Positions 1 to 64,000 of a stretch of DNA of 64,000 bases are shown piece after piece. Position 1 is the first letter of the stretch. Each line of letters opens with the position of its first letter. The stretch covers positions 79,853-143,852 of the forward strand of contig JAFSPM010000018.1 in NCBI GenBank assembly GCA_017442855.1, written 5' to 3'. The notes beneath the pieces were generated by a model that saw only the letters and a list, made by a program, of their open reading frames with translations, did not search any database and had not been told where the DNA came from. The position numbers were made by a program, and so were the translations under genes. The stretch comes from Bacteroidaceae bacterium. Its GTDB lineage: Bacteria; Bacteroidota; Bacteroidia; Bacteroidales; Bacteroidaceae.

Positions 1-677
1 ATTTCAGTTTCTTCGACAAGGTAAACATCGCCAAGAAGGAGCAGAGCGACGGACAAGGTCGAGGTCTTGATCGCATCTACAACAACTTTGTCTATGACTT
101 CCTCTACCCTAATCCGTTGTCAGTGCTGACATTCATTGAAAACCACGACACCGATCGTTACTTGGAAGAAGGGCAGGACTTTGCTTCACTGAAGCAAGCT
201 GTGACTATGTTACTCACAGTTCCCCGTATTCCACAATTGTACTATGGCACCGAGGTACTGATGAACGGTGTAAAGACCATTACCGACGGTTATGTGCGCA
301 AGGATTTCCCTGGCGGATGGAAGGGCGACAAGCAGAACGCCTTTACGGCAGCTGGACGCACCAGTGCACAAAACGAGTGCTTTGATTTCTACAAGACCAT
401 ACTGCACTGGCGAAAGGGCAATGAAGTGATTAGCAAAGGCAGCATGACGCACTTCTTGGTAGAGAATAGCGTATATGCCTATGCCCGTCAACTCAATGGT
501 AAAACTGTGTTTGTAATGCTGAACGGCAGCGACAAGGAAACAACCGCTAATCTTAGCATCTATGCAGAAATCCTGCAGGGTTACGCCACTGGTAAGGATG
601 TACTCACAGGCAAAACCATTCAATTAAACAAGGAACTGAAGATGCAACCACGCGAAACGCTTGTAATCGAACTATAG
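1..677 (+). CDS. Alpha-amylase family (GH13) protein, C-terminal part
   Basis: The reading frame is open from the window edge (frame 3), so the N-terminus and most of the catalytic barrel lie upstream. The visible part holds the GH13 region IV motif FIENHDTDR, whose His-Asp pair is the substrate-binding and transition-state-stabilising pair of the family. It is followed by QLYYGTE and by a C-terminal beta domain ending in RETLVIEL. By family knowledge this hydrolyses alpha-glucans or maltooligosaccharides (amylase, neopullulanase or cyclomaltodextrinase type). The subtype, and whether it is exported, cannot be decided from the C-terminus. A strong terminator follows directly. Confidence 0.85.
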   Translation, partial: FSFFDKVNIAKKEQSDGQGRGLDRIYNNFVYDFLYPNPLSVLTFIENHDTDRYLEEGQDFASLKQAVTMLLTVPRIPQLYYGTEVLMNGVKTITDGYVRKDFPGGWKGDKQNAFTAAGRTSAQNECFDFYKTILHWRKGNEVISKGSMTHFLVENSVYAYARQLNGKTVFVMLNGSDKETTANLSIYAEILQGYATGKDVLTGKTIQLNKELKMQPRETLVIEL

Positions 678-699
678 TTTTCCTTCTTATATTTTTACA

Positions 700-735
700 A
701 GAAGCTTCCCTTCTCCAATGGGAAGCTTTTTTGTT
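700..735 (+). terminator. Rho-independent terminator after the GH13 gene
   Basis: A perfect 9-bp stem AAGCTTCCC / GGGAAGCTT with a 9-nt loop is followed by a T-rich run, 25 nt after the stop codon. Confidence 0.85.
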
Positions 736-793
736 TTTGCCCTTCTTTCCACGATAAAAAGTAATTTACACCAATAAATGGTACAAATAGAAC

Positions 794-824
794 TTTGATA
801 ATACAAATAAAGTTACGAATTTTG
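794..824 (+). promoter_or_regulatory. Bacteroidota-type promoter of the efflux operon
   Basis: TTTG (794-797), a 19-bp gap, then GAATTTTG (817-824). This matches the TTTG-N19-TAnnTTTG consensus with one mismatch and lies 38 bp ahead of the adaptor gene ATG. Confidence 0.6.
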
Positions 825-862
825 CACCCGATATAAAAGTAGATAAAAATAAAACAAACAAT

Positions 863-1897
863 ATGAAATCATTGACGTTTATGGGACTGCTGGCCATGGG
901 TTTTGTAATGGGCAGTTGTTCAGAAAGTAAAAACAAGCAAGAGAAAGCTCCAACACGTGTAAAGACAGAGGTGGTAGAATCAACCATCAGTAGCGGAAGC
1001 CAGATGTATGTAGGTATTGTAGAAGCAAATGAAACAACAGCCGTGAGCTTCACTGGCATGGGAGTAGTGAGACGAATGCTGGTGGACGAAGGCCAAACGG
1101 TAGGTCGCGGACAGCTCTTAGCTGATATGGACGATACTTCCGCACGCAATATGCTCGCCATTGCCGAGTCGGGTATGACACAGGCTAACGACGCATTGCA
1201 GCGTTATGGTATGCTGCACGACAACGGTTCATTGCCCGAAATAAAATGGGTAGAAATACAAAGCAAGGTACAGCAAGCAGAGTCACAATTAGCTATTGCC
1301 AAAAAGAACCTGGCCGACTGCCAGCTCATAGCCCCTGTAAGTGGAGTGATAGGCCGCAAGATGGTGGGTGCAGGTGAGACAGCCATGCCTTCACAGCCAG
1401 TGGTCACCATCCTTAACATCAATACCGTAAAGGTGAAAGTGTCTATACCAGAAGCAGAAATGAACGCTATCGGCACAAACACCCCCAGTACCATCAGTGT
1501 AAGCGCTGCCGACAAACAAGTAAATGGTGGACGCATAGAAAAGGGGGCTGAAGCAGATGCCCTGACTCACACATACGAAATTCGCATCCAAGTACAGAAT
1601 CCTGACAAGAAGTTGCTGCCTGGTATGGTAGCCAATGTCTCGTTTGGCCAAGGAGGTAACGATGCTACTTCAACACCTAACACAATCAGCATACCAGTTA
1701 CCTGCGTTCAAAAGAATGCAGGAGGACAACTATTTGTTTGGACCATTGACGGCGATAATAAGGCACACCGCACGAATGTGACCATAGGTCAGACGAGCGG
1801 TAATCGTGTAATCATCACCTCAGGCCTCAACGAAGGTCAGCGAGTCATTGTTGAGGGGTATCAGAAACTGAGTGAGGGAACGAGGGTTGTTTATTGA
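863..1897 (+). CDS. RND efflux periplasmic adaptor (HlyD/AcrA family)
   Basis: This 344-residue membrane-fusion protein links the inner-membrane pump to the outer-membrane channel. The N-terminus is a lipoprotein signal with lipobox MGSC (Cys19), so it is probably anchored as a lipoprotein. The biotin/lipoyl half-motifs sit around VDEGQTVGRGQLLADMD and the later APVSGVIGRKMV, separated by a short coiled-coil hairpin (about residues 95-145). The beta-barrel and membrane-proximal domains follow, ending in GYQKLSEGTRVVY. It is the first gene of a three-gene operon with the RND pump (12 bp downstream) and a TolC protein. The substrate is unknown; drugs, bile salts or metals are all possible. Confidence 0.93.
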   Translation: MKSLTFMGLLAMGFVMGSCSESKNKQEKAPTRVKTEVVESTISSGSQMYVGIVEANETTAVSFTGMGVVRRMLVDEGQTVGRGQLLADMDDTSARNMLAIAESGMTQANDALQRYGMLHDNGSLPEIKWVEIQSKVQQAESQLAIAKKNLADCQLIAPVSGVIGRKMVGAGETAMPSQPVVTILNINTVKVKVSIPEAEMNAIGTNTPSTISVSAADKQVNGGRIEKGAEADALTHTYEIRIQVQNPDKKLLPGMVANVSFGQGGNDATSTPNTISIPVTCVQKNAGGQLFVWTIDGDNKAHRTNVTIGQTSGNRVIITSGLNEGQRVIVEGYQKLSEGTRVVY

Positions 1898-1909
1898 ACA
1901 TTGAACATT

Positions 1910-4900
1910 ATGGGAAACAAGATGAACTGGCTGAAATGGCCATTAGAGCATTACTCGATATCACTACTCATCATTGGCATCCTGTTTGTGATGGGTATCT
2001 ATGGCATGTATGTCATGCCGAAAGACGAATTTCCCCATGCCACTATCCGTCAGGGTGTAGTGGTAGCCGTCTATCCAGGTGCCTCCAGTGAAGAAGTAGA
2101 GCAACAAGTGGCACGTCCTTTGGAGCGTTATCTTTTCACGTACGGTGAAGTAAACCGTGCTAAAACCACTACCACCTCGCAAAATGGCATGTGCATCGTG
2201 ATGGTGAAACTGAATGATGAAGTGGACAATAAAGACGAGGTATGGTCAAAGATAAAGCATGGCCTCAACAACTTCAAGTCAGAATTGCCATCGGGCGTCT
2301 TGGCCGTCGTGGTGAACGATGATTTCGGCAACACCTCTGCCCTGCTCATCGCCATTGAAAGCGACCAACGCAGCTATCGCGAACTGAAACAATACAGCGA
2401 TGACTTGGGTGACCGACTGCGCCGCATACCTTCTGTAGCCAACGTGAAACTGTTTGGTGAACAGAAAGAACAGATTAGCCTCTATATCGACCGGCAGCGT
2501 CTGCAAGCCTACGGCATCGGACAACAGTTGCTCTTCAGTCGTTTGCAGGCACAAGGTATTACCACCATGAGTGGCAGTATCAGCGACGACGACCAGCAAA
2601 TTCCCATCCATGTGGAGGCAATGGAAAATACCGAGGAGGAAGTTGCCAATCAGATTATCTTCTCCGACCCCATTACCGGCAAGGTGGTACGAGTGAGAGA
2701 CGTGGCTCGTGTGGTGAGAGAATACAACACCCATGCCAGCCGCATTGAGCAGGACGGACATCCTTGTGTACTGCTTTCCATGGAAATGACCCCTGGCAAT
2801 AACGTAATCAACTATGGACGAGAAGTAGATAAAGTATTGGACGATTTCAGAACAAACGAATTGCCAGATGACGTGAATGTAACCCGTATCGCAGACAAGC
2901 CTAAAGTAGTGGCAACTAGCATTCACGACTTCCTGCGCGACCTGCTCATCTCCATGGCTATCATCATTCTCGTCATGATGGTGCTGTTCCCACTTAGATC
3001 TGCCATCGTAGCTGCTGTGACCATTCCATTAAGCACCTTTGTGTCTGTAGCTGTCATGTATTTGATGGGCATCGAACTGAACATCATTACGTTGGCCGCA
3101 CTCATAGTGGTATTGGGAATGATTGTTGACAACTCTATCGTGGTGATTGACGGTTATTTGGAATATCTCGGCAAAGGCTTCAAGCCAATGGATGCAGCCA
3201 TCGAATCGGCACGTCAGTATTTCATGCCTATGCTCTTGGCCACCATTTGCATTTGTGCCATCTTCTATCCCTACCTGATAACAATGAAAGGCATGTTCCA
3301 CGATGCGTTAGAGGATTTCCCCATCACCATTACCATTAACTTGATGGTGTCACTCATTTTGGCTGTAACCATCATCCCGTTCTTGGAAACACGCATCATC
3401 AAGCCAGGCAAGGTGAGTACCGATGGCAACGCCACCACCAAATGGGTACAACGCACTTACGACCATGTGCTTAAATGGACTTTCGGGCATCCTTGGCTTA
3501 CCATCATCGGAGGCATTGTCATCATCCTGTTATCATCGCTCATAGCGCCGACACTGAAGATACGACTGTTCCCATATGCTGACCGCGACCAGTTTGCCGT
3601 TGAGATATTCTTGCCCGAAGGCAAAGGTTTGGCAGAGACAGAAGCTGTCGCCGACTCTGTGCGCCACGTGCTGGAGAAAGATGAACGCATCACCGGTATT
3701 ACGGGATTCATTGGTTGCTCGTCACCCCGATTCATGGATGCCTATGCTCCTCAAATTGCTGGCGACAACTTCGCACAGTTCATTGTCAATACGAAAGGCA
3801 ACTTGACCACACTGGATTTGCTGGCAGAATATCAGCCACAGTTCGGTGAGGCATTCCCCAATTCATACGTAAAATTCAAGAGACTGGACTATATGGAGCC
3901 CACCGAACTGGAATACCGTTTCTATGGCGACAACCTCGACTCCCTGCACGTGGTTGCTGAAAGACTGATGGAACGTATGCGCGAGATGCCCGAAGTGGAA
4001 TGGGTACATACCGACTACTACCAACCCTACCCCATCATCAACGTGCAGCTCGACCCTGTAACATCAGCACAGTTGGGCATCACGCGAACAGTAGCTCAGC
4101 TGGCACTCAGTGCCACGTCGTCAGACCTCCAGGTAGGACAGATATGGGAAGGCAACTATGAGGTGCCCATTGTGGTGAAAGACGATACCGACATGACTTA
4201 TTCCGACGTTGCCAACTTAGGTATTGCCTCTCCTACAACAATGATTGCTTCTGGTATCAACCAGACCAACAGCACCATACCACTGAGGCAGATAGCCAAG
4301 GTATCGCCACAGTGGAGCGAGAGCCGCATCGTGCATCGTGGAGGTGAACGCTGCATTACAGTGACAGGACACTTTGTCCAGGGTATCTATACCTCACCTA
4401 TAGAGAAGGAAATCGCACACATCGCCACCAAAGAGATAGAACTGCCTCAAGGTGTTCGCGCTGAGATAGGTGGTGAGATAGAATATGGCGACGAGGCAAT
4501 GCCACAGATTATCTGGGGTACTGTGATTGCCATGATTATTGTGTTCTTCTTCCTGCTATTCAACTTCAAGAAGTATGGCATCACCACTGTCTGCATGGCA
4601 GCCTTGGCCCTGATGATTCCAGGTGCTCTTATCGGGCTTGGTTTGATGAACCGCTCGTTGGGTCTCACCTCCATCTTCGGTCTTATCACCTTGATGGGTA
4701 TGATTATGCGTAATGAGATCCTTATCTTTGAACATGCCATCGACCTGATGAAGAAGTTTGTTGCTGAGCATCCTAAACCAGCCAAGGTCACTAAGGCAGA
4801 TAAGCGCGAATACTACAGGCAGTATAACGAGGCCGTAAAACAAGCAGCGATGGATGCAGGCAGCCGACGCATGGTGCCTATCTTCCTTACCACCGCCACT

Positions 4901-5047
4901 ACTGCAGTGGGTGTTGTGCCAATGATTATTGCCCAGTCGTCATTCTGGATGGCAGTGGGTGTCACCATCTTTGCTGGTGGCATTGGCTCGCTTATCATGG
5001 TAGTTACCATGTTACCTGTGGTTTATTGGAAAGTTTCGCTTAAGTGA
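1910..5047 (+). CDS. RND efflux transporter permease (AcrB/MexB-like)
   Basis: A full-length (1045 aa) inner-membrane pump driven by proton influx. It shows the RND layout: TM1 near residues 13-31, a large periplasmic domain, the TM2-TM6 block with the characteristic VVLGMIVDNSIVVIDG stretch (conserved Asp in TM4), a second periplasmic domain, and TM7-TM12 ending in a MGMIMRNEILIFEH-type segment. The frame is also open from a TTG at 1901, but the ATG at 1910 (or at 1922, MNWLKW) is the more natural start. It overlaps no neighbour and belongs to the adaptor-pump-TolC operon. The last codons and the stop lie inside a dispersed repeat (5030-5079). Confidence 0.95.
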   Translation: MGNKMNWLKWPLEHYSISLLIIGILFVMGIYGMYVMPKDEFPHATIRQGVVVAVYPGASSEEVEQQVARPLERYLFTYGEVNRAKTTTTSQNGMCIVMVKLNDEVDNKDEVWSKIKHGLNNFKSELPSGVLAVVVNDDFGNTSALLIAIESDQRSYRELKQYSDDLGDRLRRIPSVANVKLFGEQKEQISLYIDRQRLQAYGIGQQLLFSRLQAQGITTMSGSISDDDQQIPIHVEAMENTEEEVANQIIFSDPITGKVVRVRDVARVVREYNTHASRIEQDGHPCVLLSMEMTPGNNVINYGREVDKVLDDFRTNELPDDVNVTRIADKPKVVATSIHDFLRDLLISMAIIILVMMVLFPLRSAIVAAVTIPLSTFVSVAVMYLMGIELNIITLAALIVVLGMIVDNSIVVIDGYLEYLGKGFKPMDAAIESARQYFMPMLLATICICAIFYPYLITMKGMFHDALEDFPITITINLMVSLILAVTIIPFLETRIIKPGKVSTDGNATTKWVQRTYDHVLKWTFGHPWLTIIGGIVIILLSSLIAPTLKIRLFPYADRDQFAVEIFLPEGKGLAETEAVADSVRHVLEKDERITGITGFIGCSSPRFMDAYAPQIAGDNFAQFIVNTKGNLTTLDLLAEYQPQFGEAFPNSYVKFKRLDYMEPTELEYRFYGDNLDSLHVVAERLMERMREMPEVEWVHTDYYQPYPIINVQLDPVTSAQLGITRTVAQLALSATSSDLQVGQIWEGNYEVPIVVKDDTDMTYSDVANLGIASPTTMIASGINQTNSTIPLRQIAKVSPQWSESRIVHRGGERCITVTGHFVQGIYTSPIEKEIAHIATKEIELPQGVRAEIGGEIEYGDEAMPQIIWGTVIAMIIVFFFLLFNFKKYGITTVCMAALALMIPGALIGLGLMNRSLGLTSIFGLITLMGMIMRNEILIFEHAIDLMKKFVAEHPKPAKVTKADKREYYRQYNEAVKQAAMDAGSRRMVPIFLTTATTAVGVVPMIIAQSSFWMAVGVTIFAGGIGSLIMVVTMLPVVYWKVSLK

Positions 5048-5114
5048 GCGCAAAGGTAAGCTCGCTTAAGCTTTGCCGAACGATAGAAACTTATTTAAAG
5101 TTTCGCTTAAGTGA
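5030..5114 (+). repeat. REP-like palindromic repeat between an 18-bp direct duplication
   Basis: Positions 5030-5047 and 5097-5114 are identical over 18 bp (core GTTTCGCTTAAGTGA). Between them, 5046-5079 forms an imperfect palindrome centred on AAGCTCGCTT, with outer arms GCAAAG and CTTTGC. The 34 bp at 5046-5079 match 61288-61321 at 29 of 34 positions without gaps, so it is a dispersed element. The first 18-bp copy supplies the last codons and the TGA of the RND pump gene. It could act as an RNA hairpin between the pump and tolC. Confidence 0.75.
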
Positions 5115-5136
5115 TTTCAATAATTATAACAATGAT

Positions 5137-6492
5137 ATGAAAAGATACATATATATAATAGCTGTAACATTGGCATTGGCCAATTGTCAATCATTATTTG
5201 CACAACAGACATACACATTGGAGCAGATTCTCGACTCTGCCCGCCATAACAATATCACCCTGCGCAACGCACAGCGTAGCGTAGATGCCGCTGAACAACA
5301 GCGTAAGGAAGCCTTTACCAAATACTTCCCTACTGTCAGTGGTTCAGGTTTCTGGTTCAATGCCAACAAGGGTATGGCACAGATGGACATCAACATGTCA
5401 CAATTCATTAGTCCTGAAATCGCTACCGGCCTTGTTCAGTCGGGTGTACTTCCTGTAGAAGCTTTGGCATCGTTAGGACAACCTGTCAGCATGGAGTTGA
5501 TGAAGAAAGGCGTGATGGGCAGCGTTATGGCGATGCAGCCTGTGTTTGCCGGTGGGCAGATTATCAACGGCAACAAGCTCGCCAAGGTAGGTGAAGATGT
5601 GAGTCGCTTGCAACTGCAACTTTCCGAGAACGAGATAGAGAAGACAGCCGAGCAATACTACTGGCAGATTGTGTCATTAGAAGAAAAACTCAAGACCGTG
5701 AATGCTGTCGAGACCTTGTTGTCCGACATCAACAAAGATGTGACCGTAGCCGTAAAAGCTGGTGTTGCCATGCGTAATGACCTCTTGCAGGTGGAGCTTA
5801 GACAGAACGATGTGGAGAGTCAGAAACTCACACTGAACAACAATATCTCCATCCTGCGCATGGTCTTGGCACAATATTGCGGACTGCAAAACACCGACTT
5901 TGTGTTAGACTATAACCCCGAGGTGCTATCGCCCATGCTGGAGAAGCAAGACCACCAACAGGCGTTGCTCAACACCCCCGAATACAAGCTGCTGGGCAAG
6001 CAGGTAGAAGCCACCGACTTGCAGCATAAATTGGCCATAGGCAGCAACCTGCCTACGGTAGCTGTGGGGGCAGGACTTGTCTATCACAACCTGATGGAGT
6101 CAGGCCGTTCATTCGGCATGCTCATGGCTACCGTCAGCATCCCTATCTCCGACTGGTGGGGTGGCTCTCACGCCATCAAGCGCAAGAAGATAGAGCGTCA
6201 GAAAGCCATTGACCAACTGGCAGACAACTCCGAACTGCTGAAGATCAATATGCAGAGTGCATGGAACAATGTGCAAGAGGCATACCAACAGCTCGGCATA
6301 GCCGAGCGCAGCATCGAGCAGGCCACTGAGAACTTACGCCTTAACCGCGACTTCTACCAGGCTGGCACCTGCACCATGAGTGATTTGTTAGAGGCACAAC
6401 TGCTCTACCAGCAAGCTCTCGACAAGCGCACCGATTCCTACACCAACTACCAAAACAAGCTCTTGGCATACCGCCATGCAGTGGGTAAATAA
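5137..6492 (+). CDS. TolC-family outer membrane efflux protein
   Basis: A 451-aa outer-membrane channel for the upstream RND pump. The signal peptide MKRYIYIIAVTLALANCQSLFAQ fixes the ATG at 5137; a longer frame from a GTG at 5044 would add residues encoded by the repeat and hide the signal. Two OEP repeats are visible: YTLEQILDSARHNN near the mature N-terminus, and a second helical half around RQKAIDQLADNSELLKINMQ. The C-terminus ENLRLNRDFYQAGTCTMSDLL...QNKLLAYRHAVGK is typical of the family. The pore helices are rich in Gln, Asn and Glu. Third gene of the operon; no hairpin terminator with a T-run was seen directly after it. Confidence 0.93.
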   Translation: MKRYIYIIAVTLALANCQSLFAQQTYTLEQILDSARHNNITLRNAQRSVDAAEQQRKEAFTKYFPTVSGSGFWFNANKGMAQMDINMSQFISPEIATGLVQSGVLPVEALASLGQPVSMELMKKGVMGSVMAMQPVFAGGQIINGNKLAKVGEDVSRLQLQLSENEIEKTAEQYYWQIVSLEEKLKTVNAVETLLSDINKDVTVAVKAGVAMRNDLLQVELRQNDVESQKLTLNNNISILRMVLAQYCGLQNTDFVLDYNPEVLSPMLEKQDHQQALLNTPEYKLLGKQVEATDLQHKLAIGSNLPTVAVGAGLVYHNLMESGRSFGMLMATVSIPISDWWGGSHAIKRKKIERQKAIDQLADNSELLKINMQSAWNNVQEAYQQLGIAERSIEQATENLRLNRDFYQAGTCTMSDLLEAQLLYQQALDKRTDSYTNYQNKLLAYRHAVGK

Positions 6493-6528
6493 CACCCTTA
6501 AATACCTTTCTTTGAGCCCTTTTTGAAA

Positions 6529-6722
6529 GGAATGCCTTCTATCAGTCAACGGAGGCTTTGCTATCACTCGTTGCAGTATCTCCCATGAGGGAAAGGAGAT
6601 ATTACTATAGGGGTACGGCAGATACTGCGACGACCCGTAGCAGATACTGCGGCCAGTGGTAGGGAGCTTTCCGTCACCCAATAGCAAGCTTTACCGACAC
6701 CCATAGCAGACTTTGCGACAAG
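6529..6722. repeat. Array of about nine degenerate palindromic units, 22-bp period
   Basis: The intergenic stretch between the convergent tolC and metY genes carries short imperfect palindromes centred near 6534, 6556, 6578, 6600, 6623, 6645, 6667, 6689 and 6711. Cores on the + strand are GGAATGCCTTC, GGAGGCTTTGC, GCAGTATCTCC, GGAGATATTAC, GCAGATACTGC (twice), GGAGCTTTCC, AAGCTT and GCAGACTTTGC. In the right half the units begin TAG (6638, 6660, 6682, 6704). In the left half the same TAG start appears on the opposite strand, so the array is roughly mirror-symmetric. The unit at 6600 is weak. No coding potential is seen. Confidence 0.75.
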
Positions 6723-6786
6723 AAAAAGAAGGCAGTGAAGTAAAAAACTCACTGCCTTCGCTATTATGAAAACAAACCTAAAGCAT

Positions 6787-8064
6787 TCAAATCTTCGCCA
6801 TTGCTTGTTCCAAATCGGCTATGATGTCATTCACATTCTCAATGCCAACAGAGAGGCGAATCAAGTCTGGAGCAACGCCTGCCTCACGCAACTGCTCGTC
6901 ACTAAGCTGACGGTGGGTATGACTGGCTGGGTGAAGCACACAGGTACGTGCATCAGCCACATGGGTCACGATGGCTACAAATTCAAGGGAATCCATGAAG
7001 CGGACTGCCTCTTCGCGGGTGCCTTTCAAGCCAAAGGCGATAACACCGCAAGAGCCATTGGGCAAGTATTTCTGTGCCAGGTCGTAATACTTGTTGCCTG
7101 GCAAACCACAGAAATTCACCCACGCCACCTTTGGGTTGTCCTCTAACCACTCTGCCACCTTCTGGGCATTCTCACAATGGCGAGGCATACGCAGGTGTAG
7201 CGTTTCCAGACCTAAGTTGAGCAGGAAGCAGTTCTGTGGTGCAGGGATAGAACCCAAGTCGCGCATAAGTTGGCTCACTATCTTTGTGATATATGCCTTC
7301 TTGCCAAAGGCTTTAGTATAGGTAAGTCCATGGTAGCTCTCATCAGGCGTGGTGAGGCCAGGGAACTTGTCGGCGTATGCCTCCCAGTCGAAGTTGCCAC
7401 TGTCAATTACAGCACCGCCCACCTGAGTAGCATGACCATCCATATACTTAGTGGTACTATGCGTTACAATGTCGCAACCCCACTCAAACGGACGACAGTT
7501 AATAGGTGTAGCAAAGGTATTATCCACTATCAGCGGTACCCCATGCTTATGCGCCATCTTGGCAAAGCGTTCAATGTCGAACACATTGCCACCGGGGTTG
7601 GAGATAGTTTCTCCAAAAAAGCACTTGGTATTGGGTTGGAAAGCAGCTTCAATCTGCTCATCGCTCCAGTCGGGGTCGATAAAGGTACACTCAATGCCTA
7701 ATTTCTTGAGTGTCACACCAAAGAGGTTGAACGTGCCACCATAGATGGTGTTAGATGTAATGAAATGATCGCCAGCCTGGCAGATATTGAATATCGCATA
7801 GAAGTTGGCTGCCTGGCCAGAGGAGGTAAGCACACAGCCCACACCACCTTCCAGTTCGTTGATCTTGGCTGCCACAGCATCGTTGGTAGGGTTTGCCAGA
7901 CGGGTATAGAAATAACCCTCAGCCTTGAGGTCGAACAAATCAGCCATTTCTTCGGTACTGCTATACTTGAACGTAGTACTCTGATAAATAGGCAATACAC
8001 GGGGTTCGCCATTCTTGGGCTTCCAGCCTCCCTGAACGCAGATAGTCTCTAAATTCTTCTTCAT
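6787..8064 (-). CDS. metY: O-acetylhomoserine aminocarboxypropyltransferase (MetY type)
   Basis: A 425-aa PLP enzyme of the Cys/Met-metabolism family that forms homocysteine from O-acetylhomoserine and sulfide. The N-terminus TICVQGGWKP and the segment PIYQSTTFKY are typical of MetY. The Schiff-base lysine is K206 in THSTTKYMDGH, and the SSGQAANF loop binds the cofactor. Length and the insertions near the middle fit MetY rather than the shorter MetB/MetC enzymes. The ATG at 8064 was preferred; an upstream ATG at 8091 would add only nine residues. It is divergent from trpS. A -7-like CAAATATA (8102-8109, reading TATATTTG on this strand) could serve as its promoter. Confidence 0.9.
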   Translation of the reverse strand: MKKNLETICVQGGWKPKNGEPRVLPIYQSTTFKYSSTEEMADLFDLKAEGYFYTRLANPTNDAVAAKINELEGGVGCVLTSSGQAANFYAIFNICQAGDHFITSNTIYGGTFNLFGVTLKKLGIECTFIDPDWSDEQIEAAFQPNTKCFFGETISNPGGNVFDIERFAKMAHKHGVPLIVDNTFATPINCRPFEWGCDIVTHSTTKYMDGHATQVGGAVIDSGNFDWEAYADKFPGLTTPDESYHGLTYTKAFGKKAYITKIVSQLMRDLGSIPAPQNCFLLNLGLETLHLRMPRHCENAQKVAEWLEDNPKVAWVNFCGLPGNKYYDLAQKYLPNGSCGVIAFGLKGTREEAVRFMDSLEFVAIVTHVADARTCVLHPASHTHRQLSDEQLREAGVAPDLIRLSVGIENVNDIIADLEQAMAKI

Positions 8065-8097
8065 ATTACTTGTATTATTTACTTTCATCACAAATCG

Positions 8098-8128
8098 TTG
8101 GCAAATATAGTAATTTTTTCTATCTTTG
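8098..8128 (+). promoter_or_regulatory. Promoter of trpS
   Basis: TTGG (8098-8101), a 19-bp gap, then a perfect TATCTTTG (8121-8128), 32 bp before the trpS ATG. It overlaps the presumed leftward metY promoter. Confidence 0.65.
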
Positions 8129-8159
8129 CACGCTATTAAAACAAATCATTACAATAGAA

Positions 8160-9149
8160 ATGGAAAAAGTAGTAAGCGGAATACGTCCTACGGGAAACCT
8201 GCACTTAGGTAATTATTTCGGAGCAGTAAAGAGTTTCGTGGCCATGCAGGGCCAATATCAATGTATGTTCTTCATTGCCGACTGGCATTCACTGACCACG
8301 CATCCCAAACCTGAAAACATTCAGAACAGTGCACGTACCATCTTAGCAGAGTACCTGGCTTGTGGTATCGACCCACAGAAAGCTCCTATCTATGTACAAA
8401 GTGATGTAAAAGAAACACTGGAGCTGTATCTGTATTTGAACATGAACACTTATTTGGGTGAGCTGGAGCGCGTGACCACCTTCAAGGAAAAAGCACGCAA
8501 ACAACCTGATAACGTGAATGCCGGACTGCTGACCTACCCCACCTTGATGGCTGCTGATGTGTTGCAGCACAGGGCACACAAGGTGCCTGTAGGCAAGGAT
8601 CAGGAACAGAATATGGAAATGATGCGCAAGTGTGCCCGCCGCTTTAATAATATATATGGTGTAGATTTCTTTCCAGAGCCACAAAACTTCTACTTCAACG
8701 CTACTGCGCTGAAGGTACCCGGGCTGGATGGCAGTGGCAAGATGGGCAAAAGCGAGGGCAACTGCATCTATTTGCGTGATGACGACAAGACCATCCGCAA
8801 GAAAGTGATGAAAGCCGTGACCGATAACGGTCCACAGGAACCTAACAGCAAGCGCCCAGAGGTGATAGAGAACCTGTTCACCTTCTTGAAGATTGCTTCC
8901 ACACCAGACACCTATCAGTATTTTGACGAGAAGTGGAACGATTGCACCTTGCGCTATGGCGACCTGAAGAAGCAGATAGCAGAAGACTTAGTAAACATTA
9001 TAGCTCCTATCCGTGAGAAAATTGAGGAATACAGTGCCAACACTGCCTTACTGGACAAGGTTGCCAAGGAAGGAGCCGACCATGCTCGCCAGAGTGCATC
9101 GGAAACACTGAATGAAGTACGAAAGATCATTGGCTTCAGGGTTTTATGA
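8160..9149 (+). CDS. trpS: Tryptophan--tRNA ligase
   Basis: A class Ic aminoacyl-tRNA synthetase of 329 aa, the usual bacterial length. The HIGH-type signature is seen as PTGNLHLGNYFGA (residues 10-22) and the KMSKS loop as KMGKSEGN (from K194). The ATG at 8160 sits just after the Bacteroidota promoter. The in-frame extension to 8070 runs through the promoter and into the metY region, so it is rejected. The stop overlaps the next start by 4 bp (ATGA), so the acetyltransferase is probably co-translated. Confidence 0.96.
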   Translation: MEKVVSGIRPTGNLHLGNYFGAVKSFVAMQGQYQCMFFIADWHSLTTHPKPENIQNSARTILAEYLACGIDPQKAPIYVQSDVKETLELYLYLNMNTYLGELERVTTFKEKARKQPDNVNAGLLTYPTLMAADVLQHRAHKVPVGKDQEQNMEMMRKCARRFNNIYGVDFFPEPQNFYFNATALKVPGLDGSGKMGKSEGNCIYLRDDDKTIRKKVMKAVTDNGPQEPNSKRPEVIENLFTFLKIASTPDTYQYFDEKWNDCTLRYGDLKKQIAEDLVNIIAPIREKIEEYSANTALLDKVAKEGADHARQSASETLNEVRKIIGFRVL

Positions 9150-9637
9150 TACAAATACGTCACTCAACACCCGATGATCTGTCCACTATTCTCGCACTGA
9201 TTGAGGATGGCAGACAGATTATGAGGAGTGACGGGAACATGCACCAATGGAGTGGCGATAGTCCATCGACAAACCAGCTAATAAAGGATATAGAAAACGC
9301 TAATAGTTATATGTGCCTAAAGGATGGGAAAGCCATAGGCACATTTGCCTTTATTCCTGGTCCTGACCCTACGTACTTAAAGATTTATGAAGGGGCATGG
9401 ATAGAAACAGAGAGTCCGTATTATGTGATACACCGCATGGCCAGCACACCTGACAGTCACGGCGTTTTCTCGGCTGTCATGAATTATTGCTTTCAAGTGA
9501 CGGACAATATCCGAATAGATACACACCGTGATAACCACATTATGCAGCATAACTTGCTGAAGCATGGGTTTCGGTATTGTGGGATTATCTTCTTGCTGAA
9601 CGGTGACGAACGATTGGCGTATCAGAAATTAACATAA
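9146..9637 (+). CDS. GNAT-family N-acetyltransferase
   Basis: A 163-aa acyl-CoA-dependent acetyltransferase of unknown substrate. The fold signature runs from IRHSTPDDLSTILALIEDGRQIM at the start, through a central strand pair (MCLKDGKAIGTFAFIPG), to VFSAVMNYCFQ in the CoA-binding helix region and a C-terminal HNLLKHGFRYCGI. The last motif is the usual position where GNAT proteins place the product-side helix. It is translationally coupled to trpS by a 4-bp overlap. Other members with this layout are annotated only as GNAT, so no target is claimed. Confidence 0.8.
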   Translation: MIQIRHSTPDDLSTILALIEDGRQIMRSDGNMHQWSGDSPSTNQLIKDIENANSYMCLKDGKAIGTFAFIPGPDPTYLKIYEGAWIETESPYYVIHRMASTPDSHGVFSAVMNYCFQVTDNIRIDTHRDNHIMQHNLLKHGFRYCGIIFLLNGDERLAYQKLT

Positions 9638-9642
9638 ACAAA

Positions 9643-9667
9643 GCTCCCCGCCAAATTGGCGGGGAGC
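9643..9667. terminator. Bidirectional terminator between convergent genes
   Basis: A perfect 10-bp GC-rich stem GCTCCCCGCC / GGCGGGGAGC with the loop AAATT lies between the stops of the acetyltransferase (+) and the phospho-sugar mutase (-). The T-tract is short on either side. Confidence 0.75.
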
Positions 9668-9677
9668 ATTAGTTTTA

Positions 9678-11420
9678 TCAGATGCCTAATGAAGCACGTA
9701 CAGCTTCAATCTTCTTAGCTGCTGCCGCATCGGCTTCCACATAGTCGGCTGCACTCTTGAGGGTGCCCTTTACCTCCATGTAGAACTTAATCTTTGGTTC
9801 GGTACCAGAAGGACGAACGCTCACCTTGGTATTATCCTCGGTATAGAACTGCAATACATTAGATGTGTCAGGCATATCCATATCAGATACCTTACCTGCT
9901 GCATCGGTCTGTTTCAAGGTCTTATAGTCCTTTATAAGCATAACCTTAGAACCAGCCAGTTCCTTCGGACTGTTTTCACGAAGGTTCACCATCATCTGTT
10001 GGATTTCCTCTGCGCCACTCTTACCAGGCTTCACCACATTCACTGTATATTCCTTAGAGAAGCCATATTCTAAGTAGATATCCATCAGCACCTCATAGAG
10101 CGTCTTGCCATTGTCCTTAGCCCAAGCGCAGATTTCTGCCAACAGCGCACAAGCAGAAACAGCATCCTTGTCGCGTACGAAGTCCTCTGCCAAGAAGCCA
10201 TAGCTCTCCTCGCCACCACCGATGTACTGCTTCACTCCTTCTGACAGACGGATCTCACGGGCAATCCACTTGAAGCCCGTATAGCAGTCGCGCATCTCAA
10301 TGTTGTTTTTCTCTGCAATCTGACGGATGACCTCTGTGGTCACGATGGTCTTCACCACAAACTCGTTACCCACCATCTTGCCTAACTTCTTTCGGTTGGT
10401 AATGATGTAGTAGAGGAAGAGCAAGCATGTCTGGTTACCATTGATAAGCACCCACTCGCCCTTGTCGTTCTTGCAAGCCATACCCACACGGTCAGCATCA
10501 GGGTCACTGGCCATCACGATGTCGGCATCAATTTCCTTTGCCAACTTGATAGCCAACGTCAATGCCTCGGCATTCTCTGGGTTAGGACTGACAACGGTGG
10601 GGAAGTCGCCACTCTTGACCATCTGCTCAGGTACGCAATGTACATTCTCAAAGCCCCACAGCTTCAGTGACTGAGGAATGCCATTCATACCTGTTCCATG
10701 CAACGGAGTATAGACAATGCTCAAGTTCTTTTGACGCTTGATAACATCAGGATCAATGCAAATGGTATGTACCTGATCCCAATAAATCTTGTCGATATCA
10801 GCACCGATAATCTCTATTAAGTCAGGATTACCTTCGAACTTGATGTCTTGTACCTTTACCTTGCCTACTTCGTCAATAATGCCCTTGTCGTGCGGAGCCA
10901 ACACCTGTGCACCATCTTCCCAATAAGCCTTGTAGCCATTGTACTCACGGGGGTTATGAGATGCAGTGAGGTTAATACCAGCCTGGCAGCCCAAGTAACG
11001 GATGGCAAAACTCATCTCTGGTGTAGGACGCATGTCATCGAAAAGATAAACCTTGATGCCATTGGCCGAGAAAATATCAGCCGATTTCTTAGCAAAAAGG
11101 TCGCTATTGTTTCGGCAGTCGTAACCGATGGCCACAGAAATCTGGTCTCTGTCCTTGAAGTTTTTCTTCAGATAGTTGGCAAAGCCCTGCGTAGCAGCAC
11201 CCACAACATAGATATTCATACGGTTAGTGCCGGCTCCCATGATGCCACGCAATCCTCCCGTACCGAATTCCAGATCCCGATAGAAGCATTCTATCAGCTC
11301 TGTCTTGTCAGGGTTATCCAGCATTCTTTTCACTTCTGCCTGAGTTTCGGCATCGTAAGCCGGGGTAAGCCATTGCTGGGCTCTCTCAGTAACCTGTTTG
11401 ATTAATTCCTGGTTTTCCAT
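9678..11420 (-). CDS. Phospho-sugar mutase (phosphoglucomutase/phosphomannomutase)
   Basis: A 580-aa alpha-D-phosphohexomutase that interconverts hexose 1- and 6-phosphates. The phosphoserine loop TASHNPREYNGYK (Ser154), the Mg-binding DPDADRVG, the sugar-binding GGEESYG and the phosphate-binding VRPSGTEPKIKFY are all present and in order. The long N-terminal stretch before GTGGLRG and the total length fit the PGM2-like subgroup common in Bacteroidota and Firmicutes. It starts 23 bp after the C69 dipeptidase stop and is probably the last gene of a three-gene leftward operon. Confidence 0.93.
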   Translation of the reverse strand: MENQELIKQVTERAQQWLTPAYDAETQAEVKRMLDNPDKTELIECFYRDLEFGTGGLRGIMGAGTNRMNIYVVGAATQGFANYLKKNFKDRDQISVAIGYDCRNNSDLFAKKSADIFSANGIKVYLFDDMRPTPEMSFAIRYLGCQAGINLTASHNPREYNGYKAYWEDGAQVLAPHDKGIIDEVGKVKVQDIKFEGNPDLIEIIGADIDKIYWDQVHTICIDPDVIKRQKNLSIVYTPLHGTGMNGIPQSLKLWGFENVHCVPEQMVKSGDFPTVVSPNPENAEALTLAIKLAKEIDADIVMASDPDADRVGMACKNDKGEWVLINGNQTCLLFLYYIITNRKKLGKMVGNEFVVKTIVTTEVIRQIAEKNNIEMRDCYTGFKWIAREIRLSEGVKQYIGGGEESYGFLAEDFVRDKDAVSACALLAEICAWAKDNGKTLYEVLMDIYLEYGFSKEYTVNVVKPGKSGAEEIQQMMVNLRENSPKELAGSKVMLIKDYKTLKQTDAAGKVSDMDMPDTSNVLQFYTEDNTKVSVRPSGTEPKIKFYMEVKGTLKSAADYVEADAAAAKKIEAVRASLGI

Positions 11421-11443
11421 GATACTTTATTTATTGTTAATAT

Positions 11444-13084
11444 TTAAGGCATTTTATAACGGTCACCTGTCTGACGAGCAATCTCCTGCTTCAATCCTTC
11501 AGGGAATCCCGGACGCACCAATCTCCTATCAACCTGTTTGGTATTCTTTCCTATATAGGTAGTGGTTGGCATTTTCTTCACTACACCATCGTTATACTTC
11601 ACCACGAGATATTCGCCCAACCTCTTCCATACATCGATGGTATTCATCGCCATCATATTGGTGTAGTTGGTGAGATAAGTCTTGGCTTTTGCAGCGTCTT
11701 CCTGATAAAGAGCCAGTGCTGTAGCTTCTACAGCATTCTGGGCCTGGAAGAAGGTGTTCTCCAAATCACTCTGTATGGCCTTCACATCCTCTATCATCAA
11801 ATCATAGCGAGGATACACCATATTAGCTACCCAATTCATTACCCAGAAAGCAGAGTTAAATGAGAAAGTAACGGCATCGGCACCATCAACACCGTTCTTG
11901 TAACAGGTTGGTACAACATCGGTACAGCAATACACAGGAGTGAATACCGTCATATTGGCATCATCGCAACCAAACCAAAATACACCACCTACAGCATCCA
12001 CCATATTAGAGCGCAACTGGGACACGAATACCCAAGCAGACTGCTGGGTAGAGATGGGACGCTCATTGAAATACTGTTTTCCATCCACCTCAAAAGACAA
12101 GGGTGACAGGCGATAAGGCGTGTGGTATGCACCAGCACCCACATCTTGCGTAATATCTAATGCTGTCCCTTCGTAGTGGTCACGCATCATATTCTGCACA
12201 TCCTGTAAGGTAAGTTTCTTGTTGGGTTTCACATACAGCGGCATAGGCTCCGATGAATTGCCTAAGATATAAGGCAGGAACTCTGCACCACGATTGGTAT
12301 AACGGTTATAGAAACTCCAAACACGTGCTTCGCAATAACGCAAACCACCAAAGTCCAATGGGTTATAAGCATCAGCGAAATCAAAATCCTTGTTGACCCC
12401 ATTGAAATAGCCTTTCTCGCGGGCAAAAGAGATTACGTCGGATGCGTACATCACATTCTCCTTGTCATCCATATTGAACTTATGGATACGACTCTGGTTA
12501 GCATGCGCAGCTATGCAATCATCAGGTATTCTTACCGCCACCCATACGGCACCACGGTTGCCTGTGCCTTTACCAATCATCTCCATGATCCAAGCCTCAT
12601 TGGGGTCAGCAATAGAGAATGACTCGCCACTGCTGGCATAGCCATATTGCTGCACCAAGTCGGTCATGATACGAATCGCCTCACGGGCAGTGCGTGAACG
12701 CTGCAAGGCAATATATATCAGTGACCCATAGTCAATGATTCCGTTCTTATCCACCAGTTCTTCACGACCGCCAAAGGTGGTTTCGCCAATGGATACCTGA
12801 AACTCATTCATATTGCCTATAACATTATAAGTCTGTGCCACCTGGGCAATCTGACCATGATAGGTATCATCATCCCAATCATAGATATCAATCATCTCCC
12901 CTTTCTCATGTGTTCCCGCAGGAGAGTGATATAAATATCCAAACATGCCGTAAGAGTCTGCTGAGTAAGAAATCATCACCGATCCATCGGCAGATGCGTT
13001 CTTGCCGACAATCAGGTTAGTACACGCCATAGCGTTGATGGTGGCTGCAAATATAGCCAACAATGCGATTGTGAGTCTTTTCAT
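11444..13084 (-). CDS. C69-family dipeptidase (Ntn hydrolase), secreted
   Basis: A dipeptidase of about 546 aa. A signal peptide (MKRLTIALLAIFAATINAMA) is followed directly by CTNLIVGKNASADGS, whose Cys is the expected N-terminal nucleophile of the C69/PepD group after cleavage. Conserved segments include FGGREELVDKNGIIDYG, RTAREAIRIMTDL and the long GGVFWFGCDDANMTVFTPVYC. The ATG at 13084 was chosen because the signal begins there; another ATG at 13093 adds three residues. It lies just downstream of the M23 peptidase on the same strand. It likely cleaves dipeptides outside the cytoplasm; the substrate is unknown. Confidence 0.9.
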   Translation of the reverse strand: MKRLTIALLAIFAATINAMACTNLIVGKNASADGSVMISYSADSYGMFGYLYHSPAGTHEKGEMIDIYDWDDDTYHGQIAQVAQTYNVIGNMNEFQVSIGETTFGGREELVDKNGIIDYGSLIYIALQRSRTAREAIRIMTDLVQQYGYASSGESFSIADPNEAWIMEMIGKGTGNRGAVWVAVRIPDDCIAAHANQSRIHKFNMDDKENVMYASDVISFAREKGYFNGVNKDFDFADAYNPLDFGGLRYCEARVWSFYNRYTNRGAEFLPYILGNSSEPMPLYVKPNKKLTLQDVQNMMRDHYEGTALDITQDVGAGAYHTPYRLSPLSFEVDGKQYFNERPISTQQSAWVFVSQLRSNMVDAVGGVFWFGCDDANMTVFTPVYCCTDVVPTCYKNGVDGADAVTFSFNSAFWVMNWVANMVYPRYDLMIEDVKAIQSDLENTFFQAQNAVEATALALYQEDAAKAKTYLTNYTNMMAMNTIDVWKRLGEYLVVKYNDGVVKKMPTTTYIGKNTKQVDRRLVRPGFPEGLKQEIARQTGDRYKMP

Positions 13085-13086
13085 AT

Positions 13087-14748
13087 TTACCATGTAAAAT
13101 TATAAATTTCAGTTACCGTATTGCCACATTCATCAGTGGCAGTAAATACCAACTCATGTTTACCTCCCTTCTGCACATGCTCTGGGTCGAGATAGCAAAC
13201 AATATGGTTATTCACAGAATTGTATTTACCAAACAAAGCATACTGTCCATCTATCGTACCCCGATAGCTGCTGATGCCTGTATGTTCATCCTTTACTTGG
13301 AAAGTTATGATACCATTCCTGCTCCATTGTTGTGGATTCAAAGGTGTTACTACTGGTGGAATCGTGTCAACACCCACAGTAAAAGTACCTATCTCGCGTA
13401 CTTTTGCTTTCATGTATCCATCTTCATACTTTCCAGCTAAACTATATCGTTTCCCTTTACTGTCAATGCCCGCCACATAATACTTGCTCATATCCTCTAC
13501 TGGCATCTGAGTAAGACCGATACTGAGATCTGCATAATCATGTAATGCAATGGTCTGCTTACTCAACTGGTAGGTAAAAGCAACGTCTCTATTGTCTTTA
13601 CTCACTTTATAATCCAAATAGAAGTCATCATACAATCTACCACGTGGTACTACCATGTCAATACCAGGCTGTTGAAGGATATTCACCTCATTCCAATGGA
13701 ATATCATTTGTTCATCATCGTCCTCAACAGGTATATCCTGTTGCTTACCTACGATGGTAAACTCGGCCTTTGAGGTATTGCCCAGTCCGTCAGTTAAGGT
13801 ATAGACCAAATGATAGGGCCTTTCCTCGTCAATGGTCAGCAAACCACGATTGCCATTGCTTGCCTTCAACATGCGTAATTTGTTGCCTGGTTCTATGAAT
13901 GACTTCATATATTGACCTGATGTCCATGAGTTGATGTATCGATGCTCACTTTCAGCAAAGCGTGACACATCACTACGGAATACTTCCTCGCCATCTACCT
14001 CCAAGACCAACAGCTTCACGCCATAACGATTGCTGACAGTCTCCATGTGGTCATAGGCCTTCAGCCCTACACCTATGATACCCCATGCAGTGATAGGCTT
14101 CTGGGGAGTCTTGGCATTTATTGGATATGTCTTGTCTTTGGTCTGACCATCTACTACTCCCTTTCCATGTTGCGGGAACACCATGAAGCCTTCAGCTGAT
14201 GGTGCCGTATGGTCTTTCACGGCATGTTGGAAGAAAGACAAAGGGTCAACAAACTCGTCGGTCTTCAGTTCCACCACATCCAGGTGAAGATGTGGACCAA
14301 AAGAATAACCCGTATTGCCGCTATATGCTAATATGTCACCTGCCTTTACAGGATACTCGTTTTCTTCCGGTGTGATATCTACCTCCCACTGTTCATGTTC
14401 GTACTGCCACTGCTTAACACGCTCATCAATTTCAGGGGTAAACTTGCTCAGGTGGCGATATATCAAATAGTAGCCATTGTCATAGGTGACATTCAGCACA
14501 TAACCAGACCCTGTGTTCACACGAATACGGGAAATAAAGCCATTGGCCTGTGCTTTTACAGGCTTACCAATGGCACCTTGGGTCTTAAAATCCAGCCCTC
14601 CATGAAAATGATTAGCACGAATCTCGCCAAAGTTTCCAGAAAAGACAATAGGGAAATCAAACGGAGGCTGGTAAACGTCAGTTGAACCTTGCGCCATTAC
14701 CGCAAGGTTCAACAAAACCAGCATCCCTGTCAAGTATATAGTCTTCAT
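13087..14748 (-). CDS. M23-family metallopeptidase (LytM-type), secreted
   Basis: This 553-aa protein has a signal peptide (MKTIYLTGMLVLLNLAVMAQ) and an N-terminal M23 domain. The zinc ligands are visible in ANHFHGGLDF (first His and Asp) and in GPHLHLDVVEL (HxH). M23 enzymes cut peptide cross-bridges of peptidoglycan. After residue 200 the protein has beta-rich, Ig-like regions with no recognised catalytic site, ending in a domain around HTGISSYRGTIDGQYALF. It is the first gene of the leftward run M23 - C69 - phospho-sugar mutase; no promoter consensus was pinned down. Confidence 0.9.
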   Translation of the reverse strand: MKTIYLTGMLVLLNLAVMAQGSTDVYQPPFDFPIVFSGNFGEIRANHFHGGLDFKTQGAIGKPVKAQANGFISRIRVNTGSGYVLNVTYDNGYYLIYRHLSKFTPEIDERVKQWQYEHEQWEVDITPEENEYPVKAGDILAYSGNTGYSFGPHLHLDVVELKTDEFVDPLSFFQHAVKDHTAPSAEGFMVFPQHGKGVVDGQTKDKTYPINAKTPQKPITAWGIIGVGLKAYDHMETVSNRYGVKLLVLEVDGEEVFRSDVSRFAESEHRYINSWTSGQYMKSFIEPGNKLRMLKASNGNRGLLTIDEERPYHLVYTLTDGLGNTSKAEFTIVGKQQDIPVEDDDEQMIFHWNEVNILQQPGIDMVVPRGRLYDDFYLDYKVSKDNRDVAFTYQLSKQTIALHDYADLSIGLTQMPVEDMSKYYVAGIDSKGKRYSLAGKYEDGYMKAKVREIGTFTVGVDTIPPVVTPLNPQQWSRNGIITFQVKDEHTGISSYRGTIDGQYALFGKYNSVNNHIVCYLDPEHVQKGGKHELVFTATDECGNTVTEIYNFTW

Positions 14749-14848
14749 GTAATATCTACTACATTTTATCTTACAAATATAAGGATATTCCTCTAATAAA
14801 TGAAATGCAGAAAGATTTTTATGAAAAAAAAGCTAAAAAGGGATGTTC

Positions 14849-16909
14849 TCAGAATGTATAGTTAGCCCCTAACATCATCCACCTTCCTGGTTGTGGGACA
14901 TTGCCATAGTCATTGTAAATCTTATCAAACAAGTTGTTAACCTCAAAATAGAGTTGGTAATGTTTAGCCTTCCATGATAATCGGGCATCAACCAATGAAT
15001 AGGAGCCATAGGGCTTCACCGCACCTGTAAGGTCTTGATAGTTACCTTTTCTTTCCTGATAACGATAGGATATATGCAGGGACAAATGCCTCAACAGCTG
15101 CAAATCCGCTTGCATTACCAGTTTATGTTTCAGGTATTCCAATGCGTATTGCGACTGCAAATATGGCTCCAGATCTTTGTCTTGGTCAATGTAGCTATAG
15201 CTAATACTAAATTGATGCAAGAAATGCTGAGCTGGCAACAGATGTAAGAAATAAAGAACCAGACTGGCCTCAACACCCAAGGCATTGAGTTTGGTGTGGT
15301 TGACTGATTGCCATACAGCATCCTCGCCTTGGCGGGTATCCTTGATCCAATCAATCATATTGATACCATGATGGTGATAAACACTGACGCTACCTCTCAA
15401 ACCACCAGACAAATATTTTACCCCTGCCTCATAGGCCTGCATCTCCTCTGGCTTCAAGTATTTATCAGCCTGATGTCCACCTACAGAATAATAGAGCTCA
15501 GTAAATGAGGGCATACGTAATGAGGTATTAAAAGAGGCATAAACCTTAAAGTGACGAGAAAACTGCCAACTGGCATCTATGCCAGGATACAGTCGGAACG
15601 GCATCTCGTTCCATGTATTCTTTACAGCTATCACACCCGCACTTAGAGTAAAATTGTTGAGCAACAGGTTGTGCTCCAAATGAAAGCTGAGGTTACTGCG
15701 ATTCAAGCCCACAGAATATTGTCTGTCTGTGCCACGAATGGTCAACGGCTTTTGCAATGGTTCACCTAAGTTGGTACTCACGATATCTTCATTGCGGAAC
15801 TCGGCACCAAAGGCTGTCTTTCCTAACGGCCACTCAATGTAGCTGTTAAGGTTGATACCAAACACATCTGTACGGTGATAGTTAAAAGGCACCTTTGCCT
15901 CACTTCCACGGAAGAGCTCGAAACGATCGTGAGAACGGTTCCAATAAATGGAGGGCTTAAAATGGAACAGTCCTTTGGTCTCTGCCTGTACAGCAGTAAA
16001 TATTTTTGAAGTATGTTCAAACTGGTCATCATACTTTGCGCTCCAGAAAGTATTGGAGCCAAAGTTCTTATTACTAAATCCGGCATGCCATAAAAGGGAG
16101 AGGTCGGCATTTTCATATCGTCCTTGATAAAAGAGTTTCAACGTATTGAAATCACTATTGAGTGCTCCTGCCTGACTACGGCTATATCCATCACTGCGTG
16201 TATATGAGGACGAAAATTGATTATGTAGTTTATTGCTTGGCAGGTTCACCCTACCACCACCAGAAACATAGCCGAACGAGCCGGCCTCAACATGCACATC
16301 AGCACCTATCTGGGTGTCTTTTCGGGTAACAATGTTGATGGCACCCACCAAAGACGATGTACCATACACACGTCCGGCAGGTCCTTCAAGTACCTCTATA
16401 CGTTCTATATCAGAAATGTCAACTGGAAAATCGGCAGCGTTATGTCCCGTCTGTGGGTCGTTGATGTTGATGCCGTTAAGAAGGATGGTGATTTGTTCGT
16501 TGGTTCCACCTCGAACACTGATGTCGGTTTGGGCTCCGATGGGGCCTCGCTGGCGGACATCAACGCCAGCAGCGAACTTAAGTAAATCGTTCACACTTTG
16601 CGCAGGAGCGGCGGCTATCGCCTCACGGTCCAGCACAGTTACCAATCGTGCCGACTGCCCAAGTGTAAGCGGAGCACGACTACTGGTCACCTCCACCTCC
16701 TCCAATTCGTAGAGTTTCTCCTGTCCCTGTGGCAAAGTTAATGCCACCTGAGCCGATGCCGTGTCAGGTGTGGCAAAAGTCAGTGTTGCCACTGACAGCA
16801 CACCAATGGTGACTTCGACTTTCAGACTGCGAAAAACAGCATACGGACTGTTCTGGAACTGGCGGAAACGGACAACCGGTTTCTTTGACTGAAAAATCTT
16901 TTCTTTCAT
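14849..16909 (-). CDS. TonB-dependent outer membrane receptor (BtuB-like)
   Basis: A 686-aa TonB receptor. The plug domain holds VNDLLKFAAGVDVRQRGP, SVRGGTNEQITILLNGI and VLEGPAGRVYGTSSLVGAINIVT; the C-terminal barrel ends in aromatic YTF, as outer-membrane proteins do. The N-terminus is unusually long and basic (KKPVVRFRQF) ahead of a hydrophobic GVLSVATLTFA stretch. A TonB-box-like segment, EEVEVTSSRAP, precedes the plug. The compact size and plug are closest to BtuB/vitamin-type receptors, but the ligand is an inference. There is no riboswitch in the 42-bp gap to glpD, which is on the same strand, so the two may be co-transcribed. Confidence 0.88.
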   Translation of the reverse strand: MKEKIFQSKKPVVRFRQFQNSPYAVFRSLKVEVTIGVLSVATLTFATPDTASAQVALTLPQGQEKLYELEEVEVTSSRAPLTLGQSARLVTVLDREAIAAAPAQSVNDLLKFAAGVDVRQRGPIGAQTDISVRGGTNEQITILLNGININDPQTGHNAADFPVDISDIERIEVLEGPAGRVYGTSSLVGAINIVTRKDTQIGADVHVEAGSFGYVSGGGRVNLPSNKLHNQFSSSYTRSDGYSRSQAGALNSDFNTLKLFYQGRYENADLSLLWHAGFSNKNFGSNTFWSAKYDDQFEHTSKIFTAVQAETKGLFHFKPSIYWNRSHDRFELFRGSEAKVPFNYHRTDVFGINLNSYIEWPLGKTAFGAEFRNEDIVSTNLGEPLQKPLTIRGTDRQYSVGLNRSNLSFHLEHNLLLNNFTLSAGVIAVKNTWNEMPFRLYPGIDASWQFSRHFKVYASFNTSLRMPSFTELYYSVGGHQADKYLKPEEMQAYEAGVKYLSGGLRGSVSVYHHHGINMIDWIKDTRQGEDAVWQSVNHTKLNALGVEASLVLYFLHLLPAQHFLHQFSISYSYIDQDKDLEPYLQSQYALEYLKHKLVMQADLQLLRHLSLHISYRYQERKGNYQDLTGAVKPYGSYSLVDARLSWKAKHYQLYFEVNNLFDKIYNDYGNVPQPGRWMMLGANYTF

Positions 16910-16951
16910 CTGTTAATTATATTATTTATGCACGGTAAGACACGTGCTGGT

Positions 16952-18520
16952 TTATTCTTCTACTATATAGTTCGTGGCAATGGCCGTGAATTCAGCCACC
17001 TGCTCATTTATCCACGAGTCAGGCAGACCCAGTTCTGAAGCCATCACCTTTGCCACCATAGGTGCTACCTTCAAGGCCTCACGTGCATCAATAAACAACA
17101 GGCGTACTCTACGTGCCAACACGTCGTCCAACGTGCGTGCCATCTCATGCCTAACAGCCCATACAACCTCTCCATAAGTATAGCCATAATCAGGTGATAT
17201 CTTCTCTTGGTACAATTCATTCTCTTGTTCCAGTTGATGTAGAGCAACCTCATCACTACCATATATATAATAATGATTGGTAAGATCTGGATTAGGCCGC
17301 CAACCATGAATCTTGAGATATTTGGTTACACACTTACGTTTCTCCACCAGCTTCATGGCGATAGCCTTGTCAATGGTATCTTCTGCCATCAACCTATAGC
17401 TTGTCCATTTACCTCCAGTGATGGTTATCAAGTCATTATCTGAAACGATAATCTTATGACTACGGGATATTTCCTTAGCACTCTTACCTTCTTTCTTCGG
17501 AGCAGCCAAAGGTCTTTGTCCTGCAAATACGCCGATAATATCTTTTCGGGTAGGAGCAGGTACCATATATAATCCAGCTGTCTTAAGAATGAAGTCTATT
17601 TCTTCTTCCAAAGCGCGAGGCTCGCTTTCAGGATGGTCACGCAACACATCAGTAGTTCCCACTACCACTCTGTTATGCCATGGAACAGCAAACAGTACCC
17701 TGCCATCACTGGTTTTGGGTACCATCAACGCATCATTGCCTTGAAGGAATTTCATGTCCAACACAAGATGCACTCCTTGACTGGGCTTCACCATTGGCTT
17801 ATGTCCAGCTGAATCTAACTTCATTACCTCATCCACAAAGATGCCTGCCGCATTTATCACTGTTTTTGCATGAAGTTCATAGTTGTCGCCTGTCTCCTTA
17901 TCAACAGCTCTTACACCACATATCTTGCCTTGAGCATTGTGCAATATGTCAACAACTTTCATATGATTAATTGCCACACCACCATGTTCAATACAGGTCT
18001 CAGCAAGATTAATAGCCATACGGGAGTCATCAAATTGGCCATCATGATAAACGATGCCTCCCTTTAAGCCCTGCTGTTTAATGGCAGGTAACCTGTTCAA
18101 CACACTTTTTTTACGGATAAACAAGGAATGGCCATAACCAAAACCCCACGAGAGCATGTCATAAAAAGTTAGGCCACAGAAATACAAGAAATTATCCCAC
18201 CAGGTGTAATTGGCTATCACGAATGACTGATTTTTGACCAAATGAGGAGCATTAGCCTTCATACGACCTCTCTCATGCAATGCTTCTAACACCAGCATCA
18301 CATCGCCTTTTTGGAGATAACGAACCCCTCCATGTACCAGCTTGGTACTACGGCTTGACGTACACTTGGCAAAGTCATCCTGTTCCAGAAGAACTACCTG
18401 ATAACCTCTTGAAGCAGCATCAACTGCACATCCTAAGCCCGTAGCTCCTCCTCCAATAACCACAAAATCCCAGACTTTATTGCCTTCCCGAATCTTTTTT
18501 ATCTGCTCATCTCTTTTCAT
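16952..18520 (-). CDS. glpD: Glycerol-3-phosphate dehydrogenase/oxidase
   Basis: A 522-aa FAD flavoprotein that oxidises glycerol 3-phosphate to dihydroxyacetone phosphate and passes electrons to the membrane quinone pool. The dinucleotide motif VIGGGATGLGCAVDAA is at about residues 20-35, followed by the family segment TSSRSTKLVHGGVRYL. Later blocks GGKWTSYRLMAEDT and the C-terminal helical domain (ARRVRLLFIDAREAL) fit GlpD. The frame is open back to 18643, but that extension is antisense-free sequence overlapping tRNA-Pro; MKRDEQIKK at 18520 is the start. Confidence 0.93.
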   Translation of the reverse strand: MKRDEQIKKIREGNKVWDFVVIGGGATGLGCAVDAASRGYQVVLLEQDDFAKCTSSRSTKLVHGGVRYLQKGDVMLVLEALHERGRMKANAPHLVKNQSFVIANYTWWDNFLYFCGLTFYDMLSWGFGYGHSLFIRKKSVLNRLPAIKQQGLKGGIVYHDGQFDDSRMAINLAETCIEHGGVAINHMKVVDILHNAQGKICGVRAVDKETGDNYELHAKTVINAAGIFVDEVMKLDSAGHKPMVKPSQGVHLVLDMKFLQGNDALMVPKTSDGRVLFAVPWHNRVVVGTTDVLRDHPESEPRALEEEIDFILKTAGLYMVPAPTRKDIIGVFAGQRPLAAPKKEGKSAKEISRSHKIIVSDNDLITITGGKWTSYRLMAEDTIDKAIAMKLVEKRKCVTKYLKIHGWRPNPDLTNHYYIYGSDEVALHQLEQENELYQEKISPDYGYTYGEVVWAVRHEMARTLDDVLARRVRLLFIDAREALKVAPMVAKVMASELGLPDSWINEQVAEFTAIATNYIVEE

Positions 18521-18602
18521 AGTAAATAGATAAAAAAAACAGTTACGATAATAAGAGAATCGCAACTGTCTTTTACTTTTTATCAACCTTAATCCATTTC
18601 TG

Positions 18603-18677
18603 TCGGGGTACCAAGATTCGAACTTGGGACCCCCTGCTCCCAAAGCAGGTGCGCTAACCGGACTGCGCTACACCCCG
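18603..18677 (-). tRNA. tRNA-Pro (anticodon TGG)
   Basis: On the minus strand a cloverleaf is readable: acceptor CGGGGTG pairs with TACCCCG, the D-arm is TAGCGCAGTCCGGTTAGCGCA, the anticodon stem CCTGC/GCAGG encloses TTTGGGA, and the T-arm is GTTCGAATC. The 3' CCA is not encoded. Confidence 0.96.
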
Positions 18678-18785
18678 AAGGCTTTTTTAGAAAAGCGTTG
18701 CAAAGGTAAAACTTATTTTTTATACGTGCAAGCGTTCTCTCACTTTTTTTCAAAAAAAAACTAATGTTGTACTAACAAACCTCAT

Positions 18786-20585
18786 CTAATACTTATCTAT
18801 TTCTGTCTTTACATTATTTACAAACGTGGATGCAGATACAGCTGGCAACAACGTTTCATCAAATGTACTAAGTATCTTATCTAATCGCTTCAAAGCAGTT
18901 GGCTTCAACTCTTTTCGAAGTATTTTAATCTTTTCAAAATCTTGAATACCAGATACCAAGCGTTCAAATCGAATACTGGTACGTGCTCCCGGATACACCA
19001 GATATGTATCACCAGCAGCCCAGGTAATATAACGGCTATCAAGCAAGGGCTCTTGTACCCAACTATTGAAAGCCCAACGCAGATACCCATCCAAATTTGA
19101 TTTCACTGCATATAATCCCAACCATTCAGCCTCAGCAGGAGCGCTAAACGTAAATGTATTGGGGTATGCTTCTGCACAGCATGTATAGAATGTTGTTATC
19201 TTTCCTTCTTTACGACGTTTCTCGATAATATCATCAGCCCATTTTTGGCTCATTGTGATGCAATAATCATTGAGTTCATCTACCAACTCATCATAAAGAT
19301 TGCCAGCCATTGAAATCTTAAATTCAGGATCAGCCTTGCGAATCACTTTTAATGTCTTTAACATTACATCGATTGATCTCTCATCCATGGCTATATGGGT
19401 TATGTTGAACCATCCTTTCTCACGCAAATGTTTAGCAAAGGCAGAAAGCATAGCAGTCCACATCTCATCGTAGGCAGCATCACCAGGTTCGGCATGTAAG
19501 TATTTAAAAGAGTTGGTGGCCTGATCAAAGTATTGGAAGGATAACGCCCATGGAACCATTGAATAGCAACCGATCTCTTTCGTGACCCCCATGTCCATCA
19601 TGAACTGCACCCACTTGTCAAACACGGCGAAATCAAAAGTCCAGGTGCCATCGAGTTTCTTAATCCATGTAACCATCGACTCGAAATAGTCGAACGTCTG
19701 GCCATTCCATGGTTTGTGCATAATTGAAGCAGTGATAACTTTTCCACCAGCCTGTTGATACAGTTTCATAATAGGTTTCATCGCTTCCATATGAGCATCA
19801 CTCCATGGTTCCACTTGGTAATAACGTGCTATTGCATAAGGATTCTGCCACAAATCAAGATGATAAGTCCAATCTTCAGGTGAAGGCAACACATGATTCT
19901 TTACATGCAGTCTAAGCGTTAACTTGTCTAAGACATTATTACCATCCTTAATAGTCACAGTTCCTACATAATCGCCAGCTATAATATCTTGCGGCACCCA
20001 TACACGTATCCATCCTGCTTGAGTATTATATGCCTTGACTTCTATTTCAGTTGCTAAGTGATCAATTATATCAGCTACTAACGTAGAATCCCACATAGTT
20101 GCATCTGAGCGATTACTGCAACCACTTTTTCCATCTTTATTCAATTCATCAGTCATGACATAACGAACAAATCCTTTCAACAATCGATCCTGACCAATGA
20201 TTGTCCCTTGTCGGGAAACAAGATCTGATACTTCAAACATTAAGTTTTGGATATGCTTATTTCCATACACCACAAACTGCGCATGAACCCTTTCTCCTTT
20301 CCAAGCTGTTACATCTATTGACTTTGTCTGCAAAACCTGTGGTGGCTCTTCTTGTTTATAGCGCACATCAATAGAGCCCCAGAAAACATGCTTACCTTCT
20401 ATACCATTCCATAATTCATAGTTGACTGGCAAAGGATTCTCAAGCTCATGATAGTCTTTAAGTGGATATTGGGACTGTCCTGTATTTCTACCAGTATGTG
20501 TAACCCCATAATTCTGTGCTATGACACCATAAGATGAAAAAAGTAGCAAAGTAACAAACAGATATTTAACGATATAACGATCCAT
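18786..20585 (-). CDS. DUF4091 / GH123-like secreted protein
   Basis: A 599-aa protein with signal peptide MDRYIVKYLFVTLLLFSSYGVIAQ. It has an N-terminal beta-sandwich (about residues 60-225) and a barrel-like domain with the segment ITHIAMDERSIDVML. In GH123 N-acetylgalactosaminidases an adjacent Asp-Glu pair assists substrate-mediated catalysis, and the DE here sits in the expected place after a barrel strand. The C-terminal DUF4091 block reads YLRWAFNSWVQEPLLDSRY...GDTYLVYPG...SIRFERLVSGIQDFEK. The role in glycan breakdown is inferred. It is preceded by a terminator of the spt gene, so it probably has its own promoter. Confidence 0.8.
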   Translation of the reverse strand: MDRYIVKYLFVTLLLFSSYGVIAQNYGVTHTGRNTGQSQYPLKDYHELENPLPVNYELWNGIEGKHVFWGSIDVRYKQEEPPQVLQTKSIDVTAWKGERVHAQFVVYGNKHIQNLMFEVSDLVSRQGTIIGQDRLLKGFVRYVMTDELNKDGKSGCSNRSDATMWDSTLVADIIDHLATEIEVKAYNTQAGWIRVWVPQDIIAGDYVGTVTIKDGNNVLDKLTLRLHVKNHVLPSPEDWTYHLDLWQNPYAIARYYQVEPWSDAHMEAMKPIMKLYQQAGGKVITASIMHKPWNGQTFDYFESMVTWIKKLDGTWTFDFAVFDKWVQFMMDMGVTKEIGCYSMVPWALSFQYFDQATNSFKYLHAEPGDAAYDEMWTAMLSAFAKHLREKGWFNITHIAMDERSIDVMLKTLKVIRKADPEFKISMAGNLYDELVDELNDYCITMSQKWADDIIEKRRKEGKITTFYTCCAEAYPNTFTFSAPAEAEWLGLYAVKSNLDGYLRWAFNSWVQEPLLDSRYITWAAGDTYLVYPGARTSIRFERLVSGIQDFEKIKILRKELKPTALKRLDKILSTFDETLLPAVSASTFVNNVKTEIDKY

Positions 20586-20650
20586 GATATAGCTAGATTA
20601 AGGTTTGTACGCATCAAAGGTAAACAATTGTTTTCAAATAAAAAAGCTGA

Positions 20651-20680
20651 GGGAGGAGAAATTCACATTCCCCCTCCCCC
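20651..20680 (-). terminator. Terminator of the spt gene
   Basis: Read on the minus strand, a G-rich arm (GGGGGAGGGGGAA) pairs with TTCTCCTCCC across an 8-nt loop and is followed by CTCAGCTTTTTTATTTG. It lies downstream of the spt stop codon. Confidence 0.7.
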
Positions 20681-20818
20681 ATTCACTACAACATCTAATT
20701 CAAAAACTTACAGAGAGATTTAATATGTTTTGCCTGTTATTTTTTCTTTCGCAAAGATAAACACGTTTTTTTACAAAACAAAATATTTACAGGAAAAATA
20801 ATAGATATCACACATTTT

Positions 20819-22006
20819 TTAATGAATGATGTCTAAATCGCGGAAACATTTTGCTAAATGTTCAACTGCATAGTCAATTTGTTCCTTTGTATGAGTAGCC
20901 ATCAGAGCCACACGTACCAAAGTGTCTTGAGGAGCACATGCAGGTGGAATGACAGGGTTAATGAAGATACCTTCATCGAATGCAGCCTTGGTAACAGCAA
21001 ACGTCTTATAAGTATCACGAACATACAGAGGGATAATCGGCGACTGAGTATCACCTATCTCAAACCCTGCATTGCGGAACTCGTTTAAAGCATAGTTGGT
21101 AATTTCCCACAACTTCTCCTGACGTTCTGGCTCATTCTGTATAATATGAAGAGCTTCAATGGTAGCAGCTGTAGCAGCTGGAGTGCTACTAGCCTGGAAG
21201 ATATAAGAGCGTGCACTATGGCGTAACGTATTAATAACGGCAGACTCGGCAGCCACAAAACCGCCCAAAGAAGCAAGTGACTTACTAAATGTACCCATAA
21301 TCACATCAACTTCATCAGTTACGCCAAAATGGTCACAAACGCCACGTCCTTGCTTGCCAAAAACGCCAATTCCATGGGCTTCATCTACATAAACACAAGC
21401 ATTATACTTCTTCTTCAGTCGGATGATTTCTGGCAAATTTGCCAAATCACCCTCCATAGAGAACACACCATCAACAACAATTAATTTAATAGCATTGGGC
21501 TCACATTTCTTGAGTTCTTTCTCCAATGCTTCCATATCGTTATGCTTGTACTTCAATTGAGTGGCAAAAGAAAGGCGACGGCCATCAACTATTGAAGCGT
21601 GATCACGGTCGTCGCAAATAATATAATCCCCACGTCCAACTAACTGAGGAATAACGCCTTCGTTTACAGTGAAACCAGTAGAGAAACACATTGCTTCATC
21701 CTTACCTAAGAAGGCAGCAAGTTCTTTCTCAAGCTGAACATGTATATCAAGTGTACCATTCAACAGACGTGATCCAGCACAACCTGTACCATATTTTTTG
21801 GTCGCCTCTATAGATGCGTCAATAATTCTCTGATCATAGGTTAAGCCAGTATAGGCATTTGAGCCAAACATTAGGACTTTCTTGCCGCTCATCATGACTT
21901 CGGTGCCCTGATGACTGTCAATCTCTCGGAAATAGGGGTAAACGCCCTTAGCCTTGTAATACTGAGGTTCTTGGTATTTACCTAACTTCTCTGATAGTAA
22001 GCTCAT
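20819..22006 (-). CDS. spt: Serine palmitoyltransferase (sphingolipid synthesis)
   Basis: A 395-aa alpha-oxoamine synthase that condenses serine with an acyl-CoA. The N-terminus (YPYFREIDSHQGTEV, GKKVLMFGSNAYTGL) closely resembles the Bacteroides enzyme and differs from KBL and BioF. PLP contacts are visible: DEAHGIGVFG (208-217) and the Schiff-base Lys242 in TFSKSLASLGGF. The C-terminal VIPPACAPQDTLVRVALMATHT fits SPT. Bacteroidota use this first step to build sphingolipids for the cell envelope. The ATG at 22006 (MSLLSEKL) was chosen over the one two codons upstream. The gene stands alone. Confidence 0.92.
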   Translation of the reverse strand: MSLLSEKLGKYQEPQYYKAKGVYPYFREIDSHQGTEVMMSGKKVLMFGSNAYTGLTYDQRIIDASIEATKKYGTGCAGSRLLNGTLDIHVQLEKELAAFLGKDEAMCFSTGFTVNEGVIPQLVGRGDYIICDDRDHASIVDGRRLSFATQLKYKHNDMEALEKELKKCEPNAIKLIVVDGVFSMEGDLANLPEIIRLKKKYNACVYVDEAHGIGVFGKQGRGVCDHFGVTDEVDVIMGTFSKSLASLGGFVAAESAVINTLRHSARSYIFQASSTPAATAATIEALHIIQNEPERQEKLWEITNYALNEFRNAGFEIGDTQSPIIPLYVRDTYKTFAVTKAAFDEGIFINPVIPPACAPQDTLVRVALMATHTKEQIDYAVEHLAKCFRDLDIIH

Positions 22007-22118
22007 TTTCAATAATTCTTTTAATTCAACAGATTATTTTCTACTTAACAAGACTGCAAAATTACAAAAAATAGTTTGTATCATTGCACACTTTTATAAA
22101 AAAAGTGAAAAACAAATA

Positions 22119-22724
22119 TCATTTTTTCTTCAACGATGCATTTATCGAGTCTATATATGCCAACATCTCATCTTTCCCAACTCCACTAAGAGAGGAAGTT
22201 ACGAAATATGGAGGCAACTCTTCCCACTGTTCTTTCAGTTTTTCAAGATATACTTTAATATTGCTTTCAGTTCGTGACTTAGACTGTTTATCTACTTTCG
22301 TAAAAACAATAGCAAAAGGAACCTGGTTTTCACCCAGCCAGCTCATAAAATCCGTATCTATCTTTTGCGGTTCCAGGCGGCTATCAATCAGGACAAAAAG
22401 ACAGGTCATCTCCATGCGATTCTCCAGATAGGAACCAATTACACGCTGGATATTTGTGACCCCCTTTTTACTTCGATTGGCATAACCATAACCTGGTAAG
22501 TCCACCAAATACCATTGCTTATTAATTAAAAAATGATTGATAAGCATTGTTTTACCTGGAGTAGAAGATGTCATTGCCAACTTCTTAAAACCTGTAAGCA
22601 TATTGATGAGGCTTGACTTCCCCACATTGCTTCTACCTATAAAAGCATATTCAGGGAGGCCTGTCTTTGGACATTTGTTTACGTCAGTATTACTTATAAC
22701 AAATTCGGCTGTCGTTATATTCAT
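22119..22724 (-). CDS. engB: Ribosome biogenesis GTP-binding protein EngB (YsxC/YihA)
   Basis: A 201-aa circularly regular TRAFAC GTPase involved in large-subunit assembly. The G1 loop is GRSNVGKSS (30-38), G3 is DLPG (75-78) in [14 protein letters not shown]4 is TKVDK and G5 lies near TSSLSGVG. The start overlaps the lipB stop (ATGA), so the two genes are translationally coupled. The length is standard. Confidence 0.96.
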
Positions 22725-23395
22725 AATTTCTTATTAAATAAACTTATCATAATATCTGCAAGGCGATGTTTCACTTCCACCATAGGAACAAGAACTTTCA
22801 ATTCTTGTACTAGGGATGTGACACCCTTATCTATAAATCCACAAGGATTAATATAGCTGAAATAGCGAAGATCAGTATTCACATTCAGTGCCATGCCATG
22901 CATGGTGACATATCGACTGCTCCTCACTCCGATGGCACAAATTTTCCGGGCTCGAGAAGTATGAGCATCTAACCAAACACCAGTAGCTTTTTCCAACCTC
23001 ATGGCTTGAATACCATAAGATGCACACAAAAGAATCACAGCTTCTTCGATTAAAAAAACATATTCTTTTAGACCTAAACCATATCTTTCCAAATCAAGGA
23101 TGGGGTAACAAACCAGCTGTCCGGGACCATGATATGTTATATCTCCCCCCCTGTTAATATGGAAATAAGAAGCTCCGATCTGTTGTAATTGCTGCTCTGA
23201 TATCAGTAAGTTATTAGCCTTACCACTTCGTCCCAGCGTGTACACATGAGGATGTTCACAAAAGATAATCCTATCAACAGCTTCCAATTCTCCTGCCACC
23301 TTCTGTTCAATGCGCTGATTGAAAAGAGTCTCTTGCCTCTCCCACGCATTAGCATAGTTTATGAGGCCCCAGTCTTCTGTTATCAGATTTCCCAT
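22721..23395 (-). CDS. lipB: Octanoyltransferase (lipoate-protein ligase B)
   Basis: A 224-aa enzyme that moves octanoyl from acyl carrier protein to lipoyl domains such as GcvH or E2. Signature [17 protein letters not shown] is present. So are the catalytic Lys in [14 protein letters not shown] and Cys in [14 protein letters not shown]. The frame stays open 54 codons upstream, but [11 protein letters not shown] at 23395 is the sensible start, just after a -7 box TATCTTTG (23418-23425, minus strand). The operon order is lipB-engB. The glycine-cleavage decarboxylase gcvP in this window is one downstream user of lipoate. Confidence 0.94.
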
Positions 23396-23417
23396 GCATT
23401 TTTTTGTTTTCCAATTG

Positions 23418-23425
23418 CAAAGATA
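23418..23425 (-). promoter_or_regulatory. Promoter -7 element of lipB-engB
   Basis: CAAAGATA on + reads TATCTTTG on the minus strand, 22 bp before the lipB start. No clear -33 TTTG was seen at the right distance. Confidence 0.5.
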
Positions 23426-23485
23426 AGAAAAATTATTCGTATCTTCGCTATCTGAATATGCATATCCATTTAAACAATTAGAAGC

Positions 23486-24334
23486 ATGAGAAAACAATAT
23501 GTAAGTACATTCTGCATAATGCTTACGTTCGGCATCTTTCTCACCGCTTGCAAGCAAGAGAGCAGGCTAGCAGGCAACTTTAAGTTTGACAATATCACAC
23601 TTGAAGAAAGCCAGCATCTATTCAATGATGATAGTAAGCCACAAGCAAAAATGAAGATAAACTTCTCCTTTGTAAAGGAATCTTCAGATGAAAAAATGAA
23701 AGACAGTGTTAATCACATGCTGCAAGGACTGGTATTTGGAGATAAATTCTCTATTCAGCAGCCCGAACAAGCTGTAAGACTATACGCAGACAACTATTTC
23801 TCCACCTATCATAAAGACTTGGAGCCCATGTACCGGGAAGAAAACGCTGAAATGGGTGAAGAGCCAAACGAAGTATGGTATTCCTACGAACATGAAACTG
23901 AAACCAAAGTAGAATATTACGACAAGCACCTCTTCACCTATCGTTTTTTTATGGAGGAATTCACTGGAGGTGCCCATCCTGTAAATTTTACTTATTTCCA
24001 AAACATCGACCTACGAACCTTAAAACAGATTGAGCTGAATGACCTACTCATAGGTGAATACGATGAAGAATTGACCGATATGTTGATTGCGCAACTAATG
24101 GAAGATGTAGGGGCCTCTACAAAGGAAGAGTTAGAGGAATTAGGATATGGAACCACAGCCGATATCATACCAACAGAGAACTTCAAGTTAACACCTGGTG
24201 GTATTTCATTCCTTTATAACATTTATGAAATTGCGCCATATGTAATAGGCCCCGTGGAAATTGATTTGAGTTTTAAGCAGCTCGATCCCATCTTGAACAC
24301 GGAGTATATGGTTGTTAAAGAACTAAGAAAATAA
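23486..24334 (+). CDS. DUF3298/RsiV-like lipoprotein
   Basis: A 282-aa lipoprotein (signal ending FLTACKQ, lipidated Cys22). The central part has FTGGAHPVNFTYFQNIDLRTLKQIELNDLL, the hallmark of the DUF3298/DUF4163 fold found in RsiV and PdaC: a GGAHP turn followed by a strand-loop on which a repeated LNDLL-type helix packs. RsiV binds lysozyme in Bacillus; no such role can be claimed here. It is highly acidic (many Glu and Asp). It is divergent from lipB, and rsmG follows on the same strand, 11 bp after its stop. A TATCTTCG (23440-23447) is a plausible near-consensus -7 box. Confidence 0.8.
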   Translation: MRKQYVSTFCIMLTFGIFLTACKQESRLAGNFKFDNITLEESQHLFNDDSKPQAKMKINFSFVKESSDEKMKDSVNHMLQGLVFGDKFSIQQPEQAVRLYADNYFSTYHKDLEPMYREENAEMGEEPNEVWYSYEHETETKVEYYDKHLFTYRFFMEEFTGGAHPVNFTYFQNIDLRTLKQIELNDLLIGEYDEELTDMLIAQLMEDVGASTKEELEELGYGTTADIIPTENFKLTPGGISFLYNIYEIAPYVIGPVEIDLSFKQLDPILNTEYMVVKELRK

Positions 24335-24345
24335 TTATTGTATTG

Positions 24346-24981
24346 ATGGATAAATATCAATGGAAAATAATTAGCAAGTATTTCGAAAGACTGACAACGG
24401 AGCAAGAACATCAGTTTGAAGCCTTGGGCGCTTTATACGAAGATTGGAATGCTAAGATAAATGTGATTTCCCGCAAGGATATCGACAATTTGTACGAGCA
24501 TCACGTGTTACATTCGTTGGGCATTGCTAAAGTCATCAGCTTCAAACCTGGTACCAAGGTCATGGACTTAGGATCAGGAGGAGGATTTCCCGGCATACCA
24601 TTAGCTATTTTATTTCCTGAGGTAGAGTTTCACCTGATTGACAGTATAGGCAAGAAAATACGCGTGGCTGCCGAAATCAGTCAAAGCATCGGCTTGAAAA
24701 ATGTTTCATTTGCCCATGAAAGAGCCGAGGAAGAAAAAGATAAGTTCGACTTTGTAGTAAGTCGTGCTGTTATGCCATTGGATGATTTGGTAAGACTTTC
24801 CAAGAAGAACATAAGCAAAAAACAACAAAATGCCCTACCTAACGGCATTGTATGCTTAAAAGGAGGAGAACTTCAACGAGAGATTACACATCTCAAAGAC
24901 AGAAGTCTTATTTGGAATCTATCTGACTTTTTTGATGAAACTTATTTTGAAACAAAAAAAGTAGTATTTACAGCAATATGA
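24346..24981 (+). CDS. rsmG: 16S rRNA m7G527 methyltransferase
   Basis: A 211-aa SAM-dependent methyltransferase that modifies G527 of 16S rRNA. SAM-binding motif I is VMDLGSGGGFPGIPLAI; the N-terminal NVISRKDIDNLYEHHVLHSL is the conserved RsmG block. The frame also starts with a TTG one codon earlier, but the ATG at 24346 is used. The stop overlaps the start of the MBL hydrolase (ATGA). Confidence 0.95.
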   Translation: MDKYQWKIISKYFERLTTEQEHQFEALGALYEDWNAKINVISRKDIDNLYEHHVLHSLGIAKVISFKPGTKVMDLGSGGGFPGIPLAILFPEVEFHLIDSIGKKIRVAAEISQSIGLKNVSFAHERAEEEKDKFDFVVSRAVMPLDDLVRLSKKNISKKQQNALPNGIVCLKGGELQREITHLKDRSLIWNLSDFFDETYFETKKVVFTAI

Positions 24982-25619
24982 AAATCAAGAGGTTTGAATT
25001 TAACATGTTCCCGGTAAACAGCTATGTGTTGTGGGACGATACCCATGAAGCGGTACTGATTGACCCTGGATGTTATTACGAAGAAGAAAAGACCGCCTTG
25101 AAGGATTATATTAACAGCAATGAGTTAGTAGTGAAGCACCTACTTAACACTCACCTGCATATAGATCACATCTGTGGCAATCCTTTTTGCGAAAGAACCT
25201 TTGGCGTGAAAAGCGAGGCTCATGAGGCCGACCTCTTTTGGATTGAGGAGGCTCCCAAACAAAGTCGTATGTTTGGTGTAAGGTTGGATCAAGTTCCTTC
25301 CCCTCCCGCTGTTCATTTGCATGAAGGAAATATCGTCACATTTGGCAATACCAAACTGGAAGTAATACATGTTCCAGGTCATTCACCCGGTAGCATTGTA
25401 TTCTATTGTGCGGCAGACAATTGCCTATTCTCAGGAGACGTACTATTCCAAGGCAGCATAGGACGTGCCGACTTAGCAGGTGGTAATTTTGACACACTGA
25501 TAGAAGGCATTTGTGCTAAATTATTCGTCCTACCTGACGACACCATTGTTTACCCTGGACATGGAGCACCAACCTCTATTGGCATCGAGAAAACAGAAAA
25601 TCCATTTTTCAGGATATAA
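24978..25619 (+). CDS. MBL-fold metallo-hydrolase (glyoxalase II-like)
   Basis: A 213-aa metallo-beta-lactamase-fold hydrolase. The metal motif THLHIDH (residues 58-64, giving HxHxDH) is followed by a further His in VPGHSPGS, an Asp in LFSGDVLF and the final His in VYPGHG. This is the glyoxalase-II-like or thioesterase subgroup, but at 213 aa it lacks the C-terminal helical domain of true GloB, so the substrate is open. It is translationally coupled to rsmG. Confidence 0.88.
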   Translation: MKIKRFEFNMFPVNSYVLWDDTHEAVLIDPGCYYEEEKTALKDYINSNELVVKHLLNTHLHIDHICGNPFCERTFGVKSEAHEADLFWIEEAPKQSRMFGVRLDQVPSPPAVHLHEGNIVTFGNTKLEVIHVPGHSPGSIVFYCAADNCLFSGDVLFQGSIGRADLAGGNFDTLIEGICAKLFVLPDDTIVYPGHGAPTSIGIEKTENPFFRI

Positions 25620-25664
25620 CCATTCTCCGAAGTTAGTAAAAACTATTATAACCTAAGAACTAAA

Positions 25665-28517
25665 ATGAAAACTGACCTTTTGGTAAATCGTCATGTCGGT
25701 ATTACAGAAACCGACGAGCAGCTAATGCTGCAAAAAATAGGAGTAAAAAGCATTGACGAGCTCATTGACAAGACTATCCCTAGTGATATCCGTATTAAAC
25801 AACCGCTAGACTTGCCCGAAGCTATGACTGAATATGAGTTTGCCAAGCATATTAATGAATTGGCTGCCATGAACAAGTTATTCACAACCTACATTGGAAT
25901 GGGTTGGTATAACACCATTACGCCAGCTGTCATTCAGCGTAACGTATTGGAGAATCCGGTATGGTACACTTCATATACTCCTTATCAATCTGAGGTCTCT
26001 CAAGGCCGACTGGAAGCATTGATTAATTTCCAGACAGCCATCACCGATCTGACGGGCATGCCTCTCGCCAACTGTTCACTATTGGATGAGGCAACAGCAG
26101 CTGCTGAAGCAGTAACGATGATGTACAACATCCGTTCTCGCGCTCAACAGAAATCAGGCGCAAACGTGGTTTTTGTGGATGAAAGTATCTTCCCACAAAC
26201 CTTGGCTGTAATGAAGACACGTGCCATTCCTCAAGGAATTGTTATTAAGACAGGAAGCTATAAGACAGTCACTTTTACATCTGATATATTTGCTTGCATC
26301 ATTCAGTATCCAAATGCTGACGGAAATGTAGAAGATTATCGTGCATTTGTTGAACAAGCACATGCTGCTGACTGCAAAGTAGCCGTTGCTGCTGACATAC
26401 TGAGTTTAGCATTGTTAACCCCTCCTGGAGAATGGGGTGCTGATATTGTGTTTGGTAGCTCTCAACGATTAGGTACACCTATGTATTATGGTGGTCCTTC
26501 TGCGGCTTATTTCGCTACTCGCGATGAGTACAAGCGTCAGATGCCAGGACGTATCATTGGTTTGTCAAAGGATAAATACGGAAAAACCTGCTTCCGCATG
26601 GCTTTACAAACTCGAGAGCAACATATCAAACGCGAGAAAGCCACCTCTAACATCTGCACATCACAGGCTTTGTTAGCCAGCATGGCTGGTTTCTATGCTG
26701 TTTATCACGGACAGGAAGGCATTCGCACCATCGCCGAGCGCATCCATAGTATTGCTTCGTTGGTAGCAGAAAAGCTAGAGTCCTATGGCTACAAGCAGTT
26801 TAACGAGCAATATTTCGATACGCTTCACCTGGCACTGCCTAAGGGAACAACTGGTGAGCAATTAAAAGCCGTAGCTCTACAGCATAAGGTGAATCTGCAC
26901 TACTTCAGTAACGGACATGTAGGTTTAAGCATAGACGAAACAACTGATATCACAGCTGTTAACGAACTGCTTCGTATCTTCGCCACAGCTGCACAGCATG
27001 AGTTTGAAGCTATTGATGACGTTCCTGTTGTTAATAATATTAATAAGGTGTTATTACGTACGTCACCCTACTTGACACATGAGGTGTTCCAAAAATATCA
27101 TACCGAGATGGAAATGATGCGTTATATCAAACGCCTTGACCGCAAAGATATCTCACTCACGCACTCCATGATTTCATTAGGTTCTTGCACCATGAAGATG
27201 AATCCTGCCTCAGAAATGCTTCCTTTAAGTAAATCTGAGTTCGCCAACCTTCATCCTTTGGTGCCAGCTGATCAAGCTGCTGGTTATCGCAAGCTGATAG
27301 AGAACCTCAGCGAAGAGTTGCAAATCATCACAGGGTTTGATGGTGTAACCTTACAACCCAACTCTGGTGCTGCTGGCGAATATACTGGCTTACGCATCAT
27401 CCGCTCATACATGGAGAGCATCGGACAAAGCCAAAGAAACATCGTACTGATTCCTGCTTCTGCACATGGCACCAACCCTGCATCAGCAGTACAGGCTGGC
27501 TTTACCCCTGTTACCGTAGCTTGCGATGAGAAAGGTAATGTAGATCTGAATGACTTGCGCGAGAAAGCAGAAGTCAACAAGGAGGTATTAGCTGCTTTGA
27601 TGATTACCTATCCATCTACGCATGGTATCTTCGAGGTAGAGATCAAGGAAATATGTAATATCATCCATGCCTGTGGCGCACAGGTATATATGGATGGTGC
27701 CAATATGAATGCTCAGGTGGGCATTACCAATCCTGGTACTATCGGCGCCGATGTTTGCCATTTGAACTTGCACAAGACCTTCTCTTCTCCTCACGGAGGT
27801 GGTGGCCCTGGCGTAGGTCCTGTGTGCGTAAAGCAGCACTTGGTTCCATTCTTACCTGGCCATCCTCTCTTTGGCAATGCAGCCAATGAGGTAGCAGCTG
27901 CTCCGTTTGGCAGTGCAGGCATCTTGCCTATAGCTTACGGTTATATTCGCATGATGGGTACAGAAGGTTTGACCCGTGCCACTAAGATAGCTATCCTGAG
28001 TGCCAACTATATGGCTGCATGTCTTGAAGACACCTACGGCATCGTTTACCGTGGTGTAAATGGTTATGTCGGACACGAGATGATTCTGGATTGCAGAAAA
28101 CTACATGAGGAGGTAGGCGTAAGCGAAGCTGATATTGCCAAGCGATTGATGGACTATGGATATCATGCCCCTACCCTTTCATTCCCTGTTCATGGAACAT
28201 TAATGGTGGAACCTACCGAGAGTGAAAGTTTGGCAGAACTGGATAACTTCATCGAGGTGATGCAGGCCATCTGGCAGGAGATTGAGGAAGTAAGAAACGG
28301 CATAGCTGACAAAGCAGATAATGTGTTGATAAATGCTCCTCATCCTGAATACGAGGTGGTAGCCAACGAATGGAATCACAGCTACTCGCGTGAGAAAGCT
28401 GCTTATCCAATAGAGAGTGTAAAAGAAAACAAGTTCTGGATTAATGTGGCTCGTGTAAACGACACGTTGGGTGACCGTAAGTTACTAAGCACTCGCTACC
28501 AATCGTTTGAAGAATAA
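25665..28517 (+). CDS. gcvP: Glycine dehydrogenase (aminomethyl-transferring), P protein
   Basis: A 950-aa single-chain P protein of the glycine cleavage system. It has both halves fused: an N-terminal half (about 1-440) with YTPYQSEVSQGRLEALINFQT, and a PLP-binding C-terminal half with LNLHKTFSSPHGGGGPG (Schiff-base Lys704). The cleavage enzymes T and H are not in this window. The gene follows the MBL gene by 45 bp and converges on yigZ with no space: the two stops abut at 28517/28518. Glycine and serine metabolism is also represented by serA and serC just downstream on the other strand. Confidence 0.96.
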   Translation: MKTDLLVNRHVGITETDEQLMLQKIGVKSIDELIDKTIPSDIRIKQPLDLPEAMTEYEFAKHINELAAMNKLFTTYIGMGWYNTITPAVIQRNVLENPVWYTSYTPYQSEVSQGRLEALINFQTAITDLTGMPLANCSLLDEATAAAEAVTMMYNIRSRAQQKSGANVVFVDESIFPQTLAVMKTRAIPQGIVIKTGSYKTVTFTSDIFACIIQYPNADGNVEDYRAFVEQAHAADCKVAVAADILSLALLTPPGEWGADIVFGSSQRLGTPMYYGGPSAAYFATRDEYKRQMPGRIIGLSKDKYGKTCFRMALQTREQHIKREKATSNICTSQALLASMAGFYAVYHGQEGIRTIAERIHSIASLVAEKLESYGYKQFNEQYFDTLHLALPKGTTGEQLKAVALQHKVNLHYFSNGHVGLSIDETTDITAVNELLRIFATAAQHEFEAIDDVPVVNNINKVLLRTSPYLTHEVFQKYHTEMEMMRYIKRLDRKDISLTHSMISLGSCTMKMNPASEMLPLSKSEFANLHPLVPADQAAGYRKLIENLSEELQIITGFDGVTLQPNSGAAGEYTGLRIIRSYMESIGQSQRNIVLIPASAHGTNPASAVQAGFTPVTVACDEKGNVDLNDLREKAEVNKEVLAALMITYPSTHGIFEVEIKEICNIIHACGAQVYMDGANMNAQVGITNPGTIGADVCHLNLHKTFSSPHGGGGPGVGPVCVKQHLVPFLPGHPLFGNAANEVAAAPFGSAGILPIAYGYIRMMGTEGLTRATKIAILSANYMAACLEDTYGIVYRGVNGYVGHEMILDCRKLHEEVGVSEADIAKRLMDYGYHAPTLSFPVHGTLMVEPTESESLAELDNFIEVMQAIWQEIEEVRNGIADKADNVLINAPHPEYEVVANEWNHSYSREKAAYPIESVKENKFWINVARVNDTLGDRKLLSTRYQSFEE

Positions 28518-29114
28518 TTATTCGCTGATGCGAAGGGTTTCCACCTTTTTCAGGCGTTCCCTAAGTCTATCAAACTGACTCTTACGAATACGTAAAGTCA
28601 TGCGACAATCATTATCAAAGTCCTGGGAGATAATCTCAGGACTTTCTTCTTTCACTATGCGCATTACATCATTCATGAAGGGATATTCAAAAAGAAAAGA
28701 AATGTCGGCATCCACTGTTTTCTCAATAACCTCAGCAGCATGAAGAGCTTCTTGAGCCGCTGCTTTATAAGCTACTATCAAGCCACTGGTACCTAATTTG
28801 ATGCCACCGAAGTAGCGCACCACCACAATCAGGATATCAGTCAAGCCAAAAGAATTGATTTGTCCCAAAATGGGTTTTCCAGCTGTACCACTGGGTTCCC
28901 CATTATCGTTGGCACGGAAATCAGTTCGTTCAGCTCCTAACATATACGCATAACAGACATGACGAGCATCAAAGTATTTTTTTTCATAATATTTCAGATG
29001 TTCCTTCACCTCATCAAGCGTACGTACGGGCATAGCAAAGGCAAGGAACTTACTCCGCTTTTCGGTGTAAGTTCCTTGTGCCAGTTTTGCTATTGTCTTA
29101 AAAGTATCGTCCAA
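28518..29114 (-). CDS. yigZ: YigZ/IMPACT family protein
   Basis: A 198-aa cytosolic protein of the UPF0029/IMPACT family. The N-terminal domain reads YTEKRSKFLAFAMPV and then GEPSGTAGKPILGQI and IVVVRYFGGIKLGTSGLIVAYKAAA, all typical. The C-terminal domain (about 135-198) has the EF-G-IV-like strand pattern. The family is proposed to act on translation or nucleotide binding; the exact role is not established. It starts 2 bp after the serA stop on the same strand. Confidence 0.9.
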   Translation of the reverse strand: MDDTFKTIAKLAQGTYTEKRSKFLAFAMPVRTLDEVKEHLKYYEKKYFDARHVCYAYMLGAERTDFRANDNGEPSGTAGKPILGQINSFGLTDILIVVVRYFGGIKLGTSGLIVAYKAAAQEALHAAEVIEKTVDADISFLFEYPFMNDVMRIVKEESPEIISQDFDNDCRMTLRIRKSQFDRLRERLKKVETLRISE

Positions 29115-29116
29115 TG

Positions 29117-30037
29117 TTATTTGTTGACTTGGAACTTGGTAATGCCATCACGCAGGAAACCAACTATTTGCTTGGCAGCTGCTATACCTGCATTGATATT
29201 GGCTTCAGCTGTCTGAGCACCCATCTTCTTAGGTGTAGCAAAATAGCGACCAGCAAACTTAGCAGCAAACTCTTCAGCAGCAGCTGGAGCAATGTCAGAC
29301 ACATACTTCAAATCCTCACGTTCCTCCATCAGTTTGATCAGGCCAGCCTCATCAATCACCTCCTTGCGAGCGGTATTAATAAGGATACCACCCTTCGGCA
29401 AACGATTCACCATCTCATAATTGATAGAGTTCTTGGTCTCAGGGGTAGCAGGAATATGTAGAGAAACGATATCACAGCTATCAAACAATGCCTCTGTTGA
29501 ATCTACAGCATGAACACCAGCTGCTTCAATAGCTTCCTTCGGACAGAATGCATCGTAGGCATAGATATCCATACCAAAGCCTTCTGCTATACGTGCCACG
29601 TTACGACCCACATTACCAAAGGCCAGGATACCTAATTTCTTACCCTTCAGTTCCGTACCTGCCTTACCGTTATAGAAGTTACGTACAGCAAATACCAGTA
29701 AGCCAAACACCAATTCGGCCACCGCATTGGAATTCTGACCAGGGGTGTTCATCACCACTACCTTGTGAGCAGTAGCAGCTGCTAAGTCCACATTGTCATA
29801 GCCGGCACCTGCACGTACCACAATCTTCAGTTGCTTGGCGGCATCCAATACCTCATTGTCAATGATATCACTACGGATAATCACTGCATCGGCATCCTTA
29901 ACCGCATCCAACAGCTGAGCCTTTTCTGTATATTTCTCCAGCAATGCCAGTTCATAGCCAGCACCTTCTATCTCCTGACGAATGCCGTCAACTGCCACCT
30001 TGGCAAACGGCTTCTCTGTTGCAATCAGTACTTTCAT
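29117..30037 (-). CDS. serA: 3-phosphoglycerate dehydrogenase (short form)
   Basis: A 306-aa NAD-dependent enzyme making 3-phosphohydroxypyruvate, the first step of serine synthesis. The NAD-binding stretch LGILAFGNVGRNVARIA and substrate or catalytic residues in VSLHIPATPETKNSI and NTARKEVIDE are visible. It is the short type without a C-terminal ACT domain, so classical serine feedback through ACT is not expected. It starts 4 bp after the serC stop: operon serC-serA-yigZ. Confidence 0.93.
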   Translation of the reverse strand: MKVLIATEKPFAKVAVDGIRQEIEGAGYELALLEKYTEKAQLLDAVKDADAVIIRSDIIDNEVLDAAKQLKIVVRAGAGYDNVDLAAATAHKVVVMNTPGQNSNAVAELVFGLLVFAVRNFYNGKAGTELKGKKLGILAFGNVGRNVARIAEGFGMDIYAYDAFCPKEAIEAAGVHAVDSTEALFDSCDIVSLHIPATPETKNSINYEMVNRLPKGGILINTARKEVIDEAGLIKLMEEREDLKYVSDIAPAAAEEFAAKFAGRYFATPKKMGAQTAEANINAGIAAAKQIVGFLRDGITKFQVNK

Positions 30038-30041
30038 CTTC

Positions 30042-31109
30042 TTAATGTTTTGATTCGAATAATTGCATGCAAGCCACCAAAGCCTTCACGCCTTCCAAAG
30101 GTTGAGCATTGTAGCAAGAAGCACGGAAACCACCTACATCACGATGGCCCTTCACGCCCACCATACCATTAGCCACAGCAAAGTCAAGGAATTCCTTCTC
30201 CAGATCTTTGTACTCGTCAGCCATCACGAAGCAGAGGTTCATCAGTGAACGATCCTCAGGAACTACCGTACCACGGAACAGCTTGTTGCGGTCAATTTCA
30301 TTATACAACATCTCAGCACGTTCCTTTGCACGACGGTCCATCTCCTCTACACCACCCGACTTCTTGATCCATCGCAATGTTTCCAAAGCTGAATAGATAG
30401 GCACTACAGGAGGAGTGTTGAACATTGACCCCTTAGAAACATGGGTGCGATAATCCAACATCGTAGGAATATAACGGCTCACCTTACCCAATTCATCATC
30501 CTTTACAATCACTAGTGTCACACCTGCCATAGCCAAGTTCTTTTGAGCACCGGCATAAATACACTTATACTTCTTCACGTCAATTGGACGACTAAAGATA
30601 TCTGACGACATATCAGCAATCATAGGCACAGGTACGTCTAAGTCCTTACGGATTTCGGTACCATAAATGGTGTTGTTAGTCGTGATGTGCAGATAGTCAA
30701 CATCCGTCGGACAAGTCCAGCCCTTAGGAATATAGGTAAAGTTCTTATCAGCAGAAGAGGCGACTTCCACCACCTCACCAAAACCCTTCGCTTCTTTGAG
30801 CGCCTTTTTAGCCCAAACACCAGTGTTCAGGTAAGCAGCTTTCTTCTCCAAGAAGTTATAAGGTATCATGCAGAACTCCAGACTGGCACCGCCACCCAGG
30901 AAGATTACCGAATAACCCTCTGGAATGTCAAGGATTTCTTTAATAAGAGCCACAGCCTCATCAACTACTGGCTGAAAATCTTTCGCACGATGGCTGATTT
31001 CCATCAGAGACAAACCAGAACCATTGAAATCAAGAATCTGTTGGGCAGTAGCCTCAATCACCTCACGTGGAAGGATAGAAGGGCCTGCATTGAAATTATA
31101 CTTCTTCAT
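30042..31109 (-). CDS. serC: Phosphoserine transaminase
   Basis: A 355-aa class-V PLP aminotransferase that converts phosphohydroxypyruvate to phosphoserine. The N-terminus [13 protein letters not shown] is diagnostic and the PLP lysine lies in [15 protein letters not shown]. It also fits the pyridoxine route (PdxC activity). It is the first gene of the serC-serA-yigZ operon, with a strong promoter 59 bp upstream. Confidence 0.96.
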
Positions 31110-31167
31110 AAAGCATTTGTTTATTTAATTATTCAGTTTTGTTACCTTTTTTTTATGAATTACGATG

Positions 31168-31198
31168 CGAAGTTAGCAATTTATTTGTTCATGACAAA
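31168..31198 (-). promoter_or_regulatory. Promoter of serC-serA-yigZ
   Basis: On the minus strand TTTG (31195-31198), a 19-bp gap, then TAACTTCG (31168-31175), one mismatch from TAnnTTTG. Confidence 0.65.
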
Positions 31199-31213
31199 GA
31201 AACACGAACTTTT

Positions 31214-32557
31214 TTATATTGCTTCTTCGATTATGGTTCGCATCCCTTTTATCTTTTCACCTGCCACCAATTTGAGCAACTGATTGACTTTCGCCCGTTT
31301 GACGGCAATAAAGGCATAATGGTCCTTCACGTCCACCTGCCCTAAGTCATTTCTGTCAAGACGACCTTTCTTATAAAAGAAACCCACCACATCCACTTTG
31401 TTGAGTTTATCTTTCTTGCCTCGGCCAATATAGATGGTAGCCCATTCCTGCTTAGGTGGCTTAGGCGTTTCTTCTGGCAATTCATACACGGGAGCATCGG
31501 CACCCACATAATCCGGTAGGTGTTCCTCTGGGCCAAGAATCATGTAAGCGCTTCCAGTGGCATCCCATCGTGCCGTGCGACCATTGCGGTGAGTAAAAGA
31601 TTCTTCATTGACAGGCAGATGGTAATGGATCACATTGTCTATGCCTGGGATATCCAACCCACGAGCCGCCAAGTCGGTGGATATCAACACAGGACATGTA
31701 CCATTGCGGAACTTATAGAGAGACCGTTCACGGTCATCTTGTTCCATACCACCATGGAACATGTCACAAGGGAAACGCTTGGCTTGCAAATAGCCCGTCA
31801 CACGTTCCACACTCTCCCGATAGTTCACAAACACTAGCGACGTCTGGTTGCCCAACTGACACAACAAACGGTAGAGAGTTTCCAATTTATCTTTTTCGGG
31901 AGAAGGCACCACTTGCAGCATTAAGTTAGTAGCACCATAGTTCGACTGTGAGAAATCCAGTTTGATAACTTTGTTCTTCAGCAGTTTCCCCTCTTCTGTA
32001 GTAGCCACTCCCGTAAACTGAGGTATCTCATCGGCATCCGTAGCCGAAAGCAGTACGCGTTTTCTCAAAGAAGGCAACTGACCAATCACCTCCGACATCT
32101 CATCCTGGAAGCCGAACTCCAAACACTTATCAAACTCATCGATGATGAGTGTCGTCACCGTCTTGGCGTTAAAGTTCCGTTTCTGAAGGTGGTCGTTCAT
32201 ACGACCGGGTGTTCCTACAATAACCTGTGGATGAATGCCGTTCATGGTACGATGTTCATCCATTGCCGGACGACCGCCATAGCAACTCATCACCCTGAAA
32301 GGTGTTCCCATCTGTTTGAACACTGTCTCTATCTGCAATGCCAATTCTCGGGAAGGTACCAGCACCACAGCTTGCACATCTTCGTTCTCTGCTTGCAGAC
32401 GCAACACCAAAGGCAACAAGAAAGCAATGGTCTTGCCCGATCCCGTAGGCGACAGCAACACCAGATTCTTATCCACGCCATAGGCTTCCAAAGTAGCCAA
32501 CTGCATGGGGTTCAATTCTTCTATCTTGAGATTTTTCAATATCTCACTCTGCTCCAT
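31214..32557 (-). CDS. DEAD-box-like RNA helicase (DbpA type, DEFD motif)
   Basis: An ATP-dependent RNA helicase of 447 aa. The Q-motif NPMQ, Walker A LSPTGSGKT, motif Ib and motif III LSATD are in place, and the C-terminal helicase half has STDLAARGLDIPG and HRNGRTAR. Motif II reads IIDEFDKCLEF, so the usual DEAD is DEFD. The C-terminal about 75 residues (IYIGRGKKDKLNKVDVVGFFYKK) match the DbpA RNA-binding domain, which in Escherichia coli targets 23S rRNA helix 92. The ATG at 32557 (MEQSEILK) was chosen; the longer frame to 32605 is unlikely. Confidence 0.88.
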   Translation of the reverse strand: MEQSEILKNLKIEELNPMQLATLEAYGVDKNLVLLSPTGSGKTIAFLLPLVLRLQAENEDVQAVVLVPSRELALQIETVFKQMGTPFRVMSCYGGRPAMDEHRTMNGIHPQVIVGTPGRMNDHLQKRNFNAKTVTTLIIDEFDKCLEFGFQDEMSEVIGQLPSLRKRVLLSATDADEIPQFTGVATTEEGKLLKNKVIKLDFSQSNYGATNLMLQVVPSPEKDKLETLYRLLCQLGNQTSLVFVNYRESVERVTGYLQAKRFPCDMFHGGMEQDDRERSLYKFRNGTCPVLISTDLAARGLDIPGIDNVIHYHLPVNEESFTHRNGRTARWDATGSAYMILGPEEHLPDYVGADAPVYELPEETPKPPKQEWATIYIGRGKKDKLNKVDVVGFFYKKGRLDRNDLGQVDVKDHYAFIAVKRAKVNQLLKLVAGEKIKGMRTIIEEAI

Positions 32558-32601
32558 ACCCTCAGTATTTTTTACAAAGATAGTGAAAGATATAGACAAA
32601 A

Positions 32602-32623
32602 ACAAATAAGCTAGCTTATTTGT
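32602..32623 (-). terminator. Perfect 22-bp palindrome, likely terminator of the GH25 gene
   Basis: A self-complementary sequence with centre AAGCTAGCTT forms a stem of about 9 bp with a 4-nt loop. On the minus strand it is followed by TTTTTG and sits just after the GH25 stop and ahead of the helicase. Confidence 0.65.
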
Positions 32624-32628
32624 GTTGA

Positions 32629-33441
32629 TTATCTAAGAGTGAGCTCTAGCAATTGCTCCAACGAACCATGATAGATGTCCAAATCCACTTGTTCCTGGAT
32701 GCCGGGTACGGTACCGACATCAGTATGTTGCCAGAAGTCCCAGCGTCCTTGGTATCGCACAGAATCCACATAATAATGAGCAATCCAGTAAGGATAATTA
32801 TCGAAAAGAGTGTCGTTCAGGTATTTTTCCTTAAACTTATAACTGGCATATATGATAGGCTTCACACCATAGTAAGCCTCCACCACATTGAGCCAAGTCT
32901 TTACGTTCTGTGCAAATTGTTGCCGATCCTTGTGCTTGGGCGACACCTCCACATCCAGCACTGGAGGCAGATCACCTGGTTGCAACTGTACCCTGCTGAT
33001 AAAGTATTGAGCTTGTCTTCGGGCATCGGTAGTAGGAATGAAATAATGGTAAGCTCCACGCACAAAGCCCCAGTCTTTAGCACGTTGGAAATTCTCTTGG
33101 AACGTGTCGTCAGTCAGGTCGCCACCTTCCGTAGCCTTCATAAATAAGAATCGTAAGGGGAATTCAGGGTCGTTTTGCGTAGTAGCCAAGGTGGGCCAAT
33201 CCACCACCCCTTGGAAGTGAGAGATGTCAATGCCATGTAACTGATACGAATAAGGCATGCACACCCCATAGCCCTTGTTGCCATAGCAAGGTTTCCAACG
33301 ATAGCTGTAGGGATTGACGAAGAAGAAATAGAATGCAACACCAAGTACCAGCACAATCCCAATGGCCAGCACATTACGCACCCAAAGAGGTTGCTCCTTG
33401 TTGCCTTTCTTCTTTCGTCTTGTTGTTCTTTTCTTCGGCAT
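32629..33441 (-). CDS. GH25 lysozyme (N,O-diacetylmuramidase), membrane-anchored
   Basis: A 270-aa protein. A basic N-terminus (KKRTTRRKKKG) and one transmembrane segment (about 23-42) are followed by a GH25 domain from HGIDISHFQG (Asp72) through LPPVLDVEVS, where the acidic pair typical of the family lies. GH25 enzymes cleave the beta-1,4 bond of peptidoglycan. The anchor suggests it acts in the periplasm. The gene is on the same strand as pfp upstream but separated from it by a hairpin. Confidence 0.9.
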   Translation of the reverse strand: MPKKRTTRRKKKGNKEQPLWVRNVLAIGIVLVLGVAFYFFFVNPYSYRWKPCYGNKGYGVCMPYSYQLHGIDISHFQGVVDWPTLATTQNDPEFPLRFLFMKATEGGDLTDDTFQENFQRAKDWGFVRGAYHYFIPTTDARRQAQYFISRVQLQPGDLPPVLDVEVSPKHKDRQQFAQNVKTWLNVVEAYYGVKPIIYASYKFKEKYLNDTLFDNYPYWIAHYYVDSVRYQGRWDFWQHTDVGTVPGIQEQVDLDIYHGSLEQLLELTLR

Positions 33442-33463
33442 ATCTCAAGAACTATATCCCTAT

Positions 33464-33512
33464 GGTGCTAAAGAGACTCCCTGCAAATCACAGGAAGTCT
33501 CTCAGAGCACCT
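33464..33512 (-). terminator. Hairpin after pfp, probable terminator
   Basis: An inner stem AGAGACT-CCTG / CAGG-AGTCTCT is enclosed by the outer stem GGTGCT / AGCACC. It lies between the pfp stop and the GH25 start. The T-run is weak, so it may instead be an mRNA-end stabiliser. Confidence 0.5.
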
Positions 33513-33529
33513 ATTATAATAAATGGCGT

Positions 33530-35173
33530 TTACGCTTTTTCCAGCTGGAGGGTCTTGGTTGGCTGATCGCAAACCTCTGACGGACCAAAGTACTGGATAG
33601 GACCAGGATAAACGAATGCTGTTTCCTTAGCCCACTTTGCACGGTTAGCCACCAGTGCCTTGAATGGAGCACCATTCAGGTCCACCAATGCCTTGCGAAT
33701 CACAGGTTTCATCTCACCGTTACGACGCTCCATATTGAACATCATGGTGATTGGAATACCACCGGCAATCCACTGTTCTGCAGGAGCAGTCAGGTTCTTC
33801 ACAGAAGCCATGTAACCAGTCTTGCCATTAGCAATCAGCACAGAAGCGGTGAAACCCAATGAGTAGCAGTAGTCAGCATCGAAGTTAGAAGGAGCTGCAC
33901 AACGGCCTTCATAACCGAAGAAGTGATGCAGGGCAGAGAACTTACCTACATACTTGCCTTCCTTCTTCCAAGCAGCCAGCTTGTTGCCTACCATCTCGCT
34001 CAGCAACTTCTCAGTCTCGATCAGTGATACCTGTACGTTTCCGTGTGGGTCACGCTCCAGTGACAGCTGACGAGCCACACCCTCTGGCAGAGAAGCATAG
34101 ATCTCAGCATTCACCTTGCTCAGGTTATCAATGATATACTGACGCTGCTTATTGGCAGGAATCTCAGCAAACTCAGCGCCCTTAGCGGCGAGCAGGTCGT
34201 TCAGCTCAGCAATCAGGCGCTTCATGGCAGGGATAAACTCAATCAAACCTTCAGGAATCAGTACGGTACCGAAGTTATTTCCATCAGCAGCACGGTCAGC
34301 CACTGTCTTAGCGATATCGGTCACGATATCATCCAGTGACAGATCCTTAGCTTCCACCTCCTCAGAGATGATGGTGTAGTTTGGCTGAACCTGCAGAGCG
34401 CACTCCAGTGCGATATGTGATGCAGAGCGCCCCATCAGCTTGATGAAGTGCCAGTACTTGCGGGCTGAGTTACAGTCGCGCTCAATGTTACCGATCACTT
34501 CAGAATAGGTCTTGCAAGCGGTATCGAAACCGAAAGAAGTCTCAATCTGGTCATTCTTCAAGTCACCGTCGATGGTCTTTGGGCAACCGATTACCTGAAT
34601 GCCATAGTTCTTAGCTGCATAATACTCAGCCAATACACAAGCGTTGGTATTTGAGTCGTCACCACCGATAATCACCACAGCCTTGATGTTCAGTTTCTTC
34701 AGGATCTCCAGACCCTTCTCGAACTGATCCACCTTCTCCAACTTAGTACGGCCAGAACCGATGATATCGAAACCGCCAGTATTACGATATTCGTCGATGA
34801 TCTCAGCTGTCAGTTCAATGTAGTTGTGGTCCACCAAGCCACCTGGGCCCATCAGGAAACCATACAAACGGTTAGCAGGGTTCAGTTTCTTCAGTCCGTC
34901 AAACAGACCTGACATCACATTGTGACCGCCAGGAGCCTGACCACCTGACAGAATCACACCCACATTCATTGGTGCGAAGTCAGCAGCTTCAGCAGCGTTC
35001 TCAAACTTGATCAGAGGCATTCCGTAAGTGTTAGGGAACAACTTCTTGATCTCTTCCTGGTCTGCTACAGACTGAGTAGGTTCACCAGCAACGGTCTTAA
35101 CATTTCCTCTCAAAGCCTTAGGCAGTTTGGGCTGATAAGCAGCCCTTGCGATTTGCAATGCACTTTTTGTCAT
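33530..35173 (-). CDS. pfp: Pyrophosphate--fructose 6-phosphate 1-phosphotransferase
   Basis: A 547-aa PPi-dependent phosphofructokinase, a reversible glycolytic step common in anaerobic Bacteroidota. The PPi-type signature GGDDSNTN (170-177) replaces the ATP-type GGDGS, and [11 protein letters not shown] (198-208) is the active-site block with the catalytic Asp. The long beta-type insert ([12 protein letters not shown] at 75-86) fits the long class-II enzymes. It has its own promoter upstream. Confidence 0.96.
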
Positions 35174-35212
35174 TTTCTTATCTCTAAATAAAGTTTAACC
35201 TTAATTGGACTG

Positions 35213-35244
35213 CAAATATCGCATTTTTTTCGAAGAAATGCAAA
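35213..35244 (-). promoter_or_regulatory. Promoter of pfp
   Basis: On the minus strand TTTG (35241-35244), a 20-bp gap, then GATATTTG (35213-35220), a one-mismatch -7 element. Confidence 0.5.
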
Positions 35245-35337
35245 TATTTATTTGATTGTTGCATTGCGATTAAGAATTATTTTACTATCTTTACCCCATG
35301 AATCCATTTAATCTAAATTTACAGGAGGGATAATATT

Positions 35338-35616
35338 ATGGCAAAAAGAAAAGATCTTAAGAAATTTGTTAATGAAGTATCAAGCGCATTGTTCGCTGAG
35401 TGTCTGGCCGCAAAATTGTATATTAAAGGCGTGAACCCACACATGGCTGACGAGGTTTTGACTGACATCTTGAAAACCCAGGATGATTTTCTGAGCCGTC
35501 TCAGTCACACAGAACCAGGAAACGTAAAGGGTTTCTACAAACAGTTCCATGCTGAGTTCGACAAGAAAGTTTCAGAGATAGTCGATGCAATCGATAAATT
35601 AACATTGACAGAATAA
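35338..35616 (+). CDS. Small conserved hypothetical protein
   Basis: I do not recognise a functional family. The 92-aa product is helical, without signal or membrane segment, and reads MAKRKDLKKFVNEVSSALFAE...; it is fairly basic at the start and acidic in the middle. It lies 2 bp ahead of the acyltransferase, so the pair is likely one operon. An AGGAGG-like stretch precedes the ATG by about 10 bp, which is notable because most genes here lack one. A near-consensus -7 element TATCTTTA is at 35286-35293. Confidence 0.7.
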   Translation: MAKRKDLKKFVNEVSSALFAECLAAKLYIKGVNPHMADEVLTDILKTQDDFLSRLSHTEPGNVKGFYKQFHAEFDKKVSEIVDAIDKLTLTE

Positions 35617-35618
35617 TA

Positions 35619-36164
35619 ATGAAGAAAAAACTATTCGGATTTATTTATTTTAAACTACTGGGATGGAAATATAACTTCACCGTTCCCATCGAAGAAAAAT
35701 GTGTTATCTGTGTGGCTCCACACACATCCAACTGGGACTTGTTTGTTGGCAAGCTCCTGTGGGGAGCTTTGGGAAAAGAAGCCAGTTTCCTTATGAAAAA
35801 GGACTGGTTCTTTTTTCCTTTAGGTCCTATCTTCCGCTGGATGGGAGGCATTCCTGTTGACCGTTCAAAAAAGACAGCACTGACCGAACAACTGGCCGTA
35901 CTTTTCCAACAACGCAAACAACTTTGTCTTGCCATCACGCCTGAAGGTACTCGCAAGGCCAATCCTCAATGGAAAAAAGGCTTCTATTACATAGCGATGA
36001 ATGCCAAAGTGCCCATCATGCTGTTTGGACTCGACTATGGTCACAAGATGGTAGAATGTACAAAATCATTCATCCCTACGGGTGACTTTGACAAAGACAT
36101 CATTGAAATCAAACAACATTTTAAGGATTACAAAGGGAAGCATCCTGATGAATTTGCTATATAA
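35619..36164 (+). CDS. 1-acyl-sn-glycerol-3-phosphate acyltransferase family protein
   Basis: A 181-aa glycerol acyltransferase-fold enzyme. The HX4D motif is APHTSNWDLFVG, the second motif is GGIPVDRSKKTA, and the third motif is AITPEGTRKANPQWKKGFYYIA. These small members acylate lysophospholipids or related lipids in the membrane. The substrate is not decided by the sequence. It starts 2 bp after the small protein gene; the downstream gene starts directly at its stop. Confidence 0.85.
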   Translation: MKKKLFGFIYFKLLGWKYNFTVPIEEKCVICVAPHTSNWDLFVGKLLWGALGKEASFLMKKDWFFFPLGPIFRWMGGIPVDRSKKTALTEQLAVLFQQRKQLCLAITPEGTRKANPQWKKGFYYIAMNAKVPIMLFGLDYGHKMVECTKSFIPTGDFDKDIIEIKQHFKDYKGKHPDEFAI

Positions 36165-39068
36165 TTGAAAACAAGACAATCCATACTATTCTTCTTACTG
36201 GTTGCAGTCCATTTACTGACGATGGCACAAACCCCACAGGACACACTATTGGTGGATATGAACTATTACTTAGGGGGCTACCAGGATCCTGATGTAAAGA
36301 TTGAGAAAGTAGCTGTTGACAGCATCAAGATTGATGATAATAATCATAAGCTGGACGTATTCGTCAACCTACGGTTGGCTTATATCCCCATGCGCCCTGA
36401 AAATGTGCAACAGATTTATAGCGATTTCAAAGGCCTCATCCCCAACGAATATAAAGACTACCAACTGACCATCCTCAGTGGCGAACGTGCCATCGAGCAA
36501 CTGATACCTAATTATTATACTACGAATAAAGACACGCTTCGCCTGTTTGGCCAACTGGAATACAAGGGAAATCCTTGGACGCTGAACCTGTCGCGCCCTT
36601 ACGCCCCTACCAAGGGACTGAGCAATCGTCACATCGCCTTGTGGCAAAGTCATGGCATCTACTACGACATCAAGCGTAAGGAATGGCGTTGGCAGCGCCC
36701 ACGCCTCTATGGCACCACCGAAGACCAGTTTACGCAAAGCATTGTGTTGCCTTTCCTCATTCCTATGTTGGAAAATGCAGGTGCCGTAGTCTATACACCT
36801 CGCGAGAGAGATATCCAGAGCAAGGAGGTAATTGTCGATAATGACGGTATGCAGTCTCGCTCCGAATACAAGGAGATAGAAAGCGACAAATCCAGTTGGA
36901 TGCAATGCGACAGTGCGGGCTTCGCTTACTGGAAACGTAACTACGAATACGGAGAAAACCCCTTCAAGATGGGTACCGCTCGCTATACTTTCACCGAGCG
37001 TGAGGGCAATGCTATGATACAATGGATGCCAGATATTCCAGCTTCAGGCGACTATGCCGTATATGTAAGCTACCAGACCCTACCCAACAGCATCTCTGAT
37101 GCCCATTACAAAATCTATCATTGTGGCACCGTCACTGACGTACAGGTAAACCAACAGATGGGTGGTGGCACCTGGGTCTATCTCGGCACATACCATTTTG
37201 GCAAGGGGCGTGACCAAAACAATATGGTGGAGCTTTCCAACCAAAGTGCAGAAAAAGGAGTCGTTACGGCTGATGCCGTACGTTTTGGCGGAGGCATGGG
37301 CAATATGCTTAGAGGAGGAACGCTGAGCGGTATGCCTCGCTACCTGGAGGGCGCCCGTTATTGGGCACAATGGGCAGGCATGCACGACAGCATCTACTCT
37401 ACCTACGAGGGCAAGAACGACTATAACGACGATATCAATGTGCGTTCCAAGACCATCAACTACCTCTCTGGAGGCTCTATCTTCAACCCTGATGAGATAG
37501 GCATGAAAGTGCCGTTCGAAACCGTTTTCTCCATACATAGCGATGCCGGCATCGCCAAGGAAGACAGCATCTTCGGTTCACTTACCGTCTATACCACTGA
37601 CTTCAACGAGGGATTGTTGGCCGCTGGCGTTGATCGCTATGCTTCCCGCGATCTGGCCGACCTGTTGCACACACAGGTCATCAACGACATCCGTGCCACC
37701 TACCCCAAGTACTGGCGCCGTCGTGCCATGTGGAACCGCAACTACTCCGAGACACGCATACCCGCCATGCCTTCAGCTATTTTGGAAACGCTGAGTCACC
37801 AGAACTTCGAGGATATGCGCTATGGCCATGACCCCAACTTCAAGTTCACCTTGGCACGAGCCATCTACAAGGCAGCTTTGCGCTTCATTGCCACACAACA
37901 TGGCACCGACTATGTAGTACAACCACTGCCTGTCACCCATTTTGCTACCCAGTTCAGCAACGAAAACACCTTGCAGTTGAGTTGGCAACCAAATCCAGAT
38001 CCTTTAGAGCCTACCGCTACCCCTGAGGGCTACATAGTCTATACCCGTATGGGAGACGGCGATTTCGATAATGGTGTGCGTGTCAACGATACTTCTATGA
38101 ACATCGAACTGTTGCCCGATGTGTTGTTCTCGTTCAAAGTCACCGCCATCAACAAGGGGGGCGAGAGTATGCCGAGCGAAATCCTCAGTGCCTACAAATC
38201 CTCACAGGAAACGGCAAAGGTGCTTGTCGTCAACGGCTTCGACCGCATAGCGCCACCAGCTGTTATCAACACTGCAGAGGAAGCAGGCTTCGACTTTGAT
38301 GCCGACCCAGGTGTGGCTTATCGTTATGACATCTCTACGGGTGGCAGACAAAGTAATTTCAGTCGCAAGGCACGTGAAAGTCTCCGTGGCGACAGTGGCA
38401 AGGAATGGGAAGGACTCACCTTTGGTGGGAACATGTTCAACTATCCCACCGTACATGGGCAAGCCATCGCCAAAGCAGCCATCTATAGCATTGCCTCCAC
38501 CAGCGATGAAGCGTTGGAAGCAGGCTATGTATCTACCGAAGGCTATGCCGCCATCGACTATATCTTAGGTATGGAGCGTGACGACCCCAATGCCCACCCA
38601 TTGTTTGGCCAGCAATACAAGACATTCAGTCCTGCCATGCAAAACGTGCTCCAGACCTACACCTCATCAGGAGGCAATGTGCTGGTCAGCGGCAGCTATA
38701 TAGGTACAGACATGCAAAGCTCTGCCGAGAGCCAATTTACCCAAAACGTCTTGAAATACCAGTTTGCCGACCAGCATCGTAGCACGGGTAATCTGATGGG
38801 AGCCTATGGCATGAACCGAACGGTGAAGATGCCTACCGCCCTGAATGCCAAGAGCTATGCCGTAAGCTCTGCCGATATCCTCACGGCCGTGGGTGATGCC
38901 TTTACGGCTATGGTCTATACCGACACCAACGAAAGTGCCGCTATAGCCTACAAGGGTACTGGCTATCGTTCCTTCTCCATGGGATTCCCCTTCGAGGCCA
39001 TCAACGACGCCACTGAACGTGAGCACATCATGGCATCCATCCTTCGCTTCCTCATCAATAGAGATTAA
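36165..39068 (+). CDS. Large secreted protein, golvesin/xanthan-lyase-like
   Basis: A 967-aa protein starting with a TTG immediately after the acyltransferase stop; the signal peptide (KTRQSILFFLLVAVHLLTMA) begins there, so no other start works. It has an amidase-3-like middle part (WQSHGIYYDIKRKEWRWQRPRLYGTTED, and later IHSDAGIAKEDS and ILETLSHQNFEDM, with His and Glu in the positions used for zinc in N-acetylmuramoyl-L-alanine amidases). A golvesin-C-like beta domain (YAVYVSYQTLPNSISDAHYKIYH) is inserted near residues 280-380, and a fibronectin-like domain is at about 590-680. The true substrate (murein or polysaccharide) is unresolved. Confidence 0.75.
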   Translation: MKTRQSILFFLLVAVHLLTMAQTPQDTLLVDMNYYLGGYQDPDVKIEKVAVDSIKIDDNNHKLDVFVNLRLAYIPMRPENVQQIYSDFKGLIPNEYKDYQLTILSGERAIEQLIPNYYTTNKDTLRLFGQLEYKGNPWTLNLSRPYAPTKGLSNRHIALWQSHGIYYDIKRKEWRWQRPRLYGTTEDQFTQSIVLPFLIPMLENAGAVVYTPRERDIQSKEVIVDNDGMQSRSEYKEIESDKSSWMQCDSAGFAYWKRNYEYGENPFKMGTARYTFTEREGNAMIQWMPDIPASGDYAVYVSYQTLPNSISDAHYKIYHCGTVTDVQVNQQMGGGTWVYLGTYHFGKGRDQNNMVELSNQSAEKGVVTADAVRFGGGMGNMLRGGTLSGMPRYLEGARYWAQWAGMHDSIYSTYEGKNDYNDDINVRSKTINYLSGGSIFNPDEIGMKVPFETVFSIHSDAGIAKEDSIFGSLTVYTTDFNEGLLAAGVDRYASRDLADLLHTQVINDIRATYPKYWRRRAMWNRNYSETRIPAMPSAILETLSHQNFEDMRYGHDPNFKFTLARAIYKAALRFIATQHGTDYVVQPLPVTHFATQFSNENTLQLSWQPNPDPLEPTATPEGYIVYTRMGDGDFDNGVRVNDTSMNIELLPDVLFSFKVTAINKGGESMPSEILSAYKSSQETAKVLVVNGFDRIAPPAVINTAEEAGFDFDADPGVAYRYDISTGGRQSNFSRKARESLRGDSGKEWEGLTFGGNMFNYPTVHGQAIAKAAIYSIASTSDEALEAGYVSTEGYAAIDYILGMERDDPNAHPLFGQQYKTFSPAMQNVLQTYTSSGGNVLVSGSYIGTDMQSSAESQFTQNVLKYQFADQHRSTGNLMGAYGMNRTVKMPTALNAKSYAVSSADILTAVGDAFTAMVYTDTNESAAIAYKGTGYRSFSMGFPFEAINDATEREHIMASILRFLINRD

Positions 39069-39078
39069 CACGTTTTTG

Positions 39079-39110
39079 TTTGCGTATATAGGCTTAATTA
39101 TGTAATTTTG
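39079..39110 (+). promoter_or_regulatory. Promoter of map-lepA
   Basis: TTTG (39079-39082), a 20-bp gap, and a perfect TAATTTTG (39103-39110), 24 bp before the map ATG. Confidence 0.75.
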
Positions 39111-39134
39111 CACGCAAAATAAAGAATCATCAAT

Positions 39135-39989
39135 ATGAAGAAAATTTTCGGAGGCAACAAATATACCCCCAATGGTTATAGCAAGGAAGTGGAAGACAAG
39201 GTGCAGGACTGCATCCGTCGAGGCTATCACGTACCTAAACGCTCCTTGCTCCGCACAAAAGAACAGATTGAAGGCATTCGTGCCGCAGGAGAGATTAACA
39301 AAGCCCTGCTCGACTATATCACTCCGTTGGTGAAAGAAGGTGTTACCACGGCCGAACTCGACCACGCCGTATATGCTTTCACCACCGACCACGACGCCAT
39401 CCCTGCCCCCTTCTTGTACGAAGGCTTCCCCAAGAGTTCCTGCATCAGCATCAACGATGTGGTGTGTCACGGCATCCCCAGTGTGAAGGAAGTCATCAAG
39501 GACGGCGACATTGTGAATGTGGATGTTACCACCATCTACAAAGGCTACTTCGCCGATGCCAGTCGTATGTTCATGATTGGCAATGTCAGTGAAGAGAACC
39601 AGAAGCTGGTGCGTGTGGCAAAGGAATGTCGCGACATTGGTGTGGAGATAGCCAAGCCTTGGGCCCGCTTGGGCGATATTGGCGAAGCCATTCAGAACCA
39701 CGCCGAGAGCAACGGTTTCAGTGTGGTACGCGACCTGTGCGGACACGGTTGTGGCGTGAAGTTCCACGAAGACCCCAACGTCAACCATTTTGGCAAGGCA
39801 GGAACAGGCATGGTTTTGGTACCAGGTATGACGTTCACCATCGAGCCAATGATCAACATGGGCAAATTTCAGGTGTTCATCGACGAGGATGATGGTTGGA
39901 CGGTCTGCACCGAAGACGGGCTTCCCTCCGCACAATGGGAAAGCCATATCTTAATCACAGAAACTGGTAATGAGATACTTTGTGAGTAA
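39135..39989 (+). CDS. map: Methionine aminopeptidase, type I
   Basis: A 284-aa enzyme that removes N-terminal Met. The metal site is visible: VDVTTIYKGYFADASRMF (two Asp), GHGCGVKFHEDP (His), the TIEPM Glu and the final AQWESH. CVSINDVVCHGIP is seen here as SINDVVCHGIPS. A 40-residue N-terminal extension precedes the pita-bread core. The gene ends exactly where lepA begins (39989/39990), so both form one operon. Confidence 0.95.
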   Translation: MKKIFGGNKYTPNGYSKEVEDKVQDCIRRGYHVPKRSLLRTKEQIEGIRAAGEINKALLDYITPLVKEGVTTAELDHAVYAFTTDHDAIPAPFLYEGFPKSSCISINDVVCHGIPSVKEVIKDGDIVNVDVTTIYKGYFADASRMFMIGNVSEENQKLVRVAKECRDIGVEIAKPWARLGDIGEAIQNHAESNGFSVVRDLCGHGCGVKFHEDPNVNHFGKAGTGMVLVPGMTFTIEPMINMGKFQVFIDEDDGWTVCTEDGLPSAQWESHILITETGNEILCE

Positions 39990-41771
39990 ATGAAAAACAT
40001 TCGAAACTTCTGCATCATCGCCCATATCGATCATGGCAAGAGTACCCTGGCAGACCGTCTGCTGGAGTTCACCAACACCATACAAATCACCGAGGGACAG
40101 ATGCTCGACGACATGGAGCTGGAGAAAGAGCGAGGCATCACCATCAAGAGCCACGCCATCCAGATGGAGTACCAGTACAAGGGCGAGAAATACATCCTCA
40201 ACCTCATTGACACTCCGGGACACGTGGACTTCAGCTACGAGGTGAGCCGCAGCATTGCCGCCTGCGAAGGAGCCCTGTTGGTGGTCGATGCCAGTCAGGG
40301 TGTACAGGCACAAACCATCTCCAACCTCTATATGGCGTTGGAGCACGACCTCGAAATCATCCCCGTCATCAACAAGTGCGATATGCCTAACGCCATGCCC
40401 GACGAGGTGGAGGACGAGATTGTCGAGCTGTTGGGATGCGACCGCAAAGACATCATCCGTGCCAGTGCCCGTACAGGCTTGGGTGTAGAAGAGATACTGA
40501 ATGCCATCGTCGAGCGTGTGCCCCATCCAGAAGGCGACGAGGACGCTCCGTTGCAGGCACTCATCTTCGACTCCGTCTTCAACTCCTTCCGAGGCATCAT
40601 CGCCTATTTCAAGGTAGTGAACGGTGTCATCCATAAGGGCGACAAGGTGAAGTTCTTCAATACCGGCAAGGAATACGATGCCGACGAGGTGGGCGTGCTC
40701 AAGATGGACATGATACCCCGCAACGAGTTGCGTACAGGCGATGTAGGCTATATTATCAGTGGCATCAAGACCTCTACTGAGGTACGTGTGGGCGATACCA
40801 TCACCCACATAGCCCGTCCGTGCGACAAAGCCATCTCAGGTTTCGAAGAGGTGAAGCCCATGGTCTTCGCCGGCGTCTATCCCATTGCCCCCGAGGACTA
40901 TGAGAACCTGCGTGCCAGCTTGGAGAAGCTCCAGCTCAACGATGCCGCATTGACCTTCCAGGCAGAATCATCCGTAGCCTTGGGCTTTGGCTTCCGTTGT
41001 GGCTTCCTGGGTCTGCTCCACATGGAGATTGTGCAGGAGCGCCTGGATCGTGAGTTCGACATGGACGTCATCACCACCGTCCCCAACGTAAGCTATAACG
41101 TCTATGACAAACATGGTGTGATGACCGAGGTACACAACCCGGGATCCATGCCCGACCCTACCACCATCGACCATATCGACGAGCCCTATATACGTGCCAG
41201 CATCATCACCGCCACCGACTATATCGGTCCTATCATGACGCTCTGCTTAGGCAAGCGTGGCGAACTGGTGAAGCAGGAATATGTCAGTGGCAACCGTGTA
41301 GAGATTTATTATGACATTCCGTTGGGAGAGATTGTGATTGACTTCTACGACAAGCTCAAGAGCATCTCCAAGGGTTATGCCTCGTTCGACTACCACTCCA
41401 ACGGCTTCCGTCCTTCCAAGCTCATCAAGCTCGACATCCTCCTCAACGGCGAGCCTGTCGATGCCCTCTCTACCCTTACCCACGAGAGCAATGCCTACGA
41501 CCTTGGACGCCGCATGTGTGAGAAGCTCAAAGAGCTGATACCCAGACAGCAGTTCGATATTGCCGTACAGGCAGCCATCGGAGCCAAAATCATTGCTCGT
41601 GAGACTATCAAGCAAGTACGCAAGGACGTTACCGCCAAGTGCTATGGTGGTGATGTCAGCCGTAAGCGCAAACTGTTGGAGAAGCAGAAGCGAGGCAAGA
41701 AACGCATGAAGCAAATCGGCAATGTAGAAGTGCCACAAAAAGCCTTCCTTGCCGTCCTCAAGCTGGATTAA
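39990..41771 (+). CDS. lepA: Elongation factor 4 (LepA), back-translocating GTPase
   Basis: A 593-aa translational GTPase. G1 is [11 protein letters not shown]3 DTPGH, G4 NKCD. Domains III-V and the LepA-specific C-terminus ([20 protein letters not shown]) are complete. It is coupled to map by direct abutment. Its stop is followed within 5 bp by a truncated DUF1294 frame. Confidence 0.97.
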
Positions 41772-41775
41772 ACAA

Positions 41776-41913
41776 TTGACAACCCAGGCGATAGCATACC
41801 TCCTCATTGGCCTCAACGTCCTCACATTCTTTGTCTATGGCATAGACAAGTGGAAGGCCAAGCGTGGCAGTTGGCGCATACCAGAAGCCACCTTGCTTAT
41901 CCTTGCTTACTAG
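41776..41913 (+). pseudogene. Truncated DUF1294-family gene
   Basis: From a TTG just after the lepA stop the frame reads AIAYLLIGLNVLTFFVYGID, then KWKAKRGSWRIPEATLL, and stops after 45 codons at TAG. This is the N-terminal half of a DUF1294 small membrane protein; intact members (about 90 aa) continue with a second membrane helix after LLILA. The break coincides with the first palindrome of the 41903-42122 array. The missing C-terminal half was not found downstream in this window. Confidence 0.75.
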
Positions 41914-42122
41914 TAGTAAACCCATCGCTTACTACTAGTAAACCCACCGCTTGCTACTAGTAAACTACAAAATTCTCTAGAGAATATTTGGACGAGAACC
42001 GTTCTCGCAAGGCACGAGAACCGTTCTCGTTGGCGACGAGCTACGTCCTCGTTTTTTTTCCTAGTTAGGAAAAAATATTTCCCTAGTTAGGGAACAAGTT
42101 TTTGCTAACTAGGCAACCCAGC
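41903..42122. repeat. Array of ten diverse palindromes with 22-bp period
   Basis: Palindromes are centred at 41913, 41935, 41957, 41978.5, 42000, 42022, 42044, 42064.5, 42086.5 and 42109, giving nine intervals of 20.5 to 22.5 bp. Cores: TTACTAGTAGTAA, TTACTACTAGTAA, TTGCTACTAGTAA, ATTCTCTAGAGAAT, CGAGAACCGTTCTCG (twice), ACGAG-N7-CTCGT, CCTAGTTAGG, CCCTAGTTAGGG and TTGCTAACTAGGCAA. The arms differ from unit to unit while symmetry and spacing are kept. About 5-7 bp between palindromes are non-symmetric (for example ACCCA). No coding potential is seen. Confidence 0.9.
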
Positions 42123-42126
42123 AAGC

Positions 42127-42459
42127 TAAAACATGCCGACACTCCACTTTTTCCACTTAACAAACTCACAATATGTTTGTTAACCCAGTGGAGTGTTTTC
42201 CAAACACTCCACCATCACTCCACCATCACTCCACCCCCTCTCCACTGAAAAACAAGGCCTCAGAATTGACACTATGATACACATATCAATGTAAACTTAG
42301 TGTATAGTTGCCCTTCATCCATTAATCCTATCAAATAGTCAATATATGATACTCCATGAAAAGTGGAGAGTTAGTGGAGTGTTTGCAAAACACTCCACGC
42401 TTCATATTAGTTGGAGTACAGTGTGTTATAGGTAAAAAGTGGAGTGACGGCATGTTTTA
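42127..42459. repeat. 333-bp element with 26-bp terminal inverted repeats and CACTCCAC boxes
   Basis: 42127-42152 and the reverse complement of 42434-42459 are identical except for one base; the shared core is AAACATGCCG-N-CACTCCAC. Inside, exact CACTCCAC boxes lie at 42140, 42188 (reverse), 42205, 42216, 42227, 42374 (reverse), 42391 and 42439 (reverse), with variants near 42237, 42363 and 42410. Three boxes are spaced at 11 bp. Two hairpins, 42188-42212 and 42374-42398, have GTGGAGTGTTT/AAACACTCCAC arms, and each matches the other inverted. The middle (42240-42360) is AT-rich. It carries no gene. It resembles an iteron-type origin or a MITE-like unit. Confidence 0.85.
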
Positions 42460-42539
42460 TGTAAATTCTTCATCATTTTTAAGAGCAAAATAATTTGAAA
42501 ATAAACGCCAATAAAATCAAAAGCTATCTTTATTTTTAG

Positions 42540-42577
42540 TATCTTTGCGTTCGCATAGCTAAAAAGGAGGCATGTGA
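42540..42577 (+). promoter_or_regulatory. Promoter -7 box and SD-start-stop leader ahead of vapE-like gene
   Basis: A perfect TATCTTTG (42540-42547) lies 120 bp upstream of the VapE-like gene ATG; no -33 TTTG at proper distance was seen. In the leader, AAGGAGG (42564-42570) is followed by C and then ATG TGA (42572-42577), a start codon next to a stop. Confidence 0.5.
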
Positions 42578-42659
42578 CATCGAATTAGCCACTCTTTCTC
42601 CCATCCCTTTGCTTTTCTGAAATGCAAACAATTATTTATTTTTAAACACATTTTTTTTA

Positions 42660-43847
42660 ATGATTAAAGACCTCTCTAAGGGGCAGACTGCGGTCTATCA
42701 GATAGAGTGCTTTCTGCAAGAGAACTACGAGTTTCGCCACAACGTGCTTAGCGGCAAGGTGGAATTCCGACAAATTACTAATTTCGACCAAGCAGATGAA
42801 TGGTCGGTTGTTACAGCAAAGGTGATGAACTCCATCGTGCGTAAGGCGAAAATGGAGTATATCGGCAGAAACTCCCCACGAACCGACATCGAGGAGTATA
42901 TCAACTCGGATGCCGTGAAGGAGTATGACCCCATCAGTGATTACCTGACCCACCTGCCTGAATGGGACGGCAAGAACCATGTGGCCGATTTGTTCAACCG
43001 CATTCCCGGACTTACCTCCGAGCAGCTGTCCTGGTGCAGTACCTGGCTCCGTTCAACAGTGGCCCATTGGCTGGGCCTGGATCATTTGCACGGCAATGAG
43101 TGTACACCTATTATGATAGGTCGTCAGGGGTGCGGCAAGACCACCTTTGCCATGAACCTGCTTCCCCCTGCTTTGCGAACCTACTATCTGGATCATATCA
43201 ACTTCGGCAATAAGTTTGATGCGGATATGGCATTGACCCACAACCTGCTGGTAAACATCGACGAGTTTGCCAACATGAAAGGAAGTCAGCAAGGCAAACT
43301 GAAGCACACCCTCTCCAGACAGAAAGTAAACGGTCGTCCAATCTTTGGTAAGACGCAGGAAGACCGCAGGCGCTATGCCTCGTTCCTGGCCACCACCAAC
43401 GACGAGCAACCGCTTTGCGACCCAACAGGCAGTCGTCGATTTATTTGTCTGAGGGTGCCCGACAAGATGATGATCGACAATGTGTCGCCCATTGATTACG
43501 AGCAACTCTATGCTCAAGTGATGTATGAGATCATTGCCTCGCAAACGCCCTATTGGTTTACTAATGCCGAAGAGGAGCGCATCCAGCTGATGAACCAGCC
43601 CTATATAAAGGAGGAGAGTCTGGAAAACATGCTATCCATTTTCTATAAGGTGCCTTCAGGGGAGGAAAAAGGCGAATGGCTGAGCTTGGGCCAAGTGATT
43701 GAGAGCATGCAAGGAACCTATCCTAAACTAAGGAACGACCATTCCACCCGCATCAAGATAGGGCTTGCCCTGCGGCAGATGGGGTGTGTGGCCAAAGAAA
43801 CCAATCGAGGCTTTAAGTATCAGCTGATAGAACTCGAAGCTGCTTGA
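42660..43847 (+). CDS. VapE/VirE-type helicase domain protein
   Basis: A 395-aa protein of the virulence-associated E family, a P-loop NTPase group related to phage and satellite replication helicases. Walker A is GRQGCGKT (154-161), Walker B LLVNIDEF (196-203), sensor 1 SFLATTN (241-247), and an arginine-rich TGSRRF motif follows (256-261). The N-terminal part (1-145) with YDPISDYLTHLPEWDG is typical; a primase domain is absent, and no primase gene is next to it. The C-terminal 70 residues resemble a winged-helix tail (DUF3874-like). It stands alone with its own promoter and terminator, downstream of the iteron-like element. Function is not shown. Confidence 0.85.
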   Translation: MIKDLSKGQTAVYQIECFLQENYEFRHNVLSGKVEFRQITNFDQADEWSVVTAKVMNSIVRKAKMEYIGRNSPRTDIEEYINSDAVKEYDPISDYLTHLPEWDGKNHVADLFNRIPGLTSEQLSWCSTWLRSTVAHWLGLDHLHGNECTPIMIGRQGCGKTTFAMNLLPPALRTYYLDHINFGNKFDADMALTHNLLVNIDEFANMKGSQQGKLKHTLSRQKVNGRPIFGKTQEDRRRYASFLATTNDEQPLCDPTGSRRFICLRVPDKMMIDNVSPIDYEQLYAQVMYEIIASQTPYWFTNAEEERIQLMNQPYIKEESLENMLSIFYKVPSGEEKGEWLSLGQVIESMQGTYPKLRNDHSTRIKIGLALRQMGCVAKETNRGFKYQLIELEAA

Positions 43848-43868
43848 TGAGCAAGTGGACAATAGATT

Positions 43869-43900
43869 AGTGGCAAGAGTTTCCTCTTGCCACTATTGTT
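43869..43900 (+). terminator. Terminator after the VapE-like gene
   Basis: A perfect 11-bp stem AGTGGCAAGAG / CTCTTGCCACT with loop TTTC, followed by a T-rich ATTGTTTTATTT. Confidence 0.85.
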
Positions 43901-44020
43901 TTATTTACATCCATACGTAATCTTCTTGCCCTTATGTAATATTTCATACACCCACCCCACTATTTCATACAATCTATTGAAAATTAGCCCCAATCTCGGC
44001 TTTTTCTTTCCCCAATTCCC

Positions 44021-44071
44021 TGACTCAGATATCAGTTTTGTTGGGATTATGGGCCCCTGAGTATCTAACAA
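44021..44071 (+). repeat. Left direct-repeat block flanking the TA module
   Basis: TGACTCAGATATCAGTTT (44021-44038) is followed by a 23-bp segment (44049-44071, ending GTATCTAACAA). Both parts recur to the right of the TA genes, where the 23-mer matches at 19 of 23 positions. Confidence 0.7.
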
Positions 44072-44161
44072 AAAAAGCCCTGTGGGCGAATATCCATCGG
44101 TCTTTATCTTTAGTGTTATAATTATCGATTACTATTGAATTGCAAAAAAAAACAGATTTCT

Positions 44162-44192
44162 TTTGGAAATGTTCATTAATTAGTTAACTTTG
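44162..44192 (+). promoter_or_regulatory. Promoter of the higBA-like module
   Basis: TTTG (44162-44165), a 19-bp gap, then a perfect TAACTTTG (44185-44192), 25 bp before the toxin ATG. Confidence 0.75.
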
Positions 44193-44217
44193 CACCGAAT
44201 TAAACATTCATAGCAAT

Positions 44218-44565
44218 ATGGAAAAGATAAGAGACATCATTTTTTACAAGACATATTTCAAGGAGTTTTATATCCAACTCGATGAAAATGCACGTACTAA
44301 GATTAATTATGTACTGAAACTTATCCAAACACAGGAAAGGATCCCCATCAAATTCTTCAAGTTTATTGAAGGGTCAAAAGGATTATATGAAATCCGTGTT
44401 AAGGTTGAAACAAACATTTATAGGGTATTTTGTTGTTATGACAAAGGATCTATAGTTGTGCTTTTTAATGGCTTTGTAAAAAAGACTCAGAAAACGCCAA
44501 AATCAGAGATTGAAAAAGCCGAGGCAATAATGAAGGAATATTTTGAAAACAAGAAGGAGGGTTAA
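44218..44565 (+). CDS. higB: RelE/HigB-family toxin (phage-derived Gp49-like)
   Basis: A 115-aa protein of the RelE/HigB superfamily (DUF891/Gp49-like). Seen are KIRDIIFYKTYFKEFY, NYVLKLIQTQERIPIKFFKFIEGSKGLYEIRV and the strand block NIYRVFCCYDKGSIVVLFNGFVKKTQKTP with conserved Arg and Lys used by such toxins for mRNA cleavage at the ribosome. The order toxin-then-antitoxin and the 2-bp gap match HigBA. The basic pI and AT-rich codons differ from the flanking core genes. Activity as a toxin is inferred from family and context. Confidence 0.9.
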   Translation: MEKIRDIIFYKTYFKEFYIQLDENARTKINYVLKLIQTQERIPIKFFKFIEGSKGLYEIRVKVETNIYRVFCCYDKGSIVVLFNGFVKKTQKTPKSEIEKAEAIMKEYFENKKEG

Positions 44566-44567
44566 CT

Positions 44568-44879
44568 ATGAATACTGCAAAAGAGAAAAAAATACTAGAA
44601 AGCACTACATTTGAAGAGTTACTGGATGCAGAATATGGCAAACAGGGCACTGCAACCCGCGAGAAGTTTGAGGTTGATGCAGAGACTTTTATACTTGCCG
44701 AATGCTTGAAAGAACAACGTAAACTTGCTGGACTAACCCAACAGGAGTTAGCCGATAGAATTGGTACCAAGAAGAGCTATATCTCAAAAATAGAGAATGG
44801 GCATACCGATATTCAGTTGAACACCCTTTTCAGGATTATGAACGGATTGGGACGTAGGGTTAGGCTTACCATATTATAA
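44568..44879 (+). CDS. higA: Helix-turn-helix antitoxin (HigA/XRE type)
   Basis: A 103-aa protein with a C-terminal HTH: LKEQRKLAGLTQQELADRIGTKKSYISKIENGHTDIQLNTLFRIMNGLG is a standard Cro/XRE domain (residues about 45-95). The N-terminal 40 residues, starting MNTAKEKKILESTTFEELLDAEYG, are likely the toxin-binding part. It probably represses the higB promoter together with the toxin. It starts 2 bp after higB, and a strong terminator follows. Confidence 0.92.
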   Translation: MNTAKEKKILESTTFEELLDAEYGKQGTATREKFEVDAETFILAECLKEQRKLAGLTQQELADRIGTKKSYISKIENGHTDIQLNTLFRIMNGLGRRVRLTIL

Positions 44880-44918
44880 AAGCATTGACTGCAATGAGCA
44901 CGACAAGCTGTATGGGCT

Positions 44919-45028
44919 ATGGACCTCTGGGCATCTAACAAGGTGCAAGCATAAAAAAGTCCGATGAACCAACGTACAATCGGACTTTTTTATGCAACTC
45001 AATTGACTCAGATATCAGATATCAGTTT
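44919..45028 (+). repeat. Right direct-repeat block flanking the TA module
   Basis: 44919-44941 (ending GCATCTAACAA) matches the left 23-mer. After the terminator, 45004-45028 matches the left TGACTCAGATATCAGTTT but with one extra ATATCAG unit. Confidence 0.7.
44949..44995. terminator. Strong terminator after higBA, bidirectional
   Basis: A perfect 17-bp inverted repeat (GCATAAAAAAGTCCGAT and its complement at 44979-44995) with a 13-nt loop. The stem has a run of A on the left and T on the right, so it could end transcription from either side. Confidence 0.9.
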
Positions 45029-45116
45029 CAATCAACCCATCCAGTGGTCGAAACGCTTAGAGACATCTTTCAAATAATCGATAATTGGGAGGTGCTGCGA
45101 TAGATACTTTCGTTGT

Positions 45117-45590
45117 CTATCTCAGCTCCAAACGCATGTCGGTATAGGAGTGCGTCGTTTCTGCAAAGCCAAGCTTCTTGTAGATGGGATAGCCTTGTTT
45201 GGTGGCACGGAGGTCGATGCAACTCAGGCCTCGTGATTTGGCGTCCTCTACCAACTGTTGCATCAGGGTGGTGCAGAGCCCCTGACCACGATACTCCGGC
45301 AGGGTATAGACGCTGAAAACCTCGCCATAGAGACCGTTGAGCAAACGACAGTTGGCGGGCATCTCGAGGATGCTGAGGTAAACCACTGACACGATAACCC
45401 CTGCATCTCTGGCCACAAAGACAATCAGTTCAGTGCCGAGCTTTCTAGCGAAGAACGACAACAACTGTTGTTCGATGCATGCTTTGTCTTGAGGTGTTAC
45501 AGGACCATGATCGTCTTCTATGAACGCAATGCGTAAACGTATCAACTCGTCGACATCCTGCTTGGTGACCTGACCGTACACAATATTCAT
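45117..45590 (-). CDS. GNAT-family N-acetyltransferase
   Basis: A 157-aa protein. The core VYTLPEYRGQGLCTTLMQQLVEDAKSRGLSCIDLRATKQGYPIYKKLGF shows motif A (YRGQGL, CoA pyrophosphate loop) and the C-terminal YPIYKKLGF of GNAT enzymes. The N-terminus (QDVDELIRLRIAFIEDD) places the substrate-binding helix. The substrate is unknown. The gene stands alone, with a near-perfect -7 element TAACTTTG on the minus strand (45629-45636). Confidence 0.88.
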   Translation of the reverse strand: MNIVYGQVTKQDVDELIRLRIAFIEDDHGPVTPQDKACIEQQLLSFFARKLGTELIVFVARDAGVIVSVVYLSILEMPANCRLLNGLYGEVFSVYTLPEYRGQGLCTTLMQQLVEDAKSRGLSCIDLRATKQGYPIYKKLGFAETTHSYTDMRLELR

Positions 45591-45679
45591 AACCTATCCT
45601 CCGAAATTTTTGTTCATATGTTTGATGACAAAGTTAGTGTTTTTTTGCTCTTTATTGCTATATTTGCCAGAAAAAAGCG

Positions 45680-45982
45680 ATGAACAAGGTAAGAATAACG
45701 GCTATACGACAGACGGTCTATCCCGACCTGATGGCGAAATACGAGAACCCCATAGAACATACATGTGATGTGAAGGAGGGACAACAATGGCTATCCATCG
45801 GCGGACAATGTCCGGAGGGGATGTGCCCAGCTGCCTGGTATTCCATGAAAGAGTTTGTGGAGTCGCTGGCCAAGGGCGAGGGCAACTTCTACGACGGATG
45901 GATGCAGAACTCCATGAGTGCCATGATCAGCTGCAACGACGGCTTCCGTCCGTTCAGCTTCTATATCGAGGTGGTTGACTAA
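45680..45982 (+). CDS. TIGR04076-family protein
   Basis: A 100-aa protein with Cys-rich turns: HTCDVKEGQQWLSIGGQCPEGMCPAAWYSM and ISCNDGFRPFSFYIEVVD. The pattern of a CPEGxCPxAW loop and a C-terminal CxDGxxPxxF loop is the TIGR04076 layout, of unknown function; the paired Cys may bind a metal. It converges on the TonB receptor, and the stops overlap by 3 bp. Start ATG was taken as the first in frame; a TATATTTG (45659-45666) lies just upstream. Confidence 0.7.
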   Translation: MNKVRITAIRQTVYPDLMAKYENPIEHTCDVKEGQQWLSIGGQCPEGMCPAAWYSMKEFVESLAKGEGNFYDGWMQNSMSAMISCNDGFRPFSFYIEVVD

Positions 45983-48159
45983 AGATCAATCGGGATAACC
46001 ACCTTGAAGGTGATGTTGCGCCCCATGTTATATACGCCACGACGGCCCGTCACCACATTGACATCCGTATATTTCAAACGACTGAGGTGGTGCTGGTAGG
46101 CACAGTTCAAGAGGTTGTCGGCAGTGACATATACCTCAGCTATCTTTTTATTCCTCAAATGCAAATCGGTACCAGCAGAGAGCGACAGCAAGGCATAGCC
46201 TGGTGTTTCTGTCTCGGTATCATCTGCCCTATAAATATGATTTTGAGGCAGGTAGTAGTCAACACCTGCGGCGATGTAGGTATTATTCAGTGCCAGTCCT
46301 TGTTTGGGATGGGCATGACGGTACTCGTGGGCGGCATGGGTGCTGACTGTGCTGTGCGTATGGTGGAAAAGCTCCCACTTTAGCTCGGACGACCAACGCG
46401 GAGCGGGGGTAAAAGGCAGGTACTTAGTGTCAGGGGTAGCATGTAACTGCTGGGCATCGACATACGAGAAGCTGTTGGCAAAGTGGATGGAATGGATGGG
46501 GTGGAAATCGACACCTGCCTCAAAGCCCAACAGACGGGCGTCACCTTGCGTATATACATAGGTAAGGTAACCTGGTTGAATCACTTCCTCTACCCTATGG
46601 GTAAAGACATAGTTGTTGATGCGGTTGGCAAAGAGGGCCACCTGTGCCGACACATAGCGTGAGGTGAAATCAAGGCCTAAGTCGGCCTGCCAACTGTATT
46701 CGGCCTTGAGTTGCTGAGAGCCTATCTCATAGCGGTGGGAACCTTCATGCACACCGTTCGATGCCAGTTCACTCATATTGGGAGAACGGAATCCACGTGC
46801 CACATTCAGACGCAGGTTGAAATGCTCGTTGACATTGAAAATGGCTCCCATACTGCCCGTCAGTCCGTTAAAATGACGGATAAAGTCGGTGAAGCGCATC
46901 TCGCCATCTTCCTCCAAAGCATCACCATGCATACGGCGATGGTCGTAACGAACACCTCCATTCAGCGTCCAACGGTCGCCCAATGTCTTGGTGGCGGTGG
47001 CATAAACGCCAATATCGAATAATTTATAGTCGGGTATCAGGTACTCCTCGCCCAGGTTGACCGATTGCTGATACATACCGCCCACACCCGTTGAGAGTCG
47101 CCAGCCGTTCCATTCGTTGGTTACCAAGCGCAGGTCGTAGGTCAGCGAATGTAACTTGAAGTAGGCCTCATATTCATCGGCACTCTCCTCGTACTCCTGG
47201 CGACGGTTTTGCTGATAGCCGATGATGGCCTTAAGGTTGCCTATAGGAAGGTTGAGGGAGTTGTCCCATACGGCTTTGTAGTGCTTCACTTGCTGGAAAG
47301 GCAGTGTCTTGGAATAGGTCTTATGATGGTCGGTGCTCCATATCAACTCGCCTGTCTGTTCATCGCGCTCACCCTCTACGATGCTGGGGGTCAGGTGATA
47401 GGCTACCCATACGAGGCGTGAGTGGCCCCACGACTGGTTGATGCCCAGCATCAAGCGTCCTGAACGCTCACGGAACTGAGAACCTGGCACATAGCCATCG
47501 TATTTGTTCTTATAGGCATGGGCCATCTTGTCGCTGAAACGGGCATCCCATACGAAGCCTTTCTTGTTGCCTGACAACGAGAGGTTATAGGCGAAAAGAC
47601 CATTGTTGGTCTGGTACTCGGTACTGACATTGGCGTGCATCTCGCCCTCTGCCAATGTGGGCTGAGGATGCAGGATAACCACACCTGCCATCGCATCAGA
47701 GCCATACATCAGCGAAGCAGGACCCTTCAGAATCTCGACAGAGTTTACACTACTGCCATCTACCTCGACACCGTGTTCGTCGCCCCACTGTTGTCCTTCC
47801 TGACGGACACCCTCGCTCATCACCACCACACGGTTATAGCCCAATCCGCGGATAATGGGCTTGGAGATGCCGCTACCAGTGGTCAGCTGACTGACACCGG
47901 GCTGGTGGGCAATGGCATCGATGATATTGGAAGATGCTGTTGAGCGTAATTCCTGAGGAGAGACAATGCTCACGGGGGCCGTTGAGTGCTTCAGCTTGGT
48001 ATCACCAGCCACACCCGTTACCGTCAGTTCGTTGAGTTGCAAGTGGCGGTAGAACACATCGGTAGAGTCTTCGGGATGTTCGTGTATCTTAGTGTTGTCT
48101 TGTGCTGACAGTGCCGTACAAACACACAGCAAAGCCAGGATGATATACCTTATTTTCAT
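45979..48159 (-). CDS. TonB-dependent receptor, His-rich, possibly for metal
   Basis: A 726-aa outer-membrane receptor with signal peptide MKIRYIILALLCVCTALSA. TonB-box-like LNELTVTG is followed by a plug (DAIAHQPGVSQLTTGSGISKPIIRGLGYNRVVVM, VEILKGPASLMYGSDAMAGVVIL). The barrel ends at FKVVIPIDL. The segment 599-617 carries seven His, and more lie at the N-terminus (HEHPEDS) and in QHHLS. Such His-rich loops occur in ZnuD-type zinc receptors, so zinc or another metal is a plausible cargo, but this is an inference. The -7 element TATCTTTG on the minus strand (48185-48192) precedes it. Confidence 0.88.
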   Translation of the reverse strand: MKIRYIILALLCVCTALSAQDNTKIHEHPEDSTDVFYRHLQLNELTVTGVAGDTKLKHSTAPVSIVSPQELRSTASSNIIDAIAHQPGVSQLTTGSGISKPIIRGLGYNRVVVMSEGVRQEGQQWGDEHGVEVDGSSVNSVEILKGPASLMYGSDAMAGVVILHPQPTLAEGEMHANVSTEYQTNNGLFAYNLSLSGNKKGFVWDARFSDKMAHAYKNKYDGYVPGSQFRERSGRLMLGINQSWGHSRLVWVAYHLTPSIVEGERDEQTGELIWSTDHHKTYSKTLPFQQVKHYKAVWDNSLNLPIGNLKAIIGYQQNRRQEYEESADEYEAYFKLHSLTYDLRLVTNEWNGWRLSTGVGGMYQQSVNLGEEYLIPDYKLFDIGVYATATKTLGDRWTLNGGVRYDHRRMHGDALEEDGEMRFTDFIRHFNGLTGSMGAIFNVNEHFNLRLNVARGFRSPNMSELASNGVHEGSHRYEIGSQQLKAEYSWQADLGLDFTSRYVSAQVALFANRINNYVFTHRVEEVIQPGYLTYVYTQGDARLLGFEAGVDFHPIHSIHFANSFSYVDAQQLHATPDTKYLPFTPAPRWSSELKWELFHHTHSTVSTHAAHEYRHAHPKQGLALNNTYIAAGVDYYLPQNHIYRADDTETETPGYALLSLSAGTDLHLRNKKIAEVYVTADNLLNCAYQHHLSRLKYTDVNVVTGRRGVYNMGRNITFKVVIPIDL

Positions 48160-48251
48160 ATAGTGTCTTATTTGTTTCGGGGGGCAAAGATAATGAAAAT
48201 CTCAAAACGATATACCCTTAGGCGATTTTTTAGAAATAAATGAAAAACTAT

Positions 48252-48282
48252 TTTGTTATATTTTCAAATTGATGTATTTTTG
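48252..48282 (+). promoter_or_regulatory. Promoter of the riboswitch leader
   Basis: TTTG (48252-48255), a 19-bp gap, then TATTTTTG (48275-48282), a perfect Bacteroidota promoter directly ahead of the riboswitch. Confidence 0.8.
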
Positions 48283-48290
48283 CACCCAGA

Positions 48291-48506
48291 ATTGGTTCCG
48301 TTGGGGCGTATCGCTGCTTCGGATTAAAAGGGAATCAGGTGAAAGTCCTGGACAGTCCCGCTGCTGTGAAGCTCGCTAATGCTCTCTGGCACATGCTAAT
48401 TGCCACTAACAAATCTAACCATGAAAAGTTGGGAAGGCGTCAGAGAGTGAGTCAGTCAGAAGACCTGCCGTTCATTAAAGGCTATCCGCCTCGTGGGTTA
48501 GGCGCG
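48291..48506 (+). promoter_or_regulatory. Cobalamin riboswitch
   Basis: The aptamer core is readable: GGGAATCAGGTGAAAGTCCTG, then GACAGTCCCGCTGCTGTGA, TTGCCACTA, GTTGGGAAGG and finally GAGTCAGTCAGAAGACCTGCC. It is followed by a P13-like hairpin CGCCT-N8-AGGCG (48489-48506). Distances between blocks fit the class. Known cobalamin riboswitches in Bacteroidota act mainly on translation and reduce expression when adenosyl- or related cobalamin is present. The controlled gene starts at 48548. Confidence 0.93.
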
Positions 48507-48547
48507 TAGTACGAAAACATTGTTTTTCTATTACATGTACTGTTTTT

Positions 48548-50071
48548 ATGTTTAAAAACTTTCATGGCTTCGGCATGTTTGAACAGTATCAAGCATGGAA
48601 GCGCGAACGCAGAGAGCGCAAGAGCTTTAAATATCGCCTCTCTGTAACTGCTATCAAACTGATTATCATTATCAGTTGTACGTTTTTAATGTTGTTTTTA
48701 CCCACCAGTGTACTGGGCATTCCTGATCTTACACTGGTAGAGCAACGAGTGATTGCCATCTTTGTATTTGCCACGCTTATGTGGCTCTTGGAGCCTGTGC
48801 CGGCATGGACCACCTCCATGGGCATAGTGGTGCTGTTGTTGTTAACGTGTAGCGACAGTTCGCTATGGTTTATGCGCAACGACCTGCCTAACCAGTCGTT
48901 AGGAGAGTTTATTCATTACAAGTCTATCCTCAACAGCTTCTCCGACCCTATCATCATGTTGTTCATTGGTGGTTTCATTATGGCTATTGCTACCTCTAAG
49001 AGCGGATTGGACGCTACTTTGGCAAAGGTGATGCTCAAGCCTTTCGGTACACAGAGTCGCTTTGTGTTGCTGGGCTTCATCCTGCTGACGGCTTGGTTCT
49101 CGATGTTTATCAGCAACACAGCTACTGCTGCAATGATGCTGACTTTCCTGACCCCTGTAATGAAATCCTTGCCTGCCGACGGTAAGGGTAAGATTGCCTT
49201 GGCAATGTCTATTCCAATAGCTGCCAACCTGGGTGGTATCGGTACCCCTATCGGTACGCCTCCTAACGCTATCGCCCTGCGTTATCTGAACAATCCCGAC
49301 GGACTGAACATGAACATCGGTTTCGGTGACTGGATGATGGTGATGTTCCCCTTTGTGATTGTAATATTAATCATTGCATGGGTATTGTTGCTCAACATAT
49401 TCCCTTTCAAACAGAAAAAGATTGTGCTGAACATTCAGCACGAGCACAAACAGAGCTGGCGCGACTGGGTGGTGTATATCACCTTCTGCGTGACGGTAAT
49501 CATGTGGGTGCTCGACAAATATACAGGCGTAAACGCTAATGCGGTGGCGATGATTCCTGTGGCTGTGTTTGCCCTTACGGGTATCATCGGCAAGCGCGAC
49601 TTGGAAGAGTTGAACTGGAGCGTGCTCTGGATGGTGGCTGGTGGTTTTGCCTTAGGTGTGGCACTCGAGGAGTCGGGCTTGGCCATACACCTGATTAATG
49701 CTATTCCATTCGATACATGGCCTGCACTGGCCATCATCATTGGCTCTGGCTTGTTGTGCTATATCCTGTCCAACTTCATCAGCAACACGGCCACGGCCAC
49801 GTTGTTGGTGCCGATATTGGCAATTGTGGGTACCAGCATGGGCGAGCAGCTGGATCATCTGGGTGGCGTTTCTACTCTGCTGATTGGTATTGCTCTGAGC
49901 TCGTCAATGGCGATGTTGCTGCCTATCAGTACACCTCCTAACGCGATGGCGCACTCTACCGGTTTTATCAGTCAGAAAGACATGATGAAGGCGGGTCTGA
50001 TTATGGGCGTCATCGGTTTGGTATTGGGCTACCTGATGCTGATCATACTGGGAAGCCACGGCTTACTATAA
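48548..50071 (+). CDS. SLC13/DASS-family anion (dicarboxylate) transporter
   Basis: A 507-aa sodium-coupled transporter of the DASS family (VcINDY fold). Two SNT motifs (FISNTATAAMM at about residues 188-198, and a second FISNTATAT) and two loops with TPPNA (237-241 and near 464) form the family's anion and sodium sites. Roughly 11-12 membrane segments are present after a basic N-terminal stretch (KRERRERKSFKYR). Members carry succinate, citrate or sulfate; the actual substrate is undetermined. It lies directly behind a cobalamin riboswitch and is followed by a terminator. Confidence 0.92.
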   Translation: MFKNFHGFGMFEQYQAWKRERRERKSFKYRLSVTAIKLIIIISCTFLMLFLPTSVLGIPDLTLVEQRVIAIFVFATLMWLLEPVPAWTTSMGIVVLLLLTCSDSSLWFMRNDLPNQSLGEFIHYKSILNSFSDPIIMLFIGGFIMAIATSKSGLDATLAKVMLKPFGTQSRFVLLGFILLTAWFSMFISNTATAAMMLTFLTPVMKSLPADGKGKIALAMSIPIAANLGGIGTPIGTPPNAIALRYLNNPDGLNMNIGFGDWMMVMFPFVIVILIIAWVLLLNIFPFKQKKIVLNIQHEHKQSWRDWVVYITFCVTVIMWVLDKYTGVNANAVAMIPVAVFALTGIIGKRDLEELNWSVLWMVAGGFALGVALEESGLAIHLINAIPFDTWPALAIIIGSGLLCYILSNFISNTATATLLVPILAIVGTSMGEQLDHLGGVSTLLIGIALSSSMAMLLPISTPPNAMAHSTGFISQKDMMKAGLIMGVIGLVLGYLMLIILGSHGLL

Positions 50072-50112
50072 GAAATTTTTCTTTTCTACCATTGTACACT
50101 CATGTGTTTATA

Positions 50113-50150
50113 ACGGCGGCTTATGTCTGTGACAGATATAAGCCGTCATC
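50113..50150 (+). terminator. Terminator after the SLC13 gene
   Basis: A stem GACGGCTTATATCTGT-type pairs across a short loop (CGGCTTAT / ATAAGCCG and an inner TCTGT / ACAGA) with TTTTTT after it. Confidence 0.8.
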
Positions 50151-50166
50151 TTTTTTATAAGCGACT

Positions 50167-51597
50167 TTAATAAGCAGCCACTTCGCTGATGCACAACGGT
50201 CCTCTTGCATCGAGGAAGTTTACTTTGATAGCAGTGGTGGTAATGGCTGGGAAACCCAGGATGCGCTTATAGCCTATGGTGGTGGTTTCCTCCTCCTGTG
50301 CTAAAGGCAACCATACTCCCTCTTGCAGGTATTCTAACTCGAATTGCTTTACGCGTTGTCCCAACGGGATATATTCTTGCAACAAGAGGCGACTCAGCGT
50401 TTGTGGTTGTGCGAAGGTAAACGTCAGCGAGCCGTCATTTACGCCGTCAGGGGTTGCCCAGTAGGTATCGAAATCTTCATCGTTCACAAGGGAAGCCGCA
50501 AAGCGCTTGCCTCTTACCTCCGATGCTTCCACCGTAGCACCGAGCAACAGATTATGACTCAGCTCCTGCGTAATACGCTGATGGAACGTCACGGCATTGA
50601 TGGAATCGGTCTTCGAAATCAATCCTTCTTTATTGACAGGGAAGTTCAGCAACAGGTTACCGTTGTGCCCCACACTTTGGTAATACAAATCCACCAACAC
50701 GTCGGCCGTCTTCACCTTGTCATCCTCACGCTCATGATAGAACCATCCCGGACGGATAGATACATCGCACTCGGCAGGAATCCATGCATCGCCATCAGCA
50801 TGACCGGAGGTCAGTTCTTTACCGTTGGGATAACCCGGATAGACATCAGCCGAACGCAGGAACGCCCAGTTGGTGGTGCCTGCCTTGCCTTTCTCGTTAC
50901 CCACCCATCGGCATCCTGGGCCTCCGTCAGAGAAACAGATGGCATTAGGTTGCAACTCATCTACCATCGCCCAAGCGGTGGGGAAATCATAATAGTTACG
51001 ACGGTCGATATTACGTGTTTCATTGGCACCGCCATAGTAGCCGTCACCACCGTTGGCACCATCGAACCACACCTCGAAGATGTCACCATAGCGCGTCATC
51101 AACTCACGCAGTTGGGCATGATAATACGCCACGTAGGAAGCACTGCCATAGTCGGCACGGTTCCTGTCCCAAGGCGAGAGATAGACACCAAGCTTGAGTC
51201 CATATTCACGACAAGCCTCAGCCAGTTCGCCCACCACATCACCGTTGTACGACGAGTGAGAGACATTGTAATCCGTCAGGTCGGTAGGCCACAAGCAGAA
51301 GCCATCATGGTGCTTGGCAGTAATAATAACTCCCTTCATGCCTGCCTCCACAAACGTACGAGCCCACTGCTTGGCATCCAAGTGGGTAGGATTAAATGTC
51401 TTGGGGTCGGTATCACCATAGCCCCACTCCTTATCATTGAACGTATTCAGCCCGAAATGGATAAAGGCATAGGTCTCCATCTGTTGCCAAACCACCTGTT
51501 TCTGTGCAGGAATAGGATATACTGGAGCAGGTGCTGGGGTGTTGTCGGCACACGACACAAGGGCGATAGCGGCACAAATCATCAATATGTTTTTCAT
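50167..51597 (-). CDS. Alpha-L-fucosidase (GH29) lipoprotein
   Basis: A 476-aa lipoprotein (LVSC, Cys16). The GH29 core shows FIHFGLNTFNDKEWG, AKHHDGFCLWPT, LGVYLSPWDRN and EVWFDGANGG with the presumed nucleophile Asp179. The C-terminal 125 residues form an F5/8-type C (discoidin) carbohydrate-binding domain (NDEDFDTYWATPDGVNDGSLTFTF). It removes alpha-linked fucose from host or dietary glycans, on the outer face or in the periplasm. The gene stands alone and diverges from the porin gene at 51681. Confidence 0.92.
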   Translation of the reverse strand: MKNILMICAAIALVSCADNTPAPAPVYPIPAQKQVVWQQMETYAFIHFGLNTFNDKEWGYGDTDPKTFNPTHLDAKQWARTFVEAGMKGVIITAKHHDGFCLWPTDLTDYNVSHSSYNGDVVGELAEACREYGLKLGVYLSPWDRNRADYGSASYVAYYHAQLRELMTRYGDIFEVWFDGANGGDGYYGGANETRNIDRRNYYDFPTAWAMVDELQPNAICFSDGGPGCRWVGNEKGKAGTTNWAFLRSADVYPGYPNGKELTSGHADGDAWIPAECDVSIRPGWFYHEREDDKVKTADVLVDLYYQSVGHNGNLLLNFPVNKEGLISKTDSINAVTFHQRITQELSHNLLLGATVEASEVRGKRFAASLVNDEDFDTYWATPDGVNDGSLTFTFAQPQTLSRLLLQEYIPLGQRVKQFELEYLQEGVWLPLAQEEETTTIGYKRILGFPAITTTAIKVNFLDARGPLCISEVAAY

Positions 51598-51624
51598 AGT
51601 CGTTACTTAATTTACATGTAAACC

Positions 51625-51655
51625 TTTGCAAATATAGGAAAATTGGGTATTTTTG
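51625..51655 (+). promoter_or_regulatory. Promoter of the porin-like gene
   Basis: TTTG (51625-51628), a 19-bp gap, then TATTTTTG (51648-51655), 25 bp ahead of the ATG. Confidence 0.75.
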
Positions 51656-51680
51656 CAGCAATGAAAAGTAAATAATCTTT

Positions 51681-53000
51681 ATGAAACAATATTTATTGGC
51701 CATTTTGCTGGCTCTTCCTGTGAGCATAGCTGCTCAGGATGCGGAGAAAAAGAACCAATTTGATTTCAGTTTGGATTTCTATACACATGGTGAAATATGT
51801 GCTGGAGGTCTACCCAGGTCTCAAGATAACACACCTGTTGGTAATAATTCAGCTTTCATTTTAGGTCGCACACGTGTCATCTTGGACTATGAGCGGAGTG
51901 GTTTGCAGGCTCACGCCGTGATTCAGAACAAGGCAATATGGGGCACAAAAGGCAATCAGGCACTCAATCTATACGAAGGCTGGGTAAAGATGTCGGCCCG
52001 TAACGGTCTTTTTGCGCAGTTAGGACGTATTGCTTTGTCGTATGACGATGAGCGTATCATCGGTGCCAACGACTTTGCCACAGCTGCCCTGTCGCACGAT
52101 GTGTTGCGAATGGGTTATGAGGGTCACGGTCATCAGCTACACGTCATACTGGGCTACAATCAAAACGCAGAGAATGTGTACGCTAACACCTATTATCTAA
52201 ATGGGGCACAGTTTTACAAGACCATGCAGACCGTGTGGTACCACTACGATGCCACCAAGATACCATTGGGCGTTTCACTGCTCTTCATGAATATGGGTGC
52301 ACAAGCGGGCAGTGAGGAGGATAAGTACAACCCACCAACGACCCAGTACCAGCAGATGTGGGGTGGCTATTTCAACTACCATCCAAAGTACCTGACATTG
52401 GAAGGAGCCTACTACCGACAGACGGGCAGACAGGTGGATATGTACTTGCAATACGGACCGATAAGGGCTTGGATGGCCAGCGGAAAAGCAACTATCCAGC
52501 CATCGGACAAGTATGGCTTCGTAGTAGGTTACGACCACCTGAGTGGCGACGACTTTGTGCCTGTGGGTTACGGCGGTTATAGCTTAATACATCATGATGT
52601 ACAAAGAGGATTCAGTCCTATGTTTGGTTCACGATCGAAATTCTATGGCATTCTGGACTTCTTCTATGAGAGCGCCTATAGTCATGGATTCACTCCTGGT
52701 TTGCAAAATGCCTATGTGGGCGTATTCGGCAATCCTACCAAAAAGCTGGATGGCAAAGTCACCTATCACTATCTGGCCACTGCTACCAAAATTCAGGATC
52801 TTCAACGTGAGTTAGGACACAGCTTTGAACTCGAGGCCACCTACCGCTTTACGAAAGACATCAAGCTCACCGCTGGCTATACCTTTATGACGGGTACGGA
52901 AACGATGAGACGTCTGAAAAATGACGATAGCAGCAAGAATGCCCATTGGGGATGGTTCTCACTCACCATCTCGCCCACCCTCTTCACCACGAAGTGGTAA
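51681..53000 (+). CDS. Outer-membrane beta-barrel protein, alginate-export/porin-like
   Basis: A 439-aa protein with signal MKQYLLAILLALPVSIAAQ and alternating hydrophobic-aromatic strands through to a terminal TKW. An early LGRTRVILDYERSGLQAHAVIQN and later repeated strand-turn pairs (DGKVTYHYLATATK, RFTKDIKLTAGYTFMTG) fit a 16- or 18-strand porin of the alginate_exp type. The substrate is unknown. It is divergent from the fucosidase, but no co-regulation can be shown. Confidence 0.75.
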   Translation: MKQYLLAILLALPVSIAAQDAEKKNQFDFSLDFYTHGEICAGGLPRSQDNTPVGNNSAFILGRTRVILDYERSGLQAHAVIQNKAIWGTKGNQALNLYEGWVKMSARNGLFAQLGRIALSYDDERIIGANDFATAALSHDVLRMGYEGHGHQLHVILGYNQNAENVYANTYYLNGAQFYKTMQTVWYHYDATKIPLGVSLLFMNMGAQAGSEEDKYNPPTTQYQQMWGGYFNYHPKYLTLEGAYYRQTGRQVDMYLQYGPIRAWMASGKATIQPSDKYGFVVGYDHLSGDDFVPVGYGGYSLIHHDVQRGFSPMFGSRSKFYGILDFFYESAYSHGFTPGLQNAYVGVFGNPTKKLDGKVTYHYLATATKIQDLQRELGHSFELEATYRFTKDIKLTAGYTFMTGTETMRRLKNDDSSKNAHWGWFSLTISPTLFTTKW

Positions 53001-53107
53001 CCAGGCTGCAAAAGACAGCAAGTAAAGCAGAGCATTCACCATGACTTTGTTTTGCTTCATTAATAATATTTACGAATTCACATAGCGCGAGTTAGCTAAA
53101 ATTTGAT

Positions 53108-53115
53108 TATCTTTG
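53108..53115 (+). promoter_or_regulatory. Promoter -7 element ahead of dcp
   Basis: TATCTTTG, 16 bp before the ATG of the M3 peptidase; no good -33 element is seen. Confidence 0.5.
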
Positions 53116-53131
53116 TCGGCTAAATAAGCAA

Positions 53132-55180
53132 ATGAAAAAGATGAATCCGTTTTTTAGCCCATACAACACACCTCATGGCACTGTGCCCTTTGACCAAATA
53201 AAGCTGGAGCATTACGAGCCGGCTATTGTGGAGGGTATGGCCCAGCAGAAGGCTGAGATAGACGCTATCGTAAACAATCCTGAAGCACCTACCTTTGCCA
53301 ATACTATTGTGCCTTACGAGTTGTCGGGCAAGATGCTGGAGCGCACCACCACTGTGTTTGGCAACCAACTGATTGCCAACACGAATGATGCATTGCAGGA
53401 GTTGGCTAACAAACTGATGCCGATGCTCAGTGAGCATGAAAACGACATTTGCCTGAACGAACAGCTGTTTGCCCGCATCAAGCAGGTGTATGACAACAGG
53501 GAGCAAGAACAGCTGAACAACGAACAACAGAAGTTGTTGGAGGATATCTATATCGGCTTCACCCGCAACGGAGCCAACCTGAACGATGAGCAGAAGGCTA
53601 CTTTCCGTGAACTGACCAAGCAACTGAGTCTGTTGTCTCTGCAATTCAACAATAACCTGCTAAAGGAAACCAACGACTACCAACTACACTTGACGAACGC
53701 TGACGATCTGAAGGGACTGCCAACAAGTTCTGTGGAATCGGCCAAAGAAGCAGCGGAGGAGAAAGGACTGGACGGATGGGTCTTCACCCTGCATAGTCCA
53801 TCGTTCAGTCCCTTTATGATGTATGCCGACAACAGAGAACTGCGTAAACAGTTGTATATGGCGTACCACACCCGATGCTTGCACGATAACGAGCAGAACA
53901 ACCTGGAGGTGGTGAAGCAGTTGGTGAACTTGCGCATGCAGGTGGCACAGCTGTTGGGCTATGACACCTACGCCGACTATGCGCTGGAAAGACGTATGGC
54001 ACAAGACCAGTCACATGTGTATAAGCTACTGAACGACCTGTTAGTGGCCTATACGCCTACTGCCCGTCAAGAGGTGGAGGAGATGCAGGCCTTGGCACGC
54101 GAAATGGAAGGAAATGATTTTTCTTTCATGCCCTGGGACTTACCCTATTATGCACATAAGTTGAAGGAGCGTAAGTTCAACCTCGATAGCGAGAAGCTAC
54201 GTCCTTATCTCGAACTGAGCAAGGTGAAGGAAGGGGTATTCGGCTTGGCTACCCGTCTGTATGGCATCACTTTCAAGGAGAACAAGGAAATTCCTGTATA
54301 TCATCCCGATGTGGAAGCCTACGAGGTGTACGACAAAGACGGTACCTATCTGGCTGTGCTCTACACCGACTTCCACCCTCGTGAAGGAAAGCAAGGTGGT
54401 GCGTGGATGACCTCTTACAAGAACCAATGGATGGACATCCAGACAGGTGAGAACAGTCGCCCACATATCTCCTTAGTGATGAACTTCAGTAAGCCCACCA
54501 AGGATAAGCCGGCATTGCTGACACATGGTGAGGTGAACACTTTCCTGCATGAATTTGGACATAGCTTGCACGGCATGTTTGCCAACACGACCTATGAGAG
54601 CCTCAGCGGTACCAACGTATATTGGGACTTCGTGGAACTGCCTTCGCAATTTATGGAGAACTATGCCGTTGAGAAAGAATTCCTGCATACCTTTGCGCGT
54701 CATTACAAGACCGGTGAGCTGTTGCCCGACGAATTGGTGCAGAGCATCATCGACTCACAAAACTTCAACGTGGCCTATGCTTGCTTGCGTCAGGTAAGTT
54801 TCGGACTGCTTGATATGGCTTGGTACACCCGCCAAGAGGCATTCAACGGTGATGTGGAAGCCTACGAGCACAAGGCATGGGAAAAGGCACAGATATTACC
54901 TCAGGTAGATGGTACCTGCATGAGCGTGCAGTTCTCGCACATCTTCTCTGGTGGTTATGCTGCTGGCTACTACAGCTACAAATGGGCAGAAGTGCTGGAT
55001 GCTGATGCTTTTGCTCTGTTCAAGGAGCATGGCATCTTCGACACAGCTACTGCTACTTCTTTCCGAGAAAATATCTTGTCAAAAGGTGGCACCGAGCATC
55101 CTATGACGTTATACAAACGCTTTAGGGGACAGGAGCCTACCATTGACGCATTATTAACCCGTAACGGAATTAAGCCATGA
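53132..55180 (+). CDS. dcp: Peptidyl-dipeptidase Dcp (M3 family)
   Basis: A 682-aa zinc metallopeptidase that removes C-terminal dipeptides. The zinc motif is LHEFGHSLHG (His473, Glu474, His477), and the third ligand Glu and conserved FVELPSQFMENY follow. The C-terminal Ser/Gly-Tyr loops HIFSGGYAAGYYSYKWAE shape the active site as in M3A. No signal is seen, so a cytoplasmic place is likely. The stop overlaps the next gene start (ATGA). Confidence 0.95.
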   Translation: MKKMNPFFSPYNTPHGTVPFDQIKLEHYEPAIVEGMAQQKAEIDAIVNNPEAPTFANTIVPYELSGKMLERTTTVFGNQLIANTNDALQELANKLMPMLSEHENDICLNEQLFARIKQVYDNREQEQLNNEQQKLLEDIYIGFTRNGANLNDEQKATFRELTKQLSLLSLQFNNNLLKETNDYQLHLTNADDLKGLPTSSVESAKEAAEEKGLDGWVFTLHSPSFSPFMMYADNRELRKQLYMAYHTRCLHDNEQNNLEVVKQLVNLRMQVAQLLGYDTYADYALERRMAQDQSHVYKLLNDLLVAYTPTARQEVEEMQALAREMEGNDFSFMPWDLPYYAHKLKERKFNLDSEKLRPYLELSKVKEGVFGLATRLYGITFKENKEIPVYHPDVEAYEVYDKDGTYLAVLYTDFHPREGKQGGAWMTSYKNQWMDIQTGENSRPHISLVMNFSKPTKDKPALLTHGEVNTFLHEFGHSLHGMFANTTYESLSGTNVYWDFVELPSQFMENYAVEKEFLHTFARHYKTGELLPDELVQSIIDSQNFNVAYACLRQVSFGLLDMAWYTRQEAFNGDVEAYEHKAWEKAQILPQVDGTCMSVQFSHIFSGGYAAGYYSYKWAEVLDADAFALFKEHGIFDTATATSFRENILSKGGTEHPMTLYKRFRGQEPTIDALLTRNGIKP

Positions 55181-55695
55181 AGAAATTCTTAGTTTATAAA
55201 TGTTATATCCTACTGACCTTGCTGACATTGACATCTTTAAGTGGGTGCTCCAAGGGAGACGATGTGAAAGTCATCTTTACCGGCAAGACTTGGAAGATGA
55301 GTTATATCTTCCGTGAGGGCGACCCCAAAGCGTATGTGAATTTCTGGGGCGAGGACAGGGAGGCGGAAGCACAGAGCATTGCCACCCAGAAACTTGACGG
55401 CAACTATGAGTTGGATTTCTCTGGCACAGAAATTGATGGTGCCTTTAACGGCAGTTTCTCCGGAAAGGGAGTGAATGCATCATTCAAGGGATCTTGGAGG
55501 GCTGATGGTGAGTCACGAGTGATGAGTACCTACGACTTGAAGTGGACGGGCGTAGAGAGTGACGTGTTAGCCATGCAGTTTCAGAATGCCGTGAGCTCGG
55601 CATACAAATACAGTGGCGACTCCAACGCCCTGTATATCCATTATAAAGACAAAGAAGTACCTTACGTAATGGCTTTATTACCCAAGAACAGATAA
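55177..55695 (+). CDS. Lipoprotein of unknown function (DUF4847-like)
   Basis: A 172-aa lipoprotein; the lipobox is LSGC (Cys24). The mature part has lipocalin-like or META-like strands: FTGKTWKMSYIF, YELDFSGTEIDGAFNGSFSG and FKGSWRADGESR. It fits a Bacteroidota lipoprotein group that I recall as DUF4847, with low certainty. It is translationally coupled both to dcp (4-bp overlap) and to the dCMP deaminase (1-bp overlap), so it sits in an operon with them. Confidence 0.7.
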   Translation: MKKFLVYKCYILLTLLTLTSLSGCSKGDDVKVIFTGKTWKMSYIFREGDPKAYVNFWGEDREAEAQSIATQKLDGNYELDFSGTEIDGAFNGSFSGKGVNASFKGSWRADGESRVMSTYDLKWTGVESDVLAMQFQNAVSSAYKYSGDSNALYIHYKDKEVPYVMALLPKNR

Positions 55696-56126
55696 TGAAT
55701 ACTACTGAAAAGAAAATCGAACTGGATAAGAGATACTTGCGCATGGCAAGCATCTGGTCGGAGAATTCCTATTGCAAACGCCGTCAGGTGGGAGCACTGA
55801 TCGTAAAGGACAAGATGATTATCTCTGATGGCTATAACGGCACTCCTTCTGGGTTTGAGAACGTATGCGAGGACGAGAACAACGTGACTTATCCATACGT
55901 GTTGCATGCCGAGGCTAACGCCATCACTAAGATTGCACGCTCTAACAACAACAGTGAGGGTGCCACGCTATATGTAACAGACTCTCCCTGCATCGAGTGT
56001 GCAAAGCTGATCATTCAGGCAGGCATCAAACGGGTGGTGTATTCGCGTCAGTACCGACTGGACGATGGCATACAACTGCTCAAGAAAGCTAATATCGAAG
56101 TGGTGTTTTTGGAAATTGAAAATTGA
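55695..56126 (+). CDS. Deoxycytidylate (dCMP) deaminase
   Basis: A 143-aa zinc enzyme making dUMP for thymidylate synthesis. Zinc ligands are His71 and the catalytic Glu73 in VLHAEANAI, plus Cys99 and Cys102 in SPCIECAKL. The DGYNGTPSGFENVCED segment is the substrate loop of the dCMP-deaminase type. It overlaps the preceding lipoprotein gene by 1 bp and is followed by the S41 protease 9 bp later. Confidence 0.95.
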   Translation: MNTTEKKIELDKRYLRMASIWSENSYCKRRQVGALIVKDKMIISDGYNGTPSGFENVCEDENNVTYPYVLHAEANAITKIARSNNNSEGATLYVTDSPCIECAKLIIQAGIKRVVYSRQYRLDDGIQLLKKANIEVVFLEIEN

Positions 56127-56135
56127 AGATTAGAT

Positions 56136-57779
56136 ATGGCAAATAACAACAAGACTACACGATTTATACCATTCATTATTGCATTCAGCATAGTGGGTGG
56201 CATTCTGATAGGTACCTTCTATAGCAAGCACTATGGAGGTAACCGACTGGGTATCATAAACGGTTCTTCCAACAAGATCAATGCGTTGATGCGCATTGTG
56301 GAGGACCAGTACGTTGACACCATCGACATGGGCGATGTGGTGGAAGGTGCTTTGCCACAGATACTGGCACAGCTCGACCCCCACTCTACTTATATTCCTG
56401 CACAGGATGCCGAGGAAGTGAACTCCGAGCTGGAAGGTAGCTTTAGCGGCATCGGCATACAGTTTGTCATTCAGGATGATACTATCCATATCAATAGCGT
56501 GATTGAGGGTGGCCCTTCGGAGAAAGTGGGTATCTTGGCAGGCGACCGCATCATCAAGGTAAACGATAGTCTGTTTGTGGGCAAAGAGGTGAACGAACGT
56601 ACGGCGAAGGAACACCTGAAAGGTCCAAAAGGTTCGGAGGTGAAGATATCTGTCTTGCGTTCGGGTGAACCCGACTTGCTTGACTTCATCGTGGTGAGGG
56701 GCGACATTCCTCAGAACTCCATCAATGCAGCCTATATGATTACCGATGAGTTGGGCTACGTAAAGATTGACAAGTTTGCACGTACTACCCATGTGGAACT
56801 GTTGAACGCCATTGCCCAACTGAGTCACCAGAACTGTAAAGGTTTGATTATCGACCTGCGCGACAATACGGGTGGTTATATGGATGCTGCTCTACGCATG
56901 GTGAACGAGTTCCTGTCAGAAGGACGCCTGATGCTCTTCGCACAGGGGCGCAAGTATCCTCGCATGGAGGAATATGCTAACGGCACAGGTAGCTGTCAAC
57001 GCATGCCATTAGTGGTACTGATCAACGAAAGTTCTGCCTCAGCCAGCGAAATTTTTGCAGGAGCTATCCAGGACAACGACCGTGGTACCATCATTGGTCG
57101 CCGTTCGTTTGGCAAAGGACTGGTTCAGCAACCCATCGAGTTCAGTGATGGCTCATCTATCCGCTTGACCATAGCAAGGTACTATACCCCTTCAGGACGT
57201 TGCATTCAACGCCCATACGAGAATGGCAAGGATCCAGAGTATGACACCGACTGGATCAACCGCTATGAACATGGTGAGTTCTTCTCGGAAGACAGTATTA
57301 AACTTAACACCGATGAGGAATTCTTCACCACCCTGGGTCGTCCGGTCTATGCAGGTGGTGGCATTATGCCCGATATCTTCGTGCCACAAGATACCATTGG
57401 CGTAACATCTTACTTGATTGAGGTGAGCAACAAGGGACTAATCTCTCGTTTTGGTTTTGCCTATAGCGACAAGAACCGTGAGAAACTCACCGAGATGGGT
57501 GACCCTGAAAAGCTGGCCAGCTATCTGTCGAAGCAGGACATCACAGGGCAGTTTATCCGTTATTGCGACACCAAGGGTGTGAAACGTCGCAACTTATTGA
57601 TTAACAAATCGCACAAGCTATTGGAGAAATACCTCTGTGCCAATATCATCAGCAATATTCTCGGCACGCAACCCTACATCCAGTACTGGAATCGTGATGA
57701 CAAGACCGTGCTGAAAGCCATCGAGGTATTGGAGAAAGGCGAGGCATTCCCCCAAGCTCCGGAAACCGTTGACCATTGA
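56136..57779 (+). CDS. S41-family C-terminal processing protease
   Basis: A 547-aa serine protease. One N-terminal membrane anchor (FIPFIIAFSIVGGILIG) is followed by a PDZ domain (about 85-180: IGIQFVIQDDTIHINSVIEGGPSEKVGI) and the S41 core with catalytic Ser in ESSASASEIFAGAIQDN (about residue 300) and Lys in GRRSFGKGLVQQP. It probably acts in the periplasm on unfolded or tagged proteins. A C-terminal about 150-residue tail follows the core. Its stop lies in a GTTGAC-rich run. Confidence 0.93.
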   Translation: MANNNKTTRFIPFIIAFSIVGGILIGTFYSKHYGGNRLGIINGSSNKINALMRIVEDQYVDTIDMGDVVEGALPQILAQLDPHSTYIPAQDAEEVNSELEGSFSGIGIQFVIQDDTIHINSVIEGGPSEKVGILAGDRIIKVNDSLFVGKEVNERTAKEHLKGPKGSEVKISVLRSGEPDLLDFIVVRGDIPQNSINAAYMITDELGYVKIDKFARTTHVELLNAIAQLSHQNCKGLIIDLRDNTGGYMDAALRMVNEFLSEGRLMLFAQGRKYPRMEEYANGTGSCQRMPLVVLINESSASASEIFAGAIQDNDRGTIIGRRSFGKGLVQQPIEFSDGSSIRLTIARYYTPSGRCIQRPYENGKDPEYDTDWINRYEHGEFFSEDSIKLNTDEEFFTTLGRPVYAGGGIMPDIFVPQDTIGVTSYLIEVSNKGLISRFGFAYSDKNREKLTEMGDPEKLASYLSKQDITGQFIRYCDTKGVKRRNLLINKSHKLLEKYLCANIISNILGTQPYIQYWNRDDKTVLKAIEVLEKGEAFPQAPETVDH

Positions 57780-57842
57780 CCGTTGACCACATAACGTTGA
57801 CAAGAAAAAAGGCTTTTGGGGGGCAGGTTGTAAAGTAACAAT

Positions 57843-58367
57843 ATGAACAAGGTTGAACTTAGGAAATACATCAGGGCACTGAAAGTACAGCACCAGGCAA
57901 CGGTAACTGCTGATTCCGAGCGAATCATGCAGGTGGTGGCGAATGATGCCCATTTCCTGAGTGCCAAGACCGTGCTGTTGTATCACTCGTTGGGTGACGA
58001 GGTCAACACCCACCAGTTCATCGAAGAATGGTGCACGAAAAAGCTACTGCTCTTACCAGTGGTGGTAGGCAATGACTTAGAACTGAGGTGCTATCGTGGT
58101 GCCTACGAATTGAAGATGGGTACTTTCGGCATTGCAGAACCCACAGGTCCTTTGTTCACCGACTATGCAAAGATTAATTTCGTAGCCGTACCAGGTATGG
58201 CTTTTGACAAGAACGGTAACCGTTTAGGCAGGGGCAAAGGCTACTACGACCGTCTGTTACCCAAACTCACCCGTGCCTACAAGGCAGGTATCTGTTTCCC
58301 CTATCAATTAGTTGATGAAGTACCAGTAGAGCAGAATGACATCCCAATGAATACTGTTATTTACTAA
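57843..58367 (+). CDS. 5-formyltetrahydrofolate cyclo-ligase
   Basis: A 174-aa ATP-dependent enzyme that returns 5-formyl-THF to methenyl-THF. The C-terminal loop GRGKGYYDRLLP is the phosphate-binding signature, and the N-terminus ELRKYIRALK with a conserved Lys/Arg helix is typical. Seen just before it is a T-poor GC-rich stretch without a clear promoter. The one-carbon pathway links it to the gcvP and ser genes of the window only by metabolism. Confidence 0.92.
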   Translation: MNKVELRKYIRALKVQHQATVTADSERIMQVVANDAHFLSAKTVLLYHSLGDEVNTHQFIEEWCTKKLLLLPVVVGNDLELRCYRGAYELKMGTFGIAEPTGPLFTDYAKINFVAVPGMAFDKNGNRLGRGKGYYDRLLPKLTRAYKAGICFPYQLVDEVPVEQNDIPMNTVIY

Positions 58368-58370
58368 AGG

Positions 58371-58661
58371 TTACCTAAAAACAATATTAGTTATTACCTG
58401 CGCCCCCACATGCTGATTCATCTTGGTCACCAGTTGCTGGCGACCCATCATCAGCTGTTGGCGCAAAGGAGGCGATGTCACCTCCACATATAATGTCTGG
58501 TTCTTGATAAACTGTGGCTTCGAGAGTGCAGCTATGGTAGGTCCCATTACCTCGCCCCAGGCATCCATCAGTCGTTTCTCGTTCAGCGGCGTTTCCAAGC
58601 CCTCCTGGCGAAGGAATTTGCGAATGAGCATCCCCACCGATTCTGCATCATTCCTTCTCAT
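58371..58661 (-). CDS. DUF721/DciA-like protein
   Basis: A 96-aa protein (MRRNDAESVGMLIRKFLRQEG...) with the pattern LNEKRLMDAWGEVMGPTIAALSKPQFIKNQTLYVEVTSPPLRQQLMMGRQQLVTKMN of the DUF721 KH-like domain. DciA members load the replicative helicase in bacteria lacking DnaC or DnaI. The recF gene directly upstream on the same strand overlaps its start by 14 bp, a usual pairing in Bacteroidota. An ATG at 58673 is an alternative start. Confidence 0.85.
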   Translation of the reverse strand: MRRNDAESVGMLIRKFLRQEGLETPLNEKRLMDAWGEVMGPTIAALSKPQFIKNQTLYVEVTSPPLRQQLMMGRQQLVTKMNQHVGAQVITNIVFR

Positions 58662-59766
58662 AGTCGCCTCCATTTATGGGTGTCACCACCCCGTCAGTCA
58701 CACTGAACAGGCTATAATCCACCTGTGTCTTTTCCAATATCCTGTCTAAATTCTCACGATTGGTATCGGTAATGAATATTTGTCCGAAGCGGTCGCTACC
58801 CACCAGCTTCACAATCTGTTCCACACGGTGCACATCCAGTTTGTCGAAGATGTCGTCCAGCAACAGCAAAGGCACGGTACCGATGCGTTTCAAGAAATCA
58901 AACTGTGCCAGTTTCAGAGCTATCAGGTAAGTCTTGTTCTGCCCTTGTGACCCTTCACGCTTCAGAGGATACCCCCCTAACTCCATCTCCAGGTCGTCTT
59001 TGTGGATGCCATGCAGTGAGAAGCCCATGATGCGGTCTTTCGGACGACTATCCTTCAGCACCTTCTTCAGCGAGTTGTTCCTCGCATGACTCTCGTAGGT
59101 CAGTCCCACCAACTCTTTGTCCTCGGAGATATAAGAATAGAACTGCTGGAATATCGGAATAAACTCCTGTATGAATGCTTCGCGCTTGCGGAACACCACC
59201 TCCCCTTCCTGCGCCATCATCTCCTCCCAGATGGCCAGCATCTCATCATCCACTGTTTCCTCCTTTTTCAAGAGGGTGTTGCGTTGCGCCAATGCCTTGT
59301 TATACCGTATCAGTGACTCCAGGTACTCTTTATCATACTGAGAAATCACCACATCCATAAACCTGCGACGTTCCTCGCTACCACCAGCTATCAAGGTCGA
59401 GTCATCAGGCGACACCATCACTAAAGGAATGAGACCAATATGATCGGACAATCGTTGGTATTCTTTCTTGTTGCGTTTAAACTGTTTCTTCTGCTTACGC
59501 TTCATGCCACAGAATATCTCCTCTGGGCGACCATCATCGGTAGCATACTCACCCTGTATCATAAAAAACTCAGCCGTATGCAGCATGTTTTGCGAGTCGA
59601 TGGGGTTGCCGGCACTCTTGCAGAACGAAAGATAGTAGATGGCATCCAGTAAGTTGGTCTTACCCATGCCGTTCTGTCCGAAGAAACAGTTCAGCTTGGA
59701 AGAAAATGTCAGGTCGGTCTGCGCGATATTCTTGTAATTCAGTATGGAGATACGGTTTAATATCAT
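58648..59766 (-). CDS. recF: DNA replication and repair protein RecF
   Basis: A 372-aa SMC-like ATPase that helps RecR and RecO load RecA at gaps. Walker A is GQNGMGKTNLLDAIYY (30-45), the signature motif lies near GSQGQNKTYLIALKLAQ, and Walker B is LLLDDIFDKLD. Overlap with the DciA-like gene downstream marks a co-translated pair. Confidence 0.95.
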   Translation of the reverse strand: MILNRISILNYKNIAQTDLTFSSKLNCFFGQNGMGKTNLLDAIYYLSFCKSAGNPIDSQNMLHTAEFFMIQGEYATDDGRPEEIFCGMKRKQKKQFKRNKKEYQRLSDHIGLIPLVMVSPDDSTLIAGGSEERRRFMDVVISQYDKEYLESLIRYNKALAQRNTLLKKEETVDDEMLAIWEEMMAQEGEVVFRKREAFIQEFIPIFQQFYSYISEDKELVGLTYESHARNNSLKKVLKDSRPKDRIMGFSLHGIHKDDLEMELGGYPLKREGSQGQNKTYLIALKLAQFDFLKRIGTVPLLLLDDIFDKLDVHRVEQIVKLVGSDRFGQIFITDTNRENLDRILEKTQVDYSLFSVTDGVVTPINGGDYEKE

Positions 59767-59845
59767 ATTTCAATCCTTTCACAAGGCAAAAGTAGCCAAA
59801 ATTTTGATGTTTTGTGTGGGTTATGCAAAAAAAGATGCCTTGAAA

Positions 59846-59877
59846 TTTCGCAGATAGTACAAAAAGCTGTAATTTTG
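59846..59877 (+). promoter_or_regulatory. Probable promoter of the TPR gene and ribH
   Basis: TTTC (59846-59849), a 20-bp gap, and a perfect TAATTTTG (59870-59877), 49 bp before the ATG at 59926. Confidence 0.6.
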
Positions 59878-59925
59878 CGGGTCGAAAACTATAAAAGCGA
59901 AAAAAATATAAAATTTTCAATAGAT

Positions 59926-60615
59926 ATGGCAAATCAGAAGAAAAAGGACGAAGCCTTAAATGTAGAAGAAGTCCTCTCAACATCAGAGGCATTTATCTTA
60001 AAGAACAAGAAGACAATTGTAGGTGTTATCGTAGCACTGGTAGTTATCATTGCAGGCATTTTCGCTTATAACCACCTGTATAAGGCTCCTCGTGAGAAGA
60101 AGGCCTATGCAGCTCTGTTCAAGGGTGAGCAGTATTTCGAGAACCAGCAGTTCGACTTGGCTATCAATGGTGATAGCATCGGCTACAACGGTTTTCTGAA
60201 GGTAGCTGACGAGTTCAGTGGCACCAAGGCAGCTAACCTGGCCAATGCATACGCTGGCTTGAGCTACGCACACCTGGGCTTGAACGAAGAAGCTGTGAAG
60301 TACTTGGATAAGTTCAGCGCTAATGACGAGATGATTGCCCCAGCCATCAAGGGTGCTATGGGTAATGTATATGTTGAGCTGGGTAATATCAGCAAGGCCA
60401 TCTCACTATTGCAGGCAGCTGCTAAGGAGGCCGACAACAATACACTGAGCCCTGTATTCTTGCAGCAGGCAGGTGAGCTGCTGGTAAAGGAAGGCAAGTA
60501 CGACGAGGCTATTGAGGCTTACCAGACCATCAAGGACAAGTATTTCAACTCTTACCAGTCAATGGACATCGACCGTTTTCTGGAAGCAGCTAAGTTAATG
60601 AAGAACAGCAAGTAA
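59926..60615 (+). CDS. Membrane-anchored TPR protein
   Basis: A 229-aa protein with an N-terminal cytosolic stretch, one membrane helix ([19 protein letters not shown]) and tetratricopeptide repeats (about residues 70-220; e.g. [38 protein letters not shown]). The topology and repeats resemble YfgM-like proteins, but that match is not certain. The start at 59926 was chosen; the frame reaches 59812 through the promoter. ribH follows after 2 bp. Confidence 0.85.
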
Positions 60616-60617
60616 TC

Positions 60618-61124
60618 ATGGCAACTGCATTCCATATCGAGCACGAGCGTCAAGCTACCCAGACTGATTCCTCAGCCAAGGGCTATAAGTTTGGCATTGT
60701 TGTGTCAGAATGGAACAGCAACATTACCGATGCGTTGCGCGACGGAGCCATCAAGACATTGTTGATGCACGGTGCGAACGAAGACGATATCTTGGTGGAA
60801 ACGGTGCCTGGAAGCTTTGAGTTGACCTATGCCGCTTCGCTAATGATGAAAAATGCGCCAGTAGATGCCATCATCGTGCTTGGCAGTGTGGTGCGAGGCG
60901 ACACCCCCCACTTCGACTATGTTTGTCAGGGTGTGACCCAAGGTATCGCACAGCTCAACGCAGAAGGCAAGATTCCTGTTATCTTTGGCGTACTTACCAC
61001 AGACAACATGGAGCAGGCAGAAGAACGAGCTGGTGGAAAGTTGGGCAACAAGGGCAGTGAGTGTGCTGACACAGCTATCCACATGATAAATTTTGCTCGT
61101 TTCATTTGCAGTTTAAAAAATTAG
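60618..61124 (+). CDS. ribH: 6,7-dimethyl-8-ribityllumazine synthase
   Basis: A 168-aa enzyme, penultimate step of riboflavin synthesis. The active-site blocks are [31 protein letters not shown] and [23 protein letters not shown], with the catalytic His in the last. It is co-transcribed with the TPR gene. A promoter for the downstream tRNA-Tyr lies within its 3' end. Confidence 0.96.
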
Positions 61125-61135
61125 TTGTAACTTTG
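61105..61135 (+). promoter_or_regulatory. Promoter of the tRNA-Tyr/tRNA-Gly unit
   Basis: TTTG (61105-61108), a 19-bp gap, then a perfect TAACTTTG (61128-61135), overlapping the ribH stop and 38 bp before the tRNA. Confidence 0.75.
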
Positions 61136-61173
61136 CAAACGCAAAACCTGATAAGGGTTACACATAACGGTTT

Positions 61174-61256
61174 GGGCAAATACCAGAGTGGCCAAATGGG
61201 GCAGACTGTAAATCTGCTGGCGTACGCCTTCGGTGGTTCGAATCCATCTTTGCCCA
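61174..61256 (+). tRNA. tRNA-Tyr (anticodon GTA)
   Basis: The acceptor GGGCAAA pairs with TTTGCCC; the anticodon stem CAGA/TCTG encloses CTGTAAA; a long variable arm (GGCGTACGCC) and T-loop TTCGAAT complete the class II shape. Confidence 0.95.
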
Positions 61257-61268
61257 CAAGAAAGACAA

Positions 61269-61341
61269 GCGGAATTGTCGTGCCAACGAGCGCAGAGCCA
61301 AGCTCGCTTGAGCTATGCCGAGTGCAGCCTGACAATGCCGC
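61269..61341 (+). repeat. Palindromic dispersed repeat between two tRNAs
   Basis: Outer arms GCGGAATTGTC (61269-61279) and GACAATGCCGC (61331-61341) pair at 10 of 11 positions. The inner 61288-61321 is the second copy of the repeat at 5046-5079 (29 of 34 identical) with central AAGCTCGCTT. Confidence 0.8.
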
Positions 61342-61360
61342 AAAATCAAAGATTTTGCGG
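61338..61360 (+). repeat. Perfect hairpin running into tRNA-Gly
   Basis: CCGCAAAATC and GATTTTGCGG form a 10-bp stem with a 3-nt loop. The last four bases (61357-61360) are also the first four of tRNA-Gly, so the precursor can pair its 5' end in two ways. Confidence 0.8.
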
Positions 61361-61429
61361 AAGTAGCTCAGTTGATAGAGCATTAGCCTTCCAAGCTGAG
61401 GGTCGCGGGTTTGAGCCCCGTCTTCCGCT
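61357..61429 (+). tRNA. tRNA-Gly (anticodon TCC)
   Basis: Acceptor GCGGAAG pairs with CTTCCGC; D-arm TAGCTCAGTTGATAGAGCA; anticodon stem TTAGC/GCTGA around CTTCCAA; T-arm GGTTTGAGC. The 3' CCA is not encoded. Confidence 0.96.
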
Positions 61430-61435
61430 CTAAGC

Positions 61436-61471
61436 ATATCAGTCGTCTCAACAGGCGACTGATATTTTTTT
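61436..61471. terminator. Terminator after tRNA-Gly
   Basis: A 10-bp stem ATATCAGTCG / CGACTGATAT followed by TTTTTTT; it also faces the end of the leftward membrane-protein gene. Confidence 0.85.
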
Positions 61472-61495
61472 GACAGTCATCCAGATAACAGCTGA

Positions 61496-62287
61496 TTATT
61501 GCTCTGTACTCAACTGTTGGGTAGTGTAGTCATACTCTGATCCGTATGAGCTGTGAGGAATGGTGAAGATGGCTATCATAAGCAGCACAGCAAAGGCAAC
61601 AACCCACTTGTTATACTTCCACTTCAACGTAGCTAAGGCCACCAAAAAGACCAAGAAAGAGATAAGAGTCTTGTTGTCAGTCAAGTCTGTACCGAAAGGA
61701 AAGCCTGTCCACCAAGGGCCGAAAGCTACATGCTGTACGAGCGGTCCCAGTACAAAGCCGCCAATGAATAAGGTCACAACCGTAATTTTCAGCCAACGGC
61801 GATATTCCTTACGGGATATGACCAGCATAAGTGTATAGACGGCAAACAACATGGCGGCAAACATAAACAGGATATGTGGCACCAAGATGCTGGCAGGAAC
61901 ATCGTTGCGGAAACGGATAATGAGAGGTTCATCAGCACAATAGTCCTTGTCCCCTACCGTGATGTAATACTGCAACTTTCCAGCCACCGGCTGTACGGGC
62001 AAGACAGCTTGCCATTGGTCTTCATGCCAATTGAAATCCACTGTGGTGTAGTCGTCCGTGGTTGGATAACGTCTGTAGTGGATCTGTGCCGTTGTATGAG
62101 AAGGAACGCCCTTCAATACCACGATCTCATTGCTCTGCACCCCACTTCGTGGCAGTCGCTGCTTGTAACTCTCCCCATTCAACTCTATGGTCACTCTCTT
62201 GGGATTCGTGGGTCCCGTCATGCGTTGGTAAACGCTCAATACCAAGGTGATGACAACGGCAAACAGCCAATATACGAACTTCTTCAT
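61496..62287 (-). CDS. Membrane protein of unknown function
   Basis: I do not recognise a family with certainty. The 263-aa product has an N-terminal membrane helix (FVYWLFAVVITLVLSVY), a periplasmic beta domain (about 25-125, with HYRRYPTTDDYTTVDF and LQYYITVGDKDY), and four more helices (about 133-250). The beta domain resembles an Ig-like or binding-protein fold on an anchored module. Its start overlaps the stop of the M28 peptidase by 1 bp (TAATG), so the two proteins may act together. Confidence 0.6.
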   Translation of the reverse strand: MKKFVYWLFAVVITLVLSVYQRMTGPTNPKRVTIELNGESYKQRLPRSGVQSNEIVVLKGVPSHTTAQIHYRRYPTTDDYTTVDFNWHEDQWQAVLPVQPVAGKLQYYITVGDKDYCADEPLIIRFRNDVPASILVPHILFMFAAMLFAVYTLMLVISRKEYRRWLKITVVTLFIGGFVLGPLVQHVAFGPWWTGFPFGTDLTDNKTLISFLVFLVALATLKWKYNKWVVAFAVLLMIAIFTIPHSSYGSEYDYTTQQLSTEQ

Positions 62288-63558
62288 TACTTTGCAGGAT
62301 TCAAGTTTACTTGGAATACTAATATCTCTTCCCCACGCAACACTTTCACAGGAATGGTGGTTCCCGGCTCTAGTTCCGACAAGCGCTCCATGTATTCATT
62401 CATGTCCTTAACAGGCTTGCCGTCGATTTCCTGTATAACGTCACCACTTCGGATACCAGCATTATGTGCAGGCTTACCGGCTACCACAATATCCGCTCGA
62501 AGCCCAGGAATGCGACTGGCACCCATGACATCGGGCATCAGGCCTAAAGTCACCTTGAACTTGGCATGACTCATCGTATTGCTACTTGGCACATTGATGA
62601 AATCTGGTGTCTGTGGCATATTCACCAGTCTCGTTATCAGCTCCTTTGAGTAATCCAACGTCTGTTGCATGCCATCATAATTCAACGTAGGTGGCAAATC
62701 ATCAGGAGTATGATACTCCATGTGACCGCCAGTAGTTAGGAAGAGCACCGGGATGTCAGCTGCCACGAACGACGCCTGATCACTTGCCCCATAGCCGTCA
62801 GCCGTACAGCTGACATTCAACTTCGTCAACTCAGCCACTTGCTCTGCCATCGCTTTGAATTCAGAACTGGTACCTGTGCCAGAAACACTCAGCGCATTGT
62901 CACGCATGCGTCCCACCATGTCCAAGTTCACCATAGCCACAATCCCATCCTTTGTTGTCGGCAAATTGATACGCTGTGCGTCAGCATGCCTCATCCATTC
63001 CAGAAACTCCTTGGAGCCCACCAAGCCTTGCTCCTCCGCGCCGAAAAACATGAAGATGATACTTCTTGGCGAGCGGTTCTTCTTAAAATACTTAGCCAGT
63101 TCGAGTACTACAGCATCGCCACTGGCATTGTCATCAGCACCAGGATGCACAGCCAGCGTGTCAGGACGGCGTGAGCCAGAGTCCTTGCCCCCCATGCCCA
63201 GATGGTCATAATGCGATCCCACTACAATATATTCGTGCTTTAAACGTTTGTCCTTACCTGGTAGCACAGCAATGATATTATGAGTGGTCCGCTCAGTCTC
63301 TTTCGTTTTCCCGTAGGTAAAGTCTTGATAGTATGCTATATTTTTCTTACCCTTCAGAACAGGTTTGAGCTTCAAGCCACGAAGTTTGCCAACAATAAAT
63401 TCAGAAGCGAGGGTGTCACCCGCAGTGGCAGGATACCTGCCGCCAAGTTCCTGAGAAGCCAAGTATTCCACCACTTGCCTCATGTCATCCTGCTTTTGGG
63501 CAAACGACTGAGCAACAAGGGCGAAGGCCAGAGATAGAGCAATGAAGATATGTTTCAT
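62287..63558 (-). CDS. M28-family aminopeptidase with C-terminal PDZ domain
   Basis: A 423-aa secreted zinc peptidase with signal MKHIFIALSLAFALVAQSFA. The metal site is visible as VGSHYDHLGMGG (His), HPGADDNASGD (Asp), FGAEEQGL (Glu-Glu) and GGHMEYHTPDDLP (His). The C-terminal 100 residues are a PDZ domain (GIRSGDVIQEIDGKPVKDMNEYM), as in several Bacteroidota M28 peptidases. It probably trims peptides outside the cytoplasm. Confidence 0.93.
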   Translation of the reverse strand: MKHIFIALSLAFALVAQSFAQKQDDMRQVVEYLASQELGGRYPATAGDTLASEFIVGKLRGLKLKPVLKGKKNIAYYQDFTYGKTKETERTTHNIIAVLPGKDKRLKHEYIVVGSHYDHLGMGGKDSGSRRPDTLAVHPGADDNASGDAVVLELAKYFKKNRSPRSIIFMFFGAEEQGLVGSKEFLEWMRHADAQRINLPTTKDGIVAMVNLDMVGRMRDNALSVSGTGTSSEFKAMAEQVAELTKLNVSCTADGYGASDQASFVAADIPVLFLTTGGHMEYHTPDDLPPTLNYDGMQQTLDYSKELITRLVNMPQTPDFINVPSSNTMSHAKFKVTLGLMPDVMGASRIPGLRADIVVAGKPAHNAGIRSGDVIQEIDGKPVKDMNEYMERLSELEPGTTIPVKVLRGEEILVFQVNLNPAK

Positions 63559-63649
63559 AAATATAGGGTTTCGCTTAGCGCCTAATTAACCGGTTGCAAA
63601 ATTACAATCTTCATTTCAAAAAAGTAATCCTCATTTATAAGTATTTTGA

Positions 63650-64000
63650 TTTTTCGTCTTGCCCTACCCTTCTCAGCACCTTTGTAATCATGTTCCTCAT
63701 GAAAAAGTTTATTGCTTACAGTTGGGCAAGGTGTTGGAGGACAAGAGTCCTGCTTGGCAGGAGGGTAAGCCATGGACGCGCCCTGCAGAATGGGATGACG
63801 CAAAGGCTGCCTATGAGCTGGGATTGAAAAACCAGACACAACTTTCTGGCCGTGCATTCGACTATCCTTTCAATCCTCAGGACGAATACTACCTAAGGGC
63901 GCACCTCTTTGGTGACATTTTTGCCAGCGACCAATTGTCAAATGCCGATCGTGAGATAGTAACGGTAGCAGCGTTGAGCGGACTGGAAGGCGTTGCCCCA
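63650..64000 (+). CDS. Carboxymuconolactone-decarboxylase-like gene, partial, 5' end unclear
   Basis: The frame is open from a stop at 63647 to the window end without a convincing start. From about 63731 it reads KVLEDKSPAWQEGKPWTRP, then a region with DYPFNPQDEYYLRAHLFGDIFASDQLS, followed by DREIVTVAALSGLEGVAP, the AhpD/CMD signature stretch. No signal peptide or ATG precedes it in this frame; the ATG at about 63691 lies in another frame. It is either N-terminally truncated, frameshifted or started at GTG 63731. The rest lies beyond the window. Confidence 0.55.

Follow-up and report, generated by a model that had tools for sequence, protein, structure and literature searches.

A palindromic element at positions 42127 to 42459 of the 64-kb window (the whole stretch of DNA that was analyzed) precedes a short gene for a VapE-type helicase, and elements of nearly constant geometry recur beside short vapE genes in related genomes. 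The association with these genes holds at the level of both the locus and the genome, the box word changes from one unit to another, and copies lacking the gene are dispersed elsewhere. From comparison of these sequences, we consider it probable, with some reservation, that a stand-alone replicative helicase of the VapE type recognizes the element and loads there, as at SaPI-type origins, and that copies of the element are dispersed in the manner of MITEs.

The window element and its surroundings

Repeat analysis of the sequence resolved the element into two inverted half-units facing each other over a spacer, an arrangement that we call type A. The left half-unit (42127 to 42245, plus strand) carries a tip, an outer box at 42140 (+), an inverted box at 42188 (−), and direct boxes at 42205, 42216, 42227, and 42238 (all +, the last with one mismatch). 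The right half-unit (42363 to 42459, minus strand) mirrors it, with boxes at 42363 (−, one mismatch), 42374 (−), 42391 (+), and 42439 (−). A single half-unit, of approximately 106 bp from the outer box to the last direct box, thus occurs twice in inverted orientation, with 48 bp from the outer to the inverted box, 17 bp from there to the direct boxes, and an 11-bp pitch among the direct boxes. An initial annotation made from the sequence alone had described eight exact CACTCCAC boxes in both orientations, and these were recovered inside the element, five on the plus strand and three on the minus strand; the two one-mismatch boxes, at 42238 and 42363, fill out its symmetry. The near-perfect terminal inverted repeats described there (42127 to 42152 against 42434 to 42459, matching at 25 of 26 positions) correspond to the half-unit's tip plus outer box. 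The 11-bp pitch of three boxes (starts at 42205, 42216, and 42227) and the two hairpins, which are inverted near-copies of each other (42188 to 42212 and 42374 to 42398), were likewise found. The AT-rich middle is the 117-bp spacer (42246 to 42362), which by its composition (68% AT, against 61% for the whole element and 54% for the window) is a candidate melting region. As had been stated, the unit is free of genes, with no open reading frame of at least 70 aa overlapping it, and a VapE-type helicase follows, its start codon 200 bp past the element.

CACTCCAC occurs nine times in the window, eight times in the element and once elsewhere; in shuffled windows its mean count was 1.9 and its largest 6, and none of 100 shuffles reached 9. 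Single-stranded folding of the element gave a z score of −9.2 relative to shuffles, with 0 of 100 shuffles folding as well. On these two controls and the word-blind detector described below, a chance origin was rejected. An RNA gene was also considered and rejected, since an Rfam search of the palindrome returned only two sub-threshold matches to miRNA families.

The gene downstream (42660 to 43847, plus strand) encodes a short, stand-alone VapE-type AAA+ protein of 395 aa, a putative box binder, with matches to PF05272, DUF5906, and, at its C terminus, DUF3874. Its sole sequence match in the PDB was 7pds, "Similar to D. nodosus vapE" (E value of 1e-12, profile positions 72 to 287), which we take to be an SaPI Rep. 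The protein is thus an AAA+ helicase related to VapE-named proteins of the SaPI type (PF05272, 7pds). A search with PADLOC gave one weak match of VapE to AriA (E value of 0.00086), and a defence system was rejected. Between the element and the gene lie TATCTTTG (42540 to 42547, plus strand), which we presume to resemble the Bacteroidota −7 promoter element, and a vapE leader (42556 to 42625, plus strand; GCATAGCTAAAAAGGAGGC..., AGCTAAAAAGGAGGC...TTTCTCCCATCCC), which sequence comparison found to be common to several type-A units of the window's clade and which had no match in Rfam. Downstream of vapE is a gene pair, Gp49/RelE-like and HTH (NCBIfam matches below cut-off), that probably constitutes a toxin-antitoxin system. 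A Pfam scan of 10 open reading frames around the window element matched no integrase and no transposase.

The window genome (G000) is 80% complete in 49 contigs, and the nearest titled records are metagenome-assembled genomes (MAGs) from gut and rumen (named Bacteroidaceae, Bacteroidales, or Prevotella-type). On the upstream side, the order is lepA, a 117-bp stretch, a palindrome array, and then the element. The 117-bp stretch (41782 to 41898) is 80% identical to a sequence on contig C20 of the same genome and 79% identical to one on G027:C37, and it looks like a gene start truncated by the array. The array itself (41905 to 42121) is made of different short palindromes of 13 to 16 nt, of the types TTACTAGTAGTAA, GAGAACCGTTCTC, and TTCCTAGTTAGGAA, at a pitch of approximately 22 bp. 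It has 22 BLAST matches within the window genome, including the present one, some with adjoining elements and some without, and similar arrays adjoin several elements of this genome.

Units beside short vapE genes

Searching 158 genomes of the genus at the protein level for short VapE homologues (E value of at most 1e-110) yielded 28 loci in 16 genomes. Of these loci, 27 were analyzed in oriented form; one (L066) was excluded because it had almost no upstream DNA. With unit classes and box words assigned by eye, both half-units lie upstream of vapE in 11 of the 27 units (type A, as in the window), and in 12 a half-unit precedes vapE and its mirror copy lies just past the stop codon (type B); three have degenerate arrays, and one is on a contig that is too short upstream. 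The right half-unit starts 3 to 15 bp past the vapE stop in all 12 type-B units. All three spacing steps (46 to 49, 17 to 20, and 10 to 11 bp, with at most one mismatch per box) are present in 22 of the 27 units, the exact figure varying with which box letters are taken; in the G113C89 unit, the last step is missing. The units use 10 box words, CACTCCAC, CATACCGACA, CACTTCAC, CTCTTCAC, TCTTTCAC, CCTTCACC, CCCTACAC, CCCTTCAC, TCTTCAC, and ACCTACCT, and more than 10 were found in all beside short-VapE genes while the geometry stayed nearly constant.

The only gene family present in all 27 units is vapE. The next family occurs in 7 of 27, and no second family is common to the units (open reading frames of at least 80 aa, with some flanks cut by contig ends). 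The family found near vapE in seven units (G100C10, G006C30, G013C13, G136C5, G011C20, G150C29, and G152C35) encodes proteins of approximately 460 aa, and the one member scanned had no Pfam match. In G136C5, G108C26, G023C12, and G013C13, another type of repeat, TTTTCCCTG, lies upstream of the promoter-like motif, frequently accompanied by an inverted copy resembling CAGGGAAAA. In a midpoint-rooted tree of the 27 unit proteins and 17 hand-picked, more divergent ones, all type-A proteins and the one unassessable unit formed a clade (support of 1.0) nested in type-B lineages, so the compact form seen in the window looks derived.

To score loci independently of the word, we used a detector based on spacing only (an inverted copy 45 to 50 bp on, a direct copy 15 to 20 bp on, and another 9 to 12 bp on, with at most two mismatches in total). 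Among the best 80 of 464 candidate short-VapE loci of the genome collection, 46 matched. The spacing had been set after inspection of the 27 units, whose genomes also supply many of the better-matching loci among the 80. The controls gave 0 of 80 for shuffled loci (each shuffled once, by single nucleotides within 100-bp blocks), 0 of 29 for lepA loci, 0 of 24 for distant-VapE loci, and 1 of 17 for viral-contig VapE loci. All 67 matches in the 46 loci adjoin vapE: 9 loci have them only upstream of the gene, 20 only downstream, and 17 on both sides. Positive records that are not labelled as MAGs include Segatella copri Indica, Prevotella sp. P5-92, Xylanibacter ruminicola Ga6B6, Prevotella ruminicola KHT3, and Prevotella sp. 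P6B1 (L283, L287, L321, L341, and L345, respectively). The detector was silent in the remaining 34 of the 80 loci, which counts against our reading, as do the degenerate arrays in 3 of the 27 units. At L369, two inverted half-units are separated by approximately 0.9 kb, and tandem TACTTTGCTCC repeats lie close by, an arrangement like that of an element with an enlarged center.

The 24 distant VapE proteins are 34 to 40% identical, and 22 of them have open frames of 676 to 818 aa. Only one of these loci (L045, on contig C47 of the window genome) has a flanking CCTTCACC double box: its open frame of 402 aa, at approximately 37% identity, has an 81-bp CCTTCACC element on each side, and these were missed by the detector, which is insensitive to small elements. 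A palindrome array sits between the upstream element and the gene at this locus. A repeat-count test (an 8-mer at least four times in 500 bp) was positive at 24 of 25 short-VapE, 2 of 29 lepA, and 12 of 24 distant-VapE loci; it is weaker than the detector, because distant-VapE loci score too and the top word is not the box at a few short-VapE loci. By the detector's result at the distant-VapE loci, the element family is not a feature of VapE genes in general.

We then asked which part of VapE goes with the box. Pairwise distances averaged 0.21 for the AAA+ core, 0.46 for residues 1 to 95, and 0.49 for residues 296 to 395. Among 23 units with box words assigned by eye, the 21 pairs with the same box were 74 to 100% identical in the C-domain, the 232 pairs with different boxes were no more than 69% identical there, and the core failed to separate the two. 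G023C12 and G136C2, with different boxes, are 92% identical in the core and 52% in the C-domain, and the paralogues G136C5 and G136C2 of one genome are 77 to 95% identical up to approximately residue 320 and near 50% after it. That the N-terminal part has a rate of evolution matching that of the C-terminal part weighs against our reading, although it does not track the box and its partial Mantel correlation was nil. Other results weigh against this reading as well. The partial Mantel correlation of the C-domain given the core was weak (0.20, reached by 68 of 2,000 permutations), and in 31 held-out loci (465 pairs), box similarity correlated with the C-domain (rho, 0.59) only slightly better than with the core (rho, 0.52). 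Exceptions in this set are L286/L288, with C-domains 90% identical and boxes two letters apart, and L313/L325, with an identical box and C-domains 49% identical. The box word thus follows the C-terminal domain fully in the 23 units but only partly in the held-out loci, and on this pattern the C-terminal domain is the likely box reader.

Solo copies and the places they occupy

In the window genome, elements without vapE lie on contigs C12 (CTCTTCAC, upstream of metK), C15 (at 143 kb), C25, and C44 (the last three CCTTCACC); the C12 solo resembles the vapE-linked C15 unit. Pattern searches covered 157 genomes, presumably the 158 less G113, and their counts include matches at vapE units, so that genomes with three to five matches are less telling. 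The pattern CWCTYCACN{38,42}GTGRAGWG had at least three matches in 12 of 15 genomes with short vapE and in 0 of 142 others (Fisher P value, 1.5e-15). The other three vapE-positive genomes had two (G013) or none (G011 and G152, whose vapE units have degenerate arrays), 15 of the 142 genomes without short vapE had one or two, and a reversed-pattern control gave zero to two per genome. Counts were highest in G100 (29), G023 (26), G136 (24), and G108 (18). Among the matches listed for G100, there were 13 distinct places, 10 of which were either on contigs that lack a short vapE or separated from one by more than 40 kb.

The contrast was weaker for CCTTCACCN{36,42}GGTGAAGG, which matched 13 of 157 genomes, 6 with short vapE (G135, 13 matches; G108, 8; G000, 4; G150, 4; G023, 3; G136, 1) and 7 others (G097, 4; G012, 2; five with 1). 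The four CCTTCACC half-unit-like repeats of G097, a genome with no short vapE, count against our reading; they may derive from another lineage. The very different word CATMCCGACA was found in 3 of 157 genomes, exactly those with that vapE box (G121, G100, and G027), as solos at G121:C17 and C92 and at vapE units in the other two. Also unfavorable to our reading are solos in assemblies without a short vapE of matching box, namely, G008 (CACTCCAC), G023 (CACTTCAC), and G027 (CTCTTCAC; 90% complete). In G135, where the box of the resident vapE is unreadable, seven contigs together carry eight near-identical left half-units; their flanks are mostly different, some pairs being alike on one side. 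Most of the solos examined are compact and consist of two halves.

The place upstream of metK is occupied by different element families in G000 and G121 and by none in G027 and G100. Next to a palindrome array beside a gene for an RNase_T-type exonuclease, three different families are found in G000, G100, and G027, the one in G027 being a small element of the TTACAACC type. In G100, an array and an element lie downstream of a tRNA-Lys gene, and in G027 both are absent from this place. The units G121C104 and G027C1 are 87 to 100% identical per 100 bp from approximately −600 (within the array) to approximately +1300 (past the vapE stop) and 67 to 85% identical outside this array-element-vapE segment, which suggests that the segment was transferred or converted; since the place is orthologous downstream, this need not have been an insertion. 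G006C30 and G100C10 are 93% identical over 7.7 kb, and their alignment shows no downstream border.

No target-site duplication or clean empty site was found at the element places compared, and some solos occupy orthologous places in two species; we count both against our reading, and the latter means that not all solos are recent. One such pair, G100:C1:310063 and G027:C2:359081, differs mainly in one inner half-unit, which suggests half-unit exchange. Beside the G100 copy, a ACACTTCAT-type element lacks approximately 110 bp of its center in G100. On the distribution described here, the elements are dispersed and probably mobile. The initial annotation had offered a replication origin with iterons bound by its own initiator or, alternatively, a mobilized palindromic unit. 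Of the former, the comparisons support boxes matched to the neighboring VapE (spacing, word change, and association by locus and genome); of the latter, they support a dispersed unit with solo copies in several genomes. It had named copies far from vapE-like genes with unconserved box spacing as evidence against its reading; distant copies do occur, but their spacing is kept.

Mechanism, alternatives, and related systems

In the mechanism that we propose, the C-terminal domain (DUF3874) of VapE would recognize the 8-bp box, and one VapE oligomer would load on each half-unit, so that two inverted half-units would receive two facing oligomers. These putative oligomers would melt the DNA between them, which is the AT-rich spacer in the window and vapE itself in type B. 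Opening or replication of sites by VapE, both in cis and in trans, may underlie the spread of the element, with cutting and joining supplied by some separate nuclease or recombinase. More tentatively, the type-B units could represent a class of single-gene mobile elements whose sole dedicated gene is an initiator helicase, with the solos as non-autonomous members and spread by helicase-dependent opening or re-replication without a transposase of their own; we regard this as possible rather than probable.

It is unlikely that these are ordinary MITEs, with ends bound in trans by a conventional transposase and vapE as a passenger. Inverted ends, several non-coding copies, and the near-identical copies in G135 do accord with MITEs, as do the different families at one place near metK and near the exonuclease gene and the solos of G008, G023, and G027 that have no short vapE to match. 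However, spacing and box word follow vapE at the locus, copy number follows the presence of vapE in the genome, the gene-carrying units have only vapE in common (27 of 27, against 7 of 27 for the next family), and no target duplication was seen. The near-identical copies on seven contigs of G135 would also be unusual for a regulon, and we find it very unlikely that the boxes are operators through which VapE or a repressor controls vapE and other genes. The right half-unit just past the vapE stop in all type-B units is in a poor position for an operator, although the left half-unit of type B lies between a promoter-like TTTGCA motif and vapE, the window element lies just upstream of this motif, and the solos examined are intergenic or beside genes.

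Another reading takes the elements for relics of integrated phage satellites or plasmids, in which the vapE unit would survive as a replication module and the solos would be leftovers of decayed copies. Phages and satellites do encode proteins of the VapE type, and 451 phage records contain distant relatives at an E value of 1e-5. We nevertheless judge such an origin to be improbable, since no close relative was found in viral contigs (IMG/VR; best segment, 32% identity), the best identity was 40% in the phage set and 39% in the plasmid set, no neighboring gene family is common to the units, and most of the solos examined are compact, with two halves. A phage element as such was rejected, as no close relative was found in the IMG/VR, phage, or plasmid sets at the search sensitivities used.

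Our preferred reading, a loading site for the VapE-type helicase, has parallels in several known systems. In plasmid origins of the iteron type, direct repeats spaced by approximately one helical turn adjoin an AT-rich region and the gene for an initiator. The element shares the one-turn direct repeats, the AT-rich region, and an adjoining putative initiator gene but is chromosomal, with an inverted two-half architecture and a putative initiator of helicase type. As summarized in PMC7581432, SaPI Rep and SCCmec Cch2 are AAA+ initiator helicases encoded beside short repeats, with C-terminal specificity and possible loading of two hexamers. Here, too, an AAA+ helicase gene lies beside short repeats, and C-terminal specificity and two-oligomer loading are putative. 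Unlike in those modules, there is no second conserved gene, gene-less copies of the site are scattered, and half-units flank vapE in 12 of 27 units; an origin role is putative. No integrase or satellite gene accompanies the element as in SaPIs (10 open reading frames scanned; no family common to the 27 units).

REP elements, dispersed short palindromic repeats with one cognate family of RAYT transposase genes according to PMC2817692, are likewise dispersed palindromes tied to one gene family. In contrast, the linked gene here encodes a helicase homologue with no nuclease domain in Pfam, not a Y1-type tyrosine transposase, and the elements are 80 to 330 bp with multi-box arrays. BrickBuilt MITEs of Porphyromonas, as described in PMC4596501, share inverted-repeat ends, internal tandem repeats, and intergenic copies with our elements; their repeat is a 23-nt minisatellite, whereas the box word here changes with the resident helicase at nearly fixed spacing. 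HMP_4078 of Bacteroidetes is a 109-bp palindromic candidate structured RNA often found close to D5 N-terminal and phage integrase domains (PMC8040213); to judge from this description, such an element may have been sighted there before. Among the matches listed from open-licence literature, none described this element family.

The present comparison links a dispersed cis element to an orphan family of helicases from Prevotella-type bacteria of the gut and rumen. The natural series of altered recognition words at near-fixed spacing makes the co-evolution of initiator and origin directly testable. Should our reading prove right in every part, one chromosome would carry several accessory origins, or the elements would be dispersed by the helicase with no transposase involved.
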